Shown here piece after piece: positions 1-64,000 of a DNA stretch of 64,000 nt (the stretch's first letter is position 1; the number at the start of each line of letters is the position of its first letter). The stretch spans positions 35,311 through 99,310 of the forward strand of contig JAJDTI010000001.1 of assembly GCA_022827245.1 (NCBI GenBank). The letters run 5' to 3'. A model generated the notes under the pieces. The model did not search any database, had not been told where the DNA came from, and saw only the letters and a list, made by a program, of their open reading frames with translations. Both the position numbers and the translations under genes were made by a program. Source of the DNA: Pseudomonadales bacterium (GTDB lineage: Bacteria > Pseudomonadota > Gammaproteobacteria > Pseudomonadales > Azotimanducaceae).

Positions 1-948
1 GGGCGACTCGACGAAGAAGCGCCGGCCTTCGAACTGCGGATTGCGCCCCATCTCGTCCATGCGGAACACGGGGCCAGCGATGACGCGTTCCCGCGCCAGG
101 GCATCGAACAGCGCCTGGCGGCTCCACCCGGCCATCCGTTCCTCGACCCGGTCCACGAACCGGTCCTTGAACTTGTGGCGCAGTCCGGCCTGCTGCAGTT
201 CCTCGTCGTCCGCGAGATCCGGCAGACCGAGCACCTCCATCGCCCGCTTCCAGAAGTGGGGACGCGAGATCGGCAGGGCGAAGTACCCGTCGCCGACGGG
301 GACCGGGCCTTCGTTCATGTCCACGTGCTCGCGCCGCGACCATATGAAACCGGCGGTCTGGACGCGCAGCGGGGCCGGCGCGAAGGTGGACACGAGGGTC
401 TCGAACTCGGAAACGTCGACGAGCTGTCCAGGGGAGTCGTTGGCGAGCCGCTCGATCAGGGCGCACACGACCGTGCCCCAGGCCACGGTCCCGGCCTGGA
501 AGGACGCCTGGTAGCCGCTGCCCTTGAGCGGCGGCCGGCCCGCGAGGCCGTTGACGGAAGCCCATCCCGAGCGCGCCGCGGCCGTCAGGTCGTTCCCCGG
601 GAGGTCGCGGTAGCGGCCCGTGAGTCCGTGGGGCGTGATGGCGCAGACGATCGCGCGCGGGTGCGCCGTAGCGAGGTCCGACGCATCGAGACTGCAGGTG
701 ACGATAACGTCCGCCGTTTCCAGGAGCGCCGCTTCGCCGGACGGGACCGACGCCTTGTTGGCGAGGAAGTACCGGGCCGCGACTGACCGTCCCGCGGCGT
801 CGAACGGGGGATGGCGGCGCAACGGGTGTCCACCCGGAGGCTCTACCGCCAGGACCTCCGCACCGAAGTCGGCGAGCAGCCGCGAGCACCAGGCCGTCGC
901 GGCACGCGTGCCGAGGTCGACGACACGGATTCCGTGCAGGGTGAGCAT
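1..948 (-). CDS. CaiB/BaiF family CoA transferase (3' end outside window)
   Basis: The minus strand is open from an ATG at 948 to the left edge (316 codons); an in-frame TGA lies a few codons upstream, so this ATG is the only reasonable start. The N-terminus MLTLHGIRVVDLGTRAATAWCSRLLADFGAEVLAVEPPGG is the typical family III CoA-transferase opening (core beta strand, then the LADFGAEV/KVE motif). Later stretches (GSGYQASFQAGTVAWGTVVCALIERL, PVGDGYFALPISRPHFWKRAMEVLG) fit the same fold. These enzymes move CoA between an acyl-CoA and a free carboxylate; the substrate cannot be read here. About 60-80 C-terminal residues are missing beyond the edge. The ORF track omits it because it has no stop in the window. 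It is divergent from the sulfatase. Confidence 0.85.
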   Translation of the reverse strand, partial: MLTLHGIRVVDLGTRAATAWCSRLLADFGAEVLAVEPPGGHPLRRHPPFDAAGRSVAARYFLANKASVPSGEAALLETADVIVTCSLDASDLATAHPRAIVCAITPHGLTGRYRDLPGNDLTAAARSGWASVNGLAGRPPLKGSGYQASFQAGTVAWGTVVCALIERLANDSPGQLVDVSEFETLVSTFAPAPLRVQTAGFIWSRREHVDMNEGPVPVGDGYFALPISRPHFWKRAMEVLGLPDLADDEELQQAGLRHKFKDRFVDRVEERMAGWSRQALFDALARERVIAGPVFRMDEMGRNPQFEGRRFFVESP

Positions 949-1063
949 CCGGGCGATGATACCGCTCGCTCACAGGGGACGCGCTTGTGGCGTCCCGTCC
1001 TGAATTCGTGCAAGGTGCCGACCTCGCGCGGCAGACGGGTCAGGGAACATCGCACCACAACAT

Positions 1064-2632
1064 CTGCGACGGGCCGCACGGCTCGCCCTCTGCTGCACCC
1101 TGCTCGCGGCCGCCGTCGCCCACGCCCGGCCACCCAACGTCGTCCTCATCCTCGCCGACGACCTGGGCTTTGCGGACATCGGCGCGCACGGGTCGGAGAT
1201 CCACACGCCCCACATCGACAGCCTCGCCGCCGAGGGCATGCGTTTCACCAGCTTCTACAACATGTCCAAGTGCGAGACCACGCGGGCCGCCATATACACG
1301 GGGCTGGTCACGGAGAAACGCCACGCCGCAAACGCGCAGACCCTCCCCGAACTCCTGCGGGGCGCGGGGTACCACACGGTCATGGTCGGGAAGAAACACT
1401 TCCGGGACTGGGCGTCGGACCTCCTGCTCGAACGCCGCCCGTTCGACGATGCGCTGACCTTTTACGGCCTCGCGCCCTACTTCGAGAGCCCGGACGGCAC
1501 GTGGGACGGAGAGTGGCACAGGCCCTTCCTCCTCAACGGCGAGGAGCTGCTCCCGGAGCAGATGGACGTCGAGCGCGAGCCGTTCTACCAGACGGACGCG
1601 TTCACCGACTACGCGCTCCGGTTCCTGGACCAGGCCCACGCGACCGGCAAGCCGTTCTTTCTCTACCTGCCCTACCACGCTCCGCACTATCCGCTGCAGG
1701 CGCGCGAGGAGGACATCGCGCGGTATCGGGACACGTACCGCGCCGGCTGGGACGCCATCCGCGCCGAGCGGTTCCGCCGCCAACGGGAGCTCCGCGCCGT
1801 GCCGGCGAACGCGCGCCTCAGCCCCCCCGAGGACAACATCAACCGCTTTCGCGCCCCCTACCGCGGAGACATCTACCGCTACCGCCCCTGGGACGAGGTC
1901 GAGCCGGCGGAGCAGGACGCGCTGGCCCTCGAGATGGCCGTGTTCGCCGGGATGGTCGACCGGCTCGACCGCAACATCGGGCGCGTGCTCGACAGGCTCC
2001 GGACCCTCGGGGTGGAGGACGACACGCTCGTTCTGTTCCTGGCCGACAACGGCTCCTGCCCGTACGACAGCAACGAGGATTTCGCGATCCCGCCGGGCGG
2101 CCCCGGCTCGTTCCGCACGCTGAGCGCGGCGTGGGCGAACGTCGGCAACACGCCCTGGCGCTACTTCAAGCAGTACGGCCACGAGGGCGGGTCACACACC
2201 CCGCTCCTGGCGCGCTGGCCCGCGAGAATCCAGCCCGGCACGACGGACGCGCCCGCGCACGTCGCCGACCTGCTGCCGACCCTGCTGGACGTCGCCGGGA
2301 CCGAGTATCCCGCCACGGCGGCGGGCAATCCGACCCCTACCCTCGACGGCGCCAGCCTGCTGCCCGTCCTCGACGGCGGCTCGCGTCCGCAGCCGGAGTT
2401 GATGATCTCCGGCTTCACCGAGCGGTTCCGCATGGTGCGGATGGGCGACTGGAAGATCGTGCGGGTCAACGCCGAATCCTGGCAGCTCTACCACCTCCCG
2501 AGCGACCCGACCGAACTCGATGACCGCGCCGCCTCGGAGCCTGCGCTGCTCGAGGAACTCGTCGCCCGATACGAGGCCTGGATCGACGAGCACGGTGCGG
2601 TGATGCCCCTGTACGACGAGGTAAACCGATAG
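1064..2632 (+). CDS. Sulfatase (S1/alkaline-phosphatase superfamily), start unresolved
   Basis: The reading frame opens after a TGA at 1001 and runs to TAG at 2632. The ORF track starts at ATG 1238, but the metal-binding opening PNVVLILADDLGFADIG and a signal-like stretch (RRAARLALCCTLLAAAVAHA) lie upstream in the same frame, so 1238 is internal. No ATG, GTG or TTG exists between 1001 and 1238 in frame; CTG 1064 or ATC 1049 are the only candidates, so the 5' end may use a rare start or contain a base error. The formylglycine site reads C-E-T-T-R before AAIYTG, with Thr instead of the usual Pro/Ala at the third position. VGKKHF replaces the usual GKWHLG, and LADNGS is the second metal site. 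Likely a secreted or periplasmic sulfate-ester hydrolase; substrate unknown. Confidence 0.8.
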   Translation: MRRAARLALCCTLLAAAVAHARPPNVVLILADDLGFADIGAHGSEIHTPHIDSLAAEGMRFTSFYNMSKCETTRAAIYTGLVTEKRHAANAQTLPELLRGAGYHTVMVGKKHFRDWASDLLLERRPFDDALTFYGLAPYFESPDGTWDGEWHRPFLLNGEELLPEQMDVEREPFYQTDAFTDYALRFLDQAHATGKPFFLYLPYHAPHYPLQAREEDIARYRDTYRAGWDAIRAERFRRQRELRAVPANARLSPPEDNINRFRAPYRGDIYRYRPWDEVEPAEQDALALEMAVFAGMVDRLDRNIGRVLDRLRTLGVEDDTLVLFLADNGSCPYDSNEDFAIPPGGPGSFRTLSAAWANVGNTPWRYFKQYGHEGGSHTPLLARWPARIQPGTTDAPAHVADLLPTLLDVAGTEYPATAAGNPTPTLDGASLLPVLDGGSRPQPELMISGFTERFRMVRMGDWKIVRVNAESWQLYHLPSDPTELDDRAASEPALLEELVARYEAWIDEHGAVMPLYDEVNR

Positions 2633-2641
2633 GGCGACCCC

Positions 2642-3499
2642 TCACAGGAACGCTTCGACGGTCTCCAGGAACGCGTCGAGCTGGTCGTGATGCGTCCAGT
2701 GCCCGGCGTCGCCGATTTCGACGAGCCGGACGTCCCGGAAGTGCCGCAAAGTGTCGTGCTGGCCGATGCGGTGACCGTAGCCCCCCTTCGAGTTCACGAT
2801 CAGCACGGGACAGGCGATGCGTTCCCAGAGGCGCACCGTGTCCTCGCGCGGCACGTCGTAGGGATACCGGGTGCGCGTGTAGTTGTCGAACTTCCAGGTG
2901 AACGTGCCGTCCTCGTTCTGGTCCGCGCCGTGCACGGTGAGGTGCCGGGCCTGCTCCGGGCTCAGGTGCGGATTGGTCTCCTGCATGCGCCGGTCGGCGG
3001 CGTCGAGGGACGGATAGCGACGCGGGGTGCGCCCGGCGAGCGCGTAGTTGGAGGAGATCCAGTTCCGGAGGCGTTCGTGCGGCGGTGCGCTGGCCCGGTC
3101 CGGGTGGAGGCCGACTCCCTCGACGATCACGAGCTTCGCGACGGCCTCGGGGAAGATGCCCGCATAGAGCGCCGCGATCGTGCCCCCCATGGAGTGGGCG
3201 ACCAGCGTCACCGGCTCGAGCTCAGCCTGCCGCACGAGCTGCGCGATGTCCTGGACGTACTCCAGCCACGCGTAGCTGCTCCCGCGGGTCCATTGCGAGT
3301 CGCCATGGCCGCGCAGGTCCGGAGCAATGACGTGGAAGCGTCCCCGCAGGCTCCGGGCTACCCAGTCCCAGCTATGACACTGGTCGTGGATGCCGTGCAG
3401 GAGCAGCAGGTGTGGAGCTCCGGGGTTGCCCCAATCCAGGTAGTGCAGCCGCAACCGCTGCGAGAAATAGCTGTGGGAGGTCGGGTTGCCGTAATCCAT
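2642..3499 (-). CDS. Alpha/beta hydrolase
   Basis: A 285-residue alpha/beta-hydrolase. HGIHDQ is the oxyanion-hole loop (about residues 35-40), IAPDLRGHGDS the conserved strand-turn, and AHSMGG (Ser103) the nucleophile elbow. GDAGHWTHHDQ near the C-terminus carries the catalytic His. No signal peptide, so cytoplasmic. It lies 84 bp downstream of the LysR gene on the same strand and ends 10 bp from the convergent sulfatase. The closest look is to esterase/epoxide-hydrolase-like members, but the substrate cannot be assigned. Confidence 0.85.
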   Translation of the reverse strand: MDYGNPTSHSYFSQRLRLHYLDWGNPGAPHLLLLHGIHDQCHSWDWVARSLRGRFHVIAPDLRGHGDSQWTRGSSYAWLEYVQDIAQLVRQAELEPVTLVAHSMGGTIAALYAGIFPEAVAKLVIVEGVGLHPDRASAPPHERLRNWISSNYALAGRTPRRYPSLDAADRRMQETNPHLSPEQARHLTVHGADQNEDGTFTWKFDNYTRTRYPYDVPREDTVRLWERIACPVLIVNSKGGYGHRIGQHDTLRHFRDVRLVEIGDAGHWTHHDQLDAFLETVEAFL

Positions 3500-3583
3500 G
3501 GAGTAACGCCCACCGCGCCAGCGCGACCGGCGCGGATTATTCCATGCGCGGTCCCAGGGGCTTCAACTCCCGGCGTCCTTGCA

Positions 3584-4477
3584 TCAGGCGGCGGCTTCGG
3601 CCGCTCCCTCGCCCAGCGCCGCCGCCGCGGAGCGCGCAAACGCGTCCGTAAGGGCCCGGGTCATCTCGCGAACCCGCGTGCAGGAGCGCAGGTCGGGGTG
3701 CATCAGGACCCAGATCTCGCACCCCGCGAGCGGCGGTGCTGCGCCGATGCGGACCAGCAACGGGTCGGCGTCGCCCAACGAACAGGGCAGCGGACCGATG
3801 CCGACACCCGAACGCAGCGCCGCCGACTGTGACGCGAGGTCGTGGCAGCGGCCGCCTACGGGCACGCCCGGGAAATCCCTCTGGCGGAGGTCGCTGCGCA
3901 GCTCGGGCGGACCCTCCAGCTCGATCCAGCGACACGCCTCTCCCGAGGCCCGTCGGCGGGACCACTCGAGGGTCCCGTACGCCGCGAGCATGAGCCGGCC
4001 CAGCGACCGGCCAACCAAATGTCCCGGCGGCTGGTCGGTGATGAACAGGCCGCAGTCCGCCTCCCGGCGTCCCACGTCGGGCCGCGCCGCCAGCGGCGCG
4101 AACTCGATGTCGACCTCCGGGAAGCGCTCCCCGAACTCCGCGACCGCCGGCATCGCGACACTCGCCAGCGCGTCCGGCACCCACAGCCGCACGCAGCCCG
4201 CCATGCGCCGGTCGCTGCCGCTCACGGCGCGTTCAATGTCCCCGATACGCTCGGCCACGCCCTCCACCCGCTCCAGGACATCCTGGCCGGCGGGGGTGAT
4301 CAGCAGCCCGCGGGGCCCGCGGTTGAAGAGCTTGACCTCGAGCCGCCGCTCGAAGTGTTCCAGTCGCCTCGTTACGGTGGAAGCGTGTACCCGCAGCAGT
4401 TCGGCGGCCTGCCGGACCGAACCGGCCTTGGCGAGCACCGCGAACATCCGCAGGTCGTCCCAATCCAGGTCACGCAT
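3584..4477 (-). CDS. LysR-family transcriptional regulator
   Basis: This 297-residue protein begins with a winged HTH (DLRMFAVLAKAGSVRQAAELLRVHASTVTRRLEHFERRLEVKLFNR), the LysR signature, followed by the periplasmic-binding-like effector domain. Length is normal for the family. It is transcribed away from the enoyl-CoA hydratase pair, the usual LysR arrangement, so it probably controls that operon from the shared 205 bp region, which holds several short palindromes. The inducer is unknown. The C-terminal tail is Ala-rich and has no other domain. Confidence 0.92.
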   Translation of the reverse strand: MRDLDWDDLRMFAVLAKAGSVRQAAELLRVHASTVTRRLEHFERRLEVKLFNRGPRGLLITPAGQDVLERVEGVAERIGDIERAVSGSDRRMAGCVRLWVPDALASVAMPAVAEFGERFPEVDIEFAPLAARPDVGRREADCGLFITDQPPGHLVGRSLGRLMLAAYGTLEWSRRRASGEACRWIELEGPPELRSDLRQRDFPGVPVGGRCHDLASQSAALRSGVGIGPLPCSLGDADPLLVRIGAAPPLAGCEIWVLMHPDLRSCTRVREMTRALTDAFARSAAAALGEGAAEAAA

Positions 4478-4495
4478 CGTTCGATATCCTCAATG

Positions 4496-4514
4496 ACGCA
4501 ACGCTACGTTGCGT
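4496..4514. promoter_or_regulatory. Palindrome in the LysR/enoyl-CoA hydratase intergenic region
   Basis: ACGCAACG-CTA-CGTTGCGT is a perfect inverted repeat with 8 bp arms, 18 bp upstream of the LysR start. A further half-site AACGCAACGAA occurs near 4560-4570. The position fits an autoregulatory LysR binding site. Inference from position and symmetry only. Confidence 0.5.
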
Positions 4515-4535
4515 TGTTACCATATTGCACGCGGC

Positions 4536-4550
4536 GTTACCACAGGTAAC
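4536..4550. promoter_or_regulatory. GTTACC-ACA-GGTAAC inverted repeat
   Basis: A perfect 6 bp inverted repeat. The half-site GTTACC also occurs as a direct copy at 4516-4521, 20 bp upstream (about two helical turns), which fits co-operative binding of a regulator, possibly the divergent LysR protein. Confidence 0.4.
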
Positions 4551-4580
4551 ATACGCATCAACGCAACGAACCCCTCCCCT

Positions 4581-4629
4581 AGTAGGCTGCGTAGAACCCG
4601 CCCCCCGGGTTCTCCAGCCTACTTTTTTT
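4581..4629 (+). terminator. Intrinsic terminator in the leader of the enoyl-CoA hydratase operon
   Basis: AGTAGGCTG (4581-4589) pairs perfectly with CAGCCTACT (4615-4623), and inside it AGAACCCG pairs with CGGGTTCT, closing a C-rich loop. A run of seven T follows on the plus strand. This is a textbook Rho-independent terminator oriented towards the enoyl-CoA hydratase, ending about 54 bp before its ATG. Because the upstream gene is on the other strand, the terminated transcript must start between 4480 and 4580: a leader attenuator or a short RNA. Confidence 0.75.
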
Positions 4630-4682
4630 GTGCCCGCCATTCGGGCGACGATAAGGCTCCTGCCGTCGCGACCGGGAAGGGC

Positions 4683-5471
4683 ATGGCCGAGCACTACGAG
4701 AACCTCACCGTCGAACGGGACGGACACGTCGCCGTCGTCACGTTCAACCGGCCCAGCAGGGCGAACGCCCTCGACCACGCGCACCTGGTCGACATCGAGG
4801 CGGCCGCCCTGTCCTTTCGCGAGGACGCCGACACCCGCGCGATCGTCTTCACCGGCGCCGGCAAGCACTTCTCCTCCGGGCACGACCTGGACTCGAGGCC
4901 GCCCGACGGCGACCTGGTCCGCCGGCGCCGCACGGCACGCATGGGCGAACGCGCCGTGCAGGCGTTGCAGGACATCGACCAGATCACCGTCGCCGCGTGG
5001 AACGGCGCCGCGATGGGCGGCGGCGCCTGTCTCGCCACCGCGCTCGACCTGCGCATCGGGGCGGACGACTGCTTCATGCAGTATCCGGAGATCGACATCG
5101 GCGTGAACCTGATGTGGAAGAGCCTGCCCCTCATCACGCACATCGCCGGGCCGTCCCGCGCCAAGCGCCTGGTCGTCGGCGGAGAGCGGGTCCACGCGGA
5201 GACGCTCCTGGCCTGGGGCGTACTCGACGAACTCGTCCCGCGGCCGCAGCTCCTCGACCGGGCGCTGGAAGTCGCGGCCTTCTATGCCGCCAAGCCGCCC
5301 ATCGCGGCACAGATGATCAAGCGCAGCGTCAACGCGATCGTGTCCTCCCTCGACACGGCGGTGATGCACATGGACGTCGACCAGAACCTGCTCACGGCGA
5401 TGACGGAGGACCGGCGCGCGGCCATCCAGGCCTACCTCGACAAGACGAAGCCCACTTTCACGGGCAACTGA
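4683..5471 (+). CDS. Enoyl-CoA hydratase/isomerase family protein
   Basis: I chose ATG 4683 (MAEHYENLTVERDGHVAVVTFNRP) over the ORF-track start at 4509, because 4509 would translate through the intergenic palindromes and terminator. The 262-residue protein has the crotonase fold: TFNRPSRANAL, the oxyanion-hole segment GAGKHFSSGHDL, and AAWNGAAMGGGACLATALDLRIG. LVPRPQLLDRALEVAA and KPPIAAQMIKRSVN complete the C-terminal trimerisation part. The residues for hydration are not the standard Glu pair, so hydratase, isomerase or another crotonase activity is possible. It heads a three-gene plus-strand run. Confidence 0.88.
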   Translation: MAEHYENLTVERDGHVAVVTFNRPSRANALDHAHLVDIEAAALSFREDADTRAIVFTGAGKHFSSGHDLDSRPPDGDLVRRRRTARMGERAVQALQDIDQITVAAWNGAAMGGGACLATALDLRIGADDCFMQYPEIDIGVNLMWKSLPLITHIAGPSRAKRLVVGGERVHAETLLAWGVLDELVPRPQLLDRALEVAAFYAAKPPIAAQMIKRSVNAIVSSLDTAVMHMDVDQNLLTAMTEDRRAAIQAYLDKTKPTFTGN

Positions 5472-5491
5472 ACGCACGGGCAACTGAACGC
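5460..5491 (+). repeat. 16 bp perfect tandem duplication over a stop codon
   Basis: The unit ACGGGCAACTGAACGC occurs twice head to tail. The first copy contains the TGA stop (5469-5471) of the first enoyl-CoA hydratase; the second lies in the 60 bp spacer before the next gene. It looks like a recent replication-slippage event with no effect on the proteins. Confidence 0.9.
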
Positions 5492-5531
5492 GCTCTTATC
5501 ATCCCGAACATCACCCGGAGACACACCACCG

Positions 5532-6362
5532 ATGACCGCCATCGACACCGGCACGAACGAGCTGCTCTGCGACCTCGAGGAGGGTGTCGCCACGATCACC
5601 CTCAACAAGCCGCACAAGCGCAACGCCCTCGGCGACATCCTGACCCCGGCCCTGCGCGCGACCCTGCTCACGCTCGAGGAGGACGCCCGCTGCGGCGCCG
5701 TCGTGATCACCGGTGCGGGCACCGCGTTCTGCGCCGGCGGGGACGTGTCGGGCATGGGTGGGCGGTCCGCACCGGATCCGGACGCCCCCAGGCCCTCGTT
5801 CGAGGACGGCGTGCGCACCCTGATCCGCAAGCAGGAGACGCTGACCCTGCGCCTCCACGAACTCGCGAAGCCGACCATCGCCGCCCTGCCCGGACCGGCC
5901 GCCGGCGCCGGACTCTCGATCGCCCTCGCGTGCGACCTGCGCGTCATGGCGGACTCCGCCTTCATCACCACGGCGTTCGCGAACATCGGGCTCTCCGGCG
6001 ACTACGGCGGGAGCTGGCTCCTGACGCAGCTCGTGGGGCCCGCCGTAGCCAAGGATCTGTACCTGACGGCACGCCGCGTCGGGGCCGACGAGTGCCTCGC
6101 CCTCGGCCTCGCCAACCGCGTCGTGCCCTTCGACGACCTGCAGGACGAGGCGCGCACCCTCGCCGCACAGATCGCGAACGGCCCACGCACGGCGCTCCGG
6201 TACATGAAGGAGAACCTGAACCGCGCCCTCTCGGCGGACTTCCGCACCTGTCTCGCCATGGAGGCCGACCGCATGTCGCGCAGCGCGCAGCACGAGGACC
6301 ACCGGGAGGCGGTGCGGGCGTTCCTCGAGAAACGGGCGCCGCGGTTCGGGCATCCGGGATAG
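5532..6362 (+). CDS. Enoyl-CoA hydratase
   Basis: A 276-residue crotonase-family protein: VATITLNKPHKRNAL, the oxyanion-hole segment TGAGTAFCAGGDV, PAAGAGLSIALACDLRVMADSAF and the C-terminal ANRVVPFDDLQDEA...GPRTALRYMKENLNRAL. FANIGLSGDYGGSWLL resembles the LvpDaG region of hydratases with a Gly-Asp motif. It lies 60 bp after the other enoyl-CoA hydratase, which suggests two consecutive or alternative steps on acyl-CoA substrates. Substrate unknown. Confidence 0.88.
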   Translation: MTAIDTGTNELLCDLEEGVATITLNKPHKRNALGDILTPALRATLLTLEEDARCGAVVITGAGTAFCAGGDVSGMGGRSAPDPDAPRPSFEDGVRTLIRKQETLTLRLHELAKPTIAALPGPAAGAGLSIALACDLRVMADSAFITTAFANIGLSGDYGGSWLLTQLVGPAVAKDLYLTARRVGADECLALGLANRVVPFDDLQDEARTLAAQIANGPRTALRYMKENLNRALSADFRTCLAMEADRMSRSAQHEDHREAVRAFLEKRAPRFGHPG

Positions 6363-6381
6363 CGTCACAACGGAGTACGCC

Positions 6382-7401
6382 ATGGAACAGCGACGCATCG
6401 GCAACACGGACCTCGTGACCTCCGTCATTGGGTTCGGCACCTGGGAGATGAGCACGACGATGTACGGCGACATCGACGTGGACGAGGCGGACCGCGCGGT
6501 CAACCTCGCGATCGACCACGGCATCACGCTCTTCGACACGGCGGAGGTCTACGGGCCCTTCCACTCGGAGGAACTGCTCGCGAAGGCCCTGGGCGCGCGG
6601 CGCAAGGACATCGTGCTCGCCACCAAGGTCGGCTTCCGCTACGACCCGGAGACGCAGCGCGTGAACGGCCTGGACTCGAAGCGGGAAAACGTCATCGCCC
6701 GCACCGAGGGTTGTCTGCGGCGGCTCGACACGGACGTCATCGACCTGATGATGATCCACTGGCCGGACCATGACACGGCCCTCGAAGAGACCGTCGGCGC
6801 GCTCGAGCAGCTCAAGCGGGACGGGAAGATCCGCTACTACGGCGTCTCGAACTTCGACGTGGCGATGCTGGACGAATGCCAGCGGCACGGTGCGCTGGCC
6901 GTCAACCAGGTCGGCTACCACCTGTTCGACCGGCGCATGGAGGCCGAAGTGCTGCCGTGGTGCGACGCGAACGACGTGGGCTACATGGCGTACGGCTCAC
7001 TCGGGTTCGGTCTCCTCACGGGAGCTTTCACCCCGGAGACCACGTTCGCCGAGCACGACTGGCGCCGTCGCGGCAACGCCTTCGACCTGCCGCTCTTCGA
7101 GCGGGAGCCGTTCCTGGCCGAGATCCGGGTGTGTAACCGCCTCAAGGAACTCGCCGCCGACCACGGGCGGTCCGTGGCGCAGCTCGCGCTCGCGTGGGTG
7201 GTCGGCCATCCCGCGGTGAGCGTCGCCCTCGTCGGCATGCGCAACGAGCACGAACTCCAGGAAAACGTGGCGGCGGCGGACTGGCGGCTCACGGACGCGA
7301 TCCGGGCGGACATCGACCGCGTCTTCGAGGAGGAAGGCGTGCCGACGCATGTCGATACGCCGCAGGCGCTGTCGCCGCCGGGGCTGCGGCGGAGGGCGTA
7401 A
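6382..7401 (+). CDS. Aldo/keto reductase
   Basis: This 339-residue protein has the full AKR catalytic tetrad: Asp52 and Tyr57 in FDTAEVYG, Lys82 in ATKVGF, His126 in IHWPD. GVSNFDVAMLDE, AVNQVGYHLFDR and the C-terminal VALVGMRNEHELQENV (NADPH-binding region) complete the barrel. Soluble and NADPH-dependent by family. It starts 19 bp after the second enoyl-CoA hydratase, so it is probably co-transcribed and works on a carbonyl of the same pathway. Confidence 0.92.
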   Translation: MEQRRIGNTDLVTSVIGFGTWEMSTTMYGDIDVDEADRAVNLAIDHGITLFDTAEVYGPFHSEELLAKALGARRKDIVLATKVGFRYDPETQRVNGLDSKRENVIARTEGCLRRLDTDVIDLMMIHWPDHDTALEETVGALEQLKRDGKIRYYGVSNFDVAMLDECQRHGALAVNQVGYHLFDRRMEAEVLPWCDANDVGYMAYGSLGFGLLTGAFTPETTFAEHDWRRRGNAFDLPLFEREPFLAEIRVCNRLKELAADHGRSVAQLALAWVVGHPAVSVALVGMRNEHELQENVAAADWRLTDAIRADIDRVFEEEGVPTHVDTPQALSPPGLRRRA

Positions 7402-7404
7402 CGC

Positions 7405-8580
7405 CTACTCGTCCGACGGAAAGAGGCGCAGCCACTCCATCGGTCGCCCCTCCGACTGTGCCGGCGGCTCGACATCGAGCAACGCCGCGATCGTGGCTGC
7501 GAGGTCGACATGGCGCAGTTCGGTCGGCTCCGCATCCGCGTCGACGCCCCGTCCCAACGCGAAGAACACCGCCTGCATGTCGGGTAGCTCCGGCGGATAG
7601 CCGTGCGTTCCACCCAGGCGGGCGTAGCGTTCCGTGAGCACGTACGGCGGCACCGTGGTGACGAGCAGGTCTCCATTGCGGCCGGGCCGCGCCAGCCGGA
7701 AGTCCTCGGGCAAGGCGTCGAGCCGGTGGACGCCGATGTCCCGCACCTCGCTCAGGATGGCCTCCGCCTTCCCGAGATCCTCCCGTTCGTCGAGATACAC
7801 GCGCGCTACCGCGCCCCCGATCACCATGGCGTCCACGCCGCCGTCATCCAGGATCGACTCGATGTCGATGAGCTCTCCGACCGCCGTCATGCCGTGGTCG
7901 CTCACCAGGATCAACGTGGTCTCGGGCCACGCCTCCCGCTGGTCCAGGCCCGCCAGCAGGCGCTGCAACTGCGCGTCCTGCCGCCCGAGCTGGCGCACCA
8001 CCGCCGGATGGTCCGGCCCGCGCTCGTGTCCGACGGTGTCGGCGCCGGCCCAGTAGCTCATGATGAGCTGGGGACGCTCGTCGTCGGGGAGGTCGAACCA
8101 CTCGAGGATCCTGTTCACCTTCACGCCTTCCGGCCTGCGGCCGTCGAACGGCGCGACCCGGTAGCGGGTTCCCCGCCCGCGCCAGTCGCTCTCGGACCCG
8201 ACCCAGAAGTAGGTCGCCACGTCGATGCCCTGGCGCTGCGTCGAGATCCACACGGGCTCCGCCTGGATCCAGTCCGCGTCGCCCACGTCGTAGCGTGCGC
8301 CGTCGTCGAAGAAGACGTTGTCCACGATGCCGTGGACGTCGGGATAGGTCCCGGTGGCCATCGACACGTGCGAAGGGAAGGTGTTGGAGGGATAGACGCC
8401 CACGAGCCGGGCCCGTACGCCCTCGCGTTCGAGGCGTGCAAGGCCCGGGAAGTCCCCGCGCTCGGGATAGTCGTGGCGCACGCCGTCCCAGGACAGCACG
8501 ATCACCGTCGTCTCGGCCGCCGCGCACCAGGCGAGCGCCCATGCGGTCGCCGCGGCGGCCAGCCAGCCCGGCGACGACAC
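7405..8580 (-). CDS. Secreted type I phosphodiesterase/nucleotide pyrophosphatase (ENPP-like)
   Basis: A 391-residue protein with a signal peptide (LAAAATAWALAWCAAAE) and the alkaline-phosphatase-superfamily core: VIVLSWDGVRHDY (first metal Asp), the nucleophile stretch YPSNTFPSHVSMATGTYPDVHGI (Thr nucleophile), GADTVGHERGPDH and LVSDHGM (metal ligands), and GGTHGYPPE (last His). This is the ENPP pattern: hydrolysis of nucleotide or phospholipid diesters outside the cytoplasm. The GTG start lies one base after the ileS stop, with AAGG seven bases upstream inside ileS, so the two are translationally coupled. Confidence 0.88.
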   Translation of the reverse strand: MSSPGWLAAAATAWALAWCAAAETTVIVLSWDGVRHDYPERGDFPGLARLEREGVRARLVGVYPSNTFPSHVSMATGTYPDVHGIVDNVFFDDGARYDVGDADWIQAEPVWISTQRQGIDVATYFWVGSESDWRGRGTRYRVAPFDGRRPEGVKVNRILEWFDLPDDERPQLIMSYWAGADTVGHERGPDHPAVVRQLGRQDAQLQRLLAGLDQREAWPETTLILVSDHGMTAVGELIDIESILDDGGVDAMVIGGAVARVYLDEREDLGKAEAILSEVRDIGVHRLDALPEDFRLARPGRNGDLLVTTVPPYVLTERYARLGGTHGYPPELPDMQAVFFALGRGVDADAEPTELRHVDLAATIAALLDVEPPAQSEGRPMEWLRLFPSDE

Positions 8581-8581
8581 G

Positions 8582-11500
8582 TCAGGCCTTCTCGATGCCG
8601 TAGGTGAACGCCTTGCCGTCGATCTCGGCGGAGAACCCGTCCGCCTCGCCCTGTCCGAACTCGACCGCGAGCACCTCGCCCGCCACGTACTCCCGGTGGG
8701 CCCCCACGGCCTCCACCACTTCCGGCGCCCCGCCGTACACCACCCGGATCCGGTCGGACACGTCGAGCCCCAGTTCCTTGCGCGAGCGCTGGATGCGGTT
8801 GACCGCCTCCCGGGCGAACCCTTCGCGGATCAGGGCCTCGTCCAGGTCGCAGACCAGGTCGATGGAGATCAGGCGGTCGGAGACCGCGTTGGCGCCCGCC
8901 TTCGGTTCGCGGAACACCTGGATCTCCTCGGTCGTGAAGGTCTCGCCGTCGAGTTCGACGCTCCCCGCCTCCTGGAAGTCCGCGATCTCCGCCGGCGTCA
9001 GCGCGCCGATGCGGCGCTGGAAGTCCCGCATCCGCTTGCCCAGCCGCTTGCCGAGCACCGGGAAGTTGGGCTTCGCGTAGAGATCGATGTAGCGGCTCTC
9101 GTCCCGCTCGTAGCGCACTTCCTTGACGTTGAGCTCCGCCTTCACGTAGTCCTCGAGATCGGCGATCGCCTCGAGCGGCGCGGCGTCCCGGTGGATGATC
9201 GTGAGGGACCGCAGCGGCGTGCGCAGGTTGACCTTCGCCTCCTCGCGCTTGCGGCGGCCGAGCAGCACCACCTGCTGCATGCGCGCCACCGCGTCCTCGA
9301 GCCCGGGCTGCACGAGGCCCTCCTCGGGCTCCGGATAGCCGCAGAGGTGCACCGAGAGCGGCTTCGGGTCCACGTCGCCGCCGAGCCTGGCCAGCTCGTG
9401 GTAGACGTGCTCCGAGAGGAACGGCGCGAAGGGCGCCATCGCCACCGAGAGTTCGTGCACCGCCGTGTGGAGCGTGCTGTACGCGGCGATCTTGTCCGCC
9501 GTGATGTCCGGCCCCCAGAAGCGCGGGCGGTTCAGGCGGATGTACCAGTTGGTCAGGTCCTCGATGAACTCGAAGAGCTTCGGCACGACGTTGTAGAGCC
9601 GGTAGCCCGCCATCTCGCGGGCGATCTCCGCCTTCATGGTCTGCAGCTTCGACAGCACCCAGCGGTCGAGAATGTTCGTTCCCTGGTGAAAACCCCGGTC
9701 CGGCGCCCAGCCGTCGATGCGGGCATAGGTCCGCAGGAAGGCGAAGGCGTTGTACCAGGGCAGGAGCGCCCGGCGCACCATGTCGCGCACGCCGCGGTCG
9801 GCGAAGCGCTGGTCCTCGCCCCGGACCAGCCCTGAGTTGATGAGGTAGAGCCGCAGCGCGTCGGCGCCGAACGTCTCCATCAGTTCGTCGGGCGGCGTGT
9901 AGTTGCGCAGGCTCTTCGACATCTTCTTGCCGTCTTCGGCCATGACCAGGCCGTTGACGATGACGTTGCGGAACGCCGGTCGGGCGTAGAGGGCGGCCGC
10001 AAGAACGGTGAGCGTGTAGAACCATCCCCGCGTCTGGTCGAGCCCCTCCGCGATGAACTCGGCCGGGAAACCCTGCTCGAAGACACGCCGGTTCTCGAAC
10101 GGGTAGTGGAGCTGCGCGTAGGGCATGGAGCCGGACTCGAACCAGCAGTCGAGCACTTCCTCCACCCGGTAGTAGGTGCCCTCCTCCCCGTCGATCTCGA
10201 AGGTGAGGGGATCGACGAACTCCCGGTGCAGGTCCTCGACGCGCTGCCCCGTGTAGCGCTCGAGCTCCTCGATGGAACCCATGCAGATCCGGTTGCCGGT
10301 GACGCCGTTCTCCCAGATCGGCAGCGGCGTGCCCCATACCCGGTTCCGCGAGATGGCCCAGTCCACGGCGCCCTCGAGCCAGTTGCCGAAGCGGCCTTCC
10401 TTGATGTGGTCCGGCACCCAGAGGATTTCCGCGTTCGCCGCCACGAGATCGTCGATGAGGTCCGTCACGCGCACGTACCACGAAGGCACGGCGCGATAGA
10501 CGAGGGGCGTGTCCGACCGGTAGCAGAACGGATAGGCGTGTTCGATGACGTCCCTGTCGTAGAGCGCGCCGGAGTCCCTCAGGTAGGCCATGATGTCCGC
10601 GTCGGCGTCCTTGACGAACTGGCCCGCGAAATCCGTCACCTCCTTCGTGAAGACCCCGTCCATGCCGACCGGGCAGACGAACGCCTCGATGCCGTGCGCG
10701 CGCAGCACCCGGTAGTCGTCCTCGCCGAAGGCCGGGGCCTGGTGCACGAGTCCGGTGCCCTCGTCCGTGGTGACGTAGTCGTCCGCCACCACGACGAACG
10801 CCCCCTGCTCCACGGCGTCGCGGAAGTAGGGAAATAGCGGTTCGTAGGGACGCCCGACGAGGTCCGCGCCCCTTACCTCTTCCAGCACTTCCAGGGCATG
10901 TCGCTTCGCGTACGCGGACACGCGCTCCCGGGCCATGTAGAGGACCCTACCGGTGTCCGTGTCGCGCACCCGGGCGTAGTCGATGTCCGCGCCGACGCAG
11001 ACGGCGAGGTTCGACGGCAGCGTCCACGGCGTGGTGGTCCAGGCGGTCAGGTAGGCGTCTTCGTCCGCGAGCCTGAACGTCACCGTGATCGCCGGGTCCT
11101 GCACGTCCCGGTAGTTCATGTTCGCTTCGAAGTTCGACAGCGGCGTCTCGAGCGCCACCGACACCGCCATCACCTTGAAGCCGCGGTAGACCAGCCCCTT
11201 GTCCCAGAGCTGTTTCAGGACCCACCAGACCGACTCCATGTACCAGGGGTCCATGGTCTTGTAGTCGTCGTCGAAGTCGACCCAGCGACCGATGCGGCGC
11301 ACGATCGCGCGCCACTCGTCGACGTAGCGCTCGACGATCTGGCGGCACTCGGCGTTGTAGCCGGCGACGCCCAGCTTCTGCACGGCGTGCTGCGCCGACA
11401 TGCCGAGCTGCTTGTCGATCTCGTGCTCGATCGGGAGGCCGTGGCAGTCCCAACCGAAGCGCCGCAGCACGTGGCGCCCGCGCATGGTCCAGTAGCGCGG

Positions 11501-11710
11501 CACGATGTCCTTGATGATCGACGCGAGCAGGTTGCCGTGGTGCGGCAGCCCCGTCGCGAACGGCGGGCCGTCGTAGAAGATGTACGGCTGCTTGTCCTTC
11601 GTGGCCTCGAGGGACTGCCTGAAGATGTCGTGCTCGTCCCAAAAGGCGAGGACATCGTGCTCCATCGCCACGAAGGAGAAGGACCGGGTCGATTCCGCCG
11701 GTTCCGCCAT
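8582..11710 (-). CDS. ileS: Isoleucyl-tRNA synthetase, type 2 (IleS2-like)
   Basis: A 1042-residue class Ia synthetase. PPFATGLPHHGNLLAS carries the HIGH-type motif, GWDCHGLPIEHEIDKQLG the CP1 entry, and DGKKMSKSLRNY the KMSKS loop; the editing domain (TTPWTLPSNLAV, DYVTTDEGTGLVHQAPAFGEDDY) is intact. The sequence follows the eukaryotic/archaeal-like type 2 form, with no C-terminal zinc-finger Cys pairs as in type 1. Type 2 enzymes are known for lowered sensitivity to mupirocin. No second ileS is in the window. The minus-strand gene is followed directly by the phosphodiesterase. Confidence 0.96.
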   Translation of the reverse strand: MAEPAESTRSFSFVAMEHDVLAFWDEHDIFRQSLEATKDKQPYIFYDGPPFATGLPHHGNLLASIIKDIVPRYWTMRGRHVLRRFGWDCHGLPIEHEIDKQLGMSAQHAVQKLGVAGYNAECRQIVERYVDEWRAIVRRIGRWVDFDDDYKTMDPWYMESVWWVLKQLWDKGLVYRGFKVMAVSVALETPLSNFEANMNYRDVQDPAITVTFRLADEDAYLTAWTTTPWTLPSNLAVCVGADIDYARVRDTDTGRVLYMARERVSAYAKRHALEVLEEVRGADLVGRPYEPLFPYFRDAVEQGAFVVVADDYVTTDEGTGLVHQAPAFGEDDYRVLRAHGIEAFVCPVGMDGVFTKEVTDFAGQFVKDADADIMAYLRDSGALYDRDVIEHAYPFCYRSDTPLVYRAVPSWYVRVTDLIDDLVAANAEILWVPDHIKEGRFGNWLEGAVDWAISRNRVWGTPLPIWENGVTGNRICMGSIEELERYTGQRVEDLHREFVDPLTFEIDGEEGTYYRVEEVLDCWFESGSMPYAQLHYPFENRRVFEQGFPAEFIAEGLDQTRGWFYTLTVLAAALYARPAFRNVIVNGLVMAEDGKKMSKSLRNYTPPDELMETFGADALRLYLINSGLVRGEDQRFADRGVRDMVRRALLPWYNAFAFLRTYARIDGWAPDRGFHQGTNILDRWVLSKLQTMKAEIAREMAGYRLYNVVPKLFEFIEDLTNWYIRLNRPRFWGPDITADKIAAYSTLHTAVHELSVAMAPFAPFLSEHVYHELARLGGDVDPKPLSVHLCGYPEPEEGLVQPGLEDAVARMQQVVLLGRRKREEAKVNLRTPLRSLTIIHRDAAPLEAIADLEDYVKAELNVKEVRYERDESRYIDLYAKPNFPVLGKRLGKRMRDFQRRIGALTPAEIADFQEAGSVELDGETFTTEEIQVFREPKAGANAVSDRLISIDLVCDLDEALIREGFAREAVNRIQRSRKELGLDVSDRIRVVYGGAPEVVEAVGAHREYVAGEVLAVEFGQGEADGFSAEIDGKAFTYGIEKA

Positions 11711-11823
11711 GGGTATCAGGGACCGCTCTCGGGGAGGGCGCGCATTTTAGCGGGGGCCGGGGGCGGCGAACAGCCGGCATCGAGTAACGTAGCCACAGGA
11801 GTCGGGAGGTCAAGTAGTCCTGC

Positions 11824-12291
11824 ATGAGACGCGCTATCGTCGGCTTCCGTCAGGACGAACACGAAGACTGGGTGGCCGACCTCGACTGCGGCCACCGCCA
11901 GCACGTACGCCATCGCCCGCCGTTCATCTTGCGGCCCTGGGTGGAAGACGCCGCAGGGCGCGAGTCGCACCTGGGCACCCGACTCGACTGCGCGCTTTGC
12001 GACCGCATGGAGTGGCCCGACGGCCTGGCCGCCTACGCTCGCACTCCGGAGTTCGACCAGGACACGGTGCCGCGTGGGCTCGTCTCCTCTCACACCACCA
12101 GGACCGGTGTCTGGGCACGCATCCACGTGCTTGAGGGCACGATCCTGTATCGGGTGGAAGCTCCCGTGGACCGCTGCGTGCGCTTGGGAGCCCCGGCCAC
12201 TGGCATCGTCGTCCCCGAGGTCCCCCACCACGTGGAGCCGCAGGGGCCGGTGCGCTTCTTCGTCGAGTTCTTTCGGCTCGCGCGGGATTGA
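11824..12291 (+). CDS. DUF3565-DUF1971 fusion protein
   Basis: A 155-residue two-part protein. Residues 1-60 (GFRQDEHEDWVADLDCGHRQHVRHRPPFILRPWV...LDCALCDR) match DUF3565: a CGH motif and a CxxC pair suggest a metal site. Residues 65-155 (YARTPEFDQDTVPRGLVSSHTTRTGVWARIHVLEGTILYRV...PEVPHHVEPQGPVRFFVEFFRL) match the DUF1971 cupin also found in tellurite-resistance TehB-like proteins. Function unproven; small-molecule or metal binding is the best guess. Divergent from ileS. Confidence 0.8.
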   Translation: MRRAIVGFRQDEHEDWVADLDCGHRQHVRHRPPFILRPWVEDAAGRESHLGTRLDCALCDRMEWPDGLAAYARTPEFDQDTVPRGLVSSHTTRTGVWARIHVLEGTILYRVEAPVDRCVRLGAPATGIVVPEVPHHVEPQGPVRFFVEFFRLARD

Positions 12292-12315
12292 CGCGAAGCC
12301 TTGCGGGCCTAAAAT
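12288..12315 (+). promoter_or_regulatory. Sigma70-type promoter of the vapBC pair
   Basis: TTGACG at 12288-12293 and TAAAAT at 12310-12315 are separated by 16 bp, close to consensus. This places the transcription start about 20 bp before the antitoxin ATG at 12342. The -35 box overlaps the stop of the upstream gene. Confidence 0.6.
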
Positions 12316-12341
12316 GCCATCATGTTGGCGGATATGACGAC

Positions 12342-12590
12342 ATGATACGCACCCAGATTCAGCTCACCGAGGAGCAACTCAGAAGCCTCAAGGCCCTCGC
12401 CCGCGAGGAGGAACGTTCCGTTGCCGACCTCGTCCGCCAGAGCGTTGCCGAGTACCTGGTGCGCCGACCCACGGTGGACCGCGCCGAGCTGGTCCGACGC
12501 GCCCGCGGCCTGATCGGCCGGTACCGGTCCGGAATTCCCGATCTGGCCGAGAATCACGACCGCTACCTCGACGACGCGTTCGACACGTGA
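12342..12590 (+). CDS. Ribbon-helix-helix antitoxin (VapB/CopG type)
   Basis: An 82-residue protein starting MIRTQIQLTEEQLRSLKALAREEERSVADLVRQSVAEYLV, the CopG/Arc ribbon-helix-helix pattern (one beta strand, two helices). I chose ATG 12342 because it begins exactly at the RHH strand; the ORF-track start is a TTG that overlaps the promoter. The acidic C-terminal part (GIPDLAENHDRYLDDAFDT) would wrap the toxin. Its TGA overlaps the toxin GTG (GTGA). Confidence 0.88.
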   Translation: MIRTQIQLTEEQLRSLKALAREEERSVADLVRQSVAEYLVRRPTVDRAELVRRARGLIGRYRSGIPDLAENHDRYLDDAFDT

Positions 12591-13003
12591 GCCTGTTCGT
12601 CGACACGTCCGCGATCGTGGCCATCGTCGACGCCGGCCAGGATCGGCACGCGGACGCCGCAGCAGCGTGGGAGGCCGCCCTCGAATCCGGCCGCGCGCTG
12701 TACACGTCGAACTACGTGCTCGTCGAGACGTTCGCCCTGGTGCAGCGCCGTCTCGGGTTGGCGGCGTGCAGGGAGGTCTCGACCACACTCGTTCCGCTCC
12801 TGAGTCCCTTGTGGGTGGACGAAGCCCTCCACGAGACCGCCCTGGCAGCCGTGTTCGCGGCCGATAGCCGGAGCCTCTCGTTCGTCGACTGCACGAGCTT
12901 CGAGATCATGCGCCGCCACGGACTCGGGGAAGCCCTGACCCTGGATCGCGACTTTACGCGGCAGGGTTTCCTCGTTGCGCCGAACCCGCGCGGTTCCGTC
13001 TGA
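12587..13003 (+). CDS. PIN-domain toxin (VapC type)
   Basis: A 138-residue PIN ribonuclease: Asp in FVDTSA (residue 6), Glu in NYVLVETFAL, Asp in SFVDCTSFEIM and Asp in LTLDRDF give the acidic catalytic set. The GTG start overlaps the antitoxin stop by four bases, the usual VapBC coupling. The likely target is tRNA or rRNA by family. All catalytic positions are intact, so the module looks active. Confidence 0.9.
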   Translation: MSLFVDTSAIVAIVDAGQDRHADAAAAWEAALESGRALYTSNYVLVETFALVQRRLGLAACREVSTTLVPLLSPLWVDEALHETALAAVFAADSRSLSFVDCTSFEIMRRHGLGEALTLDRDFTRQGFLVAPNPRGSV

Positions 13004-13074
13004 CGCCTGCCGGAGACGGCCGGCGGACCTCGGCCCGTATATCATCGGTCGCGCCGTCCGCCAGGAGCGCCGCA

Positions 13075-13941
13075 ATGAAACTCGGCATCGTCTTCCCCCA
13101 CGACGAGATCGGCACGGACCCGATCGCCATCCGCGACTACGCCCAGGGCGCGGAGGCGCTCGGCGCGGACCACATGATGATCTACGACCACGTGCTCGGG
13201 GCCGATCCCGACCGGCCGGGCGGCTGGGACGGCCCGTACGACAAGGACGTGGCCTTTCACGAGCCCTTCACGCTCTTCTCGTACATGGCCGCCGTCACCG
13301 AGCGCATCGAGTTCGGCACGTGCGTGCTGGTCCTGCCGCAGCGGCAGACCGCACTCGTGGCCAAGCAGGCGGCGCAACTGGCGATCCTTTCCGGCAACCG
13401 CTTCCGGATGGGCATCGGCGTCGGCTGGAACACGGTGGAGTTCGAGGCGCTCGACGTCCCGTTCGAGCACCGCGGCGCGCGCCAGGCCGAGCAGGTCGAA
13501 CTGATGCGCCGGCTGTGGACCGAGGACAGCCTCACCTTCGAGGGGGACTACCACACGGTTACGCAGGCAAGCATCCTGCCCCGGCCGACCCGCCCGATCC
13601 CCATCTGGTTCGGGGGCGGCGCGCCGTCCGTGCTGCGGCGCTGCGGCCGGCTCGGCGACGGCTGGGTGCCCGTCGGGGTGCCGAACGAGAAGTCCCGGCA
13701 GGCGCTGGCGACCATCCGGGAAGCGCGCGAGGCGGCAGGACTGCCGTGGGACGGCTTCGGCGTCCAGGCCCAGGCGCAGACCCGGGGCGGCGATCCGGAA
13801 CGGTGGAAGACCCACCACGACCAGTGGCGGGAACTCGGCTGCACGCACCTCGCGATCGTGACGCACTACGTCGGACACGGCACGAACGTGGACGCCCACC
13901 TAGCATCGGCGCGGCGGTACTTCGAGGCCGTGGCGGACTGA
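13075..13941 (+). CDS. LLM-class (F420/FMN-dependent) oxidoreductase
   Basis: A 288-residue luciferase-like monooxygenase: KLGIVFPHDEIG, YDHVLGAD, ERIEFGTCVLVLPQRQTALVAKQAAQLAILSGNRFRMGIGVGWNTVEFEALDV and PIWFGGGAPSVLRRCGRLGDGWVPVG are the conserved TIM-barrel segments of the F420-dependent subfamily. It may use F420 or FMN; the sequence alone does not decide. It stands alone between VapBC and an MFS gene. Substrate unknown. Confidence 0.87.
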   Translation: MKLGIVFPHDEIGTDPIAIRDYAQGAEALGADHMMIYDHVLGADPDRPGGWDGPYDKDVAFHEPFTLFSYMAAVTERIEFGTCVLVLPQRQTALVAKQAAQLAILSGNRFRMGIGVGWNTVEFEALDVPFEHRGARQAEQVELMRRLWTEDSLTFEGDYHTVTQASILPRPTRPIPIWFGGGAPSVLRRCGRLGDGWVPVGVPNEKSRQALATIREAREAAGLPWDGFGVQAQAQTRGGDPERWKTHHDQWRELGCTHLAIVTHYVGHGTNVDAHLASARRYFEAVAD

Positions 13942-14001
13942 GCGGCCGGGCGTCTCCGGCGCGACTCCCGCACGCACCAGTACGCACCCGAACCCGACGC
14001 G

Positions 14002-15273
14002 ATGGCCAACCCGCCGAAGAAGGACCATGCCAAGCTGGTCATGCTCGGCATGCTGCACATGGCCCAGTACTTCCCGGCCGCCTTCACCGGCGTCGCCCTG
14101 CCATTCCTGTTCCGCAAGGAAGGACTGCCGCTCGAGATGTTCTGGCTGCTCGCGCTGCCGGGCATTCCCCGCTGGCTGAAGTGGCTCATCGCCCTGCTGG
14201 TCGACAACTACGGCAACGCCCGCATCGGCTACCGCAAGACGTGGATCATTCCGTGCACCGCGATCGGGGCCGCCGCCTACGCGATGCTGGCCTGGATCCC
14301 GCCCTCGGTCACGGCGGTCTACCTGATCGTGGGCATCCTGCTCGCCAAGTCCTTCATCATGGCCGCACAGGACATCGCCGTGGACGGTTACGCGGCGGAG
14401 TCGATGACCGACGCCGAGCGCGCCACGGGCACCTCGATCATCGTCTTCCTGGCGGTGCTCGCGGGCGTGATGGGCTCGGGCGTGGTAGCCCTCGTGGAGA
14501 CGTTCGGCTGGCCGCAGACGATGCTGGCCGCATCCGCCCTCATGCTCGCGGCGGCCGCACCGGCCATCATCCGCCGGGAACCGCCGCCGCCCGAGGCGAC
14601 GCGCCAGCGCCGCGCCCGAGGCGAACGCCCCAACCTGTGGAAGGCCCTGCGGCGCCGCGAGTCGCGAGTCATCCTGCCGTACCTGTTCGTGTTCGGGTTC
14701 GGCGGCACCTTCTTCGGGTCGATGATCGGCCCCTTCTTCGCGGACAAGGGCCTGACGCTCACCGAGTTCGGCATCCTGTCCCCGATCGCGGCCATCGCCG
14801 GCGCCGGGCTCGGCGCCCTGGCCACCCCGTGGCTCGTCGAACGCATCGGCATGAGCCGGACCGCGATCATCGGCGTCGCCGCCCTGCCCGTCGAGGGCTT
14901 CATCTTCTCCGCCCTCGCGCTGTTCCCCGGGCTGCCCGTCCTGCCCTTGCTGACGCTCATCGTCGCGATCCTCGGCTTCGTCACGTCGATTTACTCGTTC
15001 GTGGTAAACAACTCCCGCTTCCGCTGGGCGTCCAAGGCGCAGGCGGCGACGGACTACAGCATGCAGTCGAGCGTGTGGAACTTCGGGGTCTGGGCCGCGG
15101 GATCGGCGTCCGGCTTCGTGGTGGCGGGAGTCGGCTGGGCGGTTTTCTTCCCCATCGCCGGGTGCCTGGCCGCCGCGGGCGGCGTGTTCTACATCGTCAT
15201 GTTCGACCGCATCGAGGGCATGGTGCGCCGGCGCGAGCGCGAGGAACTCGAGAGCGCTCCGGCTGCGCTGTAG
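14002..15273 (+). CDS. MFS transporter, AmpG/PAT-like
   Basis: A 423-residue protein with about 12 hydrophobic segments. PALPGIPRWLKWLIALLVDNYGN and IAVDGYAAESMTDAERATGTSI match the AmpG/PAT branch of the major facilitator superfamily (muropeptide or acetyl-CoA carriers). The central loop REPPPPEATRQRRARGERPNLWKAL is cytoplasmic. It follows the LLM gene by 60 bp. The TAG stop is the first base triplet of a GTAGGGGCGGGC repeat copy. Substrate unknown. Confidence 0.85.
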   Translation: MANPPKKDHAKLVMLGMLHMAQYFPAAFTGVALPFLFRKEGLPLEMFWLLALPGIPRWLKWLIALLVDNYGNARIGYRKTWIIPCTAIGAAAYAMLAWIPPSVTAVYLIVGILLAKSFIMAAQDIAVDGYAAESMTDAERATGTSIIVFLAVLAGVMGSGVVALVETFGWPQTMLAASALMLAAAAPAIIRREPPPPEATRQRRARGERPNLWKALRRRESRVILPYLFVFGFGGTFFGSMIGPFFADKGLTLTEFGILSPIAAIAGAGLGALATPWLVERIGMSRTAIIGVAALPVEGFIFSALALFPGLPVLPLLTLIVAILGFVTSIYSFVVNNSRFRWASKAQAATDYSMQSSVWNFGVWAAGSASGFVVAGVGWAVFFPIAGCLAAAGGVFYIVMFDRIEGMVRRREREELESAPAAL

Positions 15274-15294
15274 GGGCGGGCTTGTCCCGTCCCG
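15270..15294 (+). repeat. REP-like palindromic element, copy 1
   Basis: GTAGGGGCGGGC-TTGT-CCCGTCCCG folds into a GC hairpin (GGGCGGG with CCCGTCC) and supplies the TAG stop of the MFS gene. Related copies occur at 16145, 26608 and 48881, each also at a gene stop. Confidence 0.65.
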
Positions 15295-15329
15295 TCTCGA
15301 TTTGCCTGCATGACATCAACACGGCGATC

Positions 15330-15349
15330 GCGAGGGGCAGGCCCCTCGC
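15330..15349. terminator. GC-rich hairpin between convergent MFS and HigA genes
   Basis: GCGAGGGGC-AG-GCCCCTCGC is a perfect 9 bp stem 25 bp before the stop of the convergent higA gene. No T-run follows on either strand, so an intrinsic terminator role is only possible; it may be part of the palindromic repeat family. Confidence 0.4.
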
Positions 15350-15374
15350 GCTCCCCGGCTGAAGGCTCAAGCGT

Positions 15375-15716
15375 TCACCCGGCGAGCCGCAGCTTGCCAC
15401 CGCCAGCCGAACGAGGCCGTCGCACGACGATGTCGATGTCGGGGCCGAGCGCGGTCAGGAGGCGCAGCAGACGCTCCAGTGAGTACTCGCGGAAGTCACC
15501 TCTAAGCAGCCGGGAGACATCGGGCTGGGAGAGCCCGAGCAACCGTGCGGCCTCGGTCTGGGTAAGGCTACGCTGGCGGATGATCGCGTCGATCCGGGAA
15601 ACGAGTCCGGCCTTCAGGAGATGGGCGTCGGCATCCGGCAGACCCAGATCAGCGAAGACGTTGCCGCTGCCGCGCTCTACGTCGGTGTCACGGGTGTCCA
15701 TGGCATCATCGGTCAT
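15375..15716 (-). CDS. HigA-type HTH antitoxin
   Basis: A 113-residue protein with a Cro/C1-type HTH (SRIDAIIRQRSLTQTEAARLLGLSQPDVSRLLRGDFREYSLERLLRLLTALG). Start ATG 15716 overlaps the end of the toxin gene by 11 bp; the longer ORF-track version (201 aa) is only the shadow of the toxin frame. The toxin-first order and the HTH antitoxin are typical of HigBA modules. It probably represses its own promoter through the palindrome at 16082. Confidence 0.88.
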   Translation of the reverse strand: MTDDAMDTRDTDVERGSGNVFADLGLPDADAHLLKAGLVSRIDAIIRQRSLTQTEAARLLGLSQPDVSRLLRGDFREYSLERLLRLLTALGPDIDIVVRRPRSAGGGKLRLAG

Positions 15717-16062
15717 CAAGCGTCTCCTGGTGGTGGCGTTCGGCGGCGCGCAGCCGGCGCGCAATGAGATCGAGTTCGCGTTTCGGCGTGCGGATCCCGC
15801 GGCTGGACTTCTTCTGGAAGGCGTGCAGCACGTAGATCGCAGCTTCGAAGCGGACGGTGTAGACCGCGCGAAAGGTGTCGCCGTCGTAGCGCGCGGCGAC
15901 CTCCAGGACGCCGGAGCCGAAGCCCTTGAGAGGCTTGGCGTCGCGGTGCCGGAGACCGACCTGGGCCTGGTGGATGGCAAAGCCGATGCGACGTCGCACC
16001 GGATCCGGGAACAGCTTCAGGTCGGTGTTGCTCGATCCCACCCATTGAACCGGTTTCAGCAT
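15706..16062 (-). CDS. HigB/Gp49-like RelE-superfamily toxin
   Basis: A 118-residue protein: KPVQWVGSSNTDLKLFPDPVRRRIGFAIHQAQVG, KPLKGFGSGVLEVAARYDGDTFRAVYTVRFEAAIYVLHAFQKKSSRGIRTPKRELDLIARRL. This is the phage-derived Gp49-like HigB family, whose members cleave mRNA on the ribosome. The conserved ALYVLHAFQKKS..TPK core is intact. It is the first gene of the operon and overlaps higA. Confidence 0.9.
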   Translation of the reverse strand: MLKPVQWVGSSNTDLKLFPDPVRRRIGFAIHQAQVGLRHRDAKPLKGFGSGVLEVAARYDGDTFRAVYTVRFEAAIYVLHAFQKKSSRGIRTPKRELDLIARRLRAAERHHQETLDDR

Positions 16063-16081
16063 GTCGTTGTCGATCCCGGCA

Positions 16082-16101
16082 CTATAGTGGTTTCACCATA
16101 G
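16082..16101. promoter_or_regulatory. HigBA operator/promoter
   Basis: On the minus strand CTATGGTG-AAAC-CACTATAG is an inverted repeat with 7 of 8 positions matching. It lies between a -35-like TTTGCG and a -10-like TATAGT (18 bp spacing) about 20 bp before the higB ATG. This is the expected place for HigA autorepression. Inferred from symmetry and position. Confidence 0.55.
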
Positions 16102-16144
16102 CGGCGCAAAGCGGAAGGCGAGCGACTGGCATCCATCGCGACCG

Positions 16145-16156
16145 GCCCGCCCCTAC
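16145..16156 (-). repeat. Partial REP-like element at the TonB receptor stop
   Basis: GTAGGGGCGGGC on the minus strand contains the TAG stop (16153-16155) of the TonB receptor. The first 12 bases are identical to copy 1 at 15270, but the second palindrome arm is poorly conserved. Confidence 0.45.
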
Positions 16157-18762
16157 CACTCCAGGCCGACCTTCACGTAGGCAAACCGCCCGTTGAATCC
16201 GCCCGGCGCGTACTGGCTGAAGCGGTTGCCGAGGCCGGTGCGGGCGTTGGGATTCTCCTCCGGCGTCTCGTCGAACAGGTTCTCCGCACCGAACGTCACG
16301 GTCAGGGAGTCCGTCGCGACGTAGTGGACCAGGACATCCACCATGCCGTAGCCGTCGAAGTCGAGACCTTCCTCCGAGTCGTACCACCCTCCGTAGCGGT
16401 TCAGGCGCGCCGTGACGTCGAACCGGCCGAGCGAGTGGCTGGCCGACAGGAGCAGGCGCCGCTTCGGCAGACCGGCCTCGTAGTCGCGGATCTCGCGCGC
16501 GTCGTCGAGCGGGCCGCCCGGGGTGTAGCGGTCTACCTCGGTGTCCGTAAGGTTGTACGCCCCGGTGAAGACGGTGAAGCCCGCCGCCGTTTGCAGGCGG
16601 TAGCTGCCGGTCGCCTCGCACCCCGTGGTGACGGTGGTGAAGTCGTTGGTGAAATAGTTGATGTAGTTCCAGCTTCGCGCCGACGTGAGGCCCGCGCGTT
16701 CGAGCATGGCGAGCAGGTCGCCCCGCACGCGGTCGCGGCCGAGGTCGGGCCGGTTCAGCTCGATGTCGCGAGACAGCGCGAGCCGGTCGCGGACCCGGAT
16801 ACGGTAGCAGTCCAGGGACGCCGTGAGCGATGCGCCGACGTGGACCAGTCCCAGCGAGAGGTGGGTGGACCGCTCCGGCTTCAGCGGCGCGCCGCCCAGG
16901 ACCACGCCGACCGGGCTCGTCGGGGCGATCGTCGAGACGATGGACAGCGCGCGCTCGGCGCCCTCCCCGCCGATCTTCGACGTGGCATTGATGGCGTTCG
17001 ACTGGCCGGGCGTGGGTGCGCGAAAGCCCGTGCTCACGGTACCCCGCAGCGCCAGCCGGTCGTTCAGGGCGAAGCGCGAGGCCAGCTTGCCGTTCGTGGT
17101 GCCGCCGAAGTCCTCGTAGTCCTCCCACCGTACGGCCAGGCCCACGGTCCAATGGGGCCGCGGGTCGGCCTCAATGTCGGCGTACAGCGCCCGGTTGGCG
17201 CGCGACCACCGCCCGGCCGTGTCCGGGCTGAATCCGGGGAAGCCATTGGTGGCCGCGGTGAACCCCTGGGACTGGAGATCGACCGCGGCCCCCATCCAGT
17301 CGAAGCGGCGTTCCCACGACGCCGGCTCGCCGCCGCGGATCTCGAACTCCTCCTCGCGCCACTCGGCGCCGAACGCAAGGTTCGCAGCGTCCGCCAGGAC
17401 ACCCCAGTCGAGCGGATAGGCCAGGTCCACGTTGACGGTCGTTTCGCGTTGGACGTAGTCGCCCGGGTCGAAGCGGTAGTCCGCGGGATTGGCGGGTCCG
17501 AGCGCGGCGTTGACGGTGTTGTAGATGAAGAAGTCCACGTCGCTGACGCCGGTCCCGACACTCAGGTCCCACGTGAGCCCGCCGTCCCGCCCGCCCCGCA
17601 GGCCCGCGAAGGCCGAGTAGTCGGTCGTGTGGCCCCCGAAACGCGGCGTGAACCCGCCGGGAAACAGCGCGTTCATCACGAAGCAGCTGGGATGCGCTTC
17701 GCGGAATGCGTCCGACTGAAACACGCCGTTCGCGTAGTAGGCGCCCTCGGGTGCGAGGTCGGCCGGGCACGCGCCGGAGTTATCGCCCGTCAGGTCGCCC
17801 ACCAGGCGGTGTGCGCCTTGGGTATAGACGCCCTCGCGGTCGTTGGGATTGCGGTAGTAGAAGCCGCCGTCCGTTTCCTTGGTTGCGTAACTCGCGAACG
17901 CGTAGGCCTCCACGCGCTCCGTCGGCCAGAAGCCCAGATTCAGGAAGGTCTTCAGATTGTCCCTGACCTCGGGGCTCCCCCAGAGCTGCGCCGGATCGGG
18001 CACGGCCGCGTTGCCGGCGGCCGCGAGCGCCGCTGCGTCGGCGCGCTGCACGCTGCGCACCGTGTCCCCGGACTCGCCGTACTCCACGGTGAGGTTCGCG
18101 AAGCCGGCGGCGCCGAGGGCGATGCCGCGATTGACGGCGACGGTGACCGCTTCGCCATCCCCCGCCGCGGTGCGGCCGTAGCGCACCTCGGCGGCGCCGC
18201 CGGCGGCGGCGTCCTTGAGCACGAAGTTCATCACGCCGGCAACGGCGTCGGACCCGTACTGCGCCGCCGCGCCATCGCGGAGCACCTCGACGCGTTCCAG
18301 CGCCATGGACGGAATCACGGACAGGTCCGGCCCCTGCGCCCCTTCCGAGGCCTTCGGCACGAGCCAGGCGATGACCGCGCCGCGGTGGCGCCGCTTGCCG
18401 TTCACCATCACGAGGGTGTGGTCGGCGGCGAGATTGCGGATGTTGGGCGGGCGAACGATGGTCGCGCCATCGGCGATCGGCTGCATGTTCACGTTGAACG
18501 ACGGCACGCTGTCGCGCAGCAGATCGAGCACGTCCGTGCCGCCGCGTTCCCGCAACGTGGCGCCGTCGACCACGTGCACGGGAGACTTCGACTCCGCCGC
18601 GCTCTGCCCCGCGCGCCGGCTGCCCACCACGACGACCAGCTCCTCGATGCCGTGCGTGGCCGGTTGCTCGTCCGCGGCCATCCCGGGCGGTGCCGACGCC
18701 AGGCAGAAGGCCGCCACCGCGCAGCGGGGCATCCAGGGTTGTCGGCATCTGGTCAAGGGCAT
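16153..18762 (-). CDS. TonB-dependent outer-membrane receptor
   Basis: About 869 residues. I chose ATG 18762 (MPLTRCRQPWMPRCAVAAFCLASAPPGMAADE), which begins a credible signal peptide; the ORF-track start at 18801 is TTG. A TonB-box-like segment (EELVVVVGSRR) is followed by the plug (SPVHVVDGATLRERGGTDVLDLLRDSVPSFN, IRNLAADHTLVMVNGKRRHRGA, ERVEVLRDGAAAQYGSDAVAGVMNFVLK) and the barrel, ending GRFAYVKVGLEW with the terminal aromatic residue expected for Bam insertion. The ligand is unknown. It is divergent from a Rieske oxygenase across a region carrying the TetR-type palindrome, so it may import that enzyme's substrate. Confidence 0.92.
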   Translation of the reverse strand: MPLTRCRQPWMPRCAVAAFCLASAPPGMAADEQPATHGIEELVVVVGSRRAGQSAAESKSPVHVVDGATLRERGGTDVLDLLRDSVPSFNVNMQPIADGATIVRPPNIRNLAADHTLVMVNGKRRHRGAVIAWLVPKASEGAQGPDLSVIPSMALERVEVLRDGAAAQYGSDAVAGVMNFVLKDAAAGGAAEVRYGRTAAGDGEAVTVAVNRGIALGAAGFANLTVEYGESGDTVRSVQRADAAALAAAGNAAVPDPAQLWGSPEVRDNLKTFLNLGFWPTERVEAYAFASYATKETDGGFYYRNPNDREGVYTQGAHRLVGDLTGDNSGACPADLAPEGAYYANGVFQSDAFREAHPSCFVMNALFPGGFTPRFGGHTTDYSAFAGLRGGRDGGLTWDLSVGTGVSDVDFFIYNTVNAALGPANPADYRFDPGDYVQRETTVNVDLAYPLDWGVLADAANLAFGAEWREEEFEIRGGEPASWERRFDWMGAAVDLQSQGFTAATNGFPGFSPDTAGRWSRANRALYADIEADPRPHWTVGLAVRWEDYEDFGGTTNGKLASRFALNDRLALRGTVSTGFRAPTPGQSNAINATSKIGGEGAERALSIVSTIAPTSPVGVVLGGAPLKPERSTHLSLGLVHVGASLTASLDCYRIRVRDRLALSRDIELNRPDLGRDRVRGDLLAMLERAGLTSARSWNYINYFTNDFTTVTTGCEATGSYRLQTAAGFTVFTGAYNLTDTEVDRYTPGGPLDDAREIRDYEAGLPKRRLLLSASHSLGRFDVTARLNRYGGWYDSEEGLDFDGYGMVDVLVHYVATDSLTVTFGAENLFDETPEENPNARTGLGNRFSQYAPGGFNGRFAYVKVGLEW

Positions 18763-18867
18763 CCACAAGGACCGTACGTCACCACCCCTCCGTCGGGGCA
18801 ATCGACCTGCGCAAACGCCTGATCCGCGCTACGTATCTTCTCATGCGCGATTGCATGATGTACGTCG

Positions 18868-18885
18868 TGAGACATCTATGTATCA
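18868..18885. promoter_or_regulatory. Probable TetR operator, copy 1 (TonB receptor / Rieske promoter region)
   Basis: TGAGACAT-CT-ATGTATCA is a near-perfect palindrome (one mismatch) in the TonB/Rieske divergent region. Its arms match those of the perfect palindrome at 20965-20982 next to the tetR gene, with the same 2 bp centre spacing. This suggests one regulator controls both promoters. Confidence 0.6.
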
Positions 18886-18931
18886 TGGCGGGGAATGAAA
18901 TCGAAGCGAGGAGGTTGCCGAAGGGCAACGT

Positions 18932-20020
18932 GTGAAGACCGCTGACGCCGGACAATCGACCTTCGACCCGGCCCGGGCGCTGCCCGCGGCCGCGTACAGG
19001 GATCCAGGATGGCTCGCGGCCGAGAAGGACCGCATCTGGCACCGCGACTGGGTCTTCGCGACCACCGAGGACGCGCTCGCGGAACCGGGCGACCAGGTTC
19101 CCGTGACGATCGGCGATCAGCCTGTTCTGCTCCTGCGCAACCAGGCGGGCGAACTGGTGGCCCTGTCGAACCTGTGCGCCCACCGGGGGACGCTGCTGGT
19201 CGAGCAGCCAGCCAACGCCAGGCGCATTCAGTGCCCCTACCATGCCTGGACCTACGACGACGCCGGTCGACTGGTCGGCGCGCCTTTCGCGCCGAGCGGC
19301 GTCATCGACAGATCGGCCCACCGTCTCCCCACGTATCGTGTCGAGTCCTGGCACGGGCTCGTGTTCGTCAGCCTCGACGACGGCGTGGAGTCGCTCGCCC
19401 GGCGCTTCGCCTTGATCGAACGGCATGTGTCCGCCGCCGGAATCGATGCCCTGGATCACCGGGCAGACATGCAATCGGCGGAAACGTGGGCCTGCAACTG
19501 GAAGGTCGCGATCATCAATGCCATGGAGAGCTATCACCTCTTCAAGGTCCATCCCGAGACCCTCGAACCCTTCACGCCCACCAGGGATGCTTACTACGTC
19601 GCGGGTTCCGCCCGGGCGACCGCCACCGGCGGCGCGTTCAAGGGCCAGGACGACTATCTGCTGCTCAGCCTGCCACCCGGGTTCGTCGGGGTGCTCACCC
19701 GAGGGAGCTTCGTCTGGCAGGCCGTGCACCCGGTAGACAGCGACCGTTGTGCTGTCCGCACCGGGGGAGCCTACGCATCCCACCGACCCGCCAGCCCTTT
19801 CGGACGGATCGGCAAGTGGCTTGGTCGGGCGGCCGCAGCCGCGTACCCGCAACCCGACTTCCTGCGGGAGGACAAGGCCATCTGCGAGCGCGTACAGCGC
19901 GGCGTCACCGGCGATTTCCTTCCGGGCACCCTGGTACCCATCGAGCGGGTCGTGCGCGATTTCGGGGACTATCTCAACTGGCGGCTCAACGACGTCGAGC
20001 CGCCCCTGGCTCGCGACTGA
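18932..20020 (+). CDS. Rieske non-haem iron oxygenase, alpha subunit
   Basis: A 362-residue ring-hydroxylating-type oxygenase. The Rieske [2Fe-2S] ligands are Cys82, His84 (CAHRG) and Cys101, His104 (CPYHAW). The catalytic iron site is in NAMESYHLFKVHP (His202, His207). It starts at GTG 18932, after AAGGG six bases upstream. Alpha subunits of this kind also include carnitine, choline and glycine-betaine demethylases; no beta subunit or reductase is nearby, so the substrate and electron donor are unknown. It is followed after 10 bp by a small membrane protein. Confidence 0.92.
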   Translation: MKTADAGQSTFDPARALPAAAYRDPGWLAAEKDRIWHRDWVFATTEDALAEPGDQVPVTIGDQPVLLLRNQAGELVALSNLCAHRGTLLVEQPANARRIQCPYHAWTYDDAGRLVGAPFAPSGVIDRSAHRLPTYRVESWHGLVFVSLDDGVESLARRFALIERHVSAAGIDALDHRADMQSAETWACNWKVAIINAMESYHLFKVHPETLEPFTPTRDAYYVAGSARATATGGAFKGQDDYLLLSLPPGFVGVLTRGSFVWQAVHPVDSDRCAVRTGGAYASHRPASPFGRIGKWLGRAAAAAYPQPDFLREDKAICERVQRGVTGDFLPGTLVPIERVVRDFGDYLNWRLNDVEPPLARD

Positions 20021-20030
20021 TCCGAACTCC

Positions 20031-20291
20031 ATGGAACCAGTCGGAACGCCGTCCCAAAGCCGGTTCCGGCCGTGGCTCACCTGGGCCGCGCTGGCGGCGA
20101 TCTGGTGCGCCGCGGTCCTGGATCAGCTTTGGGTGTTCTCGCTTCTCCTGGTGGCGTGGGCCCTCTACGACATCCGCACGGGGGAGAGCCTCTTCATACA
20201 GCGCATCACCCGACGACAGCAGCCGGTGACGTACTGGATCATCGTGGCGACCTGGCTCTCGTTCGGTCTACTCGGGATCCTGTATCGGTGA
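20031..20291 (+). CDS. Small membrane protein of unknown function
   Basis: Only 86 residues (ATG 20031; the longer ORF-track start is a shadow of the Rieske frame). Two or three hydrophobic segments are visible: LTWAALAAIWCAAVLDQLWVFSLLLVAWALYDI and PVTYWIIVATWLSFGLLGILY. Between them lies RTGESLFIQRITRRQQ on the cytoplasmic side. It is probably co-transcribed with the Rieske gene. I do not recognise the family. Confidence 0.7.
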   Translation: MEPVGTPSQSRFRPWLTWAALAAIWCAAVLDQLWVFSLLLVAWALYDIRTGESLFIQRITRRQQPVTYWIIVATWLSFGLLGILYR

Positions 20292-20330
20292 AGGCCGCCA
20301 ACGGCGGCTCGAGGTGCCCATGCAACAACC

Positions 20331-20888
20331 CTATCGCAGCCCAACAGTCAGGGTGCGCACGGCCAGTTCGGTCGCTTCGTCGGCGCTGAGGTAGCCTTCC
20401 GCAACGGCGTTCCACGCCGTCCAGACGAGTTGATCGATCTGCGCGACGACCCAGGCCGAGGGGACGTCCCTGCCGACATCTCCCTGTTCCTTCAGGTCCT
20501 CGACCAACGCCACGGCCCACTCCAGTTGCGTCCCGTAGCCCTCGTCAACCCTCCGGTCGTCCGTGTAGTTGGTACCGAGGAAACTGTATCGGTCGCCGAG
20601 CGGAATGACCGCCCGGAACATGTTCCGCAGCCGGTCGACGGCGCGTTGACCCGCCGTGGCCTGCGCCCGGACGGCCGCGTTCATGTCCTCGATGCAGCGG
20701 ATCCCGATGGCGCTGACGAGGTCGTCCCGGGTACGGAAATGACGGTGCAGCGTTGCCCGGCCGACGCCGGCCTGGACGGCGATCTCGCTCATCGTCGCAC
20801 CGGCGTTGGCGTTCAGAACGCGAATCGCGGCTTCGACGATCGCCTCCAGGGTCGCCGGACGGATGACGTGTCTTCGAGGTGCGCTCAT
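20331..20888 (-). CDS. TetR/AcrR-family transcriptional repressor
   Basis: A 185-residue regulator with an N-terminal TetR HTH ([50 protein letters not shown]) and a helical ligand domain. It is convergent with the Rieske operon and divergent from the propeller-cytochrome gene; a perfect palindrome overlaps that gene's promoter. The most likely role is repression of the neighbouring genes until a ligand binds; the ligand is unknown. Confidence 0.92.
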
Positions 20889-20944
20889 CCCTCAGTCCCT
20901 ACCGATTCAGGATCGCCCCGCATTACGGGTTGGGACCACGTGTG

Positions 20945-20984
20945 TTGACCCACATACCCCGGTTTGAGACATTGATGTCTCAAA
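20945..20984 (+). promoter_or_regulatory. Promoter and TetR operator, copy 2
   Basis: A -35-like TTGACC (20945-20950) is followed after 17 bp by a weak -10 GACATT. The perfect palindrome TGAGACAT-TG-ATGTCTCA (20965-20982), extended by two more paired bases on each side, overlaps the -10. An operator here would block RNA polymerase. The ATG inside the palindrome (20975) is too close to the -10 to be a start codon. Confidence 0.6.
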
Positions 20985-21004
20985 TTGCCAGCAAGCAGGC
21001 ACCC

Positions 21005-21763
21005 ATGACCGTCAGAACCCGGGCTCAGGGAGTGGTGCCGCCACCGCTTGAACGCCGCATCCCGCTGTCCGCGGGCCTGACCAAAGCCCGCCTTCCCGGG
21101 CTTGCACTGGCGTGCGCATTCTACCTCTCGACGGCGCACGCGGCCGACTTCATCGCTTTCGAGTCGGGCCCGGTGCGCCCCATGGCGCTGTCGCCCGACG
21201 GGCGCATGCTCTACGCCGTCAACACGCCCGACAACCGGCTCGAGATCTTCACGGTGAGCGATGCCGGCACGCTCGCGCATGCAGCAGCGGTCCCCGTGGG
21301 CCTGGAACCGGTTGCCGTCACAGTCCGCAATCCTGCCGAAGCCTGGGTCGTCAACCATCTCTCGGACTCGGTCAGCATCGTCGACACGCAAGCGCTGACG
21401 GGGACCACGCCGGGGGAACCCGGCGTGCCGTTCGTGGCGCGCACGCTCCTCGTCGGCGATGAACCGCGCGACATCGTCTTTGCCCAGGGCCGGGCGTTCA
21501 TCACGACCGCGCACCGTGGCCAGCAGCGTACCCACCCGTCCATTGCCGACGTTCCCGGCGCCGGAGACCACCAACTGCACACGCCGGGGATCGGCCGGGC
21601 GGACGTCTGGGTGTTCGACGCCGAACAACCCGGCCCGGGCGTGGGCGGTACGCCGCTCAGGATCGTCGAACTGTTCGGCGACACGCCACGCGCGCTCGCC
21701 GTGAGCCCGATGGCAACACCGTCTATGCAGCAGTGTTCCATTCGGGAAACCAGACCAGCGTGA
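21005..21763 (+). pseudogene. YVTN-propeller/cytochrome c protein, N-terminal part before a frameshift
   Basis: I chose ATG 21005 because ATG 20975 lies inside the operator. A signal-like segment ([17 protein letters not shown]) leads into YVTN/YncE-type propeller repeats ([53 protein letters not shown]). The frame ends with [24 protein letters not shown]. One missing G at 21709/21710 breaks the expected [18 protein letters not shown], which continues in the next frame. It is either a real mutation or a base error. Confidence 0.75.
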
Positions 21764-24700
21764 TTCACGAAGCCGTGATGTGCCGGGGATTCGAGGATAC
21801 GCCCCGGGGCTACTTCGTCGGCGCCACCTGGGCGCCCCGGCGGGGCGATCAACGCTGCATCGCCGGCCAGGTCCCCGCCCGGCATGCAACCGCGTCTCCC
21901 AACGGACCGGCAGACAAGACCCTGCCCATGGGGCGCCCGTTGCCGAGCACCGGGGCCGACGGCGAGCCCGCTCCGTTCACCGCCATGATCGTCAAATGGC
22001 ATGAAGAGTCCGGCGAGTGGCGGGACTCACGAGGCCTGAACTACTCGAACGGGATCCGTTTCTATCTCCCGGACAGGGACGTGTTCGCGCTCGACGCCGC
22101 CACGCTGGAGGAGGCAGCCAGTTTTCGCCACGTCGGCACGACCCTGTTCAACATGGCGGTCAACCCCGTGACCGGCAGGATCTACGTAGCCAATACCGAC
22201 GCGCAGAACCACATCCGCTTCGAAGGTCCGGGCGTTCGCGGCGGATCCACCGTTCAGGGCAACATCGCGCACACGCAGATCACCGTCATCGATCCCGCCA
22301 CCGGCTCGGTCGACCGGAGGCACCTGAACCGCCATATCGACTATACGGTGCTGAAGGCGTCCGCCGACGTGCGCCGGCACAGCCTGTCCACGCCGCTCGA
22401 ACTGCAGGTGAGCGCCGATGGCGCCACACTCTACGTCGCCGCCCTGGGCTCCGACCGGATCGGCGTGTTCGCCACCGCCGACCTGGAGAACGATGCGCTG
22501 TGGGACGGCACCGGCGAGGAGTTCGATCCGACGGTTGCCAGCGCCGGCTATCTGACGGTGACCGGCGGGCCCGCCGGCCTGCTGCTCGATGAGTCGCGTA
22601 ACGGTGAGAACGGGTTGCTGTACGTTTACACGCACATCGACCGCGGCATTAGCGTGATCGATCCGTCAACCGGCGCCCTCTTGCAGACGGTTCAGCTCCA
22701 CAACCCGGAACCCCCTTCCGTGCTTGCCGGCCGGCGGATGCTGTACGACGCGGACGGAACCTCGTCGAACGGCGAGTCGTCCTGTGCGAGCTGTCATGTC
22801 TTTGGCGACACCGATCATCTGAGCTGGAACCTGGGCAACCCCGATGCGGCAAACTCGGTCAACCCACAACCCTTTCCCACGTTTTCCGATTTTTTCCTGA
22901 ACTGCGATTTCTTCGGCCACTACCCGGGGTGCGAATTCGTGCCCTGGGTCAACGGCAACGGCGACCAGCTCGCGTTTGCCTCGATGAAGGGTCCGATGGC
23001 CACGCAGACCATGCGCGGCATGTCCACCCACGGCCACATGCACTGGCGGGGCGACCGGGCCACAGGCTACTTCGGGACGGACGATGCGCAAACGCTCGAT
23101 GAGAAGCTCTCCTTCAAGAACTTCATCGTCGGCTTCGAGAGCCTGCTCGGCCTGGACGTGGAGCTCACGGACGCCGGCCGTCCCGACAAGCCGCCGGAGG
23201 TCGTTCGACTCGAGGACGACGTCGACGCGTTTGCCGACTTCATGCTGGCCGTGCAACTGCCGCCCAATCCCATCAAGCCGCTGGACAACCGCCACAGCCC
23301 GTCGGCGCGGCTCGGGGACGCGTTCTTCAGCGGGCCGCGACGCTCCGACGGCACCGGCCCGGGATTCGATCTCCCCGACAACCGCAATGGCGCGGAACCT
23401 GACGGCCGCAACTGCGAAGGCTGCCACACCCACGAACCCGCCAAGGGCTTATTCGGCACCGACGGCAGCGCAGGGCACGGCGGTGAAGTGCTGATCCTGA
23501 AGGTCCCGCACCTGCGCAACCTCTACCAGAAGGTAGGCATGTTCGGGCTGCCGAACCGCGAGTACTTCCTCCCCTCCACCACCGAGGCCCACCAGGGGGA
23601 CCAGATCCGCGGTTTCGGGTTCCTGCACGACGGCGCCACCGACAAGCTGTTCAACTTCCTGCAGGGCGCCGTATTCGACGACGGCGCCACGACCTGCGCC
23701 GACCTCGGGGTACCGGACAGCGCCAGTTACGGGGGGTCGTTGGGCAGCTGGTTCGGCTGCGATTTCAGTGACGGAATGGACGTCGGCATCCCCGGGGACA
23801 CGGTGCGGCAAGGCCTGGTCGACTACCTCATGGAGTTCGACACCGACCTCGCGCCGATCGTCGGGCAACAGGTCACGCTGGACGCGACCAACGCCGCATC
23901 CGCCAACCCGCGCATCGACCTGCTGCTCCGGCGCGCTCCGACGCCTTTCGAGTCGTTCATTCTCGGTGGCGCCGTCACCGAATGCGACCTGGTCGTCAAA
24001 GGCGTTGTCGACGGCCAGGCGCGGGGCTGGGTACGGCGCTCCGACGGCAACTTCAAGGACGACCTGGGGTTGACGTGGACGGAAGCCGACGTGCGTGCGC
24101 TCGCCGCGCAGGAAGGTCCCCTGACCTATACCTGCGCGCCGCCGGGTTCAGGGGTGCGCATGGGGATCGACCGGGACGGCGACGACGTGCCGGATGGCGT
24201 CGACAGCCGCCCCTCCCACGCCAACGTCGATCAGAACGACGCGAGATCACTCATGCCTTCGGTGTCCCGAAGCCCTGACTGGCGCTCAGTGCCTCCGCGA
24301 GTCGCTCTCTCCCGCTCCGGACGCTCCGCCGTCCTCGAAGTGGGCGCGTACCTCCTCCATGACGCACCGCTTCAACTCGGCGGGGTCCGCGCCGCCCTCG
24401 GCGTAGCGCTCCGCCAGGAGTTCGAGGTCCCGCTCACCGAAGGACAGGCTGATGCGTGGGCGCTGGATCTTCGCGTAGGGGAGACCGACCAGCTTGCGGA
24501 CGTAGTCGGAGTAGCTGAGGTTCTCGGCCGCCGCGGCAAGCCGGATCCTGCGCATCAGCGACTGCTGGAACTCGAAGTGGACCTGCACCTTCCGGAGCGC
24601 CTGCCGCTCCGCCTGGAAGCGCTCGGCGGACGGCGCCTGCGACCCGCGCCGCCTGGGCCGTCCCCTCCTCATCGCCCCTGGCTGTCCCCCGGCCACATCG

Positions 24701-24843
24701 ACTCGATGACGTCCGGCGGGACGTTGACGTCGAGGGAAACGTCGGTGTCGCCGTCCGCCCATACCTCGACGGTCAGCCCGAAGCGGCCGGTCGGGTCCTC
24801 GCACTCGTGGGAGCGGAGCTCCTCGGCGTCGTCGTCCCGGTAG
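21733..24843 (+). pseudogene. YVTN-propeller/cytochrome c protein, C-terminal part after the frameshift
   Basis: This frame continues the same protein ([22 protein letters not shown] upstream of the listed start). It holds more propeller repeats and two c-type haem sites, CASCH and CEGCH, in a cytochrome-peroxidase-like region (HMHWRGDRATGYFG, LRNLYQKVGMFGLPNREYF). A calcium-binding thrombospondin-like repeat (GIDRDGDDVPDGVDSRP) ends the recognisable sequence near 24240. No stop follows there; the frame runs on to 24843, antisense to two minus-strand genes. The true end is probably near 24250-24290, so a second base error or loss of the stop is likely. Probably a periplasmic haem protein. Confidence 0.65.
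24286..24672 (-). CDS. Small RHH-like protein of unknown function
   Basis: A 128-residue basic-then-acidic protein. VHFEFQQSLMRRIRLAAAAENLSYSDYVRKLVGLPY looks like a ribbon-helix-helix or CopG-like unit, followed by RISLSFGERDLELLAERYAEGGADPAELKRCVMEEVRAHFE. Start ATG 24672 overlaps the upstream stop (ATGA), so it is translationally coupled to the YjfK-like gene and is the last gene of the PspA operon. I do not recognise a named family; a DNA-binding role is inference. Confidence 0.7.
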   Translation of the reverse strand: MRRGRPRRRGSQAPSAERFQAERQALRKVQVHFEFQQSLMRRIRLAAAAENLSYSDYVRKLVGLPYAKIQRPRISLSFGERDLELLAERYAEGGADPAELKRCVMEEVRAHFEDGGASGAGESDSRRH

Positions 24844-25316
24844 CGGGAGAGATCCTCGCCGCGGCAGTCCCGGTCGTGGAAGTAGCCCTCGGTCCACTTC
24901 TTGACCTGGGAGTACCGCTCGGCGAGCCAGCCCTCGTATTCGGGCAGGGCGGACACCACTTCGAGGTCCACGAATCCGTCTTCCCACAGCCCCGCGAACG
25001 CCGCCTCGTCAAAGAGTTTCAGCACGTCGCGCCGGGGTACATCCCGGGACAGCGTCAGCTCCGAGACGTCGCGCGCCGCGTACGCGAGGTAGATCCGGCC
25101 GCCTTCCACGCCGTCGAGGGTGAGCTCCGGATGCAGCCCGTCCTCGAACTCGTAGGCGGCTATCTTCGACACCTCGAAGGTGTGTCCCTGCACGCTCGGC
25201 GGCAGGGCGAGGCGATGCTTGAACGTCAGCAGGTCTCCGGCGCCGAGGTCGCCCGCGCCTTCGAGGCGGCGCGCCTCGGGACCGGAACCGCTGCGCCGGA
25301 AGAGCTTGCGGAGCAC
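24669..25316 (-). CDS. YjfK-like protein (DUF2491 family)
   Basis: 215 residues, close to the 219 of Escherichia coli YjfK. GTG 25316, two bases after the PspA stop, is the start; the ORF-track extension upstream is in PspA coding sequence. The body (LTFKHRLALPPSVQGHTFEVSKIAAYEFEDG, RIYLAYAARDVSELTLSRDVPRRDVLKLFDE, DVSLDVNVPPDVIESMWP) is beta-rich and acidic, with no signal or membrane segment. The assignment rests on size, position after a PspA gene and overall character. It probably acts with PspA in envelope maintenance; its biochemical role is unknown. Confidence 0.65.
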   Translation of the reverse strand: MLRKLFRRSGSGPEARRLEGAGDLGAGDLLTFKHRLALPPSVQGHTFEVSKIAAYEFEDGLHPELTLDGVEGGRIYLAYAARDVSELTLSRDVPRRDVLKLFDEAAFAGLWEDGFVDLEVVSALPEYEGWLAERYSQVKKWTEGYFHDRDCRGEDLSRYRDDDAEELRSHECEDPTGRFGLTVEVWADGDTDVSLDVNVPPDVIESMWPGDSQGR

Positions 25317-25318
25317 TG

Positions 25319-26014
25319 TCAACCGGCCTGACGGGCCTTCAGCCGCGCGAGCACGTCGTTCGCGCCGCCGCTGCCGGACGCGCCGATGCCCTTCGCGCGC
25401 AGCTTCGCGTCGATGTCGTCCCCGGCCTCCTCGCCTTCGAGCCACTCGCCGGCCTGCATGCGGTCCTGCCAGTTTTCCTGCTTGGCCTTGACCCGCTCGA
25501 GCGCCGCCGAGACCCGGTGCGAGCTCGAACCGGTGGCCGCGAAATTCCGCGACACGGACTCGGTCGCGCGCTGCAGTTCCTGCACCGTGCGCACCTTGTC
25601 GAGTTCCCGCTTGTTCTTCTGGATGGTCCGCTCGCGGGCCTTGATCATCGCGTGGATCTTGTTGATCTCGGCATCGAGCGCGGCCTGCTCGGAACCCTTG
25701 TCGTTCCGGTCGCTCTCGAGCTCCGCGATGCGCTCCGCCACCTCGGTGGCCAGGGCTTCCTCGCCGGCGTTCAGCGCGGCGACCGCCTTCTGCTCGTAGT
25801 CCGCGACGTCGGCATCGAGCGTCGCCATCTCCCGCTTCAGCTTGATCTCCGAGCTCTTCATGCGCGTCAGGCTCTGCTTCGCGCTGCCGATGGCCGCCTC
25901 CGCGTCCCGGATCTCCTGTTCGAGGATGCGGATCGCGTTCGCGTCCACGATGGCCTCGCCCACCTCGCTCGCGCCGCCCCGCAACGCCGTCAGCATGTCT
26001 CTCAATACACCCAT
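25319..26014 (-). CDS. PspA/IM30-family protein (YjfJ-like)
   Basis: A 231-residue, almost wholly coiled-coil protein: RDMLTALRGGASEVGEAIVDANAIRILEQEIRDAEAAIGSAKQSLTRMKSSEIKLKREM...KKARERTIQKNKRELDKVRTVQELQRATESVSRNF. The N-terminal helix and heptad pattern are those of PspA/IM30, which bind and remodel stressed inner membrane. The C-terminal ADDIDAKLRAKGIG...ANDVLARLKARQAG is typical of the YjfJ branch. It sits between YjfI- and YjfK-like genes, matching the Escherichia coli yjfIJK order. Confidence 0.88.
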   Translation of the reverse strand: MGVLRDMLTALRGGASEVGEAIVDANAIRILEQEIRDAEAAIGSAKQSLTRMKSSEIKLKREMATLDADVADYEQKAVAALNAGEEALATEVAERIAELESDRNDKGSEQAALDAEINKIHAMIKARERTIQKNKRELDKVRTVQELQRATESVSRNFAATGSSSHRVSAALERVKAKQENWQDRMQAGEWLEGEEAGDDIDAKLRAKGIGASGSGGANDVLARLKARQAG

Positions 26015-26049
26015 GATTACCTCCGTTTGTGCTTTCCCGGTGCGGCCGC

Positions 26050-26451
26050 TCAGGCCAGCAGGTGCTCGACCGCTTCGAGCACGTCGATGGTGTTCTCCGC
26101 CTGCACTTCGAGTTCGTGCGCGACGACCTCGAAACGGGTCGACAGCGCCATCGACCCGAACAGGATGTAGGTGTCCCCCTGCAGGCCGATCGAGGACAGC
26201 GGCACGGCCGGACTCAACTGCAGGAAGGTGCGGTTCAGTTCGTCGAGCCTGTCGGGCTGCACCTCGGCCACCGAGAACAGGGGGGTGACCGACAGGAGCT
26301 GGGTCTCCGTGGTGGTGAGGTGGATGGGGAACTCGTCGTTGTTGGAGCAGACGACTTCCAGGATGCCGCGCTCGGTCACGAGCGCATCGAACGTCGTGCC
26401 TTCCTCCCCAGAGTATTCGTTGAGGCGAAAGGCCAGGTCGTCCAGGATCAT
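26050..26451 (-). CDS. YjfI-like protein (DUF2170)
   Basis: A 133-residue cytoplasmic protein: DEFPIHLTTTETQLLSVTPLFSVAEVQPDRLDELNRTFLQLSPAVPLSSIGLQGDTYILFGSMALSTRFEVVAHELEVQAENTIDVLEAVEHLL. This is the DUF2170 pattern of YjfI, which in enterobacteria heads the operon with a PspA homologue. It is the first gene of the minus-strand operon here, with a palindrome-bearing promoter upstream. Function unknown. Confidence 0.82.
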   Translation of the reverse strand: MILDDLAFRLNEYSGEEGTTFDALVTERGILEVVCSNNDEFPIHLTTTETQLLSVTPLFSVAEVQPDRLDELNRTFLQLSPAVPLSSIGLQGDTYILFGSMALSTRFEVVAHELEVQAENTIDVLEAVEHLLA

Positions 26452-26536
26452 TCGGGCACTCCCTTTTCGCTATCGGTTCGCTGTTCGCCGCTTGTTGGCG
26501 GATCGGTCGTCCGGAGCCCGGACGGTCGTGCGAGGG

Positions 26537-26565
26537 ACGTTATGACATATTATGTCGTGCGTCAA
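26537..26565 (-). promoter_or_regulatory. Putative promoter and operator of the PspA operon
   Basis: On the minus strand TTGACG (26560-26565) and TAACGT (26537-26542) are 17 bp apart. Between them GACATA-T-TATGTC (26544-26556) is a perfect 13 bp odd palindrome, the place for a repressor. I looked for a sigma54 box, as used by classical psp operons, and saw none. Moderate to low support. Confidence 0.4.
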
Positions 26566-26607
26566 CCCCAAGCGTCCTGACGCGGCGAGCGTACCCACAT
26601 GAACCAA

Positions 26608-26637
26608 GCCGGGACGCCACAAGGGCGTCCCCTACGG
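26608..26637 (-). repeat. REP-like palindromic element, copy 3
   Basis: On the minus strand CCGTAGGGGACGCCC-TTGT-GGCGTCCCGGC is a strong hairpin (GGGACGCC with GGCGTCCC). It supplies the TAG stop (26632-26634) of the cupin gene. It closely resembles the copy at 48881. Confidence 0.7.
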
Positions 26638-27132
26638 TGCCCTGGTCTCCGGGTCGAACACCCGCCGCTCTTCCCCCGTCATGTCGACGCCGGTGACGCG
26701 AACGAACCTGGCCCCTTCCGTGTAGTCGATCGAGTGGATCTCGCGGACGTCGAAGAGGCCTGCTTGCCCAGCCTCCAGGCGGAAGGTCCGCACCGGCTCC
26801 AGGGCTCCGGCGTCCCCCGTCGCGGACCAGACGGTCATGTCCGTGTGTCCGGCCGCCTGGCCGTACACGGCCCACGATGCGCCGTGATCGTGGGGCGGCG
26901 AGGTGCGCGGCTCCGTCATGTTGTAGGCCAGCACGCAGAAGTCGAGTTCGGGATCATGGTAGATCTGCTCCATGCCGGCGTCGTTGCCGGGCGCGACGTG
27001 CGTCGCGCAGAAACCCGGGTCGCGGAGGAGCGCCTCGAGCTTCTGACGGACCTGCTCGCGGCCGTCCCGGTCGTCGCGTTCCCGGAGTATCGCGCGCACG
27101 TCGTGACAGAACTCGACCAGGGAATAGCCCAT
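26632..27132 (-). CDS. Cupin, cysteine-dioxygenase-like
   Basis: 166 residues. ATG 27132 (MGYSLVEFCHDVRAIL) follows AGGAGA, so I prefer it to the longer ORF-track start. The core PPHDHGASWAVYGQAAGHTDMTVW carries two metal-binding His (HDH) and the later ...VREIHSIDYTEGARFVRVTGVDM a third, the cupin/cysteine-dioxygenase-like arrangement with a mononuclear metal. Short relatives act on thiols or small organic acids; the substrate is not readable. Divergent from the GST-like gene. Confidence 0.75.
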   Translation of the reverse strand: MGYSLVEFCHDVRAILRERDDRDGREQVRQKLEALLRDPGFCATHVAPGNDAGMEQIYHDPELDFCVLAYNMTEPRTSPPHDHGASWAVYGQAAGHTDMTVWSATGDAGALEPVRTFRLEAGQAGLFDVREIHSIDYTEGARFVRVTGVDMTGEERRVFDPETRAP

Positions 27133-27216
27133 GCAACTCTCTCCTGCGACCCCCGACCCCGCGAAGTCGTCCACAGACTATGATCGCGGTAGCCCATTGC
27201 CACAAGCGCCAAGAGC

Positions 27217-28095
27217 ATGGAAGCGATGACCCCCCGGTTCGTCCGCGTCTACGGCGGCGATCACTCCCCCTGGGTGCAGGCCGTCCTTCTCGGCCTGCAC
27301 CTGAAGAGGATCCCGCACGACGTGGTCACGTTCCCGCCGCTCTCCGTCTTCCTGCGCTCCGGAGTCCTGATGCCGGCGGTGCGCATCGACGGCGGCCCCT
27401 GGCATCACGACTCCACGCGCATCCTCGAAGAACTCGGCTTCTCGGGCAAAGCGCCGGGGGACGACCGCATGCTCGCCGGCGCACTGCGCGGCGGGACCAA
27501 CCGGACCGACAGCGCCTGGCGTTTCTGGCACCGGTGGAGCCTGGTGCGGGAACGGCGGGGGCCTGCGCCGGCGCGCATGCTGCGCGGCGCCCTGCGCAGC
27601 TTCACGGTGCTCTATTTCTACCTCACGCTCGAGTCGCTCGGACGCCGGTTCGGGCACTCGTCCGAAGACGATATCCGCCGTAGCTGGCAGCGCTGGGAAG
27701 GGCGTTTCGCGAAGCACCCACACCCGTTCCTGGGCGGCGCGGAGCCGGGTCTCGTCGACCTGCAGTTGTTCGGGGGCCTGCAGTGTCACTGCAGCATTTC
27801 CGTCCCGCCGGTCGCCGTGCTGCAGACCGACCCGTCACTCCCGCATGTGCGCGAGTGGATCGCGTCCATGCAGCGTCTCTTAGAAGACTATCCGCACCTG
27901 TACTCCGGAGTCTTTTTCGAACCGTCCCTGCCGTCGCCGGCGCGCGCGCCACTGCATGAGCAGGTCAGCTTCTGGCTGGGCAGTGTCGCCACGATCCTCG
28001 CCTTCCCGGTGACCGTGCCGCTGTGGTACTTCTACATGCGGCATGTCCGCAGAAGCGGCAAGCTCGGGCTGCCGAGTCGGCGCCGGCGCGCCTGA
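27217..28095 (+). CDS. Glutathione S-transferase-like protein with a C-terminal membrane segment
   Basis: A 292-residue protein. The N-terminal part (FVRVYGGDHSPWVQAVLLGLHLKRIPHDVVTFPP...LMPAVRIDGGPWHHDSTRILEELG) is a GST/thioredoxin-like domain with a SPW stretch at the usual active-site position and the cis-Pro strand MPAVRID. The helical C-domain follows. Unusually it ends in a hydrophobic segment (FWLGSVATILAFPVTVPLWYFYM) and a basic tail, which should tether it to the membrane. Function unknown; a conjugating or binding role is inference. Confidence 0.72.
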   Translation: MEAMTPRFVRVYGGDHSPWVQAVLLGLHLKRIPHDVVTFPPLSVFLRSGVLMPAVRIDGGPWHHDSTRILEELGFSGKAPGDDRMLAGALRGGTNRTDSAWRFWHRWSLVRERRGPAPARMLRGALRSFTVLYFYLTLESLGRRFGHSSEDDIRRSWQRWEGRFAKHPHPFLGGAEPGLVDLQLFGGLQCHCSISVPPVAVLQTDPSLPHVREWIASMQRLLEDYPHLYSGVFFEPSLPSPARAPLHEQVSFWLGSVATILAFPVTVPLWYFYMRHVRRSGKLGLPSRRRRA

Positions 28096-28147
28096 CCCGA
28101 AGGTCGACTACACTCGCTCGTGGACTCGCGGAGCAGGACGGCCGATC

Positions 28148-29998
28148 GTGAACGCGCCCCTACGTGAACCATGCGCCATTCTCCTGTTCGTCTGCTGTGC
28201 CGGCTGTTCCGACGTTCAGGCGCCTCCCACTCCCGGATCTCCCGCCGTGACCGACGGTCTCATCGAAGCGAACCCCGAACGCAACGCCTACTTCGGCGAC
28301 CTGCACGTGCATACCGCCAACTCCTTCGACGCGTTTGTCCTCGGGACAGTCGCGACGCCCGACGATGCGTATCGCTTTGCGCAAGGCGAAGCGCTCCGGC
28401 ACCCGGGCGGTTTCGACATGAAGCTGCGGGAACCGCTTGATTTCTATGCGGTGACCGACCATGCGTTCTACCTGGGCATTACACGGGCCATGGCCGATCC
28501 CGAGAGCCCGATGTCCAGACACCCGGATGCCAAGGCCCTGGCCAGCGTGCTTACCCCCGACGGGCGGATGCGTGCCTTCCGGGTAGGGGCGCAGTTCACG
28601 CAGCCGATGAGTCCCCGCTATCGCGAGATCGATGACCCGGCGACCAGCCGGGCCGCCTGGCTGGACAACATCTCGGCGGCCAATCGACACAACGACCCGG
28701 GTCGGTTCACGGCCTTCATCGGCTACGAGTACACACCGGGCCCCGTGGTGCGGAATCTGCATCGAAACGTCCTCTTCAAGGGAGATACGGCGCCCGACAT
28801 GCCGTTCTCCCAGTTCGACTCCGAGAATCCGGAAGATCTCTGGGCATGGATGGACGCGCTGCGCGAGCAGGGGATCGAGAGCCTGGCGATACCGCACAAC
28901 TCGAACCAGTCCCGGGGCCAGATGTTCGCCCTGGTGGACTTCGCGGGAGATCCCATCGACGCGGACTACGCATCGGTACGGAGTCGCAATGAGCCCCTGG
29001 TCGAGATCAGCCAGACAAAAGGCACGTCGGAGACGCACCCGCTGTTGTCGCCGAACGACGAGTGGGCGGCTTTCGAGACCCTGTCGTACAGGGTGGGTTC
29101 GAGGGAGCCATTGCAGGTCAGGGGCAGCTATATCCGGGAAGCGCAGCTCAACGGACTGAAGCTGGCGGAACAGCAAAGGTTCGATCCGTTCAAGGTGGGC
29201 GTGATCGGCTCCAGCGACACCCACAACGGCAGCAGCGGCGGCGAAGAAGAGGATTACTGGGGTCCCGCCGGCATGATGCACGCGAACGGCGTATTGCGCG
29301 GGTCGGTGCCGAACGCCACCGGCGTCTACCAGGGCGACCCGGCTTTCCCGACTTTCGGCGCCTCGGGCCTCGCCGGGGTGTGGGCGGAACGCAACACGCG
29401 CGCCTCCCTCTACGATGCCATGCGCCGCAAGGAAACCTTCGGCACCAGCGGAACCCGGATCAAGGTGCGGTTCTTCGCAGGTTACGACCTCCCCCACATC
29501 GACAGCGAGAACATGGTCGGCGAGGCCTATGCCGGCGGAGTGCCCATGGGTGGCGACCTCGTCGCCCGGGCCGATCAAACGCCCGCGTTCATCGCATGGG
29601 CCCTGCGCGACCCGTCGAGTGCGCCGTTGCAGCGGCTGCAGATCATCAAGGGCTGGATCGCGGAAGGCGAAATCCGGGAAGCGGTGTTCGACGTGGCGTG
29701 CTCCGACGACGGAGCGGTCGATCCGGCGACCCATCGTTGCCCCGACAACGGCGCCCGGGTCGACGTGACCGATTGCAGGGTCATGGAAGGGACCGGCGCC
29801 TCGGAACTCAAGGTCCGTTGGCGCGATCCCGGGTTCGATGCCGCGCAGCGCGCGTTCTACTATGTCCGGGTACTGGAAGACCCCATATGCCGATGGTCCA
29901 CCTGGGATGCGATTCGGGCCGGCGGCGCTCCCAGGGAGGGTCTCCCGACAACCATCCAGGAACGGGCATGGTCTTCGCCCATCTGGTACGTGCCTTGA
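28148..29998 (+). CDS. DUF3604 (PHP-like) lipoprotein
   Basis: About 616 residues. GTG 28148 begins a lipoprotein-type signal (LREPCAILLFVCCAGCSDV); the ORF-track start at 28043 lies in the GST frame. The DUF3604 signature is clear: NAYFGDLHVHTANSFDAF, FYAVTDHAFYLG, ANRHNDPGRFTAFIGYEYT, LAIPHNSNQSRGQMF, VGVIGSSDTHNGSSGGEE, RASLYDAMRRKETFGTSGTRIKVRFFAGYDL. Conserved His/Asp point to a metal-dependent PHP-like hydrolase exported to the periplasm. Substrate unknown. It runs 25 bp ahead of the haloalkane dehalogenase. Confidence 0.85.
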   Translation: MNAPLREPCAILLFVCCAGCSDVQAPPTPGSPAVTDGLIEANPERNAYFGDLHVHTANSFDAFVLGTVATPDDAYRFAQGEALRHPGGFDMKLREPLDFYAVTDHAFYLGITRAMADPESPMSRHPDAKALASVLTPDGRMRAFRVGAQFTQPMSPRYREIDDPATSRAAWLDNISAANRHNDPGRFTAFIGYEYTPGPVVRNLHRNVLFKGDTAPDMPFSQFDSENPEDLWAWMDALREQGIESLAIPHNSNQSRGQMFALVDFAGDPIDADYASVRSRNEPLVEISQTKGTSETHPLLSPNDEWAAFETLSYRVGSREPLQVRGSYIREAQLNGLKLAEQQRFDPFKVGVIGSSDTHNGSSGGEEEDYWGPAGMMHANGVLRGSVPNATGVYQGDPAFPTFGASGLAGVWAERNTRASLYDAMRRKETFGTSGTRIKVRFFAGYDLPHIDSENMVGEAYAGGVPMGGDLVARADQTPAFIAWALRDPSSAPLQRLQIIKGWIAEGEIREAVFDVACSDDGAVDPATHRCPDNGARVDVTDCRVMEGTGASELKVRWRDPGFDAAQRAFYYVRVLEDPICRWSTWDAIRAGGAPREGLPTTIQERAWSSPIWYVP

Positions 29999-30023
29999 TC
30001 ATGCGAAACAGCGGAACAGCCAC

Positions 30024-31061
30024 ATGAAGGTCGTTCGAACACCCGACGAACGCTTCGAGAACCTTCCGGGATTCTCCTTCGACCCCCACTACCTCGAAAT
30101 CGACCACGGTGTCGGCGGCCGCCTCCGCATGCACTACGTCGACGAGGGTCCGCGGGACGGGCCCCTGGTCCTCTGCCTCCACGGGCAACCGGTCTGGAGC
30201 TACTCCTTCCGGAAGATGATCCCGCCCCTCGTGCAGGCCGGGCATCGCGTGATCGCCCCGGACCTCGTTGGCTTCGGGCGCTCGGACAAGCCCGCGGCAC
30301 GATCCGATTACACCTACGCCCGACACGTGCACTGGATGCGGGAGTTCATCCTCGGCCTCGACCTCACCGGGATCACCTTCGTGATCCACGACTGGGGCGG
30401 ACTGATCGGCCTGCGGGTCCTGACCGGGAACCTGGAACGCTTCGATCGCGTCGTGGCGTGCAACATGGGGCTCCACGACCTGAGGGACGTGCCGCTGGAA
30501 CGGGGGCCGGCACTGCGCAGGCTACTGGAGGAGACCCCCGCTCTCCCGGCCGAAGAGATGATACGCACGGGCGAGGAGACGACCCGCAGGATGATTGCGG
30601 ACCCGAACGCCGAAGGCGTGACCGCACGGTCGGTCTTCTTCCGCGTCTTCATGTACTGGGTCAAGCACTGCGGCACGTTGCCCGGCTTCCGCCCGGAGGA
30701 GATCATTCGCCTCTGGCTCAGGAACCCGACCGACGCGGAGATCCGGGCCTATGCGGCGCCGTTTCCGTCCGAGGAATACCTGCAGGGCGCGCGGCAGTTC
30801 CCGAGCCTGGTGCCGATCTTTCCCGACGACCCTGCGCTGCCCGCCAATCGCCGCGCCTGGGAGGTCCTCCGCACGTTCGAGAAGCCGTTTCTCACCGCGT
30901 TCAACAACCCGAACTCGATCGAGGCGCCCCGCTTCCAGCAGGAGATTCCCGGCGCGAGGGGCCTGAACCATGTCGTCTTCGAGAACGCCGGGCACTACCC
31001 CCAGGACGATGTCGGCGAGGAGTTCGCGCGCGTTGTCATCGAGTTCGCCGGCACCACCTGA
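30024..31061 (+). CDS. Haloalkane dehalogenase
   Basis: 345 residues; ATG 30024 gives the usual length (the ORF-track start is a shadow). HGQPVWSYSFRKMIP is the oxyanion-hole loop, IAPDLVGFGRSDKP the strand-turn, and IHDWGG carries Asp123, the nucleophile, with the adjacent Trp124 as halide ligand. FENAGHYPQDDVGEEFARVVIEF near the end holds the catalytic His. This pattern is the HLD-I (DhlA-like) branch, which hydrolyses carbon-halogen bonds to alcohol and halide. It is convergent with the selenoprotein operon (13 bp apart). Confidence 0.9.
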   Translation: MKVVRTPDERFENLPGFSFDPHYLEIDHGVGGRLRMHYVDEGPRDGPLVLCLHGQPVWSYSFRKMIPPLVQAGHRVIAPDLVGFGRSDKPAARSDYTYARHVHWMREFILGLDLTGITFVIHDWGGLIGLRVLTGNLERFDRVVACNMGLHDLRDVPLERGPALRRLLEETPALPAEEMIRTGEETTRRMIADPNAEGVTARSVFFRVFMYWVKHCGTLPGFRPEEIIRLWLRNPTDAEIRAYAAPFPSEEYLQGARQFPSLVPIFPDDPALPANRRAWEVLRTFEKPFLTAFNNPNSIEAPRFQQEIPGARGLNHVVFENAGHYPQDDVGEEFARVVIEFAGTT

Positions 31062-31074
31062 ACGTCTCCGCCTC

Positions 31075-32160
31075 TCAAGGCGCGGCGCCGTCCATCCGCG
31101 CTTCGAAGCCGAGGCGCTCACCGAGTCTGCTACGCATCTCCTGCGAGCCGTCCTCGAGGGGCACCCCCGCCGCGTCGGCCGCCCGGGTGTTGAGCTGGAA
31201 CATCGCCGTGACCGCCGCGGCATCCACGACACCCGCTTCACCGATGGCCTCTGTCAGCGCAGCGCGCGCCGGGCCGGTCATGCCCGGGTCGCGCTCCATG
31301 GCGGCATCGACGAATGCCAGCAGCGCCTGGCCGTGCGGCACTCCGCCATCCCCCGCCCCACTGCGGATCACGTCGACGTCGACCTCCCTGTCCGCCTGCC
31401 TGCCGCCCGCACGGAGCAGCCCCGCGTGGCCGGTGGCTCAGTAGAAGCAGTCGTTGTGCATCGACACCCGCGACGCGAGCAGTTCCATCTGCATCTTGTC
31501 GATCGCATGGTCGTGATCGGCGTCCGTGTAGCGCGGCACGTGCTCGTAGGGAAAGTAGTGGGAGGCCATCAGGTGGTTGGCGACCCGCGTCGCATCCGGC
31601 ACCAACGAGAAGGCGCGGTGCACGTTCGGCACGAAGAAGCGGGTGTCGTACAGGTCCGTGTAGTCGTCCGCGAGGGCGTCTGGCGCGACGGTGGGCACGT
31701 ACGCGCCCCCCGACGCCGCGGTGCGGGGCCGCTGGCGGGTGGGTTCACCCGGCTCCGGGTCGGGCAGCGGCCGCAGCGGCAAGCCCAACGCGGCGTGGAA
31801 CGTGTCGACCACCATCACGGCGCTGACCAGCCCGGCGATCTCGACGTACTCGGCGTCCTGCAAGCCGCTCGCGAGCAGCTCCGTCACCCATGACCGGGTG
31901 ATGCGGCCGGGGTCGGTCACGAGCTTGTGGATGAGCTCGACGCGAGCCGTCGGCATGTCGTCGCAGACGGTTGCGTGCCGGCCCCTGACCGCGGCCGGCG
32001 ACAGCGAAGCCTTGCGCTCGCGGCACAACGGACAATCGTCCGCGGCACGAAGCTCGCGGGCAACGGCGACGCGCTCGGCGCCCGTCAACCAGGTCCCCGG
32101 CGACGCCAGTTGCTGCCAGACGCGGTCGTGGGACGCAGTCAGGTCGGGTCGGATCCACAT
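31075..32160 (-). CDS. AhpD-like selenoprotein (CxxU), double carboxymuconolactone-decarboxylase domain
   Basis: The ORF track shows two pieces, 31438-32166 and 31075-31371, in one reading frame. A single TGA (31438-31440) divides them inside the motif SMHNDCFY-U-ATGHAGLLR, exactly where AhpD-like peroxidases have CxxC followed three residues later by His. Reading TGA as selenocysteine gives 361 residues with Cys238, Sec241 and His245. An N-terminal half-domain has its own CxxC (DDCPLCRERKASLSP, Cys43/Cys46). A candidate bSECIS hairpin follows the TGA. Start ATG 32160, two bases after the upstream stop, preceded by GAGGAG; coupled to the Prx-like gene. AhpD-type proteins reduce peroxides or peroxiredoxin partners. 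Start and domains are seen; Sec insertion is inference from homology. Confidence 0.82.
31410..31426 (-). promoter_or_regulatory. Candidate bSECIS stem-loop after the AhpD-like TGA
   Basis: Counting from the T of TGA, bases 15-31 (CGCGGGGCTGCTCCGTG) can form a seven-pair stem with two G-U pairs and a small CTG loop, at the distance bacterial SECIS elements have. Structure judged by eye only. Confidence 0.4.
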
Positions 32161-32162
32161 GC

Positions 32163-33314
32163 TCAACCGGCTCCTCTCCGCCGTTCGGACATCCGCCGAA
32201 AGTGCGCCATGGCGTTCGGCTCGGCCGCCGCGCCCCTGCTGTTCCCCAGCGCCGGCGGGGTCGGTGCGGACACCGGCACCATGAGCTCGAAGCGCTGACT
32301 CGCGGGGAGGTCACAGACCTCGTCGTCACAGCACTGCCATCGGACTTCGCCGGCGATCGTGATCTCCGGGGCGTCCTGGCGGGGAGCGCTGTTGACGGTC
32401 ACCGGCAGGCGCAGCTCGAACACGCCGTGATGTACCTCGAAGGACTCGCCCGTACCGGCGAGCGTATGGGGTTCGCTCGCCGGCCGAACGATCGGGCGCC
32501 GGACGAGGCGTTCGCTTGCATCGAGCCTCACGTCGACGCCCACCGATCCTTCCGGCGCAGGTTCCGCGTAGACATGGCGGCCCGGCGGCACGCTGAAGCG
32601 CGCGACCAGGTCCCGCTGCACCATGAGCGCGAGGTGGTCGCCATCCAGCGCGACGGTCACCTCAACGTCGTCCGGCGCGGCAACCCGGTCGAGTTCCGGT
32701 TCCGGCAGGGACTGGCCCAAGGCAGCGCCGAGCAACTGCTCGGGCCCCGCCCGTACGGCCAGGTTGCGGTCGAAGAACTTGTGGGTGATGACGCCTTCCG
32801 CGTCGACCACGATGGCGCCGGGGTACGGGATCCCGTACCAGGGATGATCGTTCGGGTCGATCAGGGTGTTCAGGATGCCGAACGACCGGATGACCTTCGA
32901 ATCCGGATCGGAAAGGAGCGTGTAGGCGATGCCGTGGGCATCGCGGAAGTCCCTGAGCGCATCGGCCTCGTCATAGCTCAGGGCGTACACGGCGACGTTT
33001 GCGGCGTCGAAGTCCCGGATGCTCTTCTGCAGCTCGACGAGCTGCACGCGGCAGGGAGGTCACCAGACCGCGGAGCGGTAGAAGACGAACACCGCCGGCC
33101 GCCCGGCGCGGTGCTCGTGCAGGTCGAATCGCGTCCCGTCCGCCGAGACGCACCGCACGTCCGGCATGGCGTCGCCGACGGCCGGACCGGTAGGAAAATC
33201 GCCCCGGGGATCGCTCCTCGGGCCCGTCCCCGGCTGACGTGGGCCAACGAAACCGTCATGGTCCCGCCAGCCCGCATCCGTCCGGGTTCCCCTTGTCTCC
33301 ATGTCTGGCCGCAT
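32163..33314 (-). CDS. Peroxiredoxin-like selenoprotein (UxxC) fused to a DsbD-alpha-like domain
   Basis: The ORF track shows two pieces, 33060-33347 and 32163-33047, in one frame. A TGA at 33060-33062 divides them inside FVFYRSAVW-U-PPCRVQLVELQ, where AhpC/TSA-type proteins have Cys-x-x-Cys. With Sec at residue 85 and Cys88 the thioredoxin-fold part (residues 55-200: GPAVGDAMPDVRC...YALSYDEADALRDFRDAHGIAYTLLSDP...PGAIVVDAEGVITHKFFD) is complete. Residues 220-360 resemble the DsbD N-terminal domain, with QCCDDEVC (Cys328, 329, 334) matching its redox Cys motif. ATG 33314 is preceded by GGGAGG four bases away, so I chose it. No signal peptide is obvious. Probably a peroxide- or thiol-reducing partner of the downstream AhpD-like protein. 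Confidence 0.82.
33028..33046 (-). promoter_or_regulatory. Candidate bSECIS stem-loop after the Prx-like TGA
   Basis: TGCAGCTCG-T-CGAGCTGCA starts 16 bases after the T of TGA and forms a perfect stem with a small GTC-type loop having G first, as expected for SelB binding. The repeat is also the coding sequence of the conserved VQLVELQ, so coincidence is possible. Confidence 0.5.
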
Positions 33315-33360
33315 CCGTCCTCCCGCTTCTGCATTCGCTCGTGTCATGCCGAGGGATCGA

Positions 33361-33751
33361 TCAGTCGGGGAGACCCAGCACCCGCTTGGCGATCACGTTG
33401 CGCTGCACCTCCGACGAGCCGCCCGCGATCAGGTGTCCCTTGCTGAGCGGTCCCGAGTTCCAGCAACGTGGAACCCAGCATGGTCGGACCGGCGCCGGAC
33501 AGCGGCGGCGGCGCACCCACCTCGCGCATGGCGCGCTTCAGACGCTCGACGCTCGTCCGATCGAGTCCTGCTCCGCCGTATTCCCGCGGCCACGACGGCA
33601 CGGTGAAGCCCCGCTCGAGGCAGGCCGCGAACCAATGCTCGAAGGCCTTGCTCGGCATGATGGACCTGCTGCCGCCGCCAAATCCCAGCCCACGTCCGCG
33701 CATCTCGTCGGGGCAGACCTGTCTTACCCAGGCGAGATAGTCTTCGGCCAT
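33361..33751 (-). pseudogene. Acyl-CoA dehydrogenase remnant with a large internal deletion
   Basis: The frame opens MAEDYLAWVRQVCPDEMRGRGLGFGGG...SWPREYGGAGLDRTSVERLKRAM...LLELG, the N-terminal 100 residues of an acyl-CoA dehydrogenase. Directly after LLELG the sequence jumps, in another frame, to GPLSKGHLIAGGSSEVQRNVIAKRVLGLPD and a stop at 33361, the family's C-terminal end. About 250 codons between are missing, so no active enzyme can be made. The junction lies in GGGACC. It lies upstream of the selenoprotein operon on the same strand. Confidence 0.85.
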
Positions 33752-33817
33752 GAGCGGTGGCGATCCCTCGGATGCAGGGGCGCGATTGTATCTTGGAGCT
33801 CGATCTCGTTACCCGGC

Positions 33818-35593
33818 TCAGGGATCCATCGGGCTCATCGGGCTCATCAGGGGAGAGGGCTGCGCAAAGAAGACGCCCTCGTAGGTCCGCCACGCGACCT
33901 GGTGATAGTCGTAGACGGCGTGCGTACCGAGGCGGTTCACGCGGATCGTGTCCAGCGCCTCGAAAAAGCCGGACGGAAAGGCGAACGCGGCGGCGATGAT
34001 CCGCCCGTCCAGCCATCCGTCCGGCGTTGCATCGATGCCCGCTTCCGCGATCCGCACCGAAGCCGGCTTGCCGGTCACCGTGCCGATCGTCCAGCCCCAT
34101 TCCCCGAAACTCGGCACGTTGGCGTGGTACTGCTCGGTCTGGAAGCCTGCGGCGGCCACGGTCTTGCCGATCGAGACGAACGCCTCCCGGGCGTGGAACG
34201 GGGAGGTCGACTGCGTGACGAAAGCGCCGTCCGCGGAGAGGAGCTGTCGCACGCGCCCGAAGAAATAGTCGCTGTAGAGGCGGTTGAGGTCCGGGTGGCT
34301 GGGGTCCGGGAGGTCCGCGATGACCACGTCGAACCGCTCGCCCGCCGCCGCCAGCCGCTCCGCCTCGACGAACGCGTCCGCCTCCACGACCGTGACGCGG
34401 TCGTCGAGGAAGGCGTCCTCGTTGAGTTCCGTCAGCGCGCGGCCCAGCCATGCCGGGGCCTCGCCGTCCGCGCCCTGGAACAGGCGCAACAGCCCGGCGT
34501 CGATGTCGACCAGCGTCACGGAACGCGGGTCCCAGCGCAGCACGTCGCGCAGCGCCAGGCCGTCGCCCCCGCCCAGGATCAGGACCCGCTCGCGTCGATA
34601 GGCGGCCAGCATGGCGGGCGTCGTGAGGTAGGCGTGATAGATCCGCTCGTCGTTCGAAGCGAACTGCAGGCGGCCGTTGATGTAGAGGCTGAGCACGTCC
34701 GGCCGTCCCGCCGTCACGTGCCGCTTGGTGATGACGACGTTCTGGTACGGCGTCTGCAGGCGGTGGACGACCCGGTCCTGGAAGAGGGAGTCGCCGAGCC
34801 GCTCGATCCAGAGCGGCCCGAGCACGGCGAGGACCACCAGCAGCATCGCGAGCGCCGCGTGGCCGATCCACAGCCAGCGGGCCGGCGCGAGGCTCTTTCG
34901 GTACACGACCAGGAAGCCGAAGCCCACCGCCGTGTTGACCGCCGCCGCGCCGACGGCCGCGTACATGATCGGCAGCTTCAGGCACACGAGGACCCAGATC
35001 GCGGCGCCGATGCCGGCCCCGATGTAGTCCGCGCCGTACATCGTGCCGAGGTTGTGCTCCAGGCGCCGCGCGTGGACATGCTCCCGAACCCGGGCGATCA
35101 GGGGGATCTCCATGCCGATCAGGAAGCCGATGAGCGCGCCCATGGCGAACGGCAGCACGCGCGAGAACGCGATCAGCGAGTCGGCCGCCGCGCCGTCCAT
35201 GGACACGAACACATCCACGTTGTAGACGGCGCGCAGCCACTCCGGCAGCGAGTACGCGACGGCCACGGCCGCCGAGAGCGCCAGCACGGAAGCCCCGCCG
35301 AGGAGCGCGATGCCGAGCTCCAGCCACGCGAAACCGCGGTAGATAGCGGAGATCCACTTCGCCGCGAAGGCGCCGAGCCCCATCGCCACGATCATGAGAC
35401 CGATCATCGTGTAGATGGTCGGCTCGACCGCGCCCAGGATGCGGCCCGCGTAGTGCGCGAGCAGGTATTCGTAGACGAGGCCGCACGCGGCGACCAGCCC
35501 CATCGCCCCGATGAGGGCGGCGTCGTGGAGGCGCAGGCGGGCGGCTTCGGTACTCACGGGAACCGAGCGGGCGTCAGGACGTTCTTGCGCCAC
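33818..35593 (-). CDS. Membrane-bound spermidine synthase-like protein
   Basis: 591 residues: about seven hydrophobic segments (residues 20-260) and then an aminopropyltransferase domain with LYINGRLQFASNDERIYHAYLTTPAML, VLILGGGDGLALRDVLRW (SAM-site glycine loop), VTLVDIDAGLL and VIADLPDPSHPDLNRLYSDYFFGRV. Membrane-fused SpeE-like proteins of this type often sit with speD, DUF350 and PspA genes, as here. The GTG start (35593, or 35557) is uncertain. Soluble SpeE makes spermidine from putrescine; whether this protein does is unproven. Confidence 0.85.
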   Translation of the reverse strand: MAQERPDARSVPVSTEAARLRLHDAALIGAMGLVAACGLVYEYLLAHYAGRILGAVEPTIYTMIGLMIVAMGLGAFAAKWISAIYRGFAWLELGIALLGGASVLALSAAVAVAYSLPEWLRAVYNVDVFVSMDGAAADSLIAFSRVLPFAMGALIGFLIGMEIPLIARVREHVHARRLEHNLGTMYGADYIGAGIGAAIWVLVCLKLPIMYAAVGAAAVNTAVGFGFLVVYRKSLAPARWLWIGHAALAMLLVVLAVLGPLWIERLGDSLFQDRVVHRLQTPYQNVVITKRHVTAGRPDVLSLYINGRLQFASNDERIYHAYLTTPAMLAAYRRERVLILGGGDGLALRDVLRWDPRSVTLVDIDAGLLRLFQGADGEAPAWLGRALTELNEDAFLDDRVTVVEADAFVEAERLAAAGERFDVVIADLPDPSHPDLNRLYSDYFFGRVRQLLSADGAFVTQSTSPFHAREAFVSIGKTVAAAGFQTEQYHANVPSFGEWGWTIGTVTGKPASVRIAEAGIDATPDGWLDGRIIAAAFAFPSGFFEALDTIRVNRLGTHAVYDYHQVAWRTYEGVFFAQPSPLMSPMSPMDP

Positions 35594-35651
35594 GAGTCAC
35601 CCGCGTGACCGCCGCATTCCCCGCCGTCGCGGCCGCCCTCCCCGCGGCCCT

Positions 35652-36548
35652 TCAGCCGGCGACGGCGCGGATGACCAGGCCGATGCCCAGGAAGATCGCG
35701 GCCTCGATCGCCGCCACCCCCACATTGCGCTGGTTGTCCACCTCCTCGACCACGTCGATGCCGCCCAGCACGGCGCGTTGCGCGAGCATGGAGAGCACGA
35801 GGAGCGCGGCGGAGAGGACGATGGCCCACACGAGCCAGGACAGGTAACCGACCAGCGCCACCATGTCCCAGCCGGGCACGAACGACACCATCCCGCCGGC
35901 CGAGGACGCCGCGAGCGAGGCGCCGACCAGGTGTCCGGCGTAGCGCACGCCGAGCGCCGTGTTGCCGCCGGAGATCGCGTCCTGCCAGCGCTGCCCGTCG
36001 TGACGGCGCGCATAGATCGCCGCCCGCAAGCGGGTGACGGCGAGCACTACGAGTTGGGAGAGCACGAACACGACCACCACCGCGGCGAGGCCCTGGACGA
36101 GCCCGCCGTCCGCCCAGCCGATCGCGCCGTTGATGAGCACGCCGATCGCGATCAGGTTGGCCGCCTGGGCGGTCCCCGCCGCCGCGTTCTGGGCGCCGAT
36201 CGCCTCCCGCACCGAGAAGCGGTGAAAGACGATCCAGTCGTTGACCAGCACCCCGAGCTTCAGGAGCAGCAGGCCGAGCACGGCGTACGCCACGACCACG
36301 CGGAGTTCCTCGCCGACCGTGATCGCCGGGTCCCCAGCGGCGGCCGCGGCGAGAATGAGCGCGACGGCCAGCGCCCCGCCGGCGAGGGCCACCCCGAAGG
36401 CCAGGTTGTCCCGCTCCGCGAGTTCGTCCCGGGAGTCCACGCCGAACAGCACGCCGGACCCGTAGCGCAACGCACAGATGGCGGCGACCGCCACCGCCAG
36501 GTCCAGCGCCACGATGCCCCAAATCCAGATGCTCAGTGAATCGACCAT
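35652..36548 (-). CDS. DUF350 family membrane protein (YjfL-like)
   Basis: 298 residues with about eight hydrophobic segments arranged as two repeats (SLSIWIWGIVALDLAVAVAAICALRYG; then GGALAVALILAAAAAG, VVVAYAVLGLLLLKLGVLVNDWIVF, LIAIGVLINGAIGWADGG, and a second set after ALGVRYAGHLVGASLAASSAGGMV). DUF350 is the YjfL family of the yjf cluster. It follows the lipoprotein gene by 66 bp and precedes the SpeE-like gene. Function unknown. Confidence 0.82.
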   Translation of the reverse strand: MVDSLSIWIWGIVALDLAVAVAAICALRYGSGVLFGVDSRDELAERDNLAFGVALAGGALAVALILAAAAAGDPAITVGEELRVVVAYAVLGLLLLKLGVLVNDWIVFHRFSVREAIGAQNAAAGTAQAANLIAIGVLINGAIGWADGGLVQGLAAVVVVFVLSQLVVLAVTRLRAAIYARRHDGQRWQDAISGGNTALGVRYAGHLVGASLAASSAGGMVSFVPGWDMVALVGYLSWLVWAIVLSAALLVLSMLAQRAVLGGIDVVEEVDNQRNVGVAAIEAAIFLGIGLVIRAVAG

Positions 36549-36614
36549 GGCTTGCCTCTTCCAATCGAGGGCGCGGCTGGTGACGCCCGCATCTTCGCCT
36601 TCCTCACCTCCGCG

Positions 36615-37586
36615 TTACTTCCCGCGGCTCGGACCGCGGAAGCCGCCGCCCCCGAATCCTCGCATCGACGCCGTCCCCGCGCGGGCGCCGCCGCTCGACG
36701 CCGCGAATTTCTGCCGCGCCACCGCGGTGGACGCCCCGGTGCGCTGACGCGCGTACGGGCTGCGGAACGTGCGTCCCTCGGAGGAGAACTTGCGCCGCGC
36801 CGTAGAGTCGACGCGCGCCTGTTGCTGCCGCATGGACCGCGACGTGTAGTTGCCGCGGCCGTAGTCGTGGTAGTAGCTGTAGTCCCGGCGTCCGGCCCAG
36901 TCGCCGTATCCGACGCGCGGGCCGCCGAGCAGGCTCTGCATCAGCGCGAACTGTCCGTACCACACCCAGAACGAGCTGCCGCCGCCATCGGTCCGCCATT
37001 GGCCGTAATGCGGATTGCCGACCAGCTGGCTCCCCGGGCCCAGGTCCGCCGCCCCGTTGGCCTGACGGGACGCGGACGCGCTGATCGCGTCGACCCGCGG
37101 CAGGGCGCCGTCCGAGAGATCGGCCAGCACGTTCAGGGGGTCGCTCAAGGCGCGGCTGAACTCCGCGGGGTCGGCCGCCGCGGCCAGGCTCTGCAGCTCC
37201 CGCGCGACGGGGACGTACGCTTCGGCGGCGGCGTCCGGCGGAGGCAACATGCCGCGCGCCTCGTCGAGACGCTCCCCGAGGCTGCGATACATCGTGCCGT
37301 CCCGCGTGCCTTCGCGCCGGAGCACCTCGGTGAGTTCCCGGAGTTCCGGCTTCGCCCTCGCCACGCGCGCGGCGTACTGCTTGATGAGCGCCGCGTTCTG
37401 CACCCGGTCGCCGTCGAGGTCCGCACCGAGACGCTCGACGGCCGCCGCGACCCGCCCCAGGTCCGTCTCCACCTGCGACCGCAACGCCGCGCCCCCGTCG
37501 CATCCCACCAGCACGACCGCGGCGACCAGCAACAGCAGGACGCCCGGCGCCGCCAGCGCCATCAAGGCGCCGCGCTCGGAACTCAT
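36615..37586 (-). CDS. Lipoprotein of unknown function
   Basis: 323 residues. The N-terminal ALAAPGVLLLLVAAVVLVGC is a lipoprotein signal with Cys29 as lipid anchor. The middle is helical and coiled (LRSQVETDLGRVAAAVERLGADLDGDRVQNAALIKQY). The second half is Gly/Tyr/Arg rich with WVWYGQFALMQSLLGGPRVGYGDWAGRRDYSYYHDYGRGNYTSRS, ending RGFGGGGFRGPSRGK. Its ATG overlaps the speD stop by four bases, so it is coupled to SpeD. Not recognised further; the position recalls the yjfM/DUF4247-type gene of related clusters, but that is inference. Confidence 0.75.
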   Translation of the reverse strand: MSSERGALMALAAPGVLLLLVAAVVLVGCDGGAALRSQVETDLGRVAAAVERLGADLDGDRVQNAALIKQYAARVARAKPELRELTEVLRREGTRDGTMYRSLGERLDEARGMLPPPDAAAEAYVPVARELQSLAAAADPAEFSRALSDPLNVLADLSDGALPRVDAISASASRQANGAADLGPGSQLVGNPHYGQWRTDGGGSSFWVWYGQFALMQSLLGGPRVGYGDWAGRRDYSYYHDYGRGNYTSRSMRQQQARVDSTARRKFSSEGRTFRSPYARQRTGASTAVARQKFAASSGGARAGTASMRGFGGGGFRGPSRGK

Positions 37587-37981
37587 GCTGTTCTCCCCGC
37601 CGGACCCGCCAGACCCGGCGGACCCGACACCGCCGCCGGCGTGCGGCGTTCGAGACTGCGGATCTCGACGGTAGCCGCCGCCTCCGCGATGACCGCCGCG
37701 GCGGCCTCCGCGTCACAGCGGCCGCACATGAACACGTCGAAAGCGGCGTAGTCGCGCTCGGGCCAGGTGTGCACGGTGATGTGGGACTCCGCCAGCAGGA
37801 CCACCCCCGTCACCCCGCCGCCGCTGCCGAAGGCGTGCATGTGCGAGGCCAGCACGTGCGCACTCCCCGCCGCCGCGGCCCGCCGCATCAGCGCCTCGAG
37901 CGCCGTCGCGTCGAGGTGGGCGTGCAGCCCCGAACACTCGATCAAGAGGTGGCGTCCGGGAGCCTGTGGAGGCACTGACAT
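37583..37981 (-). CDS. speD: S-adenosylmethionine decarboxylase proenzyme
   Basis: 132 residues, the prokaryotic short class. ATG 37981 (MSVPPQAPGRHLLIECSGL) is the start; the ORF-track extension runs into the MATE gene. ESHITVHTWPE contains Ser66, the pyruvoyl precursor, and FDVFMCG the catalytic Cys86. Autoprocessing yields the pyruvoyl enzyme that makes decarboxylated SAM, the aminopropyl donor of spermidine synthesis. It begins a coupled run with the lipoprotein, DUF350 and the SpeE-like protein. Confidence 0.9.
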   Translation of the reverse strand: MSVPPQAPGRHLLIECSGLHAHLDATALEALMRRAAAAGSAHVLASHMHAFGSGGGVTGVVLLAESHITVHTWPERDYAAFDVFMCGRCDAEAAAAVIAEAAATVEIRSLERRTPAAVSGPPGLAGPAGRTA

Positions 37982-38036
37982 AATATGGCATGGTACGGGC
38001 AAGACTCGCGCGGGCGCAAGCGCCGGCTGCCACCGG

Positions 38037-38795
38037 TCACCGCGCGAGCCTCGCGATGCGTTCCGGCTTGCGGCTCGTGTGGTAGAGCCGCAGGCCGACC
38101 GCGGTGGAGACCGCCGCAAGCCCCACCGACAGGGCGGCCCAGAAGCCGTACACGCCCATCTCGGGGAAGCGCCACCAGCCGAAGCCCAGCGCCATGCCTA
38201 GCGGCAGGGCGAAGCACCAGTATCCGACCAGCGAGTACACCATCGGCGCACGCGTGTCCTTGTAGCCCCGCAGCGCGCCCGCCAGGGTGCCCTGGACGTC
38301 GTCGAAGACCTGGTAGACGGCGATGATCAGGATCAGCGCGGCGGCGAGTTCCGTCACGGCGACATCGCCGCTGTACACCGCGGCGATGCCGTCGCGCACC
38401 AGCACGAGGGTGATGCTCACCGTCAGGGCATAGCAGAGCGCGATCACGAACGCGACGCGCGCGACCGCGGCCGCCCCGTCATGGTCCCCCGCCCCCACGC
38501 GAAAGCCGATACGGATCCCGGCGGCCGCCCCGAGGGACATGGGCAGCACGAAGGTGGCCCAGTTGAGGTGCGTCGCGATGCTGTGCGCCGCGAGCGGCAC
38601 GACCCCGAGACTGCCCACGAGGAAGCCGACGATGGCGAAGAGTCCCATGCCCACGAACGACGTCAGTCCGATGGGCAGGCCGATGCGCAGGATGCGCCCG
38701 ATCTCGCGGAAGTCGAGGCCGGCGAACGTGCGGCCACGCCGGGGTGACCGCCGCCACAGCCCGGTCTCCCGGAAGTAGCGGAATCTCGAGAGCAC
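38037..38795 (-). pseudogene. MATE efflux protein, C-terminal duplicated piece
   Basis: A 252-residue frame whose first 190 residues repeat those of the upstream MATE gene almost exactly (FRYFRETGLWRR, RTFAGLDF, GRILRIGLPIGLTSFVGMGLFAIVGFLVGSLGVVPLAAHSIATHLN). It then carries the genuine C-terminus (VYSLVGYWCFALPLGMALG...TSRKPERIARLAR). Without N-terminal helices it cannot act as a transporter alone. It is produced by the 578 bp tandem duplication. Confidence 0.85.
38213..38790 (-). repeat. 578 bp tandem duplication, downstream copy
   Basis: Aligned with 38791-39368 at a constant offset of 578 bp (for example GGTCTCCCGG at 38763 and 39341, TATCCGACC at 38221 and 38799). The two copies are highly similar but not identical (protein differences RSPRRG/RSRRHG, FREIGR/FGEIGR, VFDDVQG/VFDVVQG). 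578 is not a multiple of three. Confidence 0.9.
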
Positions 38796-39368
38796 CAGTA
38801 TCCGACCAGCGAGTACACCATCGGCGCGCGCGTGTCCTAGTAGCCGCGCAGCGCGCCCGCCAGGGTGCCCTGGACGACGTCGAACACCTGGTAGACCGCG
38901 ATGATGAGGATCAGCGCGGCAGCAAGTTCCGTCACGGCAACGTCGCCGCTGTACACGGCGGCGATGCCGTCGCGCACCAGCACCAGCGTGATGCTCACCG
39001 TCAGGGCATAGCAGAGCGCGATCACGAACGCGACGCGCGCGACCGCGGCAGCCCCGTCATGGTCCCCCGCCCCCACGCGAAACCCGATACGGATCCCGGC
39101 CGCCGCCCCGAGGGACATGGGCAGCACGAATGTCGCCCAGTTGAGGTGCGTCGCGATGCTGTGCGCCGCGAGCGGTACCACCCCGAGGCTGCCGACGAGG
39201 AAGCCGACGATGGCGAACAGCCCCATGCCCACAAAGGACGTCAGCCCGATGGGCAGGCCGATGCGCAGGATGCGCCCGATCTCGCCGAAGTCCAGGCCGG
39301 CGAACGTACGGCCATGCCGGCGTGACCGCCGCCACAGTCCGGTCTCCCGGAAGTAGCGGAATCTCGAG
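38791..39368 (-). repeat. 578 bp tandem duplication, upstream copy
   Basis: Partner of 38213-38790; begins just after CTCGAGAG and ends at the equivalent CTCGAGAG. The lysine codon after LRGY has become TAG in this copy, closing the 411-residue frame before the duplication junction. Confidence 0.9.
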
Positions 39369-40072
39369 AGTACGAGTATCGCCGCGAGCTCGAACCACAT
39401 GACCGCGGCCGTCGCCCAGCCGCAGCCTTCCCCGCCGAGTTCCGGCGCGCCGAACTTGCCGTAGATCAACGCATAGTTGAGCCCGGCGTTCATGACGAGC
39501 GCGAGGCCCGCGATGACCATCGGGCCCACGGTTCGCCCGACCCCTTCCGATGCGTACCGCAGGACGATGTAGCAGAGGCCCGCGGGAAAGCCGACCGCCG
39601 CGGCGCGCAGGTACCGGTTGCCGACATCCGCCGCTTCGGGGTCGATCCCGAACACGGCGAAGAGCGGTTGCGCGTTGAGCAGCGCCACCGTGCCGAGGCC
39701 GCCCGCGACGGCTCCGACGATCAGCGCCTGGTGCACCACCGCGCCGACGCGCCGCACGCGTCCGCCGCCGGCGAGCTGCGCGGCGATGGGGGTGACCGAC
39801 ATCGTGCAGCCCGCGAAGAGCAGGTACACCGGCCACAGCACGTTGCCGCCGACGGCGACGCCGGCGAGATGGGCTGACGCGTAGTGCCCCGCCATCGCCG
39901 TGTCCATGAAGCCCATCGCCATGATGAAGAACTGCGTGGCCGCCATCGGCGCGCCAAGGCGCGCGAGCGCACCGGCCTCCCGCCACGGGCTCGCCGCCCT
40001 CCCCATGCGAGGATCGACGCGGTCCGCTGCGCCTTCCGTTCCGGTCCCGCGGGCGTTCGCTCGTGCCGTCAT
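38837..40072 (-). pseudogene. MATE-family efflux protein, truncated by nonsense codon and duplication
   Basis: 411 residues: LARLGAPMAATQFFIMAMGFMDTAMAGHYASAHLAGVAVG and VLWPVYLLFAGCTMSVTPIAAQLAGGG are the DinF/NorM-type opening, and about ten membrane segments follow. It stops at TAG after LAGALRGY; the intact gene would continue KDTRAPMVYSLVGYW and end about 60 residues later. This last part survives only in the downstream copy. ATG 40072 is the start. Function, if any, of the truncated protein is doubtful. MATE proteins export drugs using Na+ or H+. Confidence 0.85.
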
Positions 40073-40105
40073 GCGACGGGAGTCCGGCGGCCGGCGCCAC
40101 CGCTT

Positions 40106-41320
40106 ATGATGCGGCGGATGTCCGACGTCCCGCCGCGCCGCTCCGCGTTCCCGTGGTACCTGGCCAGTTCGAGCCTGTGGCTCGGCGGCATGAGCCTGCA
40201 GGGCATCCTCGTGCCGTGGATGCTGCTCGGCATGCTCGAGACCACCCCGGCGCAGTACAGCCTGAGCCGCGTGCTGATCGAGCTGCCGCCCATCGTCGCG
40301 CTGTTCGCCGGCGGCCTGCTGGCCGACCGGACGGACGCGCGCCGGCTCCTGATCGCGCTCAGCGTCGCGGCGTGCCTCCCGCCCCTCCTCATGGGCCGCG
40401 CGACGCCGGGGTTCTGGGCGGTGGTGTGCTTCGGCATGGCCATGTCGACCCTGCAGTCGCTCTCCGACCCGGCCCGGCAGGCGATGCTGAGCCGGATCAG
40501 CCGCATCGACATCCAGCGCACGATCGTCGTCGCGACCGTGGTCACCTCACTGGTCGGCATCGGCGGCTTCGCCGTCGGGGGCCAGGTCCGGACGCTCGGC
40601 CTCGAACGCGCGCTCGCGATCGAGGCGGCGCTGTTCGCGGTCGGTATCGCCGCGCTGGCGCGGCTCCCGGCACAGCCCGCCAGCCTCGGGGGACGGCCGC
40701 ACCTCCTGGCCGGCTTTGCCGCCCTGCGGCGCCTCCCGGTCGTGCGGAACATCGTCGGCCTGAACTTCCTCTCCTCGCTCTTCAACGCCGGGGCCTACAC
40801 CGTGGCCATGCCGTTCGTCGTCACGCAGGTCTATGACGGCGATGCCGCCTTCCTGGCGAACATGTTCATCGCCTTCACGGTGGGGAGCATCGGCTCCAAC
40901 GTCGTCCTGCTGTTCGTCATGCCGCTGCTGCGCCCGGGACGGCTGTTCTCGATCCTGCAGCTTACCCGCATCGTCATACTGGCCCTGCTCTTCGTGAAAC
41001 CGCCCGTGTGGATGTTCTTCGCGCTGGTGTTCGCGTGGGGGCTCAACATGGGCGTCACGTCCACGCTGGTGCGCACGACCGTCCAGGAACTCGCGCCAGC
41101 GCCGGTCCGGGCGCAGGTGCTCGCCATCCTCCTGTTCAGCTTCATGCTCGGGGCGCCGCTGTCCGCCGCCCTGCTCGGGCAGATCGTGCAGGCGACGGAT
41201 CCGCTCACGGCGCTGCTGCCCGGCATTCCCGTGTCGCTGGCGATCTTCCTCGCCGGGGCTTTCGGCAGCGGGCTATGGTCCTATCGGGCACCATCCCATC
41301 CGGCCGCCGAGGCCCGCTGA
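40106..41320 (+). CDS. Major facilitator superfamily transporter
   Basis: About 404 residues from the double ATG at 40106 (ATG 40118 is an alternative); the ORF-track start lies in the divergent MATE gene. LWLGGMSLQGILVPWMLLGMLE, the MFS A-motif-like GLLADRTDARRLLIALSV, and SLSDPARQAMLSRISRIDIQRTI mark the family; a repeated 12-segment topology is visible. Resembles drug/metabolite exporters of the DHA3-like type; the substrate is not predictable. Confidence 0.85.
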   Translation: MMRRMSDVPPRRSAFPWYLASSSLWLGGMSLQGILVPWMLLGMLETTPAQYSLSRVLIELPPIVALFAGGLLADRTDARRLLIALSVAACLPPLLMGRATPGFWAVVCFGMAMSTLQSLSDPARQAMLSRISRIDIQRTIVVATVVTSLVGIGGFAVGGQVRTLGLERALAIEAALFAVGIAALARLPAQPASLGGRPHLLAGFAALRRLPVVRNIVGLNFLSSLFNAGAYTVAMPFVVTQVYDGDAAFLANMFIAFTVGSIGSNVVLLFVMPLLRPGRLFSILQLTRIVILALLFVKPPVWMFFALVFAWGLNMGVTSTLVRTTVQELAPAPVRAQVLAILLFSFMLGAPLSAALLGQIVQATDPLTALLPGIPVSLAIFLAGAFGSGLWSYRAPSHPAAEAR

Positions 41321-41339
41321 CGAAAAGCTGCCAGGGGGG

Positions 41340-41597
41340 TCAGCCCTTCCTGCCCTGCAGCGCCCGATACCCGAGGAGCAGCAGGATCGACCCGCCGGTG
41401 GCGAGGAACAGGCTCTTGACGTCGAATCCGTCCACGCCGCCGAGACCGAGCTGGGCCCCGACGAATCCGCCGATGACGGCGCCGGCCATGCCGATGACGA
41501 TGGTCGTGAGGCAGCCGCCCGGGTCCTCCCCCGGCACGATGAGCTTTGCCACCGCGCCCACCAGCAGCCCCAGCACAATCCAGCTCAGGAGACCCAT
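41340..41597 (-). CDS. GlsB/YeaQ/YmgE-family stress membrane protein
   Basis: 85 residues: SWIVLGLLVGAVAKLIVPGEDPGGCLTTIVIGMAGAVIGGFVGAQLG...SLFLATGGSILLLLGYRALQGRKG. The Gly-rich three-segment pattern with the PG-DPGG-loop is the transglycosylase-associated/YeaQ family. ATG 41597 gives the usual size; the ORF-track frame merges it with upstream shadow sequence. Role in stress is known only by association. Confidence 0.9.
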   Translation of the reverse strand: MGLLSWIVLGLLVGAVAKLIVPGEDPGGCLTTIVIGMAGAVIGGFVGAQLGLGGVDGFDVKSLFLATGGSILLLLGYRALQGRKG

Positions 41598-41623
41598 GGC
41601 CGTTCCTCGCCGCCCCGACCGCC

Positions 41624-42508
41624 CTATCTTACGGACTCCGGCGCCGCGATGGCCGCGGCGACCAGTTCCGGGTGCTGCATCGGGATGAAGTGCGTCAGTT
41701 CCGGCCGGTACACGTCCCGGCCGTCGGGGAACGCGTCGGCCAGGCCCTCCCAGGTCGGGGACTGCGAGAAGTCCATCTCGCCCTGGCGGATCTCGCGCCG
41801 TTTCGCCCGCACCACCAGCACCGGGCGCGGCAGCGTGCGGATGGCCGCGTAGATGTCCGTGCCGCCGCTGCCCATGTAGATCGAGGACTCCACGATCGGC
41901 GGGCAGGCGAGCGTGTACCCGTCGCCTTCCGCTCGCGCCAGGACGCCGTGCCGGCAGTAGTCCCGCAACGCGTCCTCCCGCCAGAGCCGGAAGGGATGCC
42001 GGTCGCGGAACCGCGCGAACATGTCCTCCCAGGAGTCGAAATCCGCCCGGCGCCGCGCCACCGGGTGCTCCTCCGGGGACTCGAACGGGCGGTCCTCGGC
42101 CCACCCCTCGTAGGCGTCCGGCTCCATGATCACCGGGTCGACGAGGACCAGGCGCCGGAACCGCTCCGGACGGCGGGCGGCCGCCTGCACCATGGCGTGG
42201 CCGCCCATCGAGTGGCCCACGCCGACCGCGTCGCCCACGTCGAGCCGGTCGAGCAGTTCGACCATGTCCGCGCCGAACTGCCGCCAGTGGAAGGGACCCG
42301 CCTTGCCGCTGCGTCCGTGGCCGCGCTGGTCCACGGCGATCACGCGAAAGCCGTCCCCGAGGGCCGCCACCGTCGCGTCCCAGCAACGGGCGTGGAATCC
42401 GGTCGCGTGGACCAGCACGACCGTGCGTCCGTCCGCGGGGCCCCATTCGAAGCTCGCGATCTCGATGCCCCGCACGGTGTCGCGCCGCTCGCGCGGTTCC
42501 TGCGTCAC
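41624..42508 (-). CDS. Alpha/beta hydrolase
   Basis: A 294-residue hydrolase: VLVHATGFHARCWD (oxyanion loop), IAVDQRGHGRSGK, GVGHSMGGHAMVQAA (nucleophile Ser), and PVLVVRAKRR; THFIPMQHPELVAAAI near the end supplies the His. Cytoplasmic. It lies 27 bp upstream of the YeaQ-like gene on the same strand and is divergent from idi. Substrate unknown. Confidence 0.85.
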   Translation of the reverse strand: MTQEPRERRDTVRGIEIASFEWGPADGRTVVLVHATGFHARCWDATVAALGDGFRVIAVDQRGHGRSGKAGPFHWRQFGADMVELLDRLDVGDAVGVGHSMGGHAMVQAAARRPERFRRLVLVDPVIMEPDAYEGWAEDRPFESPEEHPVARRRADFDSWEDMFARFRDRHPFRLWREDALRDYCRHGVLARAEGDGYTLACPPIVESSIYMGSGGTDIYAAIRTLPRPVLVVRAKRREIRQGEMDFSQSPTWEGLADAFPDGRDVYRPELTHFIPMQHPELVAAAIAAPESVR

Positions 42509-42599
42509 TGTCGAAACCTCCCTGTACGCCCGCGTCGGCCGGCCCCGGCGGCCGCAAGCGTACCCGCAAACGGGACGCCAGGGGCGCTAGAATCCCGCC

Positions 42600-43163
42600 A
42601 TGCCCGCCACGCTCACCAAGCACGAGGTCGTTTCCTCCGACGCGGAGCGCCTGGTCCTCGTGAACTCGCGGGACGAGCCGGTCGGCTTCCTGGACAAGAG
42701 CGCGTGCCACGACGGCGCCGGCGTGCTCCACCGCGCATTCTCCCTGTTCGTTCTCAACGGCTCGGGGGAACTGCTGCTACAGCGCCGGCACGCTTCCAAG
42801 CGCCTCTGGCCGGACTACTGGTCCAACACCTGCTGTTCGCACCCGCGCGCCGGCGAGGAGATGGATGTCGCGGTGGCGCGCCGCCTCGCCGAAGAGGTCG
42901 GACTGACCGCCGACCTCCGGTTCGCGTTCAAGTTCGAATACCGCGCCGAGTTCGGCGACGCAGGCGCCGAGCACGAGCTGTGCTGGGTGTATGTCGGGGC
43001 GACGACGGACACGCCCGTGATCAACACCTCCGAGATCAGCGAATGGCGCTGGGTCGCGCCCGCGGAACTCGACCGGGAGCTGGCGGAGCATCCGGAGGGT
43101 TTCACGCCGTGGCTCCGGATCGAATGGGCGCGGCTCCGCGACGATGGCACGATCCCGGACTGA
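42600..43163 (+). CDS. idi: Isopentenyl-diphosphate delta-isomerase, type I
   Basis: A 187-residue Nudix-fold enzyme. VLHRAFSLFVLNGSGELLLQRRHASKRLWPDYWSNTCCSHPRAGEE carries the catalytic Cys (Cys79 in CCSHPR) and metal His; the second acid is in GAEHELCWVYVG. It interconverts IPP and DMAPP with a divalent metal, in isoprenoid synthesis. It stands alone, convergent with the flavin monooxygenase. Confidence 0.93.
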   Translation: MPATLTKHEVVSSDAERLVLVNSRDEPVGFLDKSACHDGAGVLHRAFSLFVLNGSGELLLQRRHASKRLWPDYWSNTCCSHPRAGEEMDVAVARRLAEEVGLTADLRFAFKFEYRAEFGDAGAEHELCWVYVGATTDTPVINTSEISEWRWVAPAELDRELAEHPEGFTPWLRIEWARLRDDGTIPD

Positions 43164-43187
43164 CGCCGTCCGGGACGCGCCGGTCCG

Positions 43188-45020
43188 TCAACGCAGTTCC
43201 ATCCCGTCCATGTCCCCGCGTTCCCGCCACTCCTTCAGCAATGCGTTGAACGCGTTGATGCCCGGCGCGTAGGCCGAGTTCTGCATGTTGCCCTGCGTGC
43301 CCTTGCCTTCGCGGTTGTAGTAGCCGGGCGTGCACTGCTCCAGGAAGGCCGTGGCGCCCGTCCCGGCCAGCGAGACGATCTCCGCGACCCACCGGTCCTC
43401 GGCCTCCGCGGTGACCTCCGCCACCTGCTTGCCGCGTCGCTTCACCTCGTCGATGACGTAAGCCACGTGCATCGCCTGGTCGTCGAACATCGCCGTCATG
43501 TTCGGCGAGAGCCCGTTCTGGTTGATGCCGATGGTGAACCAGTTCGGGAAGCCATGGCTGCTGAGGCCATGCAAGGTCCGGAAGCCGTCCGCCCAGTGCT
43601 CGTACAGGGACTTCCCGCCGCGCCCGACGGTGTCGAAGTCGACCCTGCGGTGCGCGGAGGTGGTGATCTCGAATCCGGTCGCGTAGATGATGCAGTCGAC
43701 CTCGTACTCGACGCCGCCCGCGACCACGCCCCGCTCGGTGATCCGCTCGACGCCCCGGCTGTCGGAGACGTCGATCAGCTCCACGTTGTCGCGGTTGAAT
43801 GTCTCGAGGTACTCGTCGTTGAACGTCGGCCGCTTGCAGAACTGCCGGTACCAGGGCTTCAACGACTCGGCGGTCTCCCCGTCCGCCACCGTGCCGTCGA
43901 CCCTCCCCCGGATCTCGTTCATCTTCTCGAAGTCGGCGATCTCCGCCCGCAGCGCCACCTCCTCCATGTCGAGCGCTTCGTCGGACTTGCGGGTCATCAG
44001 CGAGATGCCGATGCGCCGGGCGATGTCCGTCCAGCCGTCGGCCACCAGGTCCTCCGTGACGTTCTGGCCGAACAGCACGGACGCGAAGTTCTCGCGCCGG
44101 GCGCGCTGCCACCCGGGCTCGAGGTTCCGGTACCACTCCTCGTCCGTCGGCATGTTGCCGCGCAGGTCCACGGACGAGGGCGTGCGCTGGAAGACATAGA
44201 GCTTCTCGGCGTGCTCGCCGAGGAACGGCACGGACTGGATCGCCGTGCAGCCCGTGCCGATCACCGCCACGCGCTTGTCGGCGAGGCGCGTGAGGCCGCC
44301 TTCGTGATCGCCGCCCGTGTACTCGTAATCCCAGCGCGCCGTGTGGAAGGTATGCCCCTTGAAGTCGCCGATCCCCGGGATGCCGGGCAGCTTCGGCCGG
44401 TTCGCGGGTCCGGTCGCCTGCACGACGAAGCGGGCGCGGATCTCGTCCCCGCGATGCGTGGCGACATGCCAGCGGTTGTCCTCCTCGTGCCACCGGACCT
44501 CGGTGACGCGCGTCTGGAAGAGGGCCCGGTCGTACAGCCCGAAGTACTCCGCCACGCGCTTGCTGTGGTCGAAGATCTCCGGCGCGTAGGAGTACTTCTC
44601 CTTCGGCATGAACCCGGTCTCCTCCAGCAGCGGCAGATAGCAGTACGACTCGATGTCGCACTGTGCGCCCGGATATCGGTTCCAGTACCACGTGCCGCCG
44701 AAGTCGCCGCCGGACTCGATGATGCGGAAGTCGGTGATCCCTCGGTCCTTGAGCCGCGCACCGGCCATCAGCCCGCTGAAGCCGGCGCCGATGACGGCCA
44801 CGTCGATCTCGACGTCGAGCGCGTCGCGCACGAAGTCCGGGTCCGCGTAGGGATCGTCGTGGGCGTAGTGGGCGAACTCCGACGCCGCCTCGATGTACTG
44901 GTCCTCGCCGTCCTCCCGGATCCGCTTGTCCCGCTCCACGCGGTACTTCTCGCGCAGGGCGCCCGGGTCGAAGTCCAGGTCCGGGAAGAGGTTGTGCAGT
45001 CGTTCGCGTTCGGATGCCAT
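43188..45020 (-). CDS. Baeyer-Villiger-type flavin monooxygenase
   Basis: A 610-residue protein. VAVIGAGFSGLMAGARL is the FAD-binding GxGxxG, RVAVIGTGCTAIQSVP the NADPH-binding one, and FKGHTFHTARWDYEY fits the Baeyer-Villiger fingerprint FxGxxxHTxxW. DFGGTWYWNRYPGAQCDIESYCYLPLLEE is conserved in this branch. It inserts oxygen next to a ketone (or oxidises heteroatoms) with NADPH and O2. Substrate unknown. The next minus-strand gene upstream is an enoyl-CoA hydratase. Confidence 0.9.
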   Translation of the reverse strand: MASERERLHNLFPDLDFDPGALREKYRVERDKRIREDGEDQYIEAASEFAHYAHDDPYADPDFVRDALDVEIDVAVIGAGFSGLMAGARLKDRGITDFRIIESGGDFGGTWYWNRYPGAQCDIESYCYLPLLEETGFMPKEKYSYAPEIFDHSKRVAEYFGLYDRALFQTRVTEVRWHEEDNRWHVATHRGDEIRARFVVQATGPANRPKLPGIPGIGDFKGHTFHTARWDYEYTGGDHEGGLTRLADKRVAVIGTGCTAIQSVPFLGEHAEKLYVFQRTPSSVDLRGNMPTDEEWYRNLEPGWQRARRENFASVLFGQNVTEDLVADGWTDIARRIGISLMTRKSDEALDMEEVALRAEIADFEKMNEIRGRVDGTVADGETAESLKPWYRQFCKRPTFNDEYLETFNRDNVELIDVSDSRGVERITERGVVAGGVEYEVDCIIYATGFEITTSAHRRVDFDTVGRGGKSLYEHWADGFRTLHGLSSHGFPNWFTIGINQNGLSPNMTAMFDDQAMHVAYVIDEVKRRGKQVAEVTAEAEDRWVAEIVSLAGTGATAFLEQCTPGYYNREGKGTQGNMQNSAYAPGINAFNALLKEWRERGDMDGMELR

Positions 45021-45095
45021 CGTGCGCTCCAGTCGTTATGGGGAAGATCGTAACCCGGCGACGGGGTCACGGCTCATCGGGTCAGGCCGCCCGCC

Positions 45096-45839
45096 TCAGT
45101 CGCCGGCCCTCGGGTCCACCGACCGCAGGCGGCCGGGCCCCCGGCCGGCGCCGGCGGTCGTGGCGCGGTCGAACCATGCGTCCGCGTCCACGTCGTTGTA
45201 CGCGCGCATCGTCGCCTTGATCCGCGCGAGCGAGCCGTCCGGGTAGGAAGCCAGTTGCTCCACCAGTCGCTCGGTCTCCGCAATCACGTCGCCATCCGGG
45301 ACGCAGGCGTAGGCGACGCCCAGCCGCTCGAGCTCCGGACCGAAGAAGCGGCGGCCCGTCAGCGTCAGCCTGGCCGCGAGGGCTTCGCCGTACCGCAGCC
45401 GGAGCCAGGCCATGTTGTACGGCGCGGCCATCCCCTGCTGGACTTCACCCACCTGTACGAACGCCCCTTCGCCGGCGACCAGGAGGTCCGCGGCCAGGGC
45501 GACCGCCGCGCCGCCGTTGATCCCGTAGCGCTCGAACGCGGCGACCACGGGTTTCGGACACTCGAACAGCGCCTTGTGGGCGCGCCGCCAGATGGCGCCG
45601 AAGCGCGGCAGCCACTCGGGCTCCGGGTCCGCGTTGAAGGCCTTGAGATCGAGGCCGGAACAGAAGGCGCCGCCGGCGCCGCGCAGCAGGATGCAGCGCA
45701 CGCCCGCATCGGCCGAGAGATCCGCCAGGCGGTCCGCCAGGGCGACCCCCAGCTCCCCGTCGATGGCGTTGCGCCGCTCGGGCCGGTTCAGGACCAGTTC
45801 CGCCCAGCCGTCGCGCCCGACGACTTCCACTACGGCCAT
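45096..45839 (-). CDS. Enoyl-CoA hydratase/isomerase family protein
   Basis: 247 residues from ATG 45839 (MAVVEVVGRDGWAELVLNRPERRNAIDG); the ORF-track extension runs into the EamA gene. GAGGAFCSGLDLKAF is the oxyanion-hole segment and AAFERYGINGGAAVALAADLLVAGEGAFVQVGEVQQGM the second one. It is a crotonase-fold protein; the active-site acid after the second oxyanion strand is in GEVQQG, so hydratase activity is plausible but not certain. Confidence 0.85.
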   Translation of the reverse strand: MAVVEVVGRDGWAELVLNRPERRNAIDGELGVALADRLADLSADAGVRCILLRGAGGAFCSGLDLKAFNADPEPEWLPRFGAIWRRAHKALFECPKPVVAAFERYGINGGAAVALAADLLVAGEGAFVQVGEVQQGMAAPYNMAWLRLRYGEALAARLTLTGRRFFGPELERLGVAYACVPDGDVIAETERLVEQLASYPDGSLARIKATMRAYNDVDADAWFDRATTAGAGRGPGRLRSVDPRAGD

Positions 45840-45870
45840 CTCGCGTACCCCCGTTGCTCGACCGCCCAAC

Positions 45871-46767
45871 CTACCACAGCACCAGCACCAGCCCGAGCAC
45901 GACCAGCGCGGCGCCGCCGATCTCCGCCGGGCGCACGCGCTCCCGGAAGAGCACGACACCGGCCCCGAAGGCGAACAGCAGTTCGACCTGCCCGAGCGCA
46001 CGAACGTAGGCCGCGGGCATGAGGGTCATGGCGGAGAACCAGCCCGCGGACGCCAGCATCCCCGCCAGGCCTACCCACGTCGACGCGCGCCAGGACCGCG
46101 CCACCCGGGCGAGGGCACCGCGGTCCCGCCACGCCAGGTACGCACCCATGCCCAGGGTCTGCACCGCCGTGGCCCCGAGCAGCGTCACCCCGGCGCGCAC
46201 GTAGAACTCTCCTTCCGGCAGGGCGAGCGAAGCGGCCCGGTAGGACACCGCGGACACGGCGAACCCCGCCCCCGCCGCGATCCCCAGCCAGGCGCCCCGC
46301 CCGAGGCCCGCGCGGATCACCGCGCGCGACTCCGCGGCGCCGCGCGTGGACAGGAGCACGACGCCGGCGAGGCTCACGACGATGCCGCCCAGGGCCAGCG
46401 GCGTCAGCGCGTCGCCCAGGATCACGAAGCCGAAGACCGCCGTCTGCACCGTCTCGGTCTTCGAATACGCCGTGCTCGCGGCGAAACTCCGGTGCCCGAA
46501 GCTGCGCACGAGCGCCACGGTGCCGAGCACCTGGAAGAAGCTGCCCGCGAGCACGTTCCAGAACCAGGACGCGTTCGGGAGCGGTACGTCGTGGCCGCCG
46601 GGGGAGGCGAGCAGCAGGACGAACACCGCCGCGAACGGGAACGCGTAACAGAAGCGGACGTAGGCGGCCTCCTCGTCGGAGAGCCGCTCGGTCAGCCTCT
46701 TCTGGAGCGCGGACCGCAGGTTCTGGCAGAACGCCGCCGCTACGGTGATCGGGATCCAGACATCCAC
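45871..46767 (-). CDS. EamA/DMT-family transporter
   Basis: A 298-residue membrane protein with about ten hydrophobic segments in two EamA repeats: WIPITVAAAFCQNLRSALQKRL...YVRFCYAFPFAAVFVLLLA and the second starting GAWLGIAAGAGFAVSAVSYRAASLALPEGEFYVRAGVTLLGATAV. LGQVELLFAFGAGVVLFRERVRPAEIGGAALVVLGLVLVL is the typical end. Probable metabolite exporter. It lies 31 bp upstream of the enoyl-CoA hydratase. Confidence 0.87.
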   Translation of the reverse strand: MDVWIPITVAAAFCQNLRSALQKRLTERLSDEEAAYVRFCYAFPFAAVFVLLLASPGGHDVPLPNASWFWNVLAGSFFQVLGTVALVRSFGHRSFAASTAYSKTETVQTAVFGFVILGDALTPLALGGIVVSLAGVVLLSTRGAAESRAVIRAGLGRGAWLGIAAGAGFAVSAVSYRAASLALPEGEFYVRAGVTLLGATAVQTLGMGAYLAWRDRGALARVARSWRASTWVGLAGMLASAGWFSAMTLMPAAYVRALGQVELLFAFGAGVVLFRERVRPAEIGGAALVVLGLVLVLW

Positions 46768-46788
46768 GCCTGCCGGGCCAACCGCCGC

Positions 46789-47280
46789 TCAGGGCGCGGC
46801 GGTCGACCCGGCGAAGTGCCCGTACGCGCCGCGGAAGAACAGCAGCGGGCCGCGCTCCCCGTCGAGGACCTCGATGTCCAGAACGCGGCCCACCGCGATG
46901 GTGTGGTCCCCCGCGTCGTGCTCGGCCTCGAGGGCGCAGTCCACGTACGCGAGCACGCCGTCGAGGATCGGAGCCCCGGAGGCGCCGGGCCGCCACCCGA
47001 CGTCCGCCACCTCGCCGCTCCGGGCGAACACGTCGGAGACCGCCTGCTGATCCTCGCCGAGCACGTTGATGCAGAAGCGCCCCGTCGCCCGGATCCTGGG
47101 CCAGCTCGTGCTGCTCTTGCCAGGGCACACGGCGATCAGCGGCGGCTCGAGCGAGAGCGAGACGAAGGACTGCGCGGCGAAACCGGCCATGCCGCCGTCG
47201 GACGCCCCCGTGACGATGACGACGCCCGTGCAGAACTGGCCCATGGTGTCGCGGAACTCGCGGCCGTGGAACTTCGTCAT
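46789..47280 (-). CDS. Flavin reductase-like FMN-binding protein
   Basis: 163 residues; ATG 47280 follows AGGAAG. FRDTMGQFCTGVVIVTG, GMAGFAAQSFVSLSLEPPLIAVCPGKSSTSWPRIRATGRFCINVLGEDQQAVSDVFAR and HTIAVGRVLDIEV are the flavin-reductase-like fold. Such proteins supply reduced FMN to monooxygenases or bind flavin. It is divergent from ppx and 21 bp upstream of the EamA gene. The partner is unknown, though the monooxygenase 1.8 kb away is NADPH-dependent itself. Confidence 0.87.
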   Translation of the reverse strand: MTKFHGREFRDTMGQFCTGVVIVTGASDGGMAGFAAQSFVSLSLEPPLIAVCPGKSSTSWPRIRATGRFCINVLGEDQQAVSDVFARSGEVADVGWRPGASGAPILDGVLAYVDCALEAEHDAGDHTIAVGRVLDIEVLDGERGPLLFFRGAYGHFAGSTAAP

Positions 47281-47378
47281 CGCTTCCTTTGCGTCCCGAG
47301 GCGTCCCGAGGCGTCCTAGTCGAAAGCGGGCAAAGGTATCACGCCGCCGAAAGGTATCCGGTCTACAATGCCGCACCC

Positions 47379-48884
47379 ATGGCCGAGGTCAGCGCGCCCT
47401 TCCCCGACGCCTCGAAACAGACCTTCGCGGCACTCGACCTGGGATCGAACAGCTTCCACCTGATCGTCGCCATCGACCAGGGCGAGCGGCTGCAGGTCGT
47501 CGACCGGCACCGCGAGATGGTGCGCCTCGCCGAAGGGCTCGGCGACCGGCAGGAACTCTCGCCGGCGACGTCGCAACGTGCCCTCGCCTGCCTGGAACGC
47601 CTCGGCCAGCGCCTGCGCGAACTCCCGGCGCGCAACGTGCGCGTCGTCGGCACCAACGCCCTGCGCAAGGCCCGCAACAGCCGCAGCTTCATCCGGCGCG
47701 CCGAGCAGGCCCTCGGCCACCGGATCGAGATCATCAGCGGCCGGGAGGAAGCGCGCCTCATCTATCTGGGCGTGTCCCACTCCCTCGAGGACGACCGGGA
47801 CTCCCGGCTGGTCGTGGACATCGGCGGAGGCAGCACCGAGATCATCCTCGGCAGGCGCTTCCAGCCCAGTCTCATGGAGAGCCTGTTCATCGGGTGCGTC
47901 GGACTGTCCGACCGGTTCTTCCCGGACGGCGTCATCACGGAGCGCGCCATGGAAGACGCCGAGCGCGCCGCCCGGCAGGAACTCGAGGCCGTCGAGCAGA
48001 TCTTCCTGGCCCGCGGGTGGGACACGGCGATCGGCGCCTCCGGCACCGTGCTCGCCATATGCGGCGTCGCCGAGACCGAGACCGGCGCCAAGGAGATCAC
48101 GGCGGCGGGCCTGCGCCAGGTCCGCGGACGCGTGCTCGAAGCCGGCCATGTCGAACGCCTGGAGTTCGACGCCGTCGGAGTCGAGCGCGCACCCGTCTTT
48201 CCCGGCGGCGTGGCCATCCTGTCGGCGATCTTCGAGTCCCTGCGCATCGAGCGCATGTCCGTTTCCGACGGGGCGCTCCGCGAGGGGCTCCTGCACGACC
48301 TGCTCGGGCGCGTCCACGACGAGGACATCCGCGACCGGACCGTGCACAACCTGGCCGGGCGCTACCACGTCGACCGTGACCACGCCGGGCGCGTCGCCCG
48401 CACCGCCGGCAACCTCCTCGACCAGGTCGGCCCGGGCTGGGGCCTCGCGGACCCGGACCTCGCGGCGCTCCTCCGCTGGGGCGCCACGCTGCACGAGATC
48501 GGCCTCGACATCGCGCATAACCAGTACCACAAGCACGGCGGCTACCTGCTCGACAACATGGACCTGCCCGGGTTCTCCCGTCCCGAGCAGCACCGGGTGT
48601 CCCTGCTGGTCCGCGCGCACCGCCGCAAGTTCCCTGTCGACGACTTCGTCGACGCCGAGCACATCCTGCGGCTCTGCGTACTGCTCCGGATCGCGGTAGT
48701 GCTCCACCGGGGCCGCACCGACGCTCCGCTGCCGTCGTTCGGCATCTCCGCCCGCGACCGCACCGTGCGGCTGTGGCTGCCCGCGAAGTGGCTACAGGCG
48801 CACCCGCTGACGCAGCTCGACCTCGAGCAGGAGGCGGAGTACCTGGCGGGCGCGCAGGTCGAGCTGCGGGTCTCGGCGCGGTAG
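47379..48884 (+). CDS. ppx: Exopolyphosphatase
   Basis: 501 residues from ATG 47379 (the ORF-track start lies in the divergent gene). AALDLGSNSFHLIVA is the phosphate-binding ASKHA loop, VVDIGGGSTEIILG the second, and GASGTVLAI the third; a HD-like C-domain follows (GATLHEIGLDIAHNQYHKHGGYLL). It degrades polyphosphate from the chain end. It is convergent with ppk1. The TAG stop is supplied by a REP-like element. Confidence 0.94.
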   Translation: MAEVSAPFPDASKQTFAALDLGSNSFHLIVAIDQGERLQVVDRHREMVRLAEGLGDRQELSPATSQRALACLERLGQRLRELPARNVRVVGTNALRKARNSRSFIRRAEQALGHRIEIISGREEARLIYLGVSHSLEDDRDSRLVVDIGGGSTEIILGRRFQPSLMESLFIGCVGLSDRFFPDGVITERAMEDAERAARQELEAVEQIFLARGWDTAIGASGTVLAICGVAETETGAKEITAAGLRQVRGRVLEAGHVERLEFDAVGVERAPVFPGGVAILSAIFESLRIERMSVSDGALREGLLHDLLGRVHDEDIRDRTVHNLAGRYHVDRDHAGRVARTAGNLLDQVGPGWGLADPDLAALLRWGATLHEIGLDIAHNQYHKHGGYLLDNMDLPGFSRPEQHRVSLLVRAHRRKFPVDDFVDAEHILRLCVLLRIAVVLHRGRTDAPLPSFGISARDRTVRLWLPAKWLQAHPLTQLDLEQEAEYLAGAQVELRVSAR

Positions 48885-48907
48885 GGGGCGCCCTCGCGGC
48901 GTCCCGG
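48881..48907 (+). repeat. REP-like palindromic element, copy 4
   Basis: GTAGGGGGCGCCC-TCGC-GGCGTCCCGGC matches copy 3 (26608, minus strand) closely and contains the TAG stop (48882-48884) of ppx. Confidence 0.7.
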
Positions 48908-48929
48908 CGCGGCCCTGCGGGTCGCGTTG

Positions 48930-48951
48930 CAGTTTCGCTGGCGCGAAACTG
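48930..48951. terminator. Hairpin between convergent ppx and ppk1
   Basis: CAGTTTCGC-TGGC-GCGAAACTG is a perfect 9 bp stem with a 4 base loop, in the 125 bp gap between the stops of ppx and ppk1. A second, bulged stem (CACGGG...CCCGTG) overlaps 48988-49012. Neither has a T-run, so a bidirectional Rho-independent terminator is possible but not shown. Confidence 0.45.
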
Positions 48952-49009
48952 CCCTCGTCGGCGGTGCCTTTCTCCAACTCCGACACGGGCGGGGGCAAGC
49001 CCCCCGTGC

Positions 49010-51082
49010 TCAGTCCGGCAGCGTCTCCAGCAGCAGTTGCTGCGCCGCCACCCGCTTGCCTGTCTCCGGCCGCTGTTCGTAGGTCCCGTCGGGCTTGAGT
49101 TCCCACTTGGTGGAGTCGGCGAGGTAGAGCTCGAGGTCGCGGATCACGGCGCGGCGCAGCCCCTCTTCCTCGATCGGGAAACAGGTCTCCACCCGGTCGA
49201 AGAAGTTCCGCTGCATCCAGTCCGCGCTCGAGAGGTACACGCGCGGCTCGCCGCCGTCCTCCGACGCGTTCTCGAAGTAGAACACCCGGGTGTGCTCGAG
49301 GAACCTGCCGATCACCGAGAAGACGCGGATGTTCTCCGAGACGCCCGCGACGCCCGGGCGCAGCGCGCACATGCCCCGCACCACCAGGTCGATCGATACC
49401 CCGGCCTGCGAGGCGCGATAGAGGGCCTGGATGACGCCAGGCTCCACGAGCGAGTTCATCTTCGCGATCACGCGGGCCGGCAGGCCGTTCCCGGCGTTCT
49501 CGATCTCGGTCTCGATGTGGGAGAGCATCGTGCTGTGCAGCGTGAAGGGGGACTGCAGCATCTTCTTCAGGCGGCCGGCGCGACCCATGGTCGTGAGCTG
49601 CTTGAACACCTTCTGCACGTCCTGCCCGAACGCGTCGTCGCAGGTGAACAGCCCGTAGTCCGTGTACAGGCGTGCGGTGCGCGCGTGGTAGTTGCCCGTG
49701 CCGAGGTGCACGTAGCGCGCGAGCTTGCGTCCCTCGCGGCGGATCACCATGCACATCTTCGCGTGCGTCTTGTAGCCGACCACGCCGTACACGACCTGCG
49801 CCCCCGCTTCCTGCAGGTGCGTCGCCAGCTCGATGTTGGCCGCCTCGTCGAAGCGCGCGCGCAGCTCGATGACGACCAGCACCTCCTTGCCGTTCGATGC
49901 CGCGTCCACCAGCGCCTTGACGACCGCCGAGTCGGCGCCCGTCCGGTACAGCGTCTGCCGGATGGCCAGCACGCTCGGGTCGCTGGCCGCCTGGCGCAGG
50001 AAGTCGACGACCGGCGCGAACGAGTCGAAGGGGTGGTGCAGCAGCACGTCGCCCTCCCGGATCGCGCTGAACACGTCCGTCGCGCGCTGGATGCGCCGGG
50101 ACACGCGCGGCGTGAACCCCGGGTACTTGAGGTCCGGCCGGTCGACCAGGTCCGGGATCTGCATGAGCCGCATGAGGTTCACCGGGCCGTTGCACGAGTA
50201 CACGTCCATGTCGTCGAGGTCGAACTGCGCCTGCAGGAACCGCTCGACGGGGCCCGGGCACTCCTCGGCGAGTTCCATCCGCACCGCGTCGCCGAACCTG
50301 CGTGACGGCAGCTCGCCCTCCATCGCCCGCAGCAGGTCGTCCACCTCCTCTTCGTCGAGCAGCAGGTCGCTGTTGCGGGTGACGCGGAACTGGTAGCACC
50401 CCGTGGCCTTCATGCCGGCGAACAGTTCGTCCACGTGCGCATGGATGATCGACGACAGGAACACGAACTCGTGCGGAGCCTCGGCGTGCGTGTCCGGCAG
50501 GCGGACCATGCGCGGCAACGCCCGGGGCGCCTGGACGATGGCCATCCCGCTGCTGCGGCCGAAGGCGTCCTTGCCGTCGAGCGTGACGATGAAGCTCAGG
50601 CTCTTGTTGAGCGGGCGCGGGAACGGGTGCGCCGGGTCGAGCCCGATCGGCGTGAGGATCGGCTCCAGTTCGCGGTTGAAGTACTGCTTCAGCCACTGGC
50701 GCTGGCGCTTGTCCCAGCTCGCACGGCGCCGGAAGCGGATGCCCTCGGCGTCGAGGAGCGGGAACAGCACGTCGTTCATCACCCGGTACTGCTCGGCCAC
50801 GAGTTCGTGGGTCAGCTCGGCGATGCGACGCAGTTGTTCGGAGGGCGTGAGGTTGTCCGTACCGCGGTGGGTTCCGCCGAGGGCTTCCTGCTGCTTGAGC
50901 CCGGCCACGCGGATCTCGAAGAACTCGTCCAGGTTGGAACTGGAGATGCACAGGAAGCGCAGGCGCTCGAGGAGCGGGACCTCGTCCTTCTTCGCCTGCT
51001 CCAGGACGCGCCGGTTGAACTCGAGGAAGGCGAGTTCGCGGTTGATGTAGAGGTCCGGGGCTGCGAGATCCACCGTTTCCAT
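49010..51082 (-). CDS. ppk1: Polyphosphate kinase 1
   Basis: 690 residues from ATG 51082 (METVDLAAPDLYINRELAFLEFNRRVLEQA); full PPK1 length. LSFIVTLDGKDAFGR, VLAIRQTLYRTGADSAVVKALVDAA and YVHLGTGNYHARTARLYTDYGLFT (phosphohistidine loop) are the conserved motifs. It makes polyphosphate from ATP reversibly, at the membrane. Together with ppx it forms a convergent synthesis/degradation pair. Confidence 0.95.
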   Translation of the reverse strand: METVDLAAPDLYINRELAFLEFNRRVLEQAKKDEVPLLERLRFLCISSSNLDEFFEIRVAGLKQQEALGGTHRGTDNLTPSEQLRRIAELTHELVAEQYRVMNDVLFPLLDAEGIRFRRRASWDKRQRQWLKQYFNRELEPILTPIGLDPAHPFPRPLNKSLSFIVTLDGKDAFGRSSGMAIVQAPRALPRMVRLPDTHAEAPHEFVFLSSIIHAHVDELFAGMKATGCYQFRVTRNSDLLLDEEEVDDLLRAMEGELPSRRFGDAVRMELAEECPGPVERFLQAQFDLDDMDVYSCNGPVNLMRLMQIPDLVDRPDLKYPGFTPRVSRRIQRATDVFSAIREGDVLLHHPFDSFAPVVDFLRQAASDPSVLAIRQTLYRTGADSAVVKALVDAASNGKEVLVVIELRARFDEAANIELATHLQEAGAQVVYGVVGYKTHAKMCMVIRREGRKLARYVHLGTGNYHARTARLYTDYGLFTCDDAFGQDVQKVFKQLTTMGRAGRLKKMLQSPFTLHSTMLSHIETEIENAGNGLPARVIAKMNSLVEPGVIQALYRASQAGVSIDLVVRGMCALRPGVAGVSENIRVFSVIGRFLEHTRVFYFENASEDGGEPRVYLSSADWMQRNFFDRVETCFPIEEEGLRRAVIRDLELYLADSTKWELKPDGTYEQRPETGKRVAAQQLLLETLPD

Positions 51083-51164
51083 CGGGTGTTCCGTCCCGAC
51101 AGTCGGCCCGGAGGGTCGGGAAGCGGATTCTACACCCGCCGGGAAGCGGGCCACCCCCGCGTGC

Positions 51165-54100
51165 TCACCGCCGCGTCGCGCGGATCTCCCCGAAGCGGGA
51201 GAAGTCCTCCCGGATCATCAGCAGCGCCGGCACCAGGAACAGGATGATGACGCTCGCGAACACGATCCCGGTGGCCAGGCTCACCGCCATCGGGATCAGG
51301 AACTGGGCCTGCGTGCTCGTCTCGAAGAGCATGGGCGTGAGGCCGAGGCCGGTGGTGGCGGTGGTCAGGAAGATGGCCCGGAAGCGGCGTTGCGACGCGA
51401 GCACCACGGCGTCCATCGGGGTCAGACCCGTGGACCGCCGCTGCTCGTTGTAGCGGTGCACGAGCACCAGCGAGTCGTTGATGACCACGCCGCTCAACGC
51501 CACGATGCCGAAGATCGAGATGAACGACAGGTCGTAGCCGAGCAGGAAGTGGCCGACGAACGCGCCCGAGGCGCCGAACGGGATCGCCGCGAGGACGACG
51601 AAGGGCTGGGAGTAGCTGTGCAGCACCGAGGCCAGCAGGGCGTAGATCACCAGCAGCGCGACGAGCGCCAGGCGCCCGAGGGACGCGATGTCCTGGGCCT
51701 GTTCGCGGCCGAGGCCCGCCTGGACGATCTGCAGGCCCGGGTAGTCGGCCCGCAGCGGCGGGAAGAGCTCCGTCTCGATGCGGTCGATGACCTCGTTGGG
51801 CGTGGCGAGGGCCGTGTCCACGTCCGCGGAAACCGTGACGATGCGGCGCCCGTCGACCCGGTTGATCTCCGAGAAGCTGCGCGATTCGGCGACTCGGGCG
51901 ACGGTCGAGAGCGGGGCCTCCGTGCCGTCCGCCAGCCGGATGCGCACGTTGAAGAAATCCCGCGTGCTGCTGCGCTGCTCCCGGGGGTACCGCACCATGA
52001 CCTTCAGCTCTTCGCGTCCGCGCTGGATGCGGTGCACCTCTTCCCCGAAGAAGTGCTGCCGGAGCTGGCGCGCGACGCCGGCCGGGGACAGCCCCGCCGC
52101 CTCGCCCGCAGCGGTCAGTTCGATGTCGTACTGGCGCTTGCCGAGGCTCACCGTGTCCTGGATCTCGGCCGTTCCGGGGATCCCGGCCATGCCCGCCTTC
52201 ATGCGTTCGACCGCCGCCAGGAGAATGTCGTCGTCCCGGTGCGAGAACTCGTACTCGATGTCGCCCCCGCCGAAGAAGTCGGTCGCGAACGAGAGGCGCT
52301 CCACCCCCGCGATCGTGCCCACCTTGTCCCGCCACAGACGGCCGAGTTCGCGGGCCGACAGCTCGCGGGCCGGCTCGCGCTCGAGCTGCACCTCGACCGT
52401 GGCCATGTGACTGCCGAACGCGGACACGCCCGGGCCGCCCGGGCCGCCGCCGCTGGTGGCGATCCGACCGCCGACGGTGACGTTGACCGTCTTGATCGAG
52501 GTACCACCCACGTCCCGGTCCACTTCGCGGACCGCCGCGGCGATGCCCTGGGCGGCGTCCCGGGTAGTCGCGAACGGCGTTCCGACCGGAAACTCCAGTT
52601 CCGCACTCATCTCCTCCGCTTCCAGGGCCGGGAAGAAGATGAACCGCACCGCGCCCGTCTGCACCAGCGAGAACGCCGCGCCGATCAGCACCAGACCCGC
52701 CAGCAGCGTCAGGTAACGGTGCCGCACCGCGCGCCGCACGCCGGAGGTGACCACTTCGTCGCGAAACCGCTTGACGGCGCGCCCGATGGCGTTCTGCAGC
52801 GTGTCCAGGGGCCAACGGCTCCAGCCCCCGGGGTGCGAGAGGTGCGACGGCAGGATCAGGAACGCCTCGACGAGCGACATGCCCAGTACCGCGATCACCA
52901 CGATCGGCACCTGGCCCAGGATCTGCCCGAACGTTCCGGTCAGCAGCAGCAGTGGCGCGAACGCCGCCATGGTCGTCAGCACGCCGATGAACACCGGCGC
53001 GAACACGCCGCGTACGCCCGCGATCGAGGCCTCCGGGCCCACGTGCTCGCCGGCCTCGCGCTCGGTGATGATGTTCTCGCCCACCACCACCGCGTCGTCC
53101 ACGACAATCCCGATCACGATGATCAGCGCGAACAACGACACCATGTTGACGTTGACGCCCAGGTACGGCAGCAGCAGGAAGGCGCCCATGAACGAGATGG
53201 GCACCCCCATGGCCACCCAGAACGCGAGCCGCAGGTCGAGCATCAGCACGAGGAACAGGAACACGAGCGCGAAACCGAGCGTCCCGTTGCGCAGCAGCAG
53301 GCTCAGGCGGCCCGCCAGGATCTCCGTCTGGTCTGCCCAGACCGCGACGTCGACGCCCTCCGGCGGGTCGAGGGTCGCCATGTGCAGCTTGATTGCGTCC
53401 GCGATCTCGATGGCGTCCTCGGCCTCGGACTTCTGAACCCGCACGAAGATGCTGTCGCGGCCCTCGTAGCGGTTGATCAGGTCGACATCGGCGAACCCGT
53501 CCCGTATGACGGCGACGTCCGCGAGCCGCAGGATGCTGCCGTCCGGCGCTGCGCGCAGCACGATGTCCTCGAACTCCTCGCCCGTCTCGCGCTTGGCGTT
53601 CGTGCGCAGCAGGAGATCGCCGGCCCCGGTGCGGATCTCCCCCGACGACAGGTTGAGCGACGACGCGCGGACGGCCGCCGCCACCTGGGTCATCGACAGG
53701 CCATGGCGCCGCAGCGCTTCCTCGCGCACCTCGATGGCGATCTCGTAGTCCCGGGTGCCGAGCAGCTCGACCAGCGACACTTCCGGCAACGCCAGCAACT
53801 CCTGCTCGAGCCACTCCGCGGCCTCCCGCAGGGACCGCTCCCCGCGTTCAGACGCGACCACGAGGGTGATGACGTCGCTGATGGTTTCCGCCACGACGAT
53901 GTCCACCTCCTCCGCGTCAAGGGGCGGGAAGTCGGCGATGCGGTCCACCGCGGTCTCGATGTCGTTGCGCACCTTGATCTCGTCGACGCGGTCCTTGAGT
54001 TCGACCTGCACGACGCCCATGTTCTCCGAAGCGGTCGAGGACACCCGCTCGACCCCGTCGATCCCGAGCGTGGCTTCCTCGACGCGGCGCGTGATGCCCT

Positions 54101-54329
54101 CCTCTACCTCCGAGGGAGTGGCGCCGGGATAGGGCACGGTGATCGAGATGATGCCGGGGTCGAGCGTCGGGAAGATCTGCGCCGTCATGCCCAGCGCCGA
54201 GATGAGTCCGCCGACCAGGAGGACGGCCATGACCAGGTTGCCGGCGACGGGGTTGTAGGAGAACGCGGCGACGACGCCCCGGCGCTCGCGGGTCTCGGCC
54301 GCGCTGCGCAGGGTAGCCTGGTCGCTCAT
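51165..54329 (-). CDS. RND-family efflux permease
   Basis: A 1054-residue inner-membrane transporter with 12 segments in two halves. FSYNPVAGNLVMAVLLVGGLISALGM and TVPYPGATPSEVEEGITRRVEEAT are the N-terminal features; GIVVDDAVVVGENI carries the essential membrane Asp pair. PFGASGAFVGHFLLGYDLSFISIFGIVALSGVVINDSLVLV is the second-half counterpart. It is closer to the AcrB/MdtB-like group than to metal exporters. It follows its adaptor by 10 bp; no outer-membrane partner lies in the window. Confidence 0.94.
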   Translation of the reverse strand: MSDQATLRSAAETRERRGVVAAFSYNPVAGNLVMAVLLVGGLISALGMTAQIFPTLDPGIISITVPYPGATPSEVEEGITRRVEEATLGIDGVERVSSTASENMGVVQVELKDRVDEIKVRNDIETAVDRIADFPPLDAEEVDIVVAETISDVITLVVASERGERSLREAAEWLEQELLALPEVSLVELLGTRDYEIAIEVREEALRRHGLSMTQVAAAVRASSLNLSSGEIRTGAGDLLLRTNAKRETGEEFEDIVLRAAPDGSILRLADVAVIRDGFADVDLINRYEGRDSIFVRVQKSEAEDAIEIADAIKLHMATLDPPEGVDVAVWADQTEILAGRLSLLLRNGTLGFALVFLFLVLMLDLRLAFWVAMGVPISFMGAFLLLPYLGVNVNMVSLFALIIVIGIVVDDAVVVGENIITEREAGEHVGPEASIAGVRGVFAPVFIGVLTTMAAFAPLLLLTGTFGQILGQVPIVVIAVLGMSLVEAFLILPSHLSHPGGWSRWPLDTLQNAIGRAVKRFRDEVVTSGVRRAVRHRYLTLLAGLVLIGAAFSLVQTGAVRFIFFPALEAEEMSAELEFPVGTPFATTRDAAQGIAAAVREVDRDVGGTSIKTVNVTVGGRIATSGGGPGGPGVSAFGSHMATVEVQLEREPARELSARELGRLWRDKVGTIAGVERLSFATDFFGGGDIEYEFSHRDDDILLAAVERMKAGMAGIPGTAEIQDTVSLGKRQYDIELTAAGEAAGLSPAGVARQLRQHFFGEEVHRIQRGREELKVMVRYPREQRSSTRDFFNVRIRLADGTEAPLSTVARVAESRSFSEINRVDGRRIVTVSADVDTALATPNEVIDRIETELFPPLRADYPGLQIVQAGLGREQAQDIASLGRLALVALLVIYALLASVLHSYSQPFVVLAAIPFGASGAFVGHFLLGYDLSFISIFGIVALSGVVINDSLVLVHRYNEQRRSTGLTPMDAVVLASQRRFRAIFLTTATTGLGLTPMLFETSTQAQFLIPMAVSLATGIVFASVIILFLVPALLMIREDFSRFGEIRATRR

Positions 54330-54339
54330 GGGGTGCTTA

Positions 54340-55677
54340 TCAGCCCGCTATGCGGACTTCGAGCCCGTCGCGGCCCCCGGGCGCGGCGCCGATCACGACG
54401 CCCTCGCCGGGATCGAAGGCCCGCACCACGAGACCGTCCGGAGAGCGCCCCAGAATGGTGACGTCCTGGCGTTGCAGCTGTCCGCCAACCACGCGCCAGA
54501 CGTGGCCCCCCGCCTGCTCCGCCGCGTCCGGCAGCACGAACGTGTCCGCCACCACGGGTCCGTGCACCGTGACGTCGACGAACGTGCCCGGGGCGACCTG
54601 TGCATCCTCCGGCAGACCGAGGTACAGCTTCGCGAAGCGGGTGCGCGCGTCGAGTTCGGCCGACACCCGTTCGACGGTCGCTTCCAGTTCCATCCCGACG
54701 GCCCGCACCGTCGCCGTGCGCCCCACGGCCGGCTCGAGCCGCGCGAGTTCATCCTGCGCGACCGGCGCCACCGCCTCCAGGGAGTCGAACGCGAACGCCT
54801 GTCCGAACGGCTGGTTGGGGGACAGCATCTGGCCGACCTCCGCGGTCGTCTCCGTGACCTTGCCGGCGAACGGCAGCGAGAACCGGGTACGCGTGAAGTC
54901 GAGTTCCACGACGGCGAGCCGCGCCCGGGCCGACTCGAGCCGCGCCCGGGCCTGCGCGATCTGGGGAATGCGGGCGACCAGCGGCGGGACCCGGTCTCCA
55001 GGATGCAGGATGGCGTAGTTCGCCCGCGCCGCGTCGCTCTCGGCGAGCCGCAATCTTAGGTCCGCCTCCGCGGACGCGACGTCGGCCCTGGCCTGCTCCA
55101 GCGCCAGTTCGAAATCGCGCGGATCGATCGTCACCAGCACCTGGCCCGCGGCGAACTCGCCGCCCGCCCGCAGGGACTCAGACACCGCGACGATGCGTCC
55201 GCCAACCTGCGGCGTGAGGGCGACATAGCTGCGCGGGTCGATGGTCCCCGTGGCCTCGACCTCGACGACCGTGGACACCGGAACCGGGACCACGACGCTG
55301 ACGAGCGGCGCCAGGTTCGCCGCCCCGGCGCCACCGGGGCCGCCGGGTGCGCGCACCGGGGTGTCCGCGGGCGTCCGGGACACCGCCACCGCGATGCCGA
55401 CCAGGGCGATGACCACCAGGATCTGCAGCGGACCCACCCAGCGTCGCCGGCGCGGCGCGTGTCCACCCGGGTGCAGGGGCGTCTCGGGGGCATCGCCCTC
55501 CCCGCTGCCCTCCCCGCTGCCCAGAGGAGCCGCCTCCGGCGCGTACGGCCCCGGCGCGTCCTCCTCCGCGCTCTCCCCGACTTCCCCGACGGCCGCGTCG
55601 TTGTCCGTCACCGCCTCCGCGGACTGCTGTCCGAAGGCCCTCCGACTGAACAGCCGAGGCTTCCTGATCGCCTTCAT
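54340..55677 (-). CDS. RND periplasmic adaptor (membrane fusion protein)
   Basis: 445 residues. After a long, acidic cytoplasmic N-terminus comes the membrane anchor (VGPLQILVVIALVGIAVAV), then VEATGTIDPRSYVALTPQVGGRIV (lipoyl-like barrel-sandwich half), LALEQARADVASAEADLRLRLAESDAARANYAIL (coiled-coil hairpin), FTRTRFSLPFAGKVTETTAEVGQML (second lipoyl half), and a beta-barrel. The cytoplasmic leader of about 90 residues is unusually long. It is the first gene of the RND pair. GTG 55695 is an alternative start. Confidence 0.9.
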   Translation of the reverse strand: MKAIRKPRLFSRRAFGQQSAEAVTDNDAAVGEVGESAEEDAPGPYAPEAAPLGSGEGSGEGDAPETPLHPGGHAPRRRRWVGPLQILVVIALVGIAVAVSRTPADTPVRAPGGPGGAGAANLAPLVSVVVPVPVSTVVEVEATGTIDPRSYVALTPQVGGRIVAVSESLRAGGEFAAGQVLVTIDPRDFELALEQARADVASAEADLRLRLAESDAARANYAILHPGDRVPPLVARIPQIAQARARLESARARLAVVELDFTRTRFSLPFAGKVTETTAEVGQMLSPNQPFGQAFAFDSLEAVAPVAQDELARLEPAVGRTATVRAVGMELEATVERVSAELDARTRFAKLYLGLPEDAQVAPGTFVDVTVHGPVVADTFVLPDAAEQAGGHVWRVVGGQLQRQDVTILGRSPDGLVVRAFDPGEGVVIGAAPGGRDGLEVRIAG

Positions 55678-55800
55678 GCGGGCTCGCGGCTCCACCGACG
55701 CACCTGTCGATTCTACGCAAAACCCGCGGAGATTCGTCGCCGGCCGGAACCGTGCGCGGCGCGCCGGGCACCGTGCGGCGGCGGGTTATCATCCTGCGCG

Positions 55801-56169
55801 ATGTTCCAGCTCGCCAACACCTGGCCCCGTTACCGCGGCAGGACCCAGCGCATCCTGGCCGCCTACCGGGTGTTCCTCGAGAACCCGACCGAGGGACTGC
55901 ATCCCCAACAGGTCGCGCGGCGCACGGGCATGTCGATGATGACGGCGGCCGCGTTGCTGGAAGGCGTACCCGACCTCTTCGTGAAACTGCCCAAGCGCGA
56001 CGGCCTCACCCGCTACCGCCTGAACAGCAGGACCACCGCCGCGGACCCGGAGGAGATCGAGGCGTTCGTCTTGCGCTCGGCCCGGCGCGAGGGCTGGGTC
56101 CTCTACGCGGGGCTCGCGATGGTGCTGCTCGGCGTGCTCATGGTCGTGCTCCTGATGCGGGCGTCGTGA
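55801..56169 (+). CDS. Small winged-helix protein with a C-terminal membrane anchor
   Basis: 122 residues from ATG 55801. The N-terminal part (NTWPRYRGRTQRILAAYRVFLENPTEGLHPQQVARRTGMSMMTAAALLEGVPDLFVKLPKRDGLTRYRLNSR) looks like a winged HTH with a wing strand. It ends in a membrane segment (WVLYAGLAMVLLGVLMVVLLM). It might be a membrane-anchored regulator; no family is recognised. The ORF-track extension upstream is in the adaptor gene's shadow. It is divergent from the RND operon. Confidence 0.7.
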   Translation: MFQLANTWPRYRGRTQRILAAYRVFLENPTEGLHPQQVARRTGMSMMTAAALLEGVPDLFVKLPKRDGLTRYRLNSRTTAADPEEIEAFVLRSARREGWVLYAGLAMVLLGVLMVVLLMRAS

Positions 56170-56181
56170 CCGGTCCCGGGC

Positions 56182-57285
56182 ATGCCTGAATCCCTGTCAC
56201 CAGAACTCGAGCGGCTCCGCGACGACACGGACGCCCTCGCCCGCGAGGTACTCGCCCCCCTCGCGGCCGACGCGGCCGCCAACCGGGCACGGATCGTCGC
56301 GGCGTCGAAGGAGGCCGGCCTGTTCACGATGACCCAGCCCAGGGCCTTCGGCGGCACAGAGGCGACCACCCTGGCCCTGACCGTCGTGCGGGATACGCTC
56401 GGCAGCCACAACATGACCCACCTCCCGGTGTTCGGACCCGGACCCGGCGTTCTCGCGGGCGCCGGAGAGCCGATCGCGAGCCGTTACCTCGGCCCGCTCA
56501 TGGCGGGCGCGAAGCGCGGATCCTTCGGCTTCACCGAACCGGACGACGCCGAGCGCGCCACCTGGGGCCGCCTCGACGGCGACACGCTCACGGTGAGCGG
56601 CCAGAAGTCCTACGTCACCGGCGGCGCGGACGCGGACTTCATCAACGCGCTCGTCGAGATCGAGGACGTGGGACCGGCCATGGTCGTGATCGACACCGAC
56701 CGCGACGGAGTGCGTATCCGCGACCGCTTCGGCTCCCTGGACGGCACCCACCACACGTACTTCGAGTTCGACGACGTGGCGGTGCCCGCCGCCAACATCG
56801 TCGGCAAGCCCGGCGACGGCCTGCCGCGCGCGCTGCGGCAGATCGGCGACACGCGTGTCGCCTTCGCCGCGGAGTCGGTCGGCCTCATGCGGTGGGTCCT
56901 CGACTTCGTCACCACGCACCTCGAGGCGCCCCATCGCAGCGGCGCGCCGCTCGGCGCACGCGAAGGGGTGCGGCTGCGCTACGCCGACCTGCGCATCCAG
57001 GCCTACGCCGCCCGTTCGATGGTCTACCGGACCGCGCGCCTCGCCGACGCCGGCGAGAACGTCGTCAACGAGGGCATCGCCTGCAAGGTGTTCGCCACGG
57101 AGACCGTCGGGAACGTGGTGGACACGGCGATACAACTCGTCGGCGGCAAGGCGCTGACGATCGGCCACCCCCTGGAGCAGCTCTACCGGAGGGTCCGGGC
57201 GCTGCGGCTCGCCGAGGGGGCGAGCGACATCCTGCGGCTTAACTTGGCGCGGGGTCGGCTGGATCTCAAGAAAGGGCGAGTTTGA
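56182..57285 (+). CDS. Acyl-CoA dehydrogenase
   Basis: A 367-residue flavoprotein: ASKEAGLFTMTQPRAFGGTEATTLALTVVRDTLG, FGFTEPDDAERATWGRLDGDTLTVSGQKSYVTGGADADFINALVE, FEFDDVAVPAANIVGKPGDGLPRALRQIGDTRVAFAAESVGLMRWVLDFV and AIQLVGGKALTIGHPLEQLYRRVRALRLAEGASDILRLNLAR. These are the standard FAD-binding and substrate-loop segments. It starts 12 bp after the wHTH gene. The chain-length preference is not predictable. Confidence 0.9.
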   Translation: MPESLSPELERLRDDTDALAREVLAPLAADAAANRARIVAASKEAGLFTMTQPRAFGGTEATTLALTVVRDTLGSHNMTHLPVFGPGPGVLAGAGEPIASRYLGPLMAGAKRGSFGFTEPDDAERATWGRLDGDTLTVSGQKSYVTGGADADFINALVEIEDVGPAMVVIDTDRDGVRIRDRFGSLDGTHHTYFEFDDVAVPAANIVGKPGDGLPRALRQIGDTRVAFAAESVGLMRWVLDFVTTHLEAPHRSGAPLGAREGVRLRYADLRIQAYAARSMVYRTARLADAGENVVNEGIACKVFATETVGNVVDTAIQLVGGKALTIGHPLEQLYRRVRALRLAEGASDILRLNLARGRLDLKKGRV

Positions 57286-57354
57286 CCCTACGGTCCGGCG
57301 CCTCCCCCAACCACCGCGCCGGCGTCATACTTCGTTGCGACGGTGGAGCGTCAT

Positions 57355-57516
57355 ATGTACACCACCCATCTACGTAAGGTCGGCGGCTCCGTCATGTTCG
57401 TGGTGCCTCCCGCGCTACTCGATGCTCTGGGGCTTCGCGCCGGGGTCAAGGTCGACATCGGAGTCGACGGCGGTCGGCTTGTCGTAGTGCCGAGAACGCG
57501 TCCGAGTACACCCTGA
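57355..57516 (+). CDS. AbrB/MazE-type antitoxin, short
   Basis: Only 53 residues, absent from the ORF track: MYTTHLRKVGGSVMFVVPPALLDALGLRAGVKVDIGVDGGRLVVVPRTRPSTP. The strand-turn-strand pattern (RKVGGSVMFVVPPALLDALGL...VKVDIGVDGGRLVV) is the SpoVT/AbrB fold of MazE antitoxins, but the C-terminal toxin-binding tail is missing. A GGAG-containing stretch lies upstream. Probably half of a decayed toxin-antitoxin module. Confidence 0.75.
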   Translation: MYTTHLRKVGGSVMFVVPPALLDALGLRAGVKVDIGVDGGRLVVVPRTRPSTP

Positions 57517-57523
57517 ACGAGTG

Positions 57524-57685
57524 ATGGCGCTGCAGGCTGGCAGGCGTCAGCTCGATTACACGACTTGGGATGAACGGAAGGCCGAGTACATTGGCGCCGT
57601 TCAGGCAGGTATGACCGACTATGGGCCCATGATCGGGTTGGTCAGGCGAGTGTTACGCGAGACGGCAGGGAACGCAGATGATTGA
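57524..57685 (+). pseudogene. Remnant resembling a Fic/Doc C-terminal tail
   Basis: A 53-codon frame (MALQAGRRQLDYTTWDERKAEYIGAVQAGMTDYGPMIGLVRRVLRETAGNADD). The pattern LDY..WDERK..YI.AVQAG..DYGPMI.LV resembles the last helices of Fic proteins, without the Fic motif. It starts 8 bp after the antitoxin stop and likely represents what is left of the toxin. Assignment is tentative. Confidence 0.4.
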
Positions 57686-57821
57686 TCCTCTCTTCGATCT
57701 CGCGCACCGGTTTGCCCGTCTCGATCGCCGTCGAACTGGCCACGCTGCGAATCGTCTGCCGGGCCGCCTTCGCAGCGTCGCGCAGGTGAGGGTTGGTCGC
57801 GGAAAGCGTCTTGCGTTTCAC
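57642..57821 (-). CDS. Small conserved-looking protein of unknown function
   Basis: A 59-residue frame on the minus strand from GTG 57821: MKRKTLSATNPHLRDAAKAARQTIRSVASSTAIETGKPVREIEERINHLRSLPSRVTLA. The start KRK-LS-TNPHLRD and the SSTAIETG core resemble short unnamed proteins found near toxin genes; I cannot name a family. It overlaps the 3' end of the Fic-like remnant by 44 bp. Confidence 0.5.
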   Translation of the reverse strand: MKRKTLSATNPHLRDAAKAARQTIRSVASSTAIETGKPVREIEERINHLRSLPSRVTLA

Positions 57822-57845
57822 GTCCCCATTGTAGCCGAAGCGCTC

Positions 57846-58418
57846 CTACCCCCCGTACCGCTCCCGGTTCTCCTCCCTGCTCGCCGCGCTCTTGCGCAGC
57901 AGCACGAACACGGCGCCGGTGCCGCCTTGCCGCGGCGGCGCGCTCGAGCAGGCGATGACCTCCGGCGCCTGCCGCATCCAGTGCGCGACGTAGCTCTTCA
58001 TCCGTGCCGGGGTCGCGCTCCTGATGCCGCGGCCGTGCAGGATCGCGACGCAACGCCAGCCTCGCCCGCGGGACACGGCGAGGAAGCGGTAGACCTCCTG
58101 TCGCGCCTCCTCGATGGTGCGCCGGTGCAGGTCTAGCCGTCCTTCCACCTCATAGCCGCCGCCCTTCAGCTTCTGGAACACGGCGGGCTGCACGCCGTCC
58201 TTCTTCCACTCGAACCGTTCGTACGGATCCATGGCCCGAACCTCCCCGGTGTAGAGGTAGTTCGGATCCGGTTCGAGCTCCCGCGCCACGGCCGCGTCCC
58301 GGCGCCACTTCTGCCCCGGCGTCGGCGCCCCGGGGGGTGCGTTCGGCTGGCGGCGAGAGTCGAGGCGCTCGACTCCGTCCAGGGCCTCCATGGCCTCGCG
58401 GAGTACCTCGTCGGTCAC
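57846..58418 (-). CDS. Smr-domain protein
   Basis: 190 residues. The C-terminal Smr domain is clear: GRLDLHRRTIEEARQEVYRFLAVSRGRGWRCVAILHGRGIRS (LDLH and HGRG motifs) with VFVLLRK at the end. The N-terminal half is a charged linker. GTG 58418 overlaps the stop of the dioxygenase (GTGA). Smr domains nick or cleave nucleic acid; the stand-alone form has no proven role in most bacteria. Confidence 0.85.
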   Translation of the reverse strand: MTDEVLREAMEALDGVERLDSRRQPNAPPGAPTPGQKWRRDAAVARELEPDPNYLYTGEVRAMDPYERFEWKKDGVQPAVFQKLKGGGYEVEGRLDLHRRTIEEARQEVYRFLAVSRGRGWRCVAILHGRGIRSATPARMKSYVAHWMRQAPEVIACSSAPPRQGGTGAVFVLLRKSAASREENRERYGG

Positions 58419-59227
58419 GGGGCGATGGACGGATAGCGCGCCGAGCGCGTGCCGGGGATGGGCCGGTTGTCCGCATCGTGATAGGTGAACACGACCGACA
58501 GCTTCACGCGGTCCGTGTCGTTGCTGCCGGCGGCATGGAAGAGGCGGCAGTGGAAGAAGAGCACGTCGCCGGCTTCGAGTTCGAGCGGGATCGCCGCGTC
58601 GATCAGCCGCGCGTTCTCGGGGGACTCCGGACGCAGGAACAGGTCCCGGTCCAGCCGCCCGCGGCCCACGTGCAGCGCGTGGCTGCCCGGAATCACCCAC
58701 AGCGCGCCGTTCGTCGCCGTCTCCGGCCCGAGCGCCAGCCACACCGAAACGAGGTCGGGACGCTCGAACGACCAGTAGCGGATGTCGTGGTGCCACAGGG
58801 TGGCGCTGCCGTACCCCGGGTGCTTCGTCATGACGCAGTTGTGGTGGCACTGGGACAGCAGCATGCGCTGGCCGCCGGTCAAGGCGGACAGCGTCGCTCG
58901 CACCCCGGCGTCCGTCGCCCACCGACGGAACTCCGCGCCGCGCGCGTATGCGTTGAGCAGCCGCCGCGGCGTGTCTCCGCCGCGGGCGCCGCGGGCGGCG
59001 GGAGCGCCCGGGTAGCCGACATCGGCTTCGAACTCGGCCGGGCCGACCAGCGGGTCGAGCGCGGCTTCCGCCGCCGCCGCCATGCCGGCGCAGGCGTCCG
59101 GCGGCGCCAGTCCGCGCACGACGACGTAGCCGTCGCGGGCGAACGCGGCTGCACCTGCGTCGGGAATGGCGGCGTCCGGAACGGCGGTGTCGGCGGTCGA
59201 TGGACGCGCGGCCAGGCGGTCGGGCAT
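58415..59227 (-). CDS. Phytanoyl-CoA dioxygenase (PhyH)-family oxygenase
   Basis: 270 residues from ATG 59227. WHHDIRYW gives the HxD iron pair and FFHCRLFHAAGSND the distal His; DGYVVVRGLAPPDAC is the N-terminal strand. It is an Fe(II)/2-oxoglutarate-type oxygenase by family. TKHPGYGSATLWHHDIRYWSFERPDLVSVWLALG is typical of the PhyH group that hydroxylates small molecules. Substrate unknown. It is coupled to smr and divergent from the second RND pair. Confidence 0.87.
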   Translation of the reverse strand: MPDRLAARPSTADTAVPDAAIPDAGAAAFARDGYVVVRGLAPPDACAGMAAAAEAALDPLVGPAEFEADVGYPGAPAARGARGGDTPRRLLNAYARGAEFRRWATDAGVRATLSALTGGQRMLLSQCHHNCVMTKHPGYGSATLWHHDIRYWSFERPDLVSVWLALGPETATNGALWVIPGSHALHVGRGRLDRDLFLRPESPENARLIDAAIPLELEAGDVLFFHCRLFHAAGSNDTDRVKLSVVFTYHDADNRPIPGTRSARYPSIAP

Positions 59228-59339
59228 TGCCGGAGGCCATCGGTTAAGATGCGCGCACTGTACGTTACTTTTCGTATCGTCACTAGCGCGCGACCAACGA
59301 GTCACCAGCGAGTCGACGCGCCCGGAGCGGTACCCGAAA

Positions 59340-60506
59340 ATGCACGGTTTCCTGAAGGTCCTCCTCCCCGTCGTTTTCCTGGCGGTCGCCGTCGGCGCCT
59401 CCTTCGTCATGATCCAGTCGCGGCCGGAAGCGATGCAGAAGCCCGCACCGCCGCCCTCGCTGCTCGTTTCCGTCGCCGTCGCCGAGCGCGAGCCCGTCCG
59501 TTTCACCGTCTCCTCCCGCGGCTCCGTGTCGCCGCGCACGGAGACGACCCTGGTGTCGGAGGTCGCCGGACAGATCGTGGAGGTGTCCCCCGCGTTCGTC
59601 AGCGGCGGATTCTTCAAGCGCGGCGACGTGCTCATCCGCATGGACCCGCGGATCTACGAGGCGAGCGTGAAACGCGCCCGCGCCGAGGTCGCCAAGGCCC
59701 GCACGCAGGTCGCGACCGAACACGCCCTCGCCGGCTATGCGCTCGAGGACTGGCAGCGGCTGCAGCGGCTGGACGCGGCCCGGGGGCCCGCCTCGGACCT
59801 CACGCTGCGCAAGCCGCAACTGCAGCAGGCGCTCGCCGAACTCGAATCGAAGAACGCCGAGTACGACAAGGCGCGGGAGGACCTGCGGCGCACCGTCATC
59901 CGCGCGCCTTACGACGGCATGATCCGCGAGAAGATCGCCGATGTCGGCCAGTTCGTGAACGTCGGCGCGCAACTGGCGCGCGCCTTCGCCGTGGACCGCG
60001 CCGAGGTGCGCCTGCCCCTGACGCAGCAGGACCTGCGCTACCTGGACCTCGAGCGTCTTGAGGGCGGGGGGACGCTACCGGTCACGCTGCACGCCCGGTT
60101 CGGTGACGACGCCTTCTCGCGGACCGCGCAGGTGGTGCGTTCCGAAGGCGTGTTCGACGCGGCGAGCCGCGTGCTCTACGTGGTCGCCCAGGTCGACGAC
60201 CCCTACGACCTGAACCGCGCGCCCGAGGAGCCGGCCCGGCCCCTGCGCATCGGGACGTTCGTGGCGGCGGAGATCGCCGGCACGGCGGGCGGCGACCTGT
60301 TCGCCCTGCCCCGGCACGCCCTGGTACGGGGAACCACCGTCTGGGTCGTCGACGATGCCCTCGCCATCCACCCCCACGAAGTGGACGTGGTGCGCACGGA
60401 CGACGAGTTCGCCTACATCGCCGCCGGAATCGCCGACGGCGACCGCTATGTCACCACCCCCATCGACCAGCCGCTCCCCGGCATGAAGGTGCGGCTGGGT
60501 GGCTGA
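59340..60506 (+). CDS. RND periplasmic adaptor (membrane fusion protein)
   Basis: 388 residues from ATG 59340. An anchor (FLKVLLPVVFLAVAVGASFVMI) is followed by VSSRGSVSPRTETTLVSEVAGQIVEVSPAFVSGGFFKRGDVLIRMDPR (lipoyl half), ASVKRARAEVAKARTQVATEHALAGYALEDWQRLQ (coiled coil), RTVIRAPYDGMIREKIADVGQFVNVGAQLARAFAVDRAEVRLPL (second half and barrel). Its last 8 bases overlap the permease start, so the two are coupled. Confidence 0.92.
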   Translation: MHGFLKVLLPVVFLAVAVGASFVMIQSRPEAMQKPAPPPSLLVSVAVAEREPVRFTVSSRGSVSPRTETTLVSEVAGQIVEVSPAFVSGGFFKRGDVLIRMDPRIYEASVKRARAEVAKARTQVATEHALAGYALEDWQRLQRLDAARGPASDLTLRKPQLQQALAELESKNAEYDKAREDLRRTVIRAPYDGMIREKIADVGQFVNVGAQLARAFAVDRAEVRLPLTQQDLRYLDLERLEGGGTLPVTLHARFGDDAFSRTAQVVRSEGVFDAASRVLYVVAQVDDPYDLNRAPEEPARPLRIGTFVAAEIAGTAGGDLFALPRHALVRGTTVWVVDDALAIHPHEVDVVRTDDEFAYIAAGIADGDRYVTTPIDQPLPGMKVRLGG

Positions 60507-63500
60507 CCCCCAAGGCGGGTCGTTCCCACTCGAGGACGAACCCGAGGTCCGCGGCCTGATCGGCTGGTTCGCCACCAACCACGTGGCGGCCAACCTGCTG
60601 ATGTTCCTGATCATCGGCGGGGGCATCTGGGGCCTCATCGTCGTCAAGAAGGAGAGCTTCCCCGAGTTCAACTTCGGCCAGATCACCGTGGCCGTCCCCT
60701 ATCTCGGCGCCGCGCCCCAGGAGGTCGAGGAAGGCGTCGTCGTCAAGATCGAGGAGGCCATCGAGTCCATCCAGGGCATTCGCCGCGTCGACTCCATCGC
60801 CTTCGAAGGCATGGGCCAGGTCATGATCGAGGTCCAGGAAGGCCACGACGTGGCGGACGTGACCGACGAGGTGAAGCTCGCGGTGGACGGCATCTCCACG
60901 TTCCCGGCCGAAACCGAGAGGCCGGTCATCTCGAAGTACACGCACCGGCGCGGCGTGCTCAACCTGCAGGTGCACGGAGCCCTCGACGAGGCTTCCCTGA
61001 AGCAGCTCACGGAGCGCATCCGGGAGGAAGTCATCGCGCTGCCGGAAGTGTCCTACGCGGAGGTGATGGGCTCGCGGCCGTTCGAAATCTCGATCGAGAT
61101 TTCCGAACACACCCTGCGCCAGTACGGCCTCACGCTGGACCAGGTCGCCCGCGCGGTCCGCGGCTGGTCGATCGACCTGCCCGGCGGGGCGATCCGTTCG
61201 GAGGCCGGGGACATCCGCCTGCGCGCCAAGGGGCAGGCCTACACCGGTACCGAGTTCGAGGCGATCGTGCTGCTGACCCGGCCGGACGGGACCCGCGTCA
61301 CCCTCGGCGACATCGCGACCATCACGGACGGGTTCGCGGAGGTGGAGAGCTTCGCCTTCTTCAACGGCGAACCGAGCTTCGGCATCAGCGTCATGTCGAC
61401 GAAAGAAGAGAACGAGATCGAGATCAGCGAGGCAGTGCACCGCTTCGTGGACGAGCGCCAGGCCACCCTGCCGGACGGCGTCGGTCTCACGGCCTGGGCG
61501 GACGGCTCGTTCTACCTGAAGGGCCGCCTCAACATGATGCTCGAGAACATGGCGATGGGCGCGGTGCTGGTGTTCGTCATCCTGGGCATCTTCCTGCACA
61601 TGAAGATCGCGGCCTGGGTAATCATCGGGCTGCCGGTGGCCTTCCTCGGCGCCTTCATGATGCTGCCCGTCCCGTTCGTGGACGTGTCGATCAACATCAT
61701 GAGCCTGTTCGCGTTCATCCTGGTCCTCGGCATCGTCGTGGACGACGCGATCATCATCGCGGAGAGCGCCTACACCTATACCGAGGAACGGGGCTACACG
61801 CCGGCCAACATCGTCGCCGGCGCGCGCCGGGTCGCGGTGCCCGCCACGTTCGGCGTGCTGACGACGGTCATGGCGTTCCTGCCGATGCTGCTGGTCACCG
61901 GGCCGATGTCGACCGTCAACGGCGCGATCGGCTGGGTGGTGGTGTTCTGCCTGCTCTTCTCCCTCGTCGAATCGAAGCTCATCCTGCCGTCCCATCTGGC
62001 GGTGATGAAGTCCTCGCACGGACCGAAAGCCGGCTTCGCCGACCGGGTCGACCGGGGGCTCAAGTGGGTCATCGAGAACGTCTATGCGCCGATCCTCGAA
62101 CGGGCCATCGAGTTCCGCTACGCGACCCTGGCCTTCTTCGTCGGGCTCCTCATCCTGGCCGGCGGGCTCGTCGCCAGCGGCCTGGTGCGCTTCGTCTTCT
62201 TCCCCGAGATGGACGCGGACTTCGTCGTCGCCCAGGTGGAACTGCAGGAAGGGGCGCCCGAGTCGCTCATCCGGGACATCGTGGAGGAGATGGACGCGGG
62301 ACTGCGCGCGGTGAACGAGGACATCAAGGCCGAGCGGAACATCGACGTGGACGTCGCCCAGTCCCTGTTCGCCTACGTGTGGGAGGGGGCCAAGGCGCGC
62401 ATGCAGGTGGAGCTCGACAGGAGCGAGGACCGCCCGGTGAGCCCCAAGGAAGTGGAGCAGCGCTGGCGCGACAAGGTCGGGGAGATCGCCGGGACGAAGG
62501 AACTCAAGTTCTACTCCAGCATGCACATGGGGGGCGATGCGCCCATCCAGATCTCGCTCAAGGGCAACAACCACCGCCTCGTCGAGGAGGCGGCGGTGGA
62601 ACTCGTCGACCACCTGCGCACGTACGAAGGCCTCTACGAGATCAAGAGCAGCGCCAGCGCCGGTCCCGAAGAGCTCAAGCTGCGCATCCGCCCGGAGGCC
62701 GACGCCCTCGGCGTCACGCTGGCCGACCTCGCCCGCCAGGTTCGCGAGGCCTTCTACGGGGCCGAAGCGCAGCGCATCCAGCGCGGCGACGACGAGGTGA
62801 AAGTGATGGTCCGCTACCCCCGCGCGGAGCGGAAGTCCATCGGCAACCTCGAGAACATGTGGATCCGCACGCCCGACGGCCGGGAGGTCCCGTTCGGCGC
62901 CGTGGGCGAGTACGAGATCGTCCAGGGCTACAACGCCATCACGCGCACGGACGGACAGACCGCCGTGACCGTCAAGGCCAACGCCGACCTGGCCGTGGCC
63001 GAGCCGATGCGGGTGGTGGCGCAGGTGACCGAGGAGTTCATGCCGACGCTCCTGAGCCGCTATCCGGGCGTGACCTACGACCTCACCGGCAGTTCCCGGG
63101 AGGAACGGATGTCCCTGGAGGCGATGGGCTACGCGTATCTCGCGGCGCTGTTCGGCATCTACGCCCTGATGGCGATTCCCCTCAAGTCCTACGTGCAGCC
63201 GCTCATCGTGATGACGGCCATCCCGTTCGGCATCATCGGCGCCGTCATCGGGCACCTGCTGCTCGGCTTGACCCTCAACGCAGTGTCGCTGATCGGCATC
63301 ATTGCGCTGTCCGGCGTCGTGGTGAACGACAGTCTCATCATGGTGCACTTCGTGAACCGCGCGGTGTCCCTCGGCGCCTCGCCGGCGAGCGCCGCCTTCG
63401 AGTCCGGCAAGGGCCGGTTCCGGGCGATCCTCCTGACGTCCCTGACGACGTTCTTCGGCCTCGTCCCGATCCTCGCCGCCGGCGGCATGCAGGCGTCGAT

Positions 63501-63651
63501 GGTCGTCCCGATGGCGGTCTCGCTCGCGTTCGGGATCGTCTTCGCCACCGTCATCACGCTGATCCTGGTGCCATGCCTGTACAACATCGTGGATGACTTC
63601 AGGCGCGCCACGCACCTGGCGCCGCGGGTGACGGCGGCGCCGGGGGGCTGA
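60499..63651 (+). CDS. RND-family efflux permease
   Basis: A 1050-residue permease with GTG start inside the adaptor gene. IGWFATNHVAANLLMFLIIGGGIWGL opens the first segment; VPYLGAAPQEVEEGVVVKIEEAIESIQGI the porter domain; FILVLGIVVDDAIIIAESAYTYTEERGY the membrane Asp pair; IPFGIIGAVIGHLLLGLTLNAVSLIGIIALSGVVVNDSLIMVHFVNRAV the second half. It differs clearly from the first RND permease, so the window has two separate pumps. Substrates unknown. Confidence 0.94.
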   Translation: MADPQGGSFPLEDEPEVRGLIGWFATNHVAANLLMFLIIGGGIWGLIVVKKESFPEFNFGQITVAVPYLGAAPQEVEEGVVVKIEEAIESIQGIRRVDSIAFEGMGQVMIEVQEGHDVADVTDEVKLAVDGISTFPAETERPVISKYTHRRGVLNLQVHGALDEASLKQLTERIREEVIALPEVSYAEVMGSRPFEISIEISEHTLRQYGLTLDQVARAVRGWSIDLPGGAIRSEAGDIRLRAKGQAYTGTEFEAIVLLTRPDGTRVTLGDIATITDGFAEVESFAFFNGEPSFGISVMSTKEENEIEISEAVHRFVDERQATLPDGVGLTAWADGSFYLKGRLNMMLENMAMGAVLVFVILGIFLHMKIAAWVIIGLPVAFLGAFMMLPVPFVDVSINIMSLFAFILVLGIVVDDAIIIAESAYTYTEERGYTPANIVAGARRVAVPATFGVLTTVMAFLPMLLVTGPMSTVNGAIGWVVVFCLLFSLVESKLILPSHLAVMKSSHGPKAGFADRVDRGLKWVIENVYAPILERAIEFRYATLAFFVGLLILAGGLVASGLVRFVFFPEMDADFVVAQVELQEGAPESLIRDIVEEMDAGLRAVNEDIKAERNIDVDVAQSLFAYVWEGAKARMQVELDRSEDRPVSPKEVEQRWRDKVGEIAGTKELKFYSSMHMGGDAPIQISLKGNNHRLVEEAAVELVDHLRTYEGLYEIKSSASAGPEELKLRIRPEADALGVTLADLARQVREAFYGAEAQRIQRGDDEVKVMVRYPRAERKSIGNLENMWIRTPDGREVPFGAVGEYEIVQGYNAITRTDGQTAVTVKANADLAVAEPMRVVAQVTEEFMPTLLSRYPGVTYDLTGSSREERMSLEAMGYAYLAALFGIYALMAIPLKSYVQPLIVMTAIPFGIIGAVIGHLLLGLTLNAVSLIGIIALSGVVVNDSLIMVHFVNRAVSLGASPASAAFESGKGRFRAILLTSLTTFFGLVPILAAGGMQASMVVPMAVSLAFGIVFATVITLILVPCLYNIVDDFRRATHLAPRVTAAPGG

Positions 63652-63653
63652 CC

Positions 63654-64000
63654 ATGCGCGCCGCGCTCATGGAACGCGGACGCATCTGGGTCGAGGACCT
63701 GCCAGACCCGACGCCGGCCGAGGGCGAAGTCGTCGTGAAGTCCGTGGCCTGCGGCATCTGCGGTTCCGACCTCCACGCGGCGCGCCACACCGAGGAGTTC
63801 GTGGCGACGAGCATCGAGGCGGGCGGCGCCTTCAAGCTCACGACCTTCGACCCCGTCGTGCTCGGTCACGAGTTCTGCGCCGAGGTCATGGAGACGCGCG
63901 GCGACCTCCGGGCGGGAGACCTCGTCTGCTCGGTGCCCGCCCTGGACCGGCCGGTCACGGTGGGGGTCGGTTACTCGACCGAGGCGCCCGGGGGCTTCGG
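63654..64000 (+). CDS. Zinc-type alcohol dehydrogenase, cut by the window edge
   Basis: The first 115 residues of a medium-chain dehydrogenase: MRAALMERGRIWVEDLPDPTPAEGEVVVKSVACGICGSDLHAARHTEEF, then VLGHEFCAEVMETRGDLRAGDLVCSVP. Cys in CGICGSD and His in GHE are catalytic zinc ligands. The structural-zinc Cys cluster is not seen in the visible part. It starts two bases after the RND permease stop and may belong to that transcript. The NAD(P)-binding half is outside. Confidence 0.85.
   Translation, partial: MRAALMERGRIWVEDLPDPTPAEGEVVVKSVACGICGSDLHAARHTEEFVATSIEAGGAFKLTTFDPVVLGHEFCAEVMETRGDLRAGDLVCSVPALDRPVTVGVGYSTEAPGGF

Follow-up and report, generated by a model that had tools for sequence, protein, structure and literature searches.

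Two closely similar inverted repeats lie on either side of a gene for a TetR-type protein in the window, as we call the whole 64,000-nucleotide stretch of DNA analysed. This arrangement raises the question of whether the repeats are operators of that protein and, if so, which genes it would control. The first-pass annotation had proposed that one repressor acts through both repeats on a receptor, an oxygenase, a small membrane protein and a haem-propeller protein. The features concerned are the following.

16153–18801, minus strand: TonB-dependent receptor, 882 aa as listed (Pfam plug and barrel; likely start at the ATG near 18762)
18868–18885: candidate operator site 2, TGAGACATCTATGTATCA, between the TonB receptor gene (minus) and the Rieske gene (plus); 29.2 bits with the weight matrix described below
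18932–20020, plus strand: Rieske non-haem iron oxygenase alpha subunit, 362 aa (Pfam Rieske and Ring_hydroxyl_A, motif, PDB matches)
20031–20291, plus strand: small hydrophobic, likely membrane, protein, 86 aa, directly 3' of the Rieske gene (about 10 bases)
20331–20888, minus strand: tetR, TetR-family repressor, 185 aa (Pfam TetR_N, AlphaFold model)
20965–20982: candidate operator site 1, TGAGACATTGATGTCTCA, between tetR (minus) and the propeller/di-haem gene (plus); 30.2 bits with the same matrix
21005–24280, plus strand: YVTN beta-propeller protein with a C-terminal di-haem part (two CXXCH), frameshifted in the assembly

Both palindromes were present at these positions with the sequences first reported, sharing arms and spacing: TGAGACAT-NN-ATGTCTCA is perfect at site 1 (20965–20982) and has one mismatch at site 2 (18868–18885). 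Each is enclosed by a divergent gene pair, tetR and the propeller gene around site 1 and the receptor and Rieske genes around site 2. Within three mismatches the window contains two matches, versus a mean of 0.07 in shuffles, and two matches were reached in none of 100 shuffles. When the whole genome was scanned (4.96 Mb in 208 contigs, 87% complete), matches with at most one mismatch were found only at these two places, the chance expectation estimated from base composition being 0.008 per genome. The palindrome is thus not scattered at random, and both sites belong to this locus. The third-best genomic site, with two mismatches, maps to contig C43 at a distance of 1.4 kb from a TetR paralogue that is 52% identical to the window TetR. 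The same contig carries, at 16876–18878 (L026), a paralogous MFS_2-tetR-Rieske-luciferase-like operon with its own variant operator, TGAGACTTCTTTGTCTCA.

Comparison of intergenic regions showed that the palindrome is retained in relatives that retain the genes. Both sites stand out as conserved islands within intergenic DNA that has otherwise diverged, site 1 in the alignment with L035, L037 and L038 and site 2 in that with L035–L037. In L035, whose TetR is 87% identical to that of the window, both sites are kept at the same positions. A -35-like box, GTTGACC, located about 17 nt before site 1, is conserved in 4/4 sequences compared, but a generic sigma-70 scan found no promoter; the proposed overlap of site 1 with a putative -10 region is plausible.

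The TetR_N domain of the window TetR was detected with an E-value of 7.9e-10 (38.8 bits, Pfam cut-off 24). Its AlphaFold model is all-helical (pLDDT 91) and matched 238 PDB entries at E ≤ 0.001. The best fold match was LfrR, and structures of FadR, MtrR and KstR2 (4w1u) matched as well.

TetR homologues were gathered from genomes by two routes, giving a pooled set of 97 loci (some being the same contig from two sources) and 88 distinct proteins that are about 33–100% identical to one or other of two query TetRs. The region from 300 bases upstream to 60 bases downstream of each tetR start was scanned. The palindrome was found with up to three mismatches at 70 of the 97 loci, versus an average of 0.24 for 200 shuffled-arm palindromes, the largest count being 21 for one shuffle. 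A weight matrix was then built from the closest sites, which read TGA(G/T)ACA-N4-TGT(C/A)TCA. With a threshold of 9 bits, it detected a site at 93/97 loci, and the loci with a site span at least five phyla. Most sites scored 20–33 bits, and the best background match at the inspected loci was mostly close to 5 bits or lower; L055, L051 and L155 gave weak sites of 9–12 bits. No site was detected at the four remaining loci, three of which are contigs ending beside tetR (two copies of one and another). The fourth, L065, does not end beside tetR and yet has no site. Weaker TetR relatives of the genus (L014–L021) had no site in the flanking DNA scanned.

Co-occurrence was evaluated in 206 genomes of the window's family, TetR presence being defined by E ≤ 1e-20. 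The exact degenerate pattern was found in 16 of the 23 genomes with this TetR and in a single one (G059) of the 183 without it (Fisher p 1.5e-17, a flattering value, since these related genomes also served in part to derive the pattern). In the rest of the class, exact TGAGACA-N4-TGTCTCA occurred in only 2/368 genomes. Because sites accompany 93 of the 97 TetR loci and the pattern co-occurs with the protein, we assign the palindrome as the putative operator of this TetR subfamily, an assignment as secure as a comparison of genomes allows. As for known TetR repressors, it lies in the promoter region of the regulator itself and is conserved with it. Hence, we consider it highly probable that the two palindromes are operators of the TetR encoded at 20331–20888, and that the subfamily represses oxygenase loci through a target nearly fixed across phyla while its regulon changes.

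A few matches in genomes of the family lie away from tetR, and four of them precede gene types like those that accompany the tetR-linked sites. Two of the four are in front of an FA_hydroxylase-family gene (L176) and a luciferase-like monooxygenase gene (L178). In L177, a site (4866–4883) is flanked by a Rieske oxygenase gene and a PF00141 peroxidase gene, and no TetR of the subfamily was found next to it. Another (L174, G040:C36:28000-38500, 5125–5142) separates an FAD-dependent oxidoreductase gene from a luciferase-like/molybdenum-hydroxylase pair; two TetRs of this subfamily are encoded on the same contig. Matches in G307 (a dnaN/dnaA-like region), G406 and G145 were judged to be chance or unexplained.

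Two clades were distinguished, that of the window, with 36 proteins, and a sister clade with 48, mostly from Alphaproteobacteria. The recognition-helix segment, residues 40–51, is 94% identical between the two clades, versus 33% in the ligand domain. This conservation is partly selected, because the peptide AGVGRATLH was one of the search seeds, with which most of the distant homologues were gathered. In homologues obtained by a profile search without this seed, VGR is replaced by ITR, VTR or TTR, and several operators of that branch have drifted, e.g. TTTGACATTTTTGTCACA and TATGACATATTTGTCTCA. This suggests that the helix and the operator change together. We infer that the window TetR binds DNA carrying TGAGACATNNATGTCTCA.

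The genes that accompany the site differ between the clades. In the window clade it is found between tetR and the propeller gene (L035, L038, L040, L041), in front of the Rieske gene (L035, L036, L037, L043, L144, L145), before MFS_2-tetR(-Rieske-luciferase-like) operons (L026, L048, L049, L056, L060) or before propeller-tetR-Rieske operons (L052, L054, L057). In the sister clade it overlaps the tetR start or lies immediately against it. What comes next is usually a gene for an FA_hydroxylase-family membrane protein, in some cases with an ABC_membrane_3 protein gene after it. The proposal that one repressor links tetR, the propeller/di-haem gene and the Rieske gene agrees with these conserved sites beside TetR homologues and with the co-occurrence. 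It is very likely, as judged from comparative sequence data, that tetR, the propeller/di-haem gene and the operon of the Rieske gene and small protein are repressed by TetR.

The proposed inclusion of the TonB receptor is less clear-cut. Site 2 also lies in its upstream region and, in L039, an independent second site immediately precedes the gene for an 800-aa TonB receptor, so that a receptor could be a member of the regulon. In contrast, L036 and L037, which are near relatives, retain the site at the Rieske gene but lack this receptor across it. Control of the window receptor by TetR is plausible, with odds from about even to likely.

The Rieske protein has the CxH-CxxH motif and the Ring_hydroxyl_A domain of an alpha subunit. 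No beta subunit, ferredoxin or reductase gene was found beside its gene in the locus neighbourhood. Its score against the nearest NCBIfam equivalog, glycine betaine monooxygenase GbcA, was 105.5 bits for a cut-off of 670. Since the scores are far under all equivalog cut-offs, we name no substrate, and a steroid or any other named substrate is unsupported. The small protein gene adjoins the Rieske gene in L035–L037 (81–87%), in L043 and L145 and, weakly, in L028; a Pfam search returned no family for the 86-aa protein.

The propeller gene is frameshifted near 21700 (21700–21763) in this assembly, giving ORFs at 21005–21763 and from 21733 onward. The gene is intact in L035, L038, L050, L057 and L070, and the frameshift is possibly a sequencing error. 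Most differences from L035 in the downstream part are at third codon positions, hence the gene has recently been, or still is, under selection. Besides the two CXXCH motifs, the protein gave a CCP_MauG match of 20.9 bits, below the Pfam cut-off of 25.6, and an AlphaFold model with a pLDDT of 45, built from 9 sequences. In hydrazine synthase beta-gamma fusions, a YVTN propeller is followed by a haem domain at the C-terminus. The resemblance of the window protein to this family (NCBIfam NF052342) is weak and limited to the propeller, with 18.1 bits for a cut-off of 1250 over about 70 residues of one propeller region, and the assignment was rejected. In the 18895–18935 region, L035 and L036 apparently begin their Rieske proteins with an ATG located some 10 bases beyond the palindrome. 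The window has an equivalent ATG at 18895, but in another reading frame than its Rieske ORF, for which GTG 18932 serves as the first codon; a second indel may be present here.

From the observed sequences, their conservation and their co-occurrence, we infer a system of repression, induction and ligand that could operate as follows. A repressor dimer on site 1 would silence tetR and the divergent propeller/di-haem gene. On site 2 it would silence the operon of the Rieske gene and the small membrane protein gene, and possibly the divergent TonB receptor gene. A small molecule, probably hydrophobic, would release TetR from DNA. Across the subfamily, the DNA target TGAKACA-N4-TGTMTCA would have stayed almost constant from phylum to phylum, whereas the set of controlled genes changed: Rieske, propeller, MFS_2 and luciferase-like modules in one clade, the FA-hydroxylase-family membrane protein in the other. 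We tentatively propose that the regulon has been rebuilt from unrelated oxygen-using enzymes, receptors and transporters, all acting on or against one widespread hydrophobic signal.

Alternatively, the locus could serve the uptake and oxidation of a single compound, imported by the receptor and oxidised by the di-haem protein and the Rieske oxygenase, the compound or its product being the inducer. The clustering of these parts, the site of the L039 receptor and the joint travel of the Rieske, propeller and small-protein genes in several relatives are all consistent with such a pathway. This is nevertheless somewhat doubtful: L036 and L037 keep the Rieske gene and its site without this receptor across it, ferredoxin and reductase are absent from the locus, and elsewhere the same operator precedes Rieske, FA-hydroxylase-family, luciferase-like, di-haem and MFS_2 transporter genes. 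Because the same switch is found on unrelated oxygenases across the subfamily, a shared hydrophobic inducer or a defence function is about as plausible as a single-substrate pathway. In the case of detoxification or defence, a broad, LfrR-like TetR would sense hydrophobic xenobiotics or membrane-active host compounds and switch on oxygenases, transporters and lipid hydroxylases. The multidrug regulator LfrR is the nearest solved structure by both sequence and fold, and the targets are diverse oxygenases and transporters. However, the conserved target is never a classical efflux pump, and the MFS_2 relative belongs to the GPH symporters, which are usually importers. We regard both this sensing and this response as rather unlikely.

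Assignment of the palindromes to the TetR relies on sequence comparison, and they might belong to another regulator to which tetR is only adjacent. This is very improbable, given the co-occurrence with this TetR across five phyla with different neighbours and the autoregulatory placement of the site right at tetR in the FA-hydroxylase clade. A chance resemblance of two inverted repeats, compatible with their few copies in the window, is ruled out by the comparative data, since shuffles, genome scan, homologue loci, other genomes of the class and co-occurrence all argue against it.

The proposed TetR operator system resembles those of the LfrR, MtrR and FadR types in its TetR_N helix-turn-helix, all-helical ligand domain, divergent target and palindromic operator within the shared intergenic region. 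Identity to LfrR is, however, only 24% over the fold alignment. Those types act on efflux pumps or fatty-acid degradation, whereas the genes here are of the Rieske, di-haem and FA-hydroxylase families; rather than efflux pumps, the conserved targets are oxygenases and the MFS_2 transporter. The operator sequences of KstR and KstR2 also differ from the one described here. Despite the fold match with KstR2, the window locus shows no steroid pathway. Both are TetR-type repressors of catabolic genes for cholesterol utilisation in mycobacteria (PMC3068626). CasR (Rv1776c) of Mycobacterium tuberculosis, a TetR protein of 186 aa that controls csm6/cas genes, has a footprinted 20-bp operator, AGTAAGGCTTGTGTCTCACT, containing the same half-site GTCTCA (PMC9953421). 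Its half-sites are 4 bp apart, whereas 6 bp separate TGAGAC from GTCTCA here. A literature search, with thin coverage of subscription journals, found no description of this operator and nothing on TetR with sterol desaturase or Rieske genes. The TetR subfamily with this operator may be previously undescribed, a view we hold with some reserve. Here, sequence alone allowed an operator to be assigned to an entire subfamily of regulators in different phyla. With this candidate operator/repressor pair, the regulon becomes readable by a simple pattern search, and the inducer and substrates of several orphan oxygenases from uncultured bacteria become directly testable.

Judged from isolate names alone, many of the source genomes are apparently sponge-associated. 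By eye, toxin-antitoxin-like pairs (VapBC-like, RelE/HigBA-like) were seen in the flanking region of the window at 12288–13003 and 15375–16062. A luciferase-like monooxygenase-type protein, also recognised by eye, is encoded near the cluster at 13075–13941, without a palindrome.
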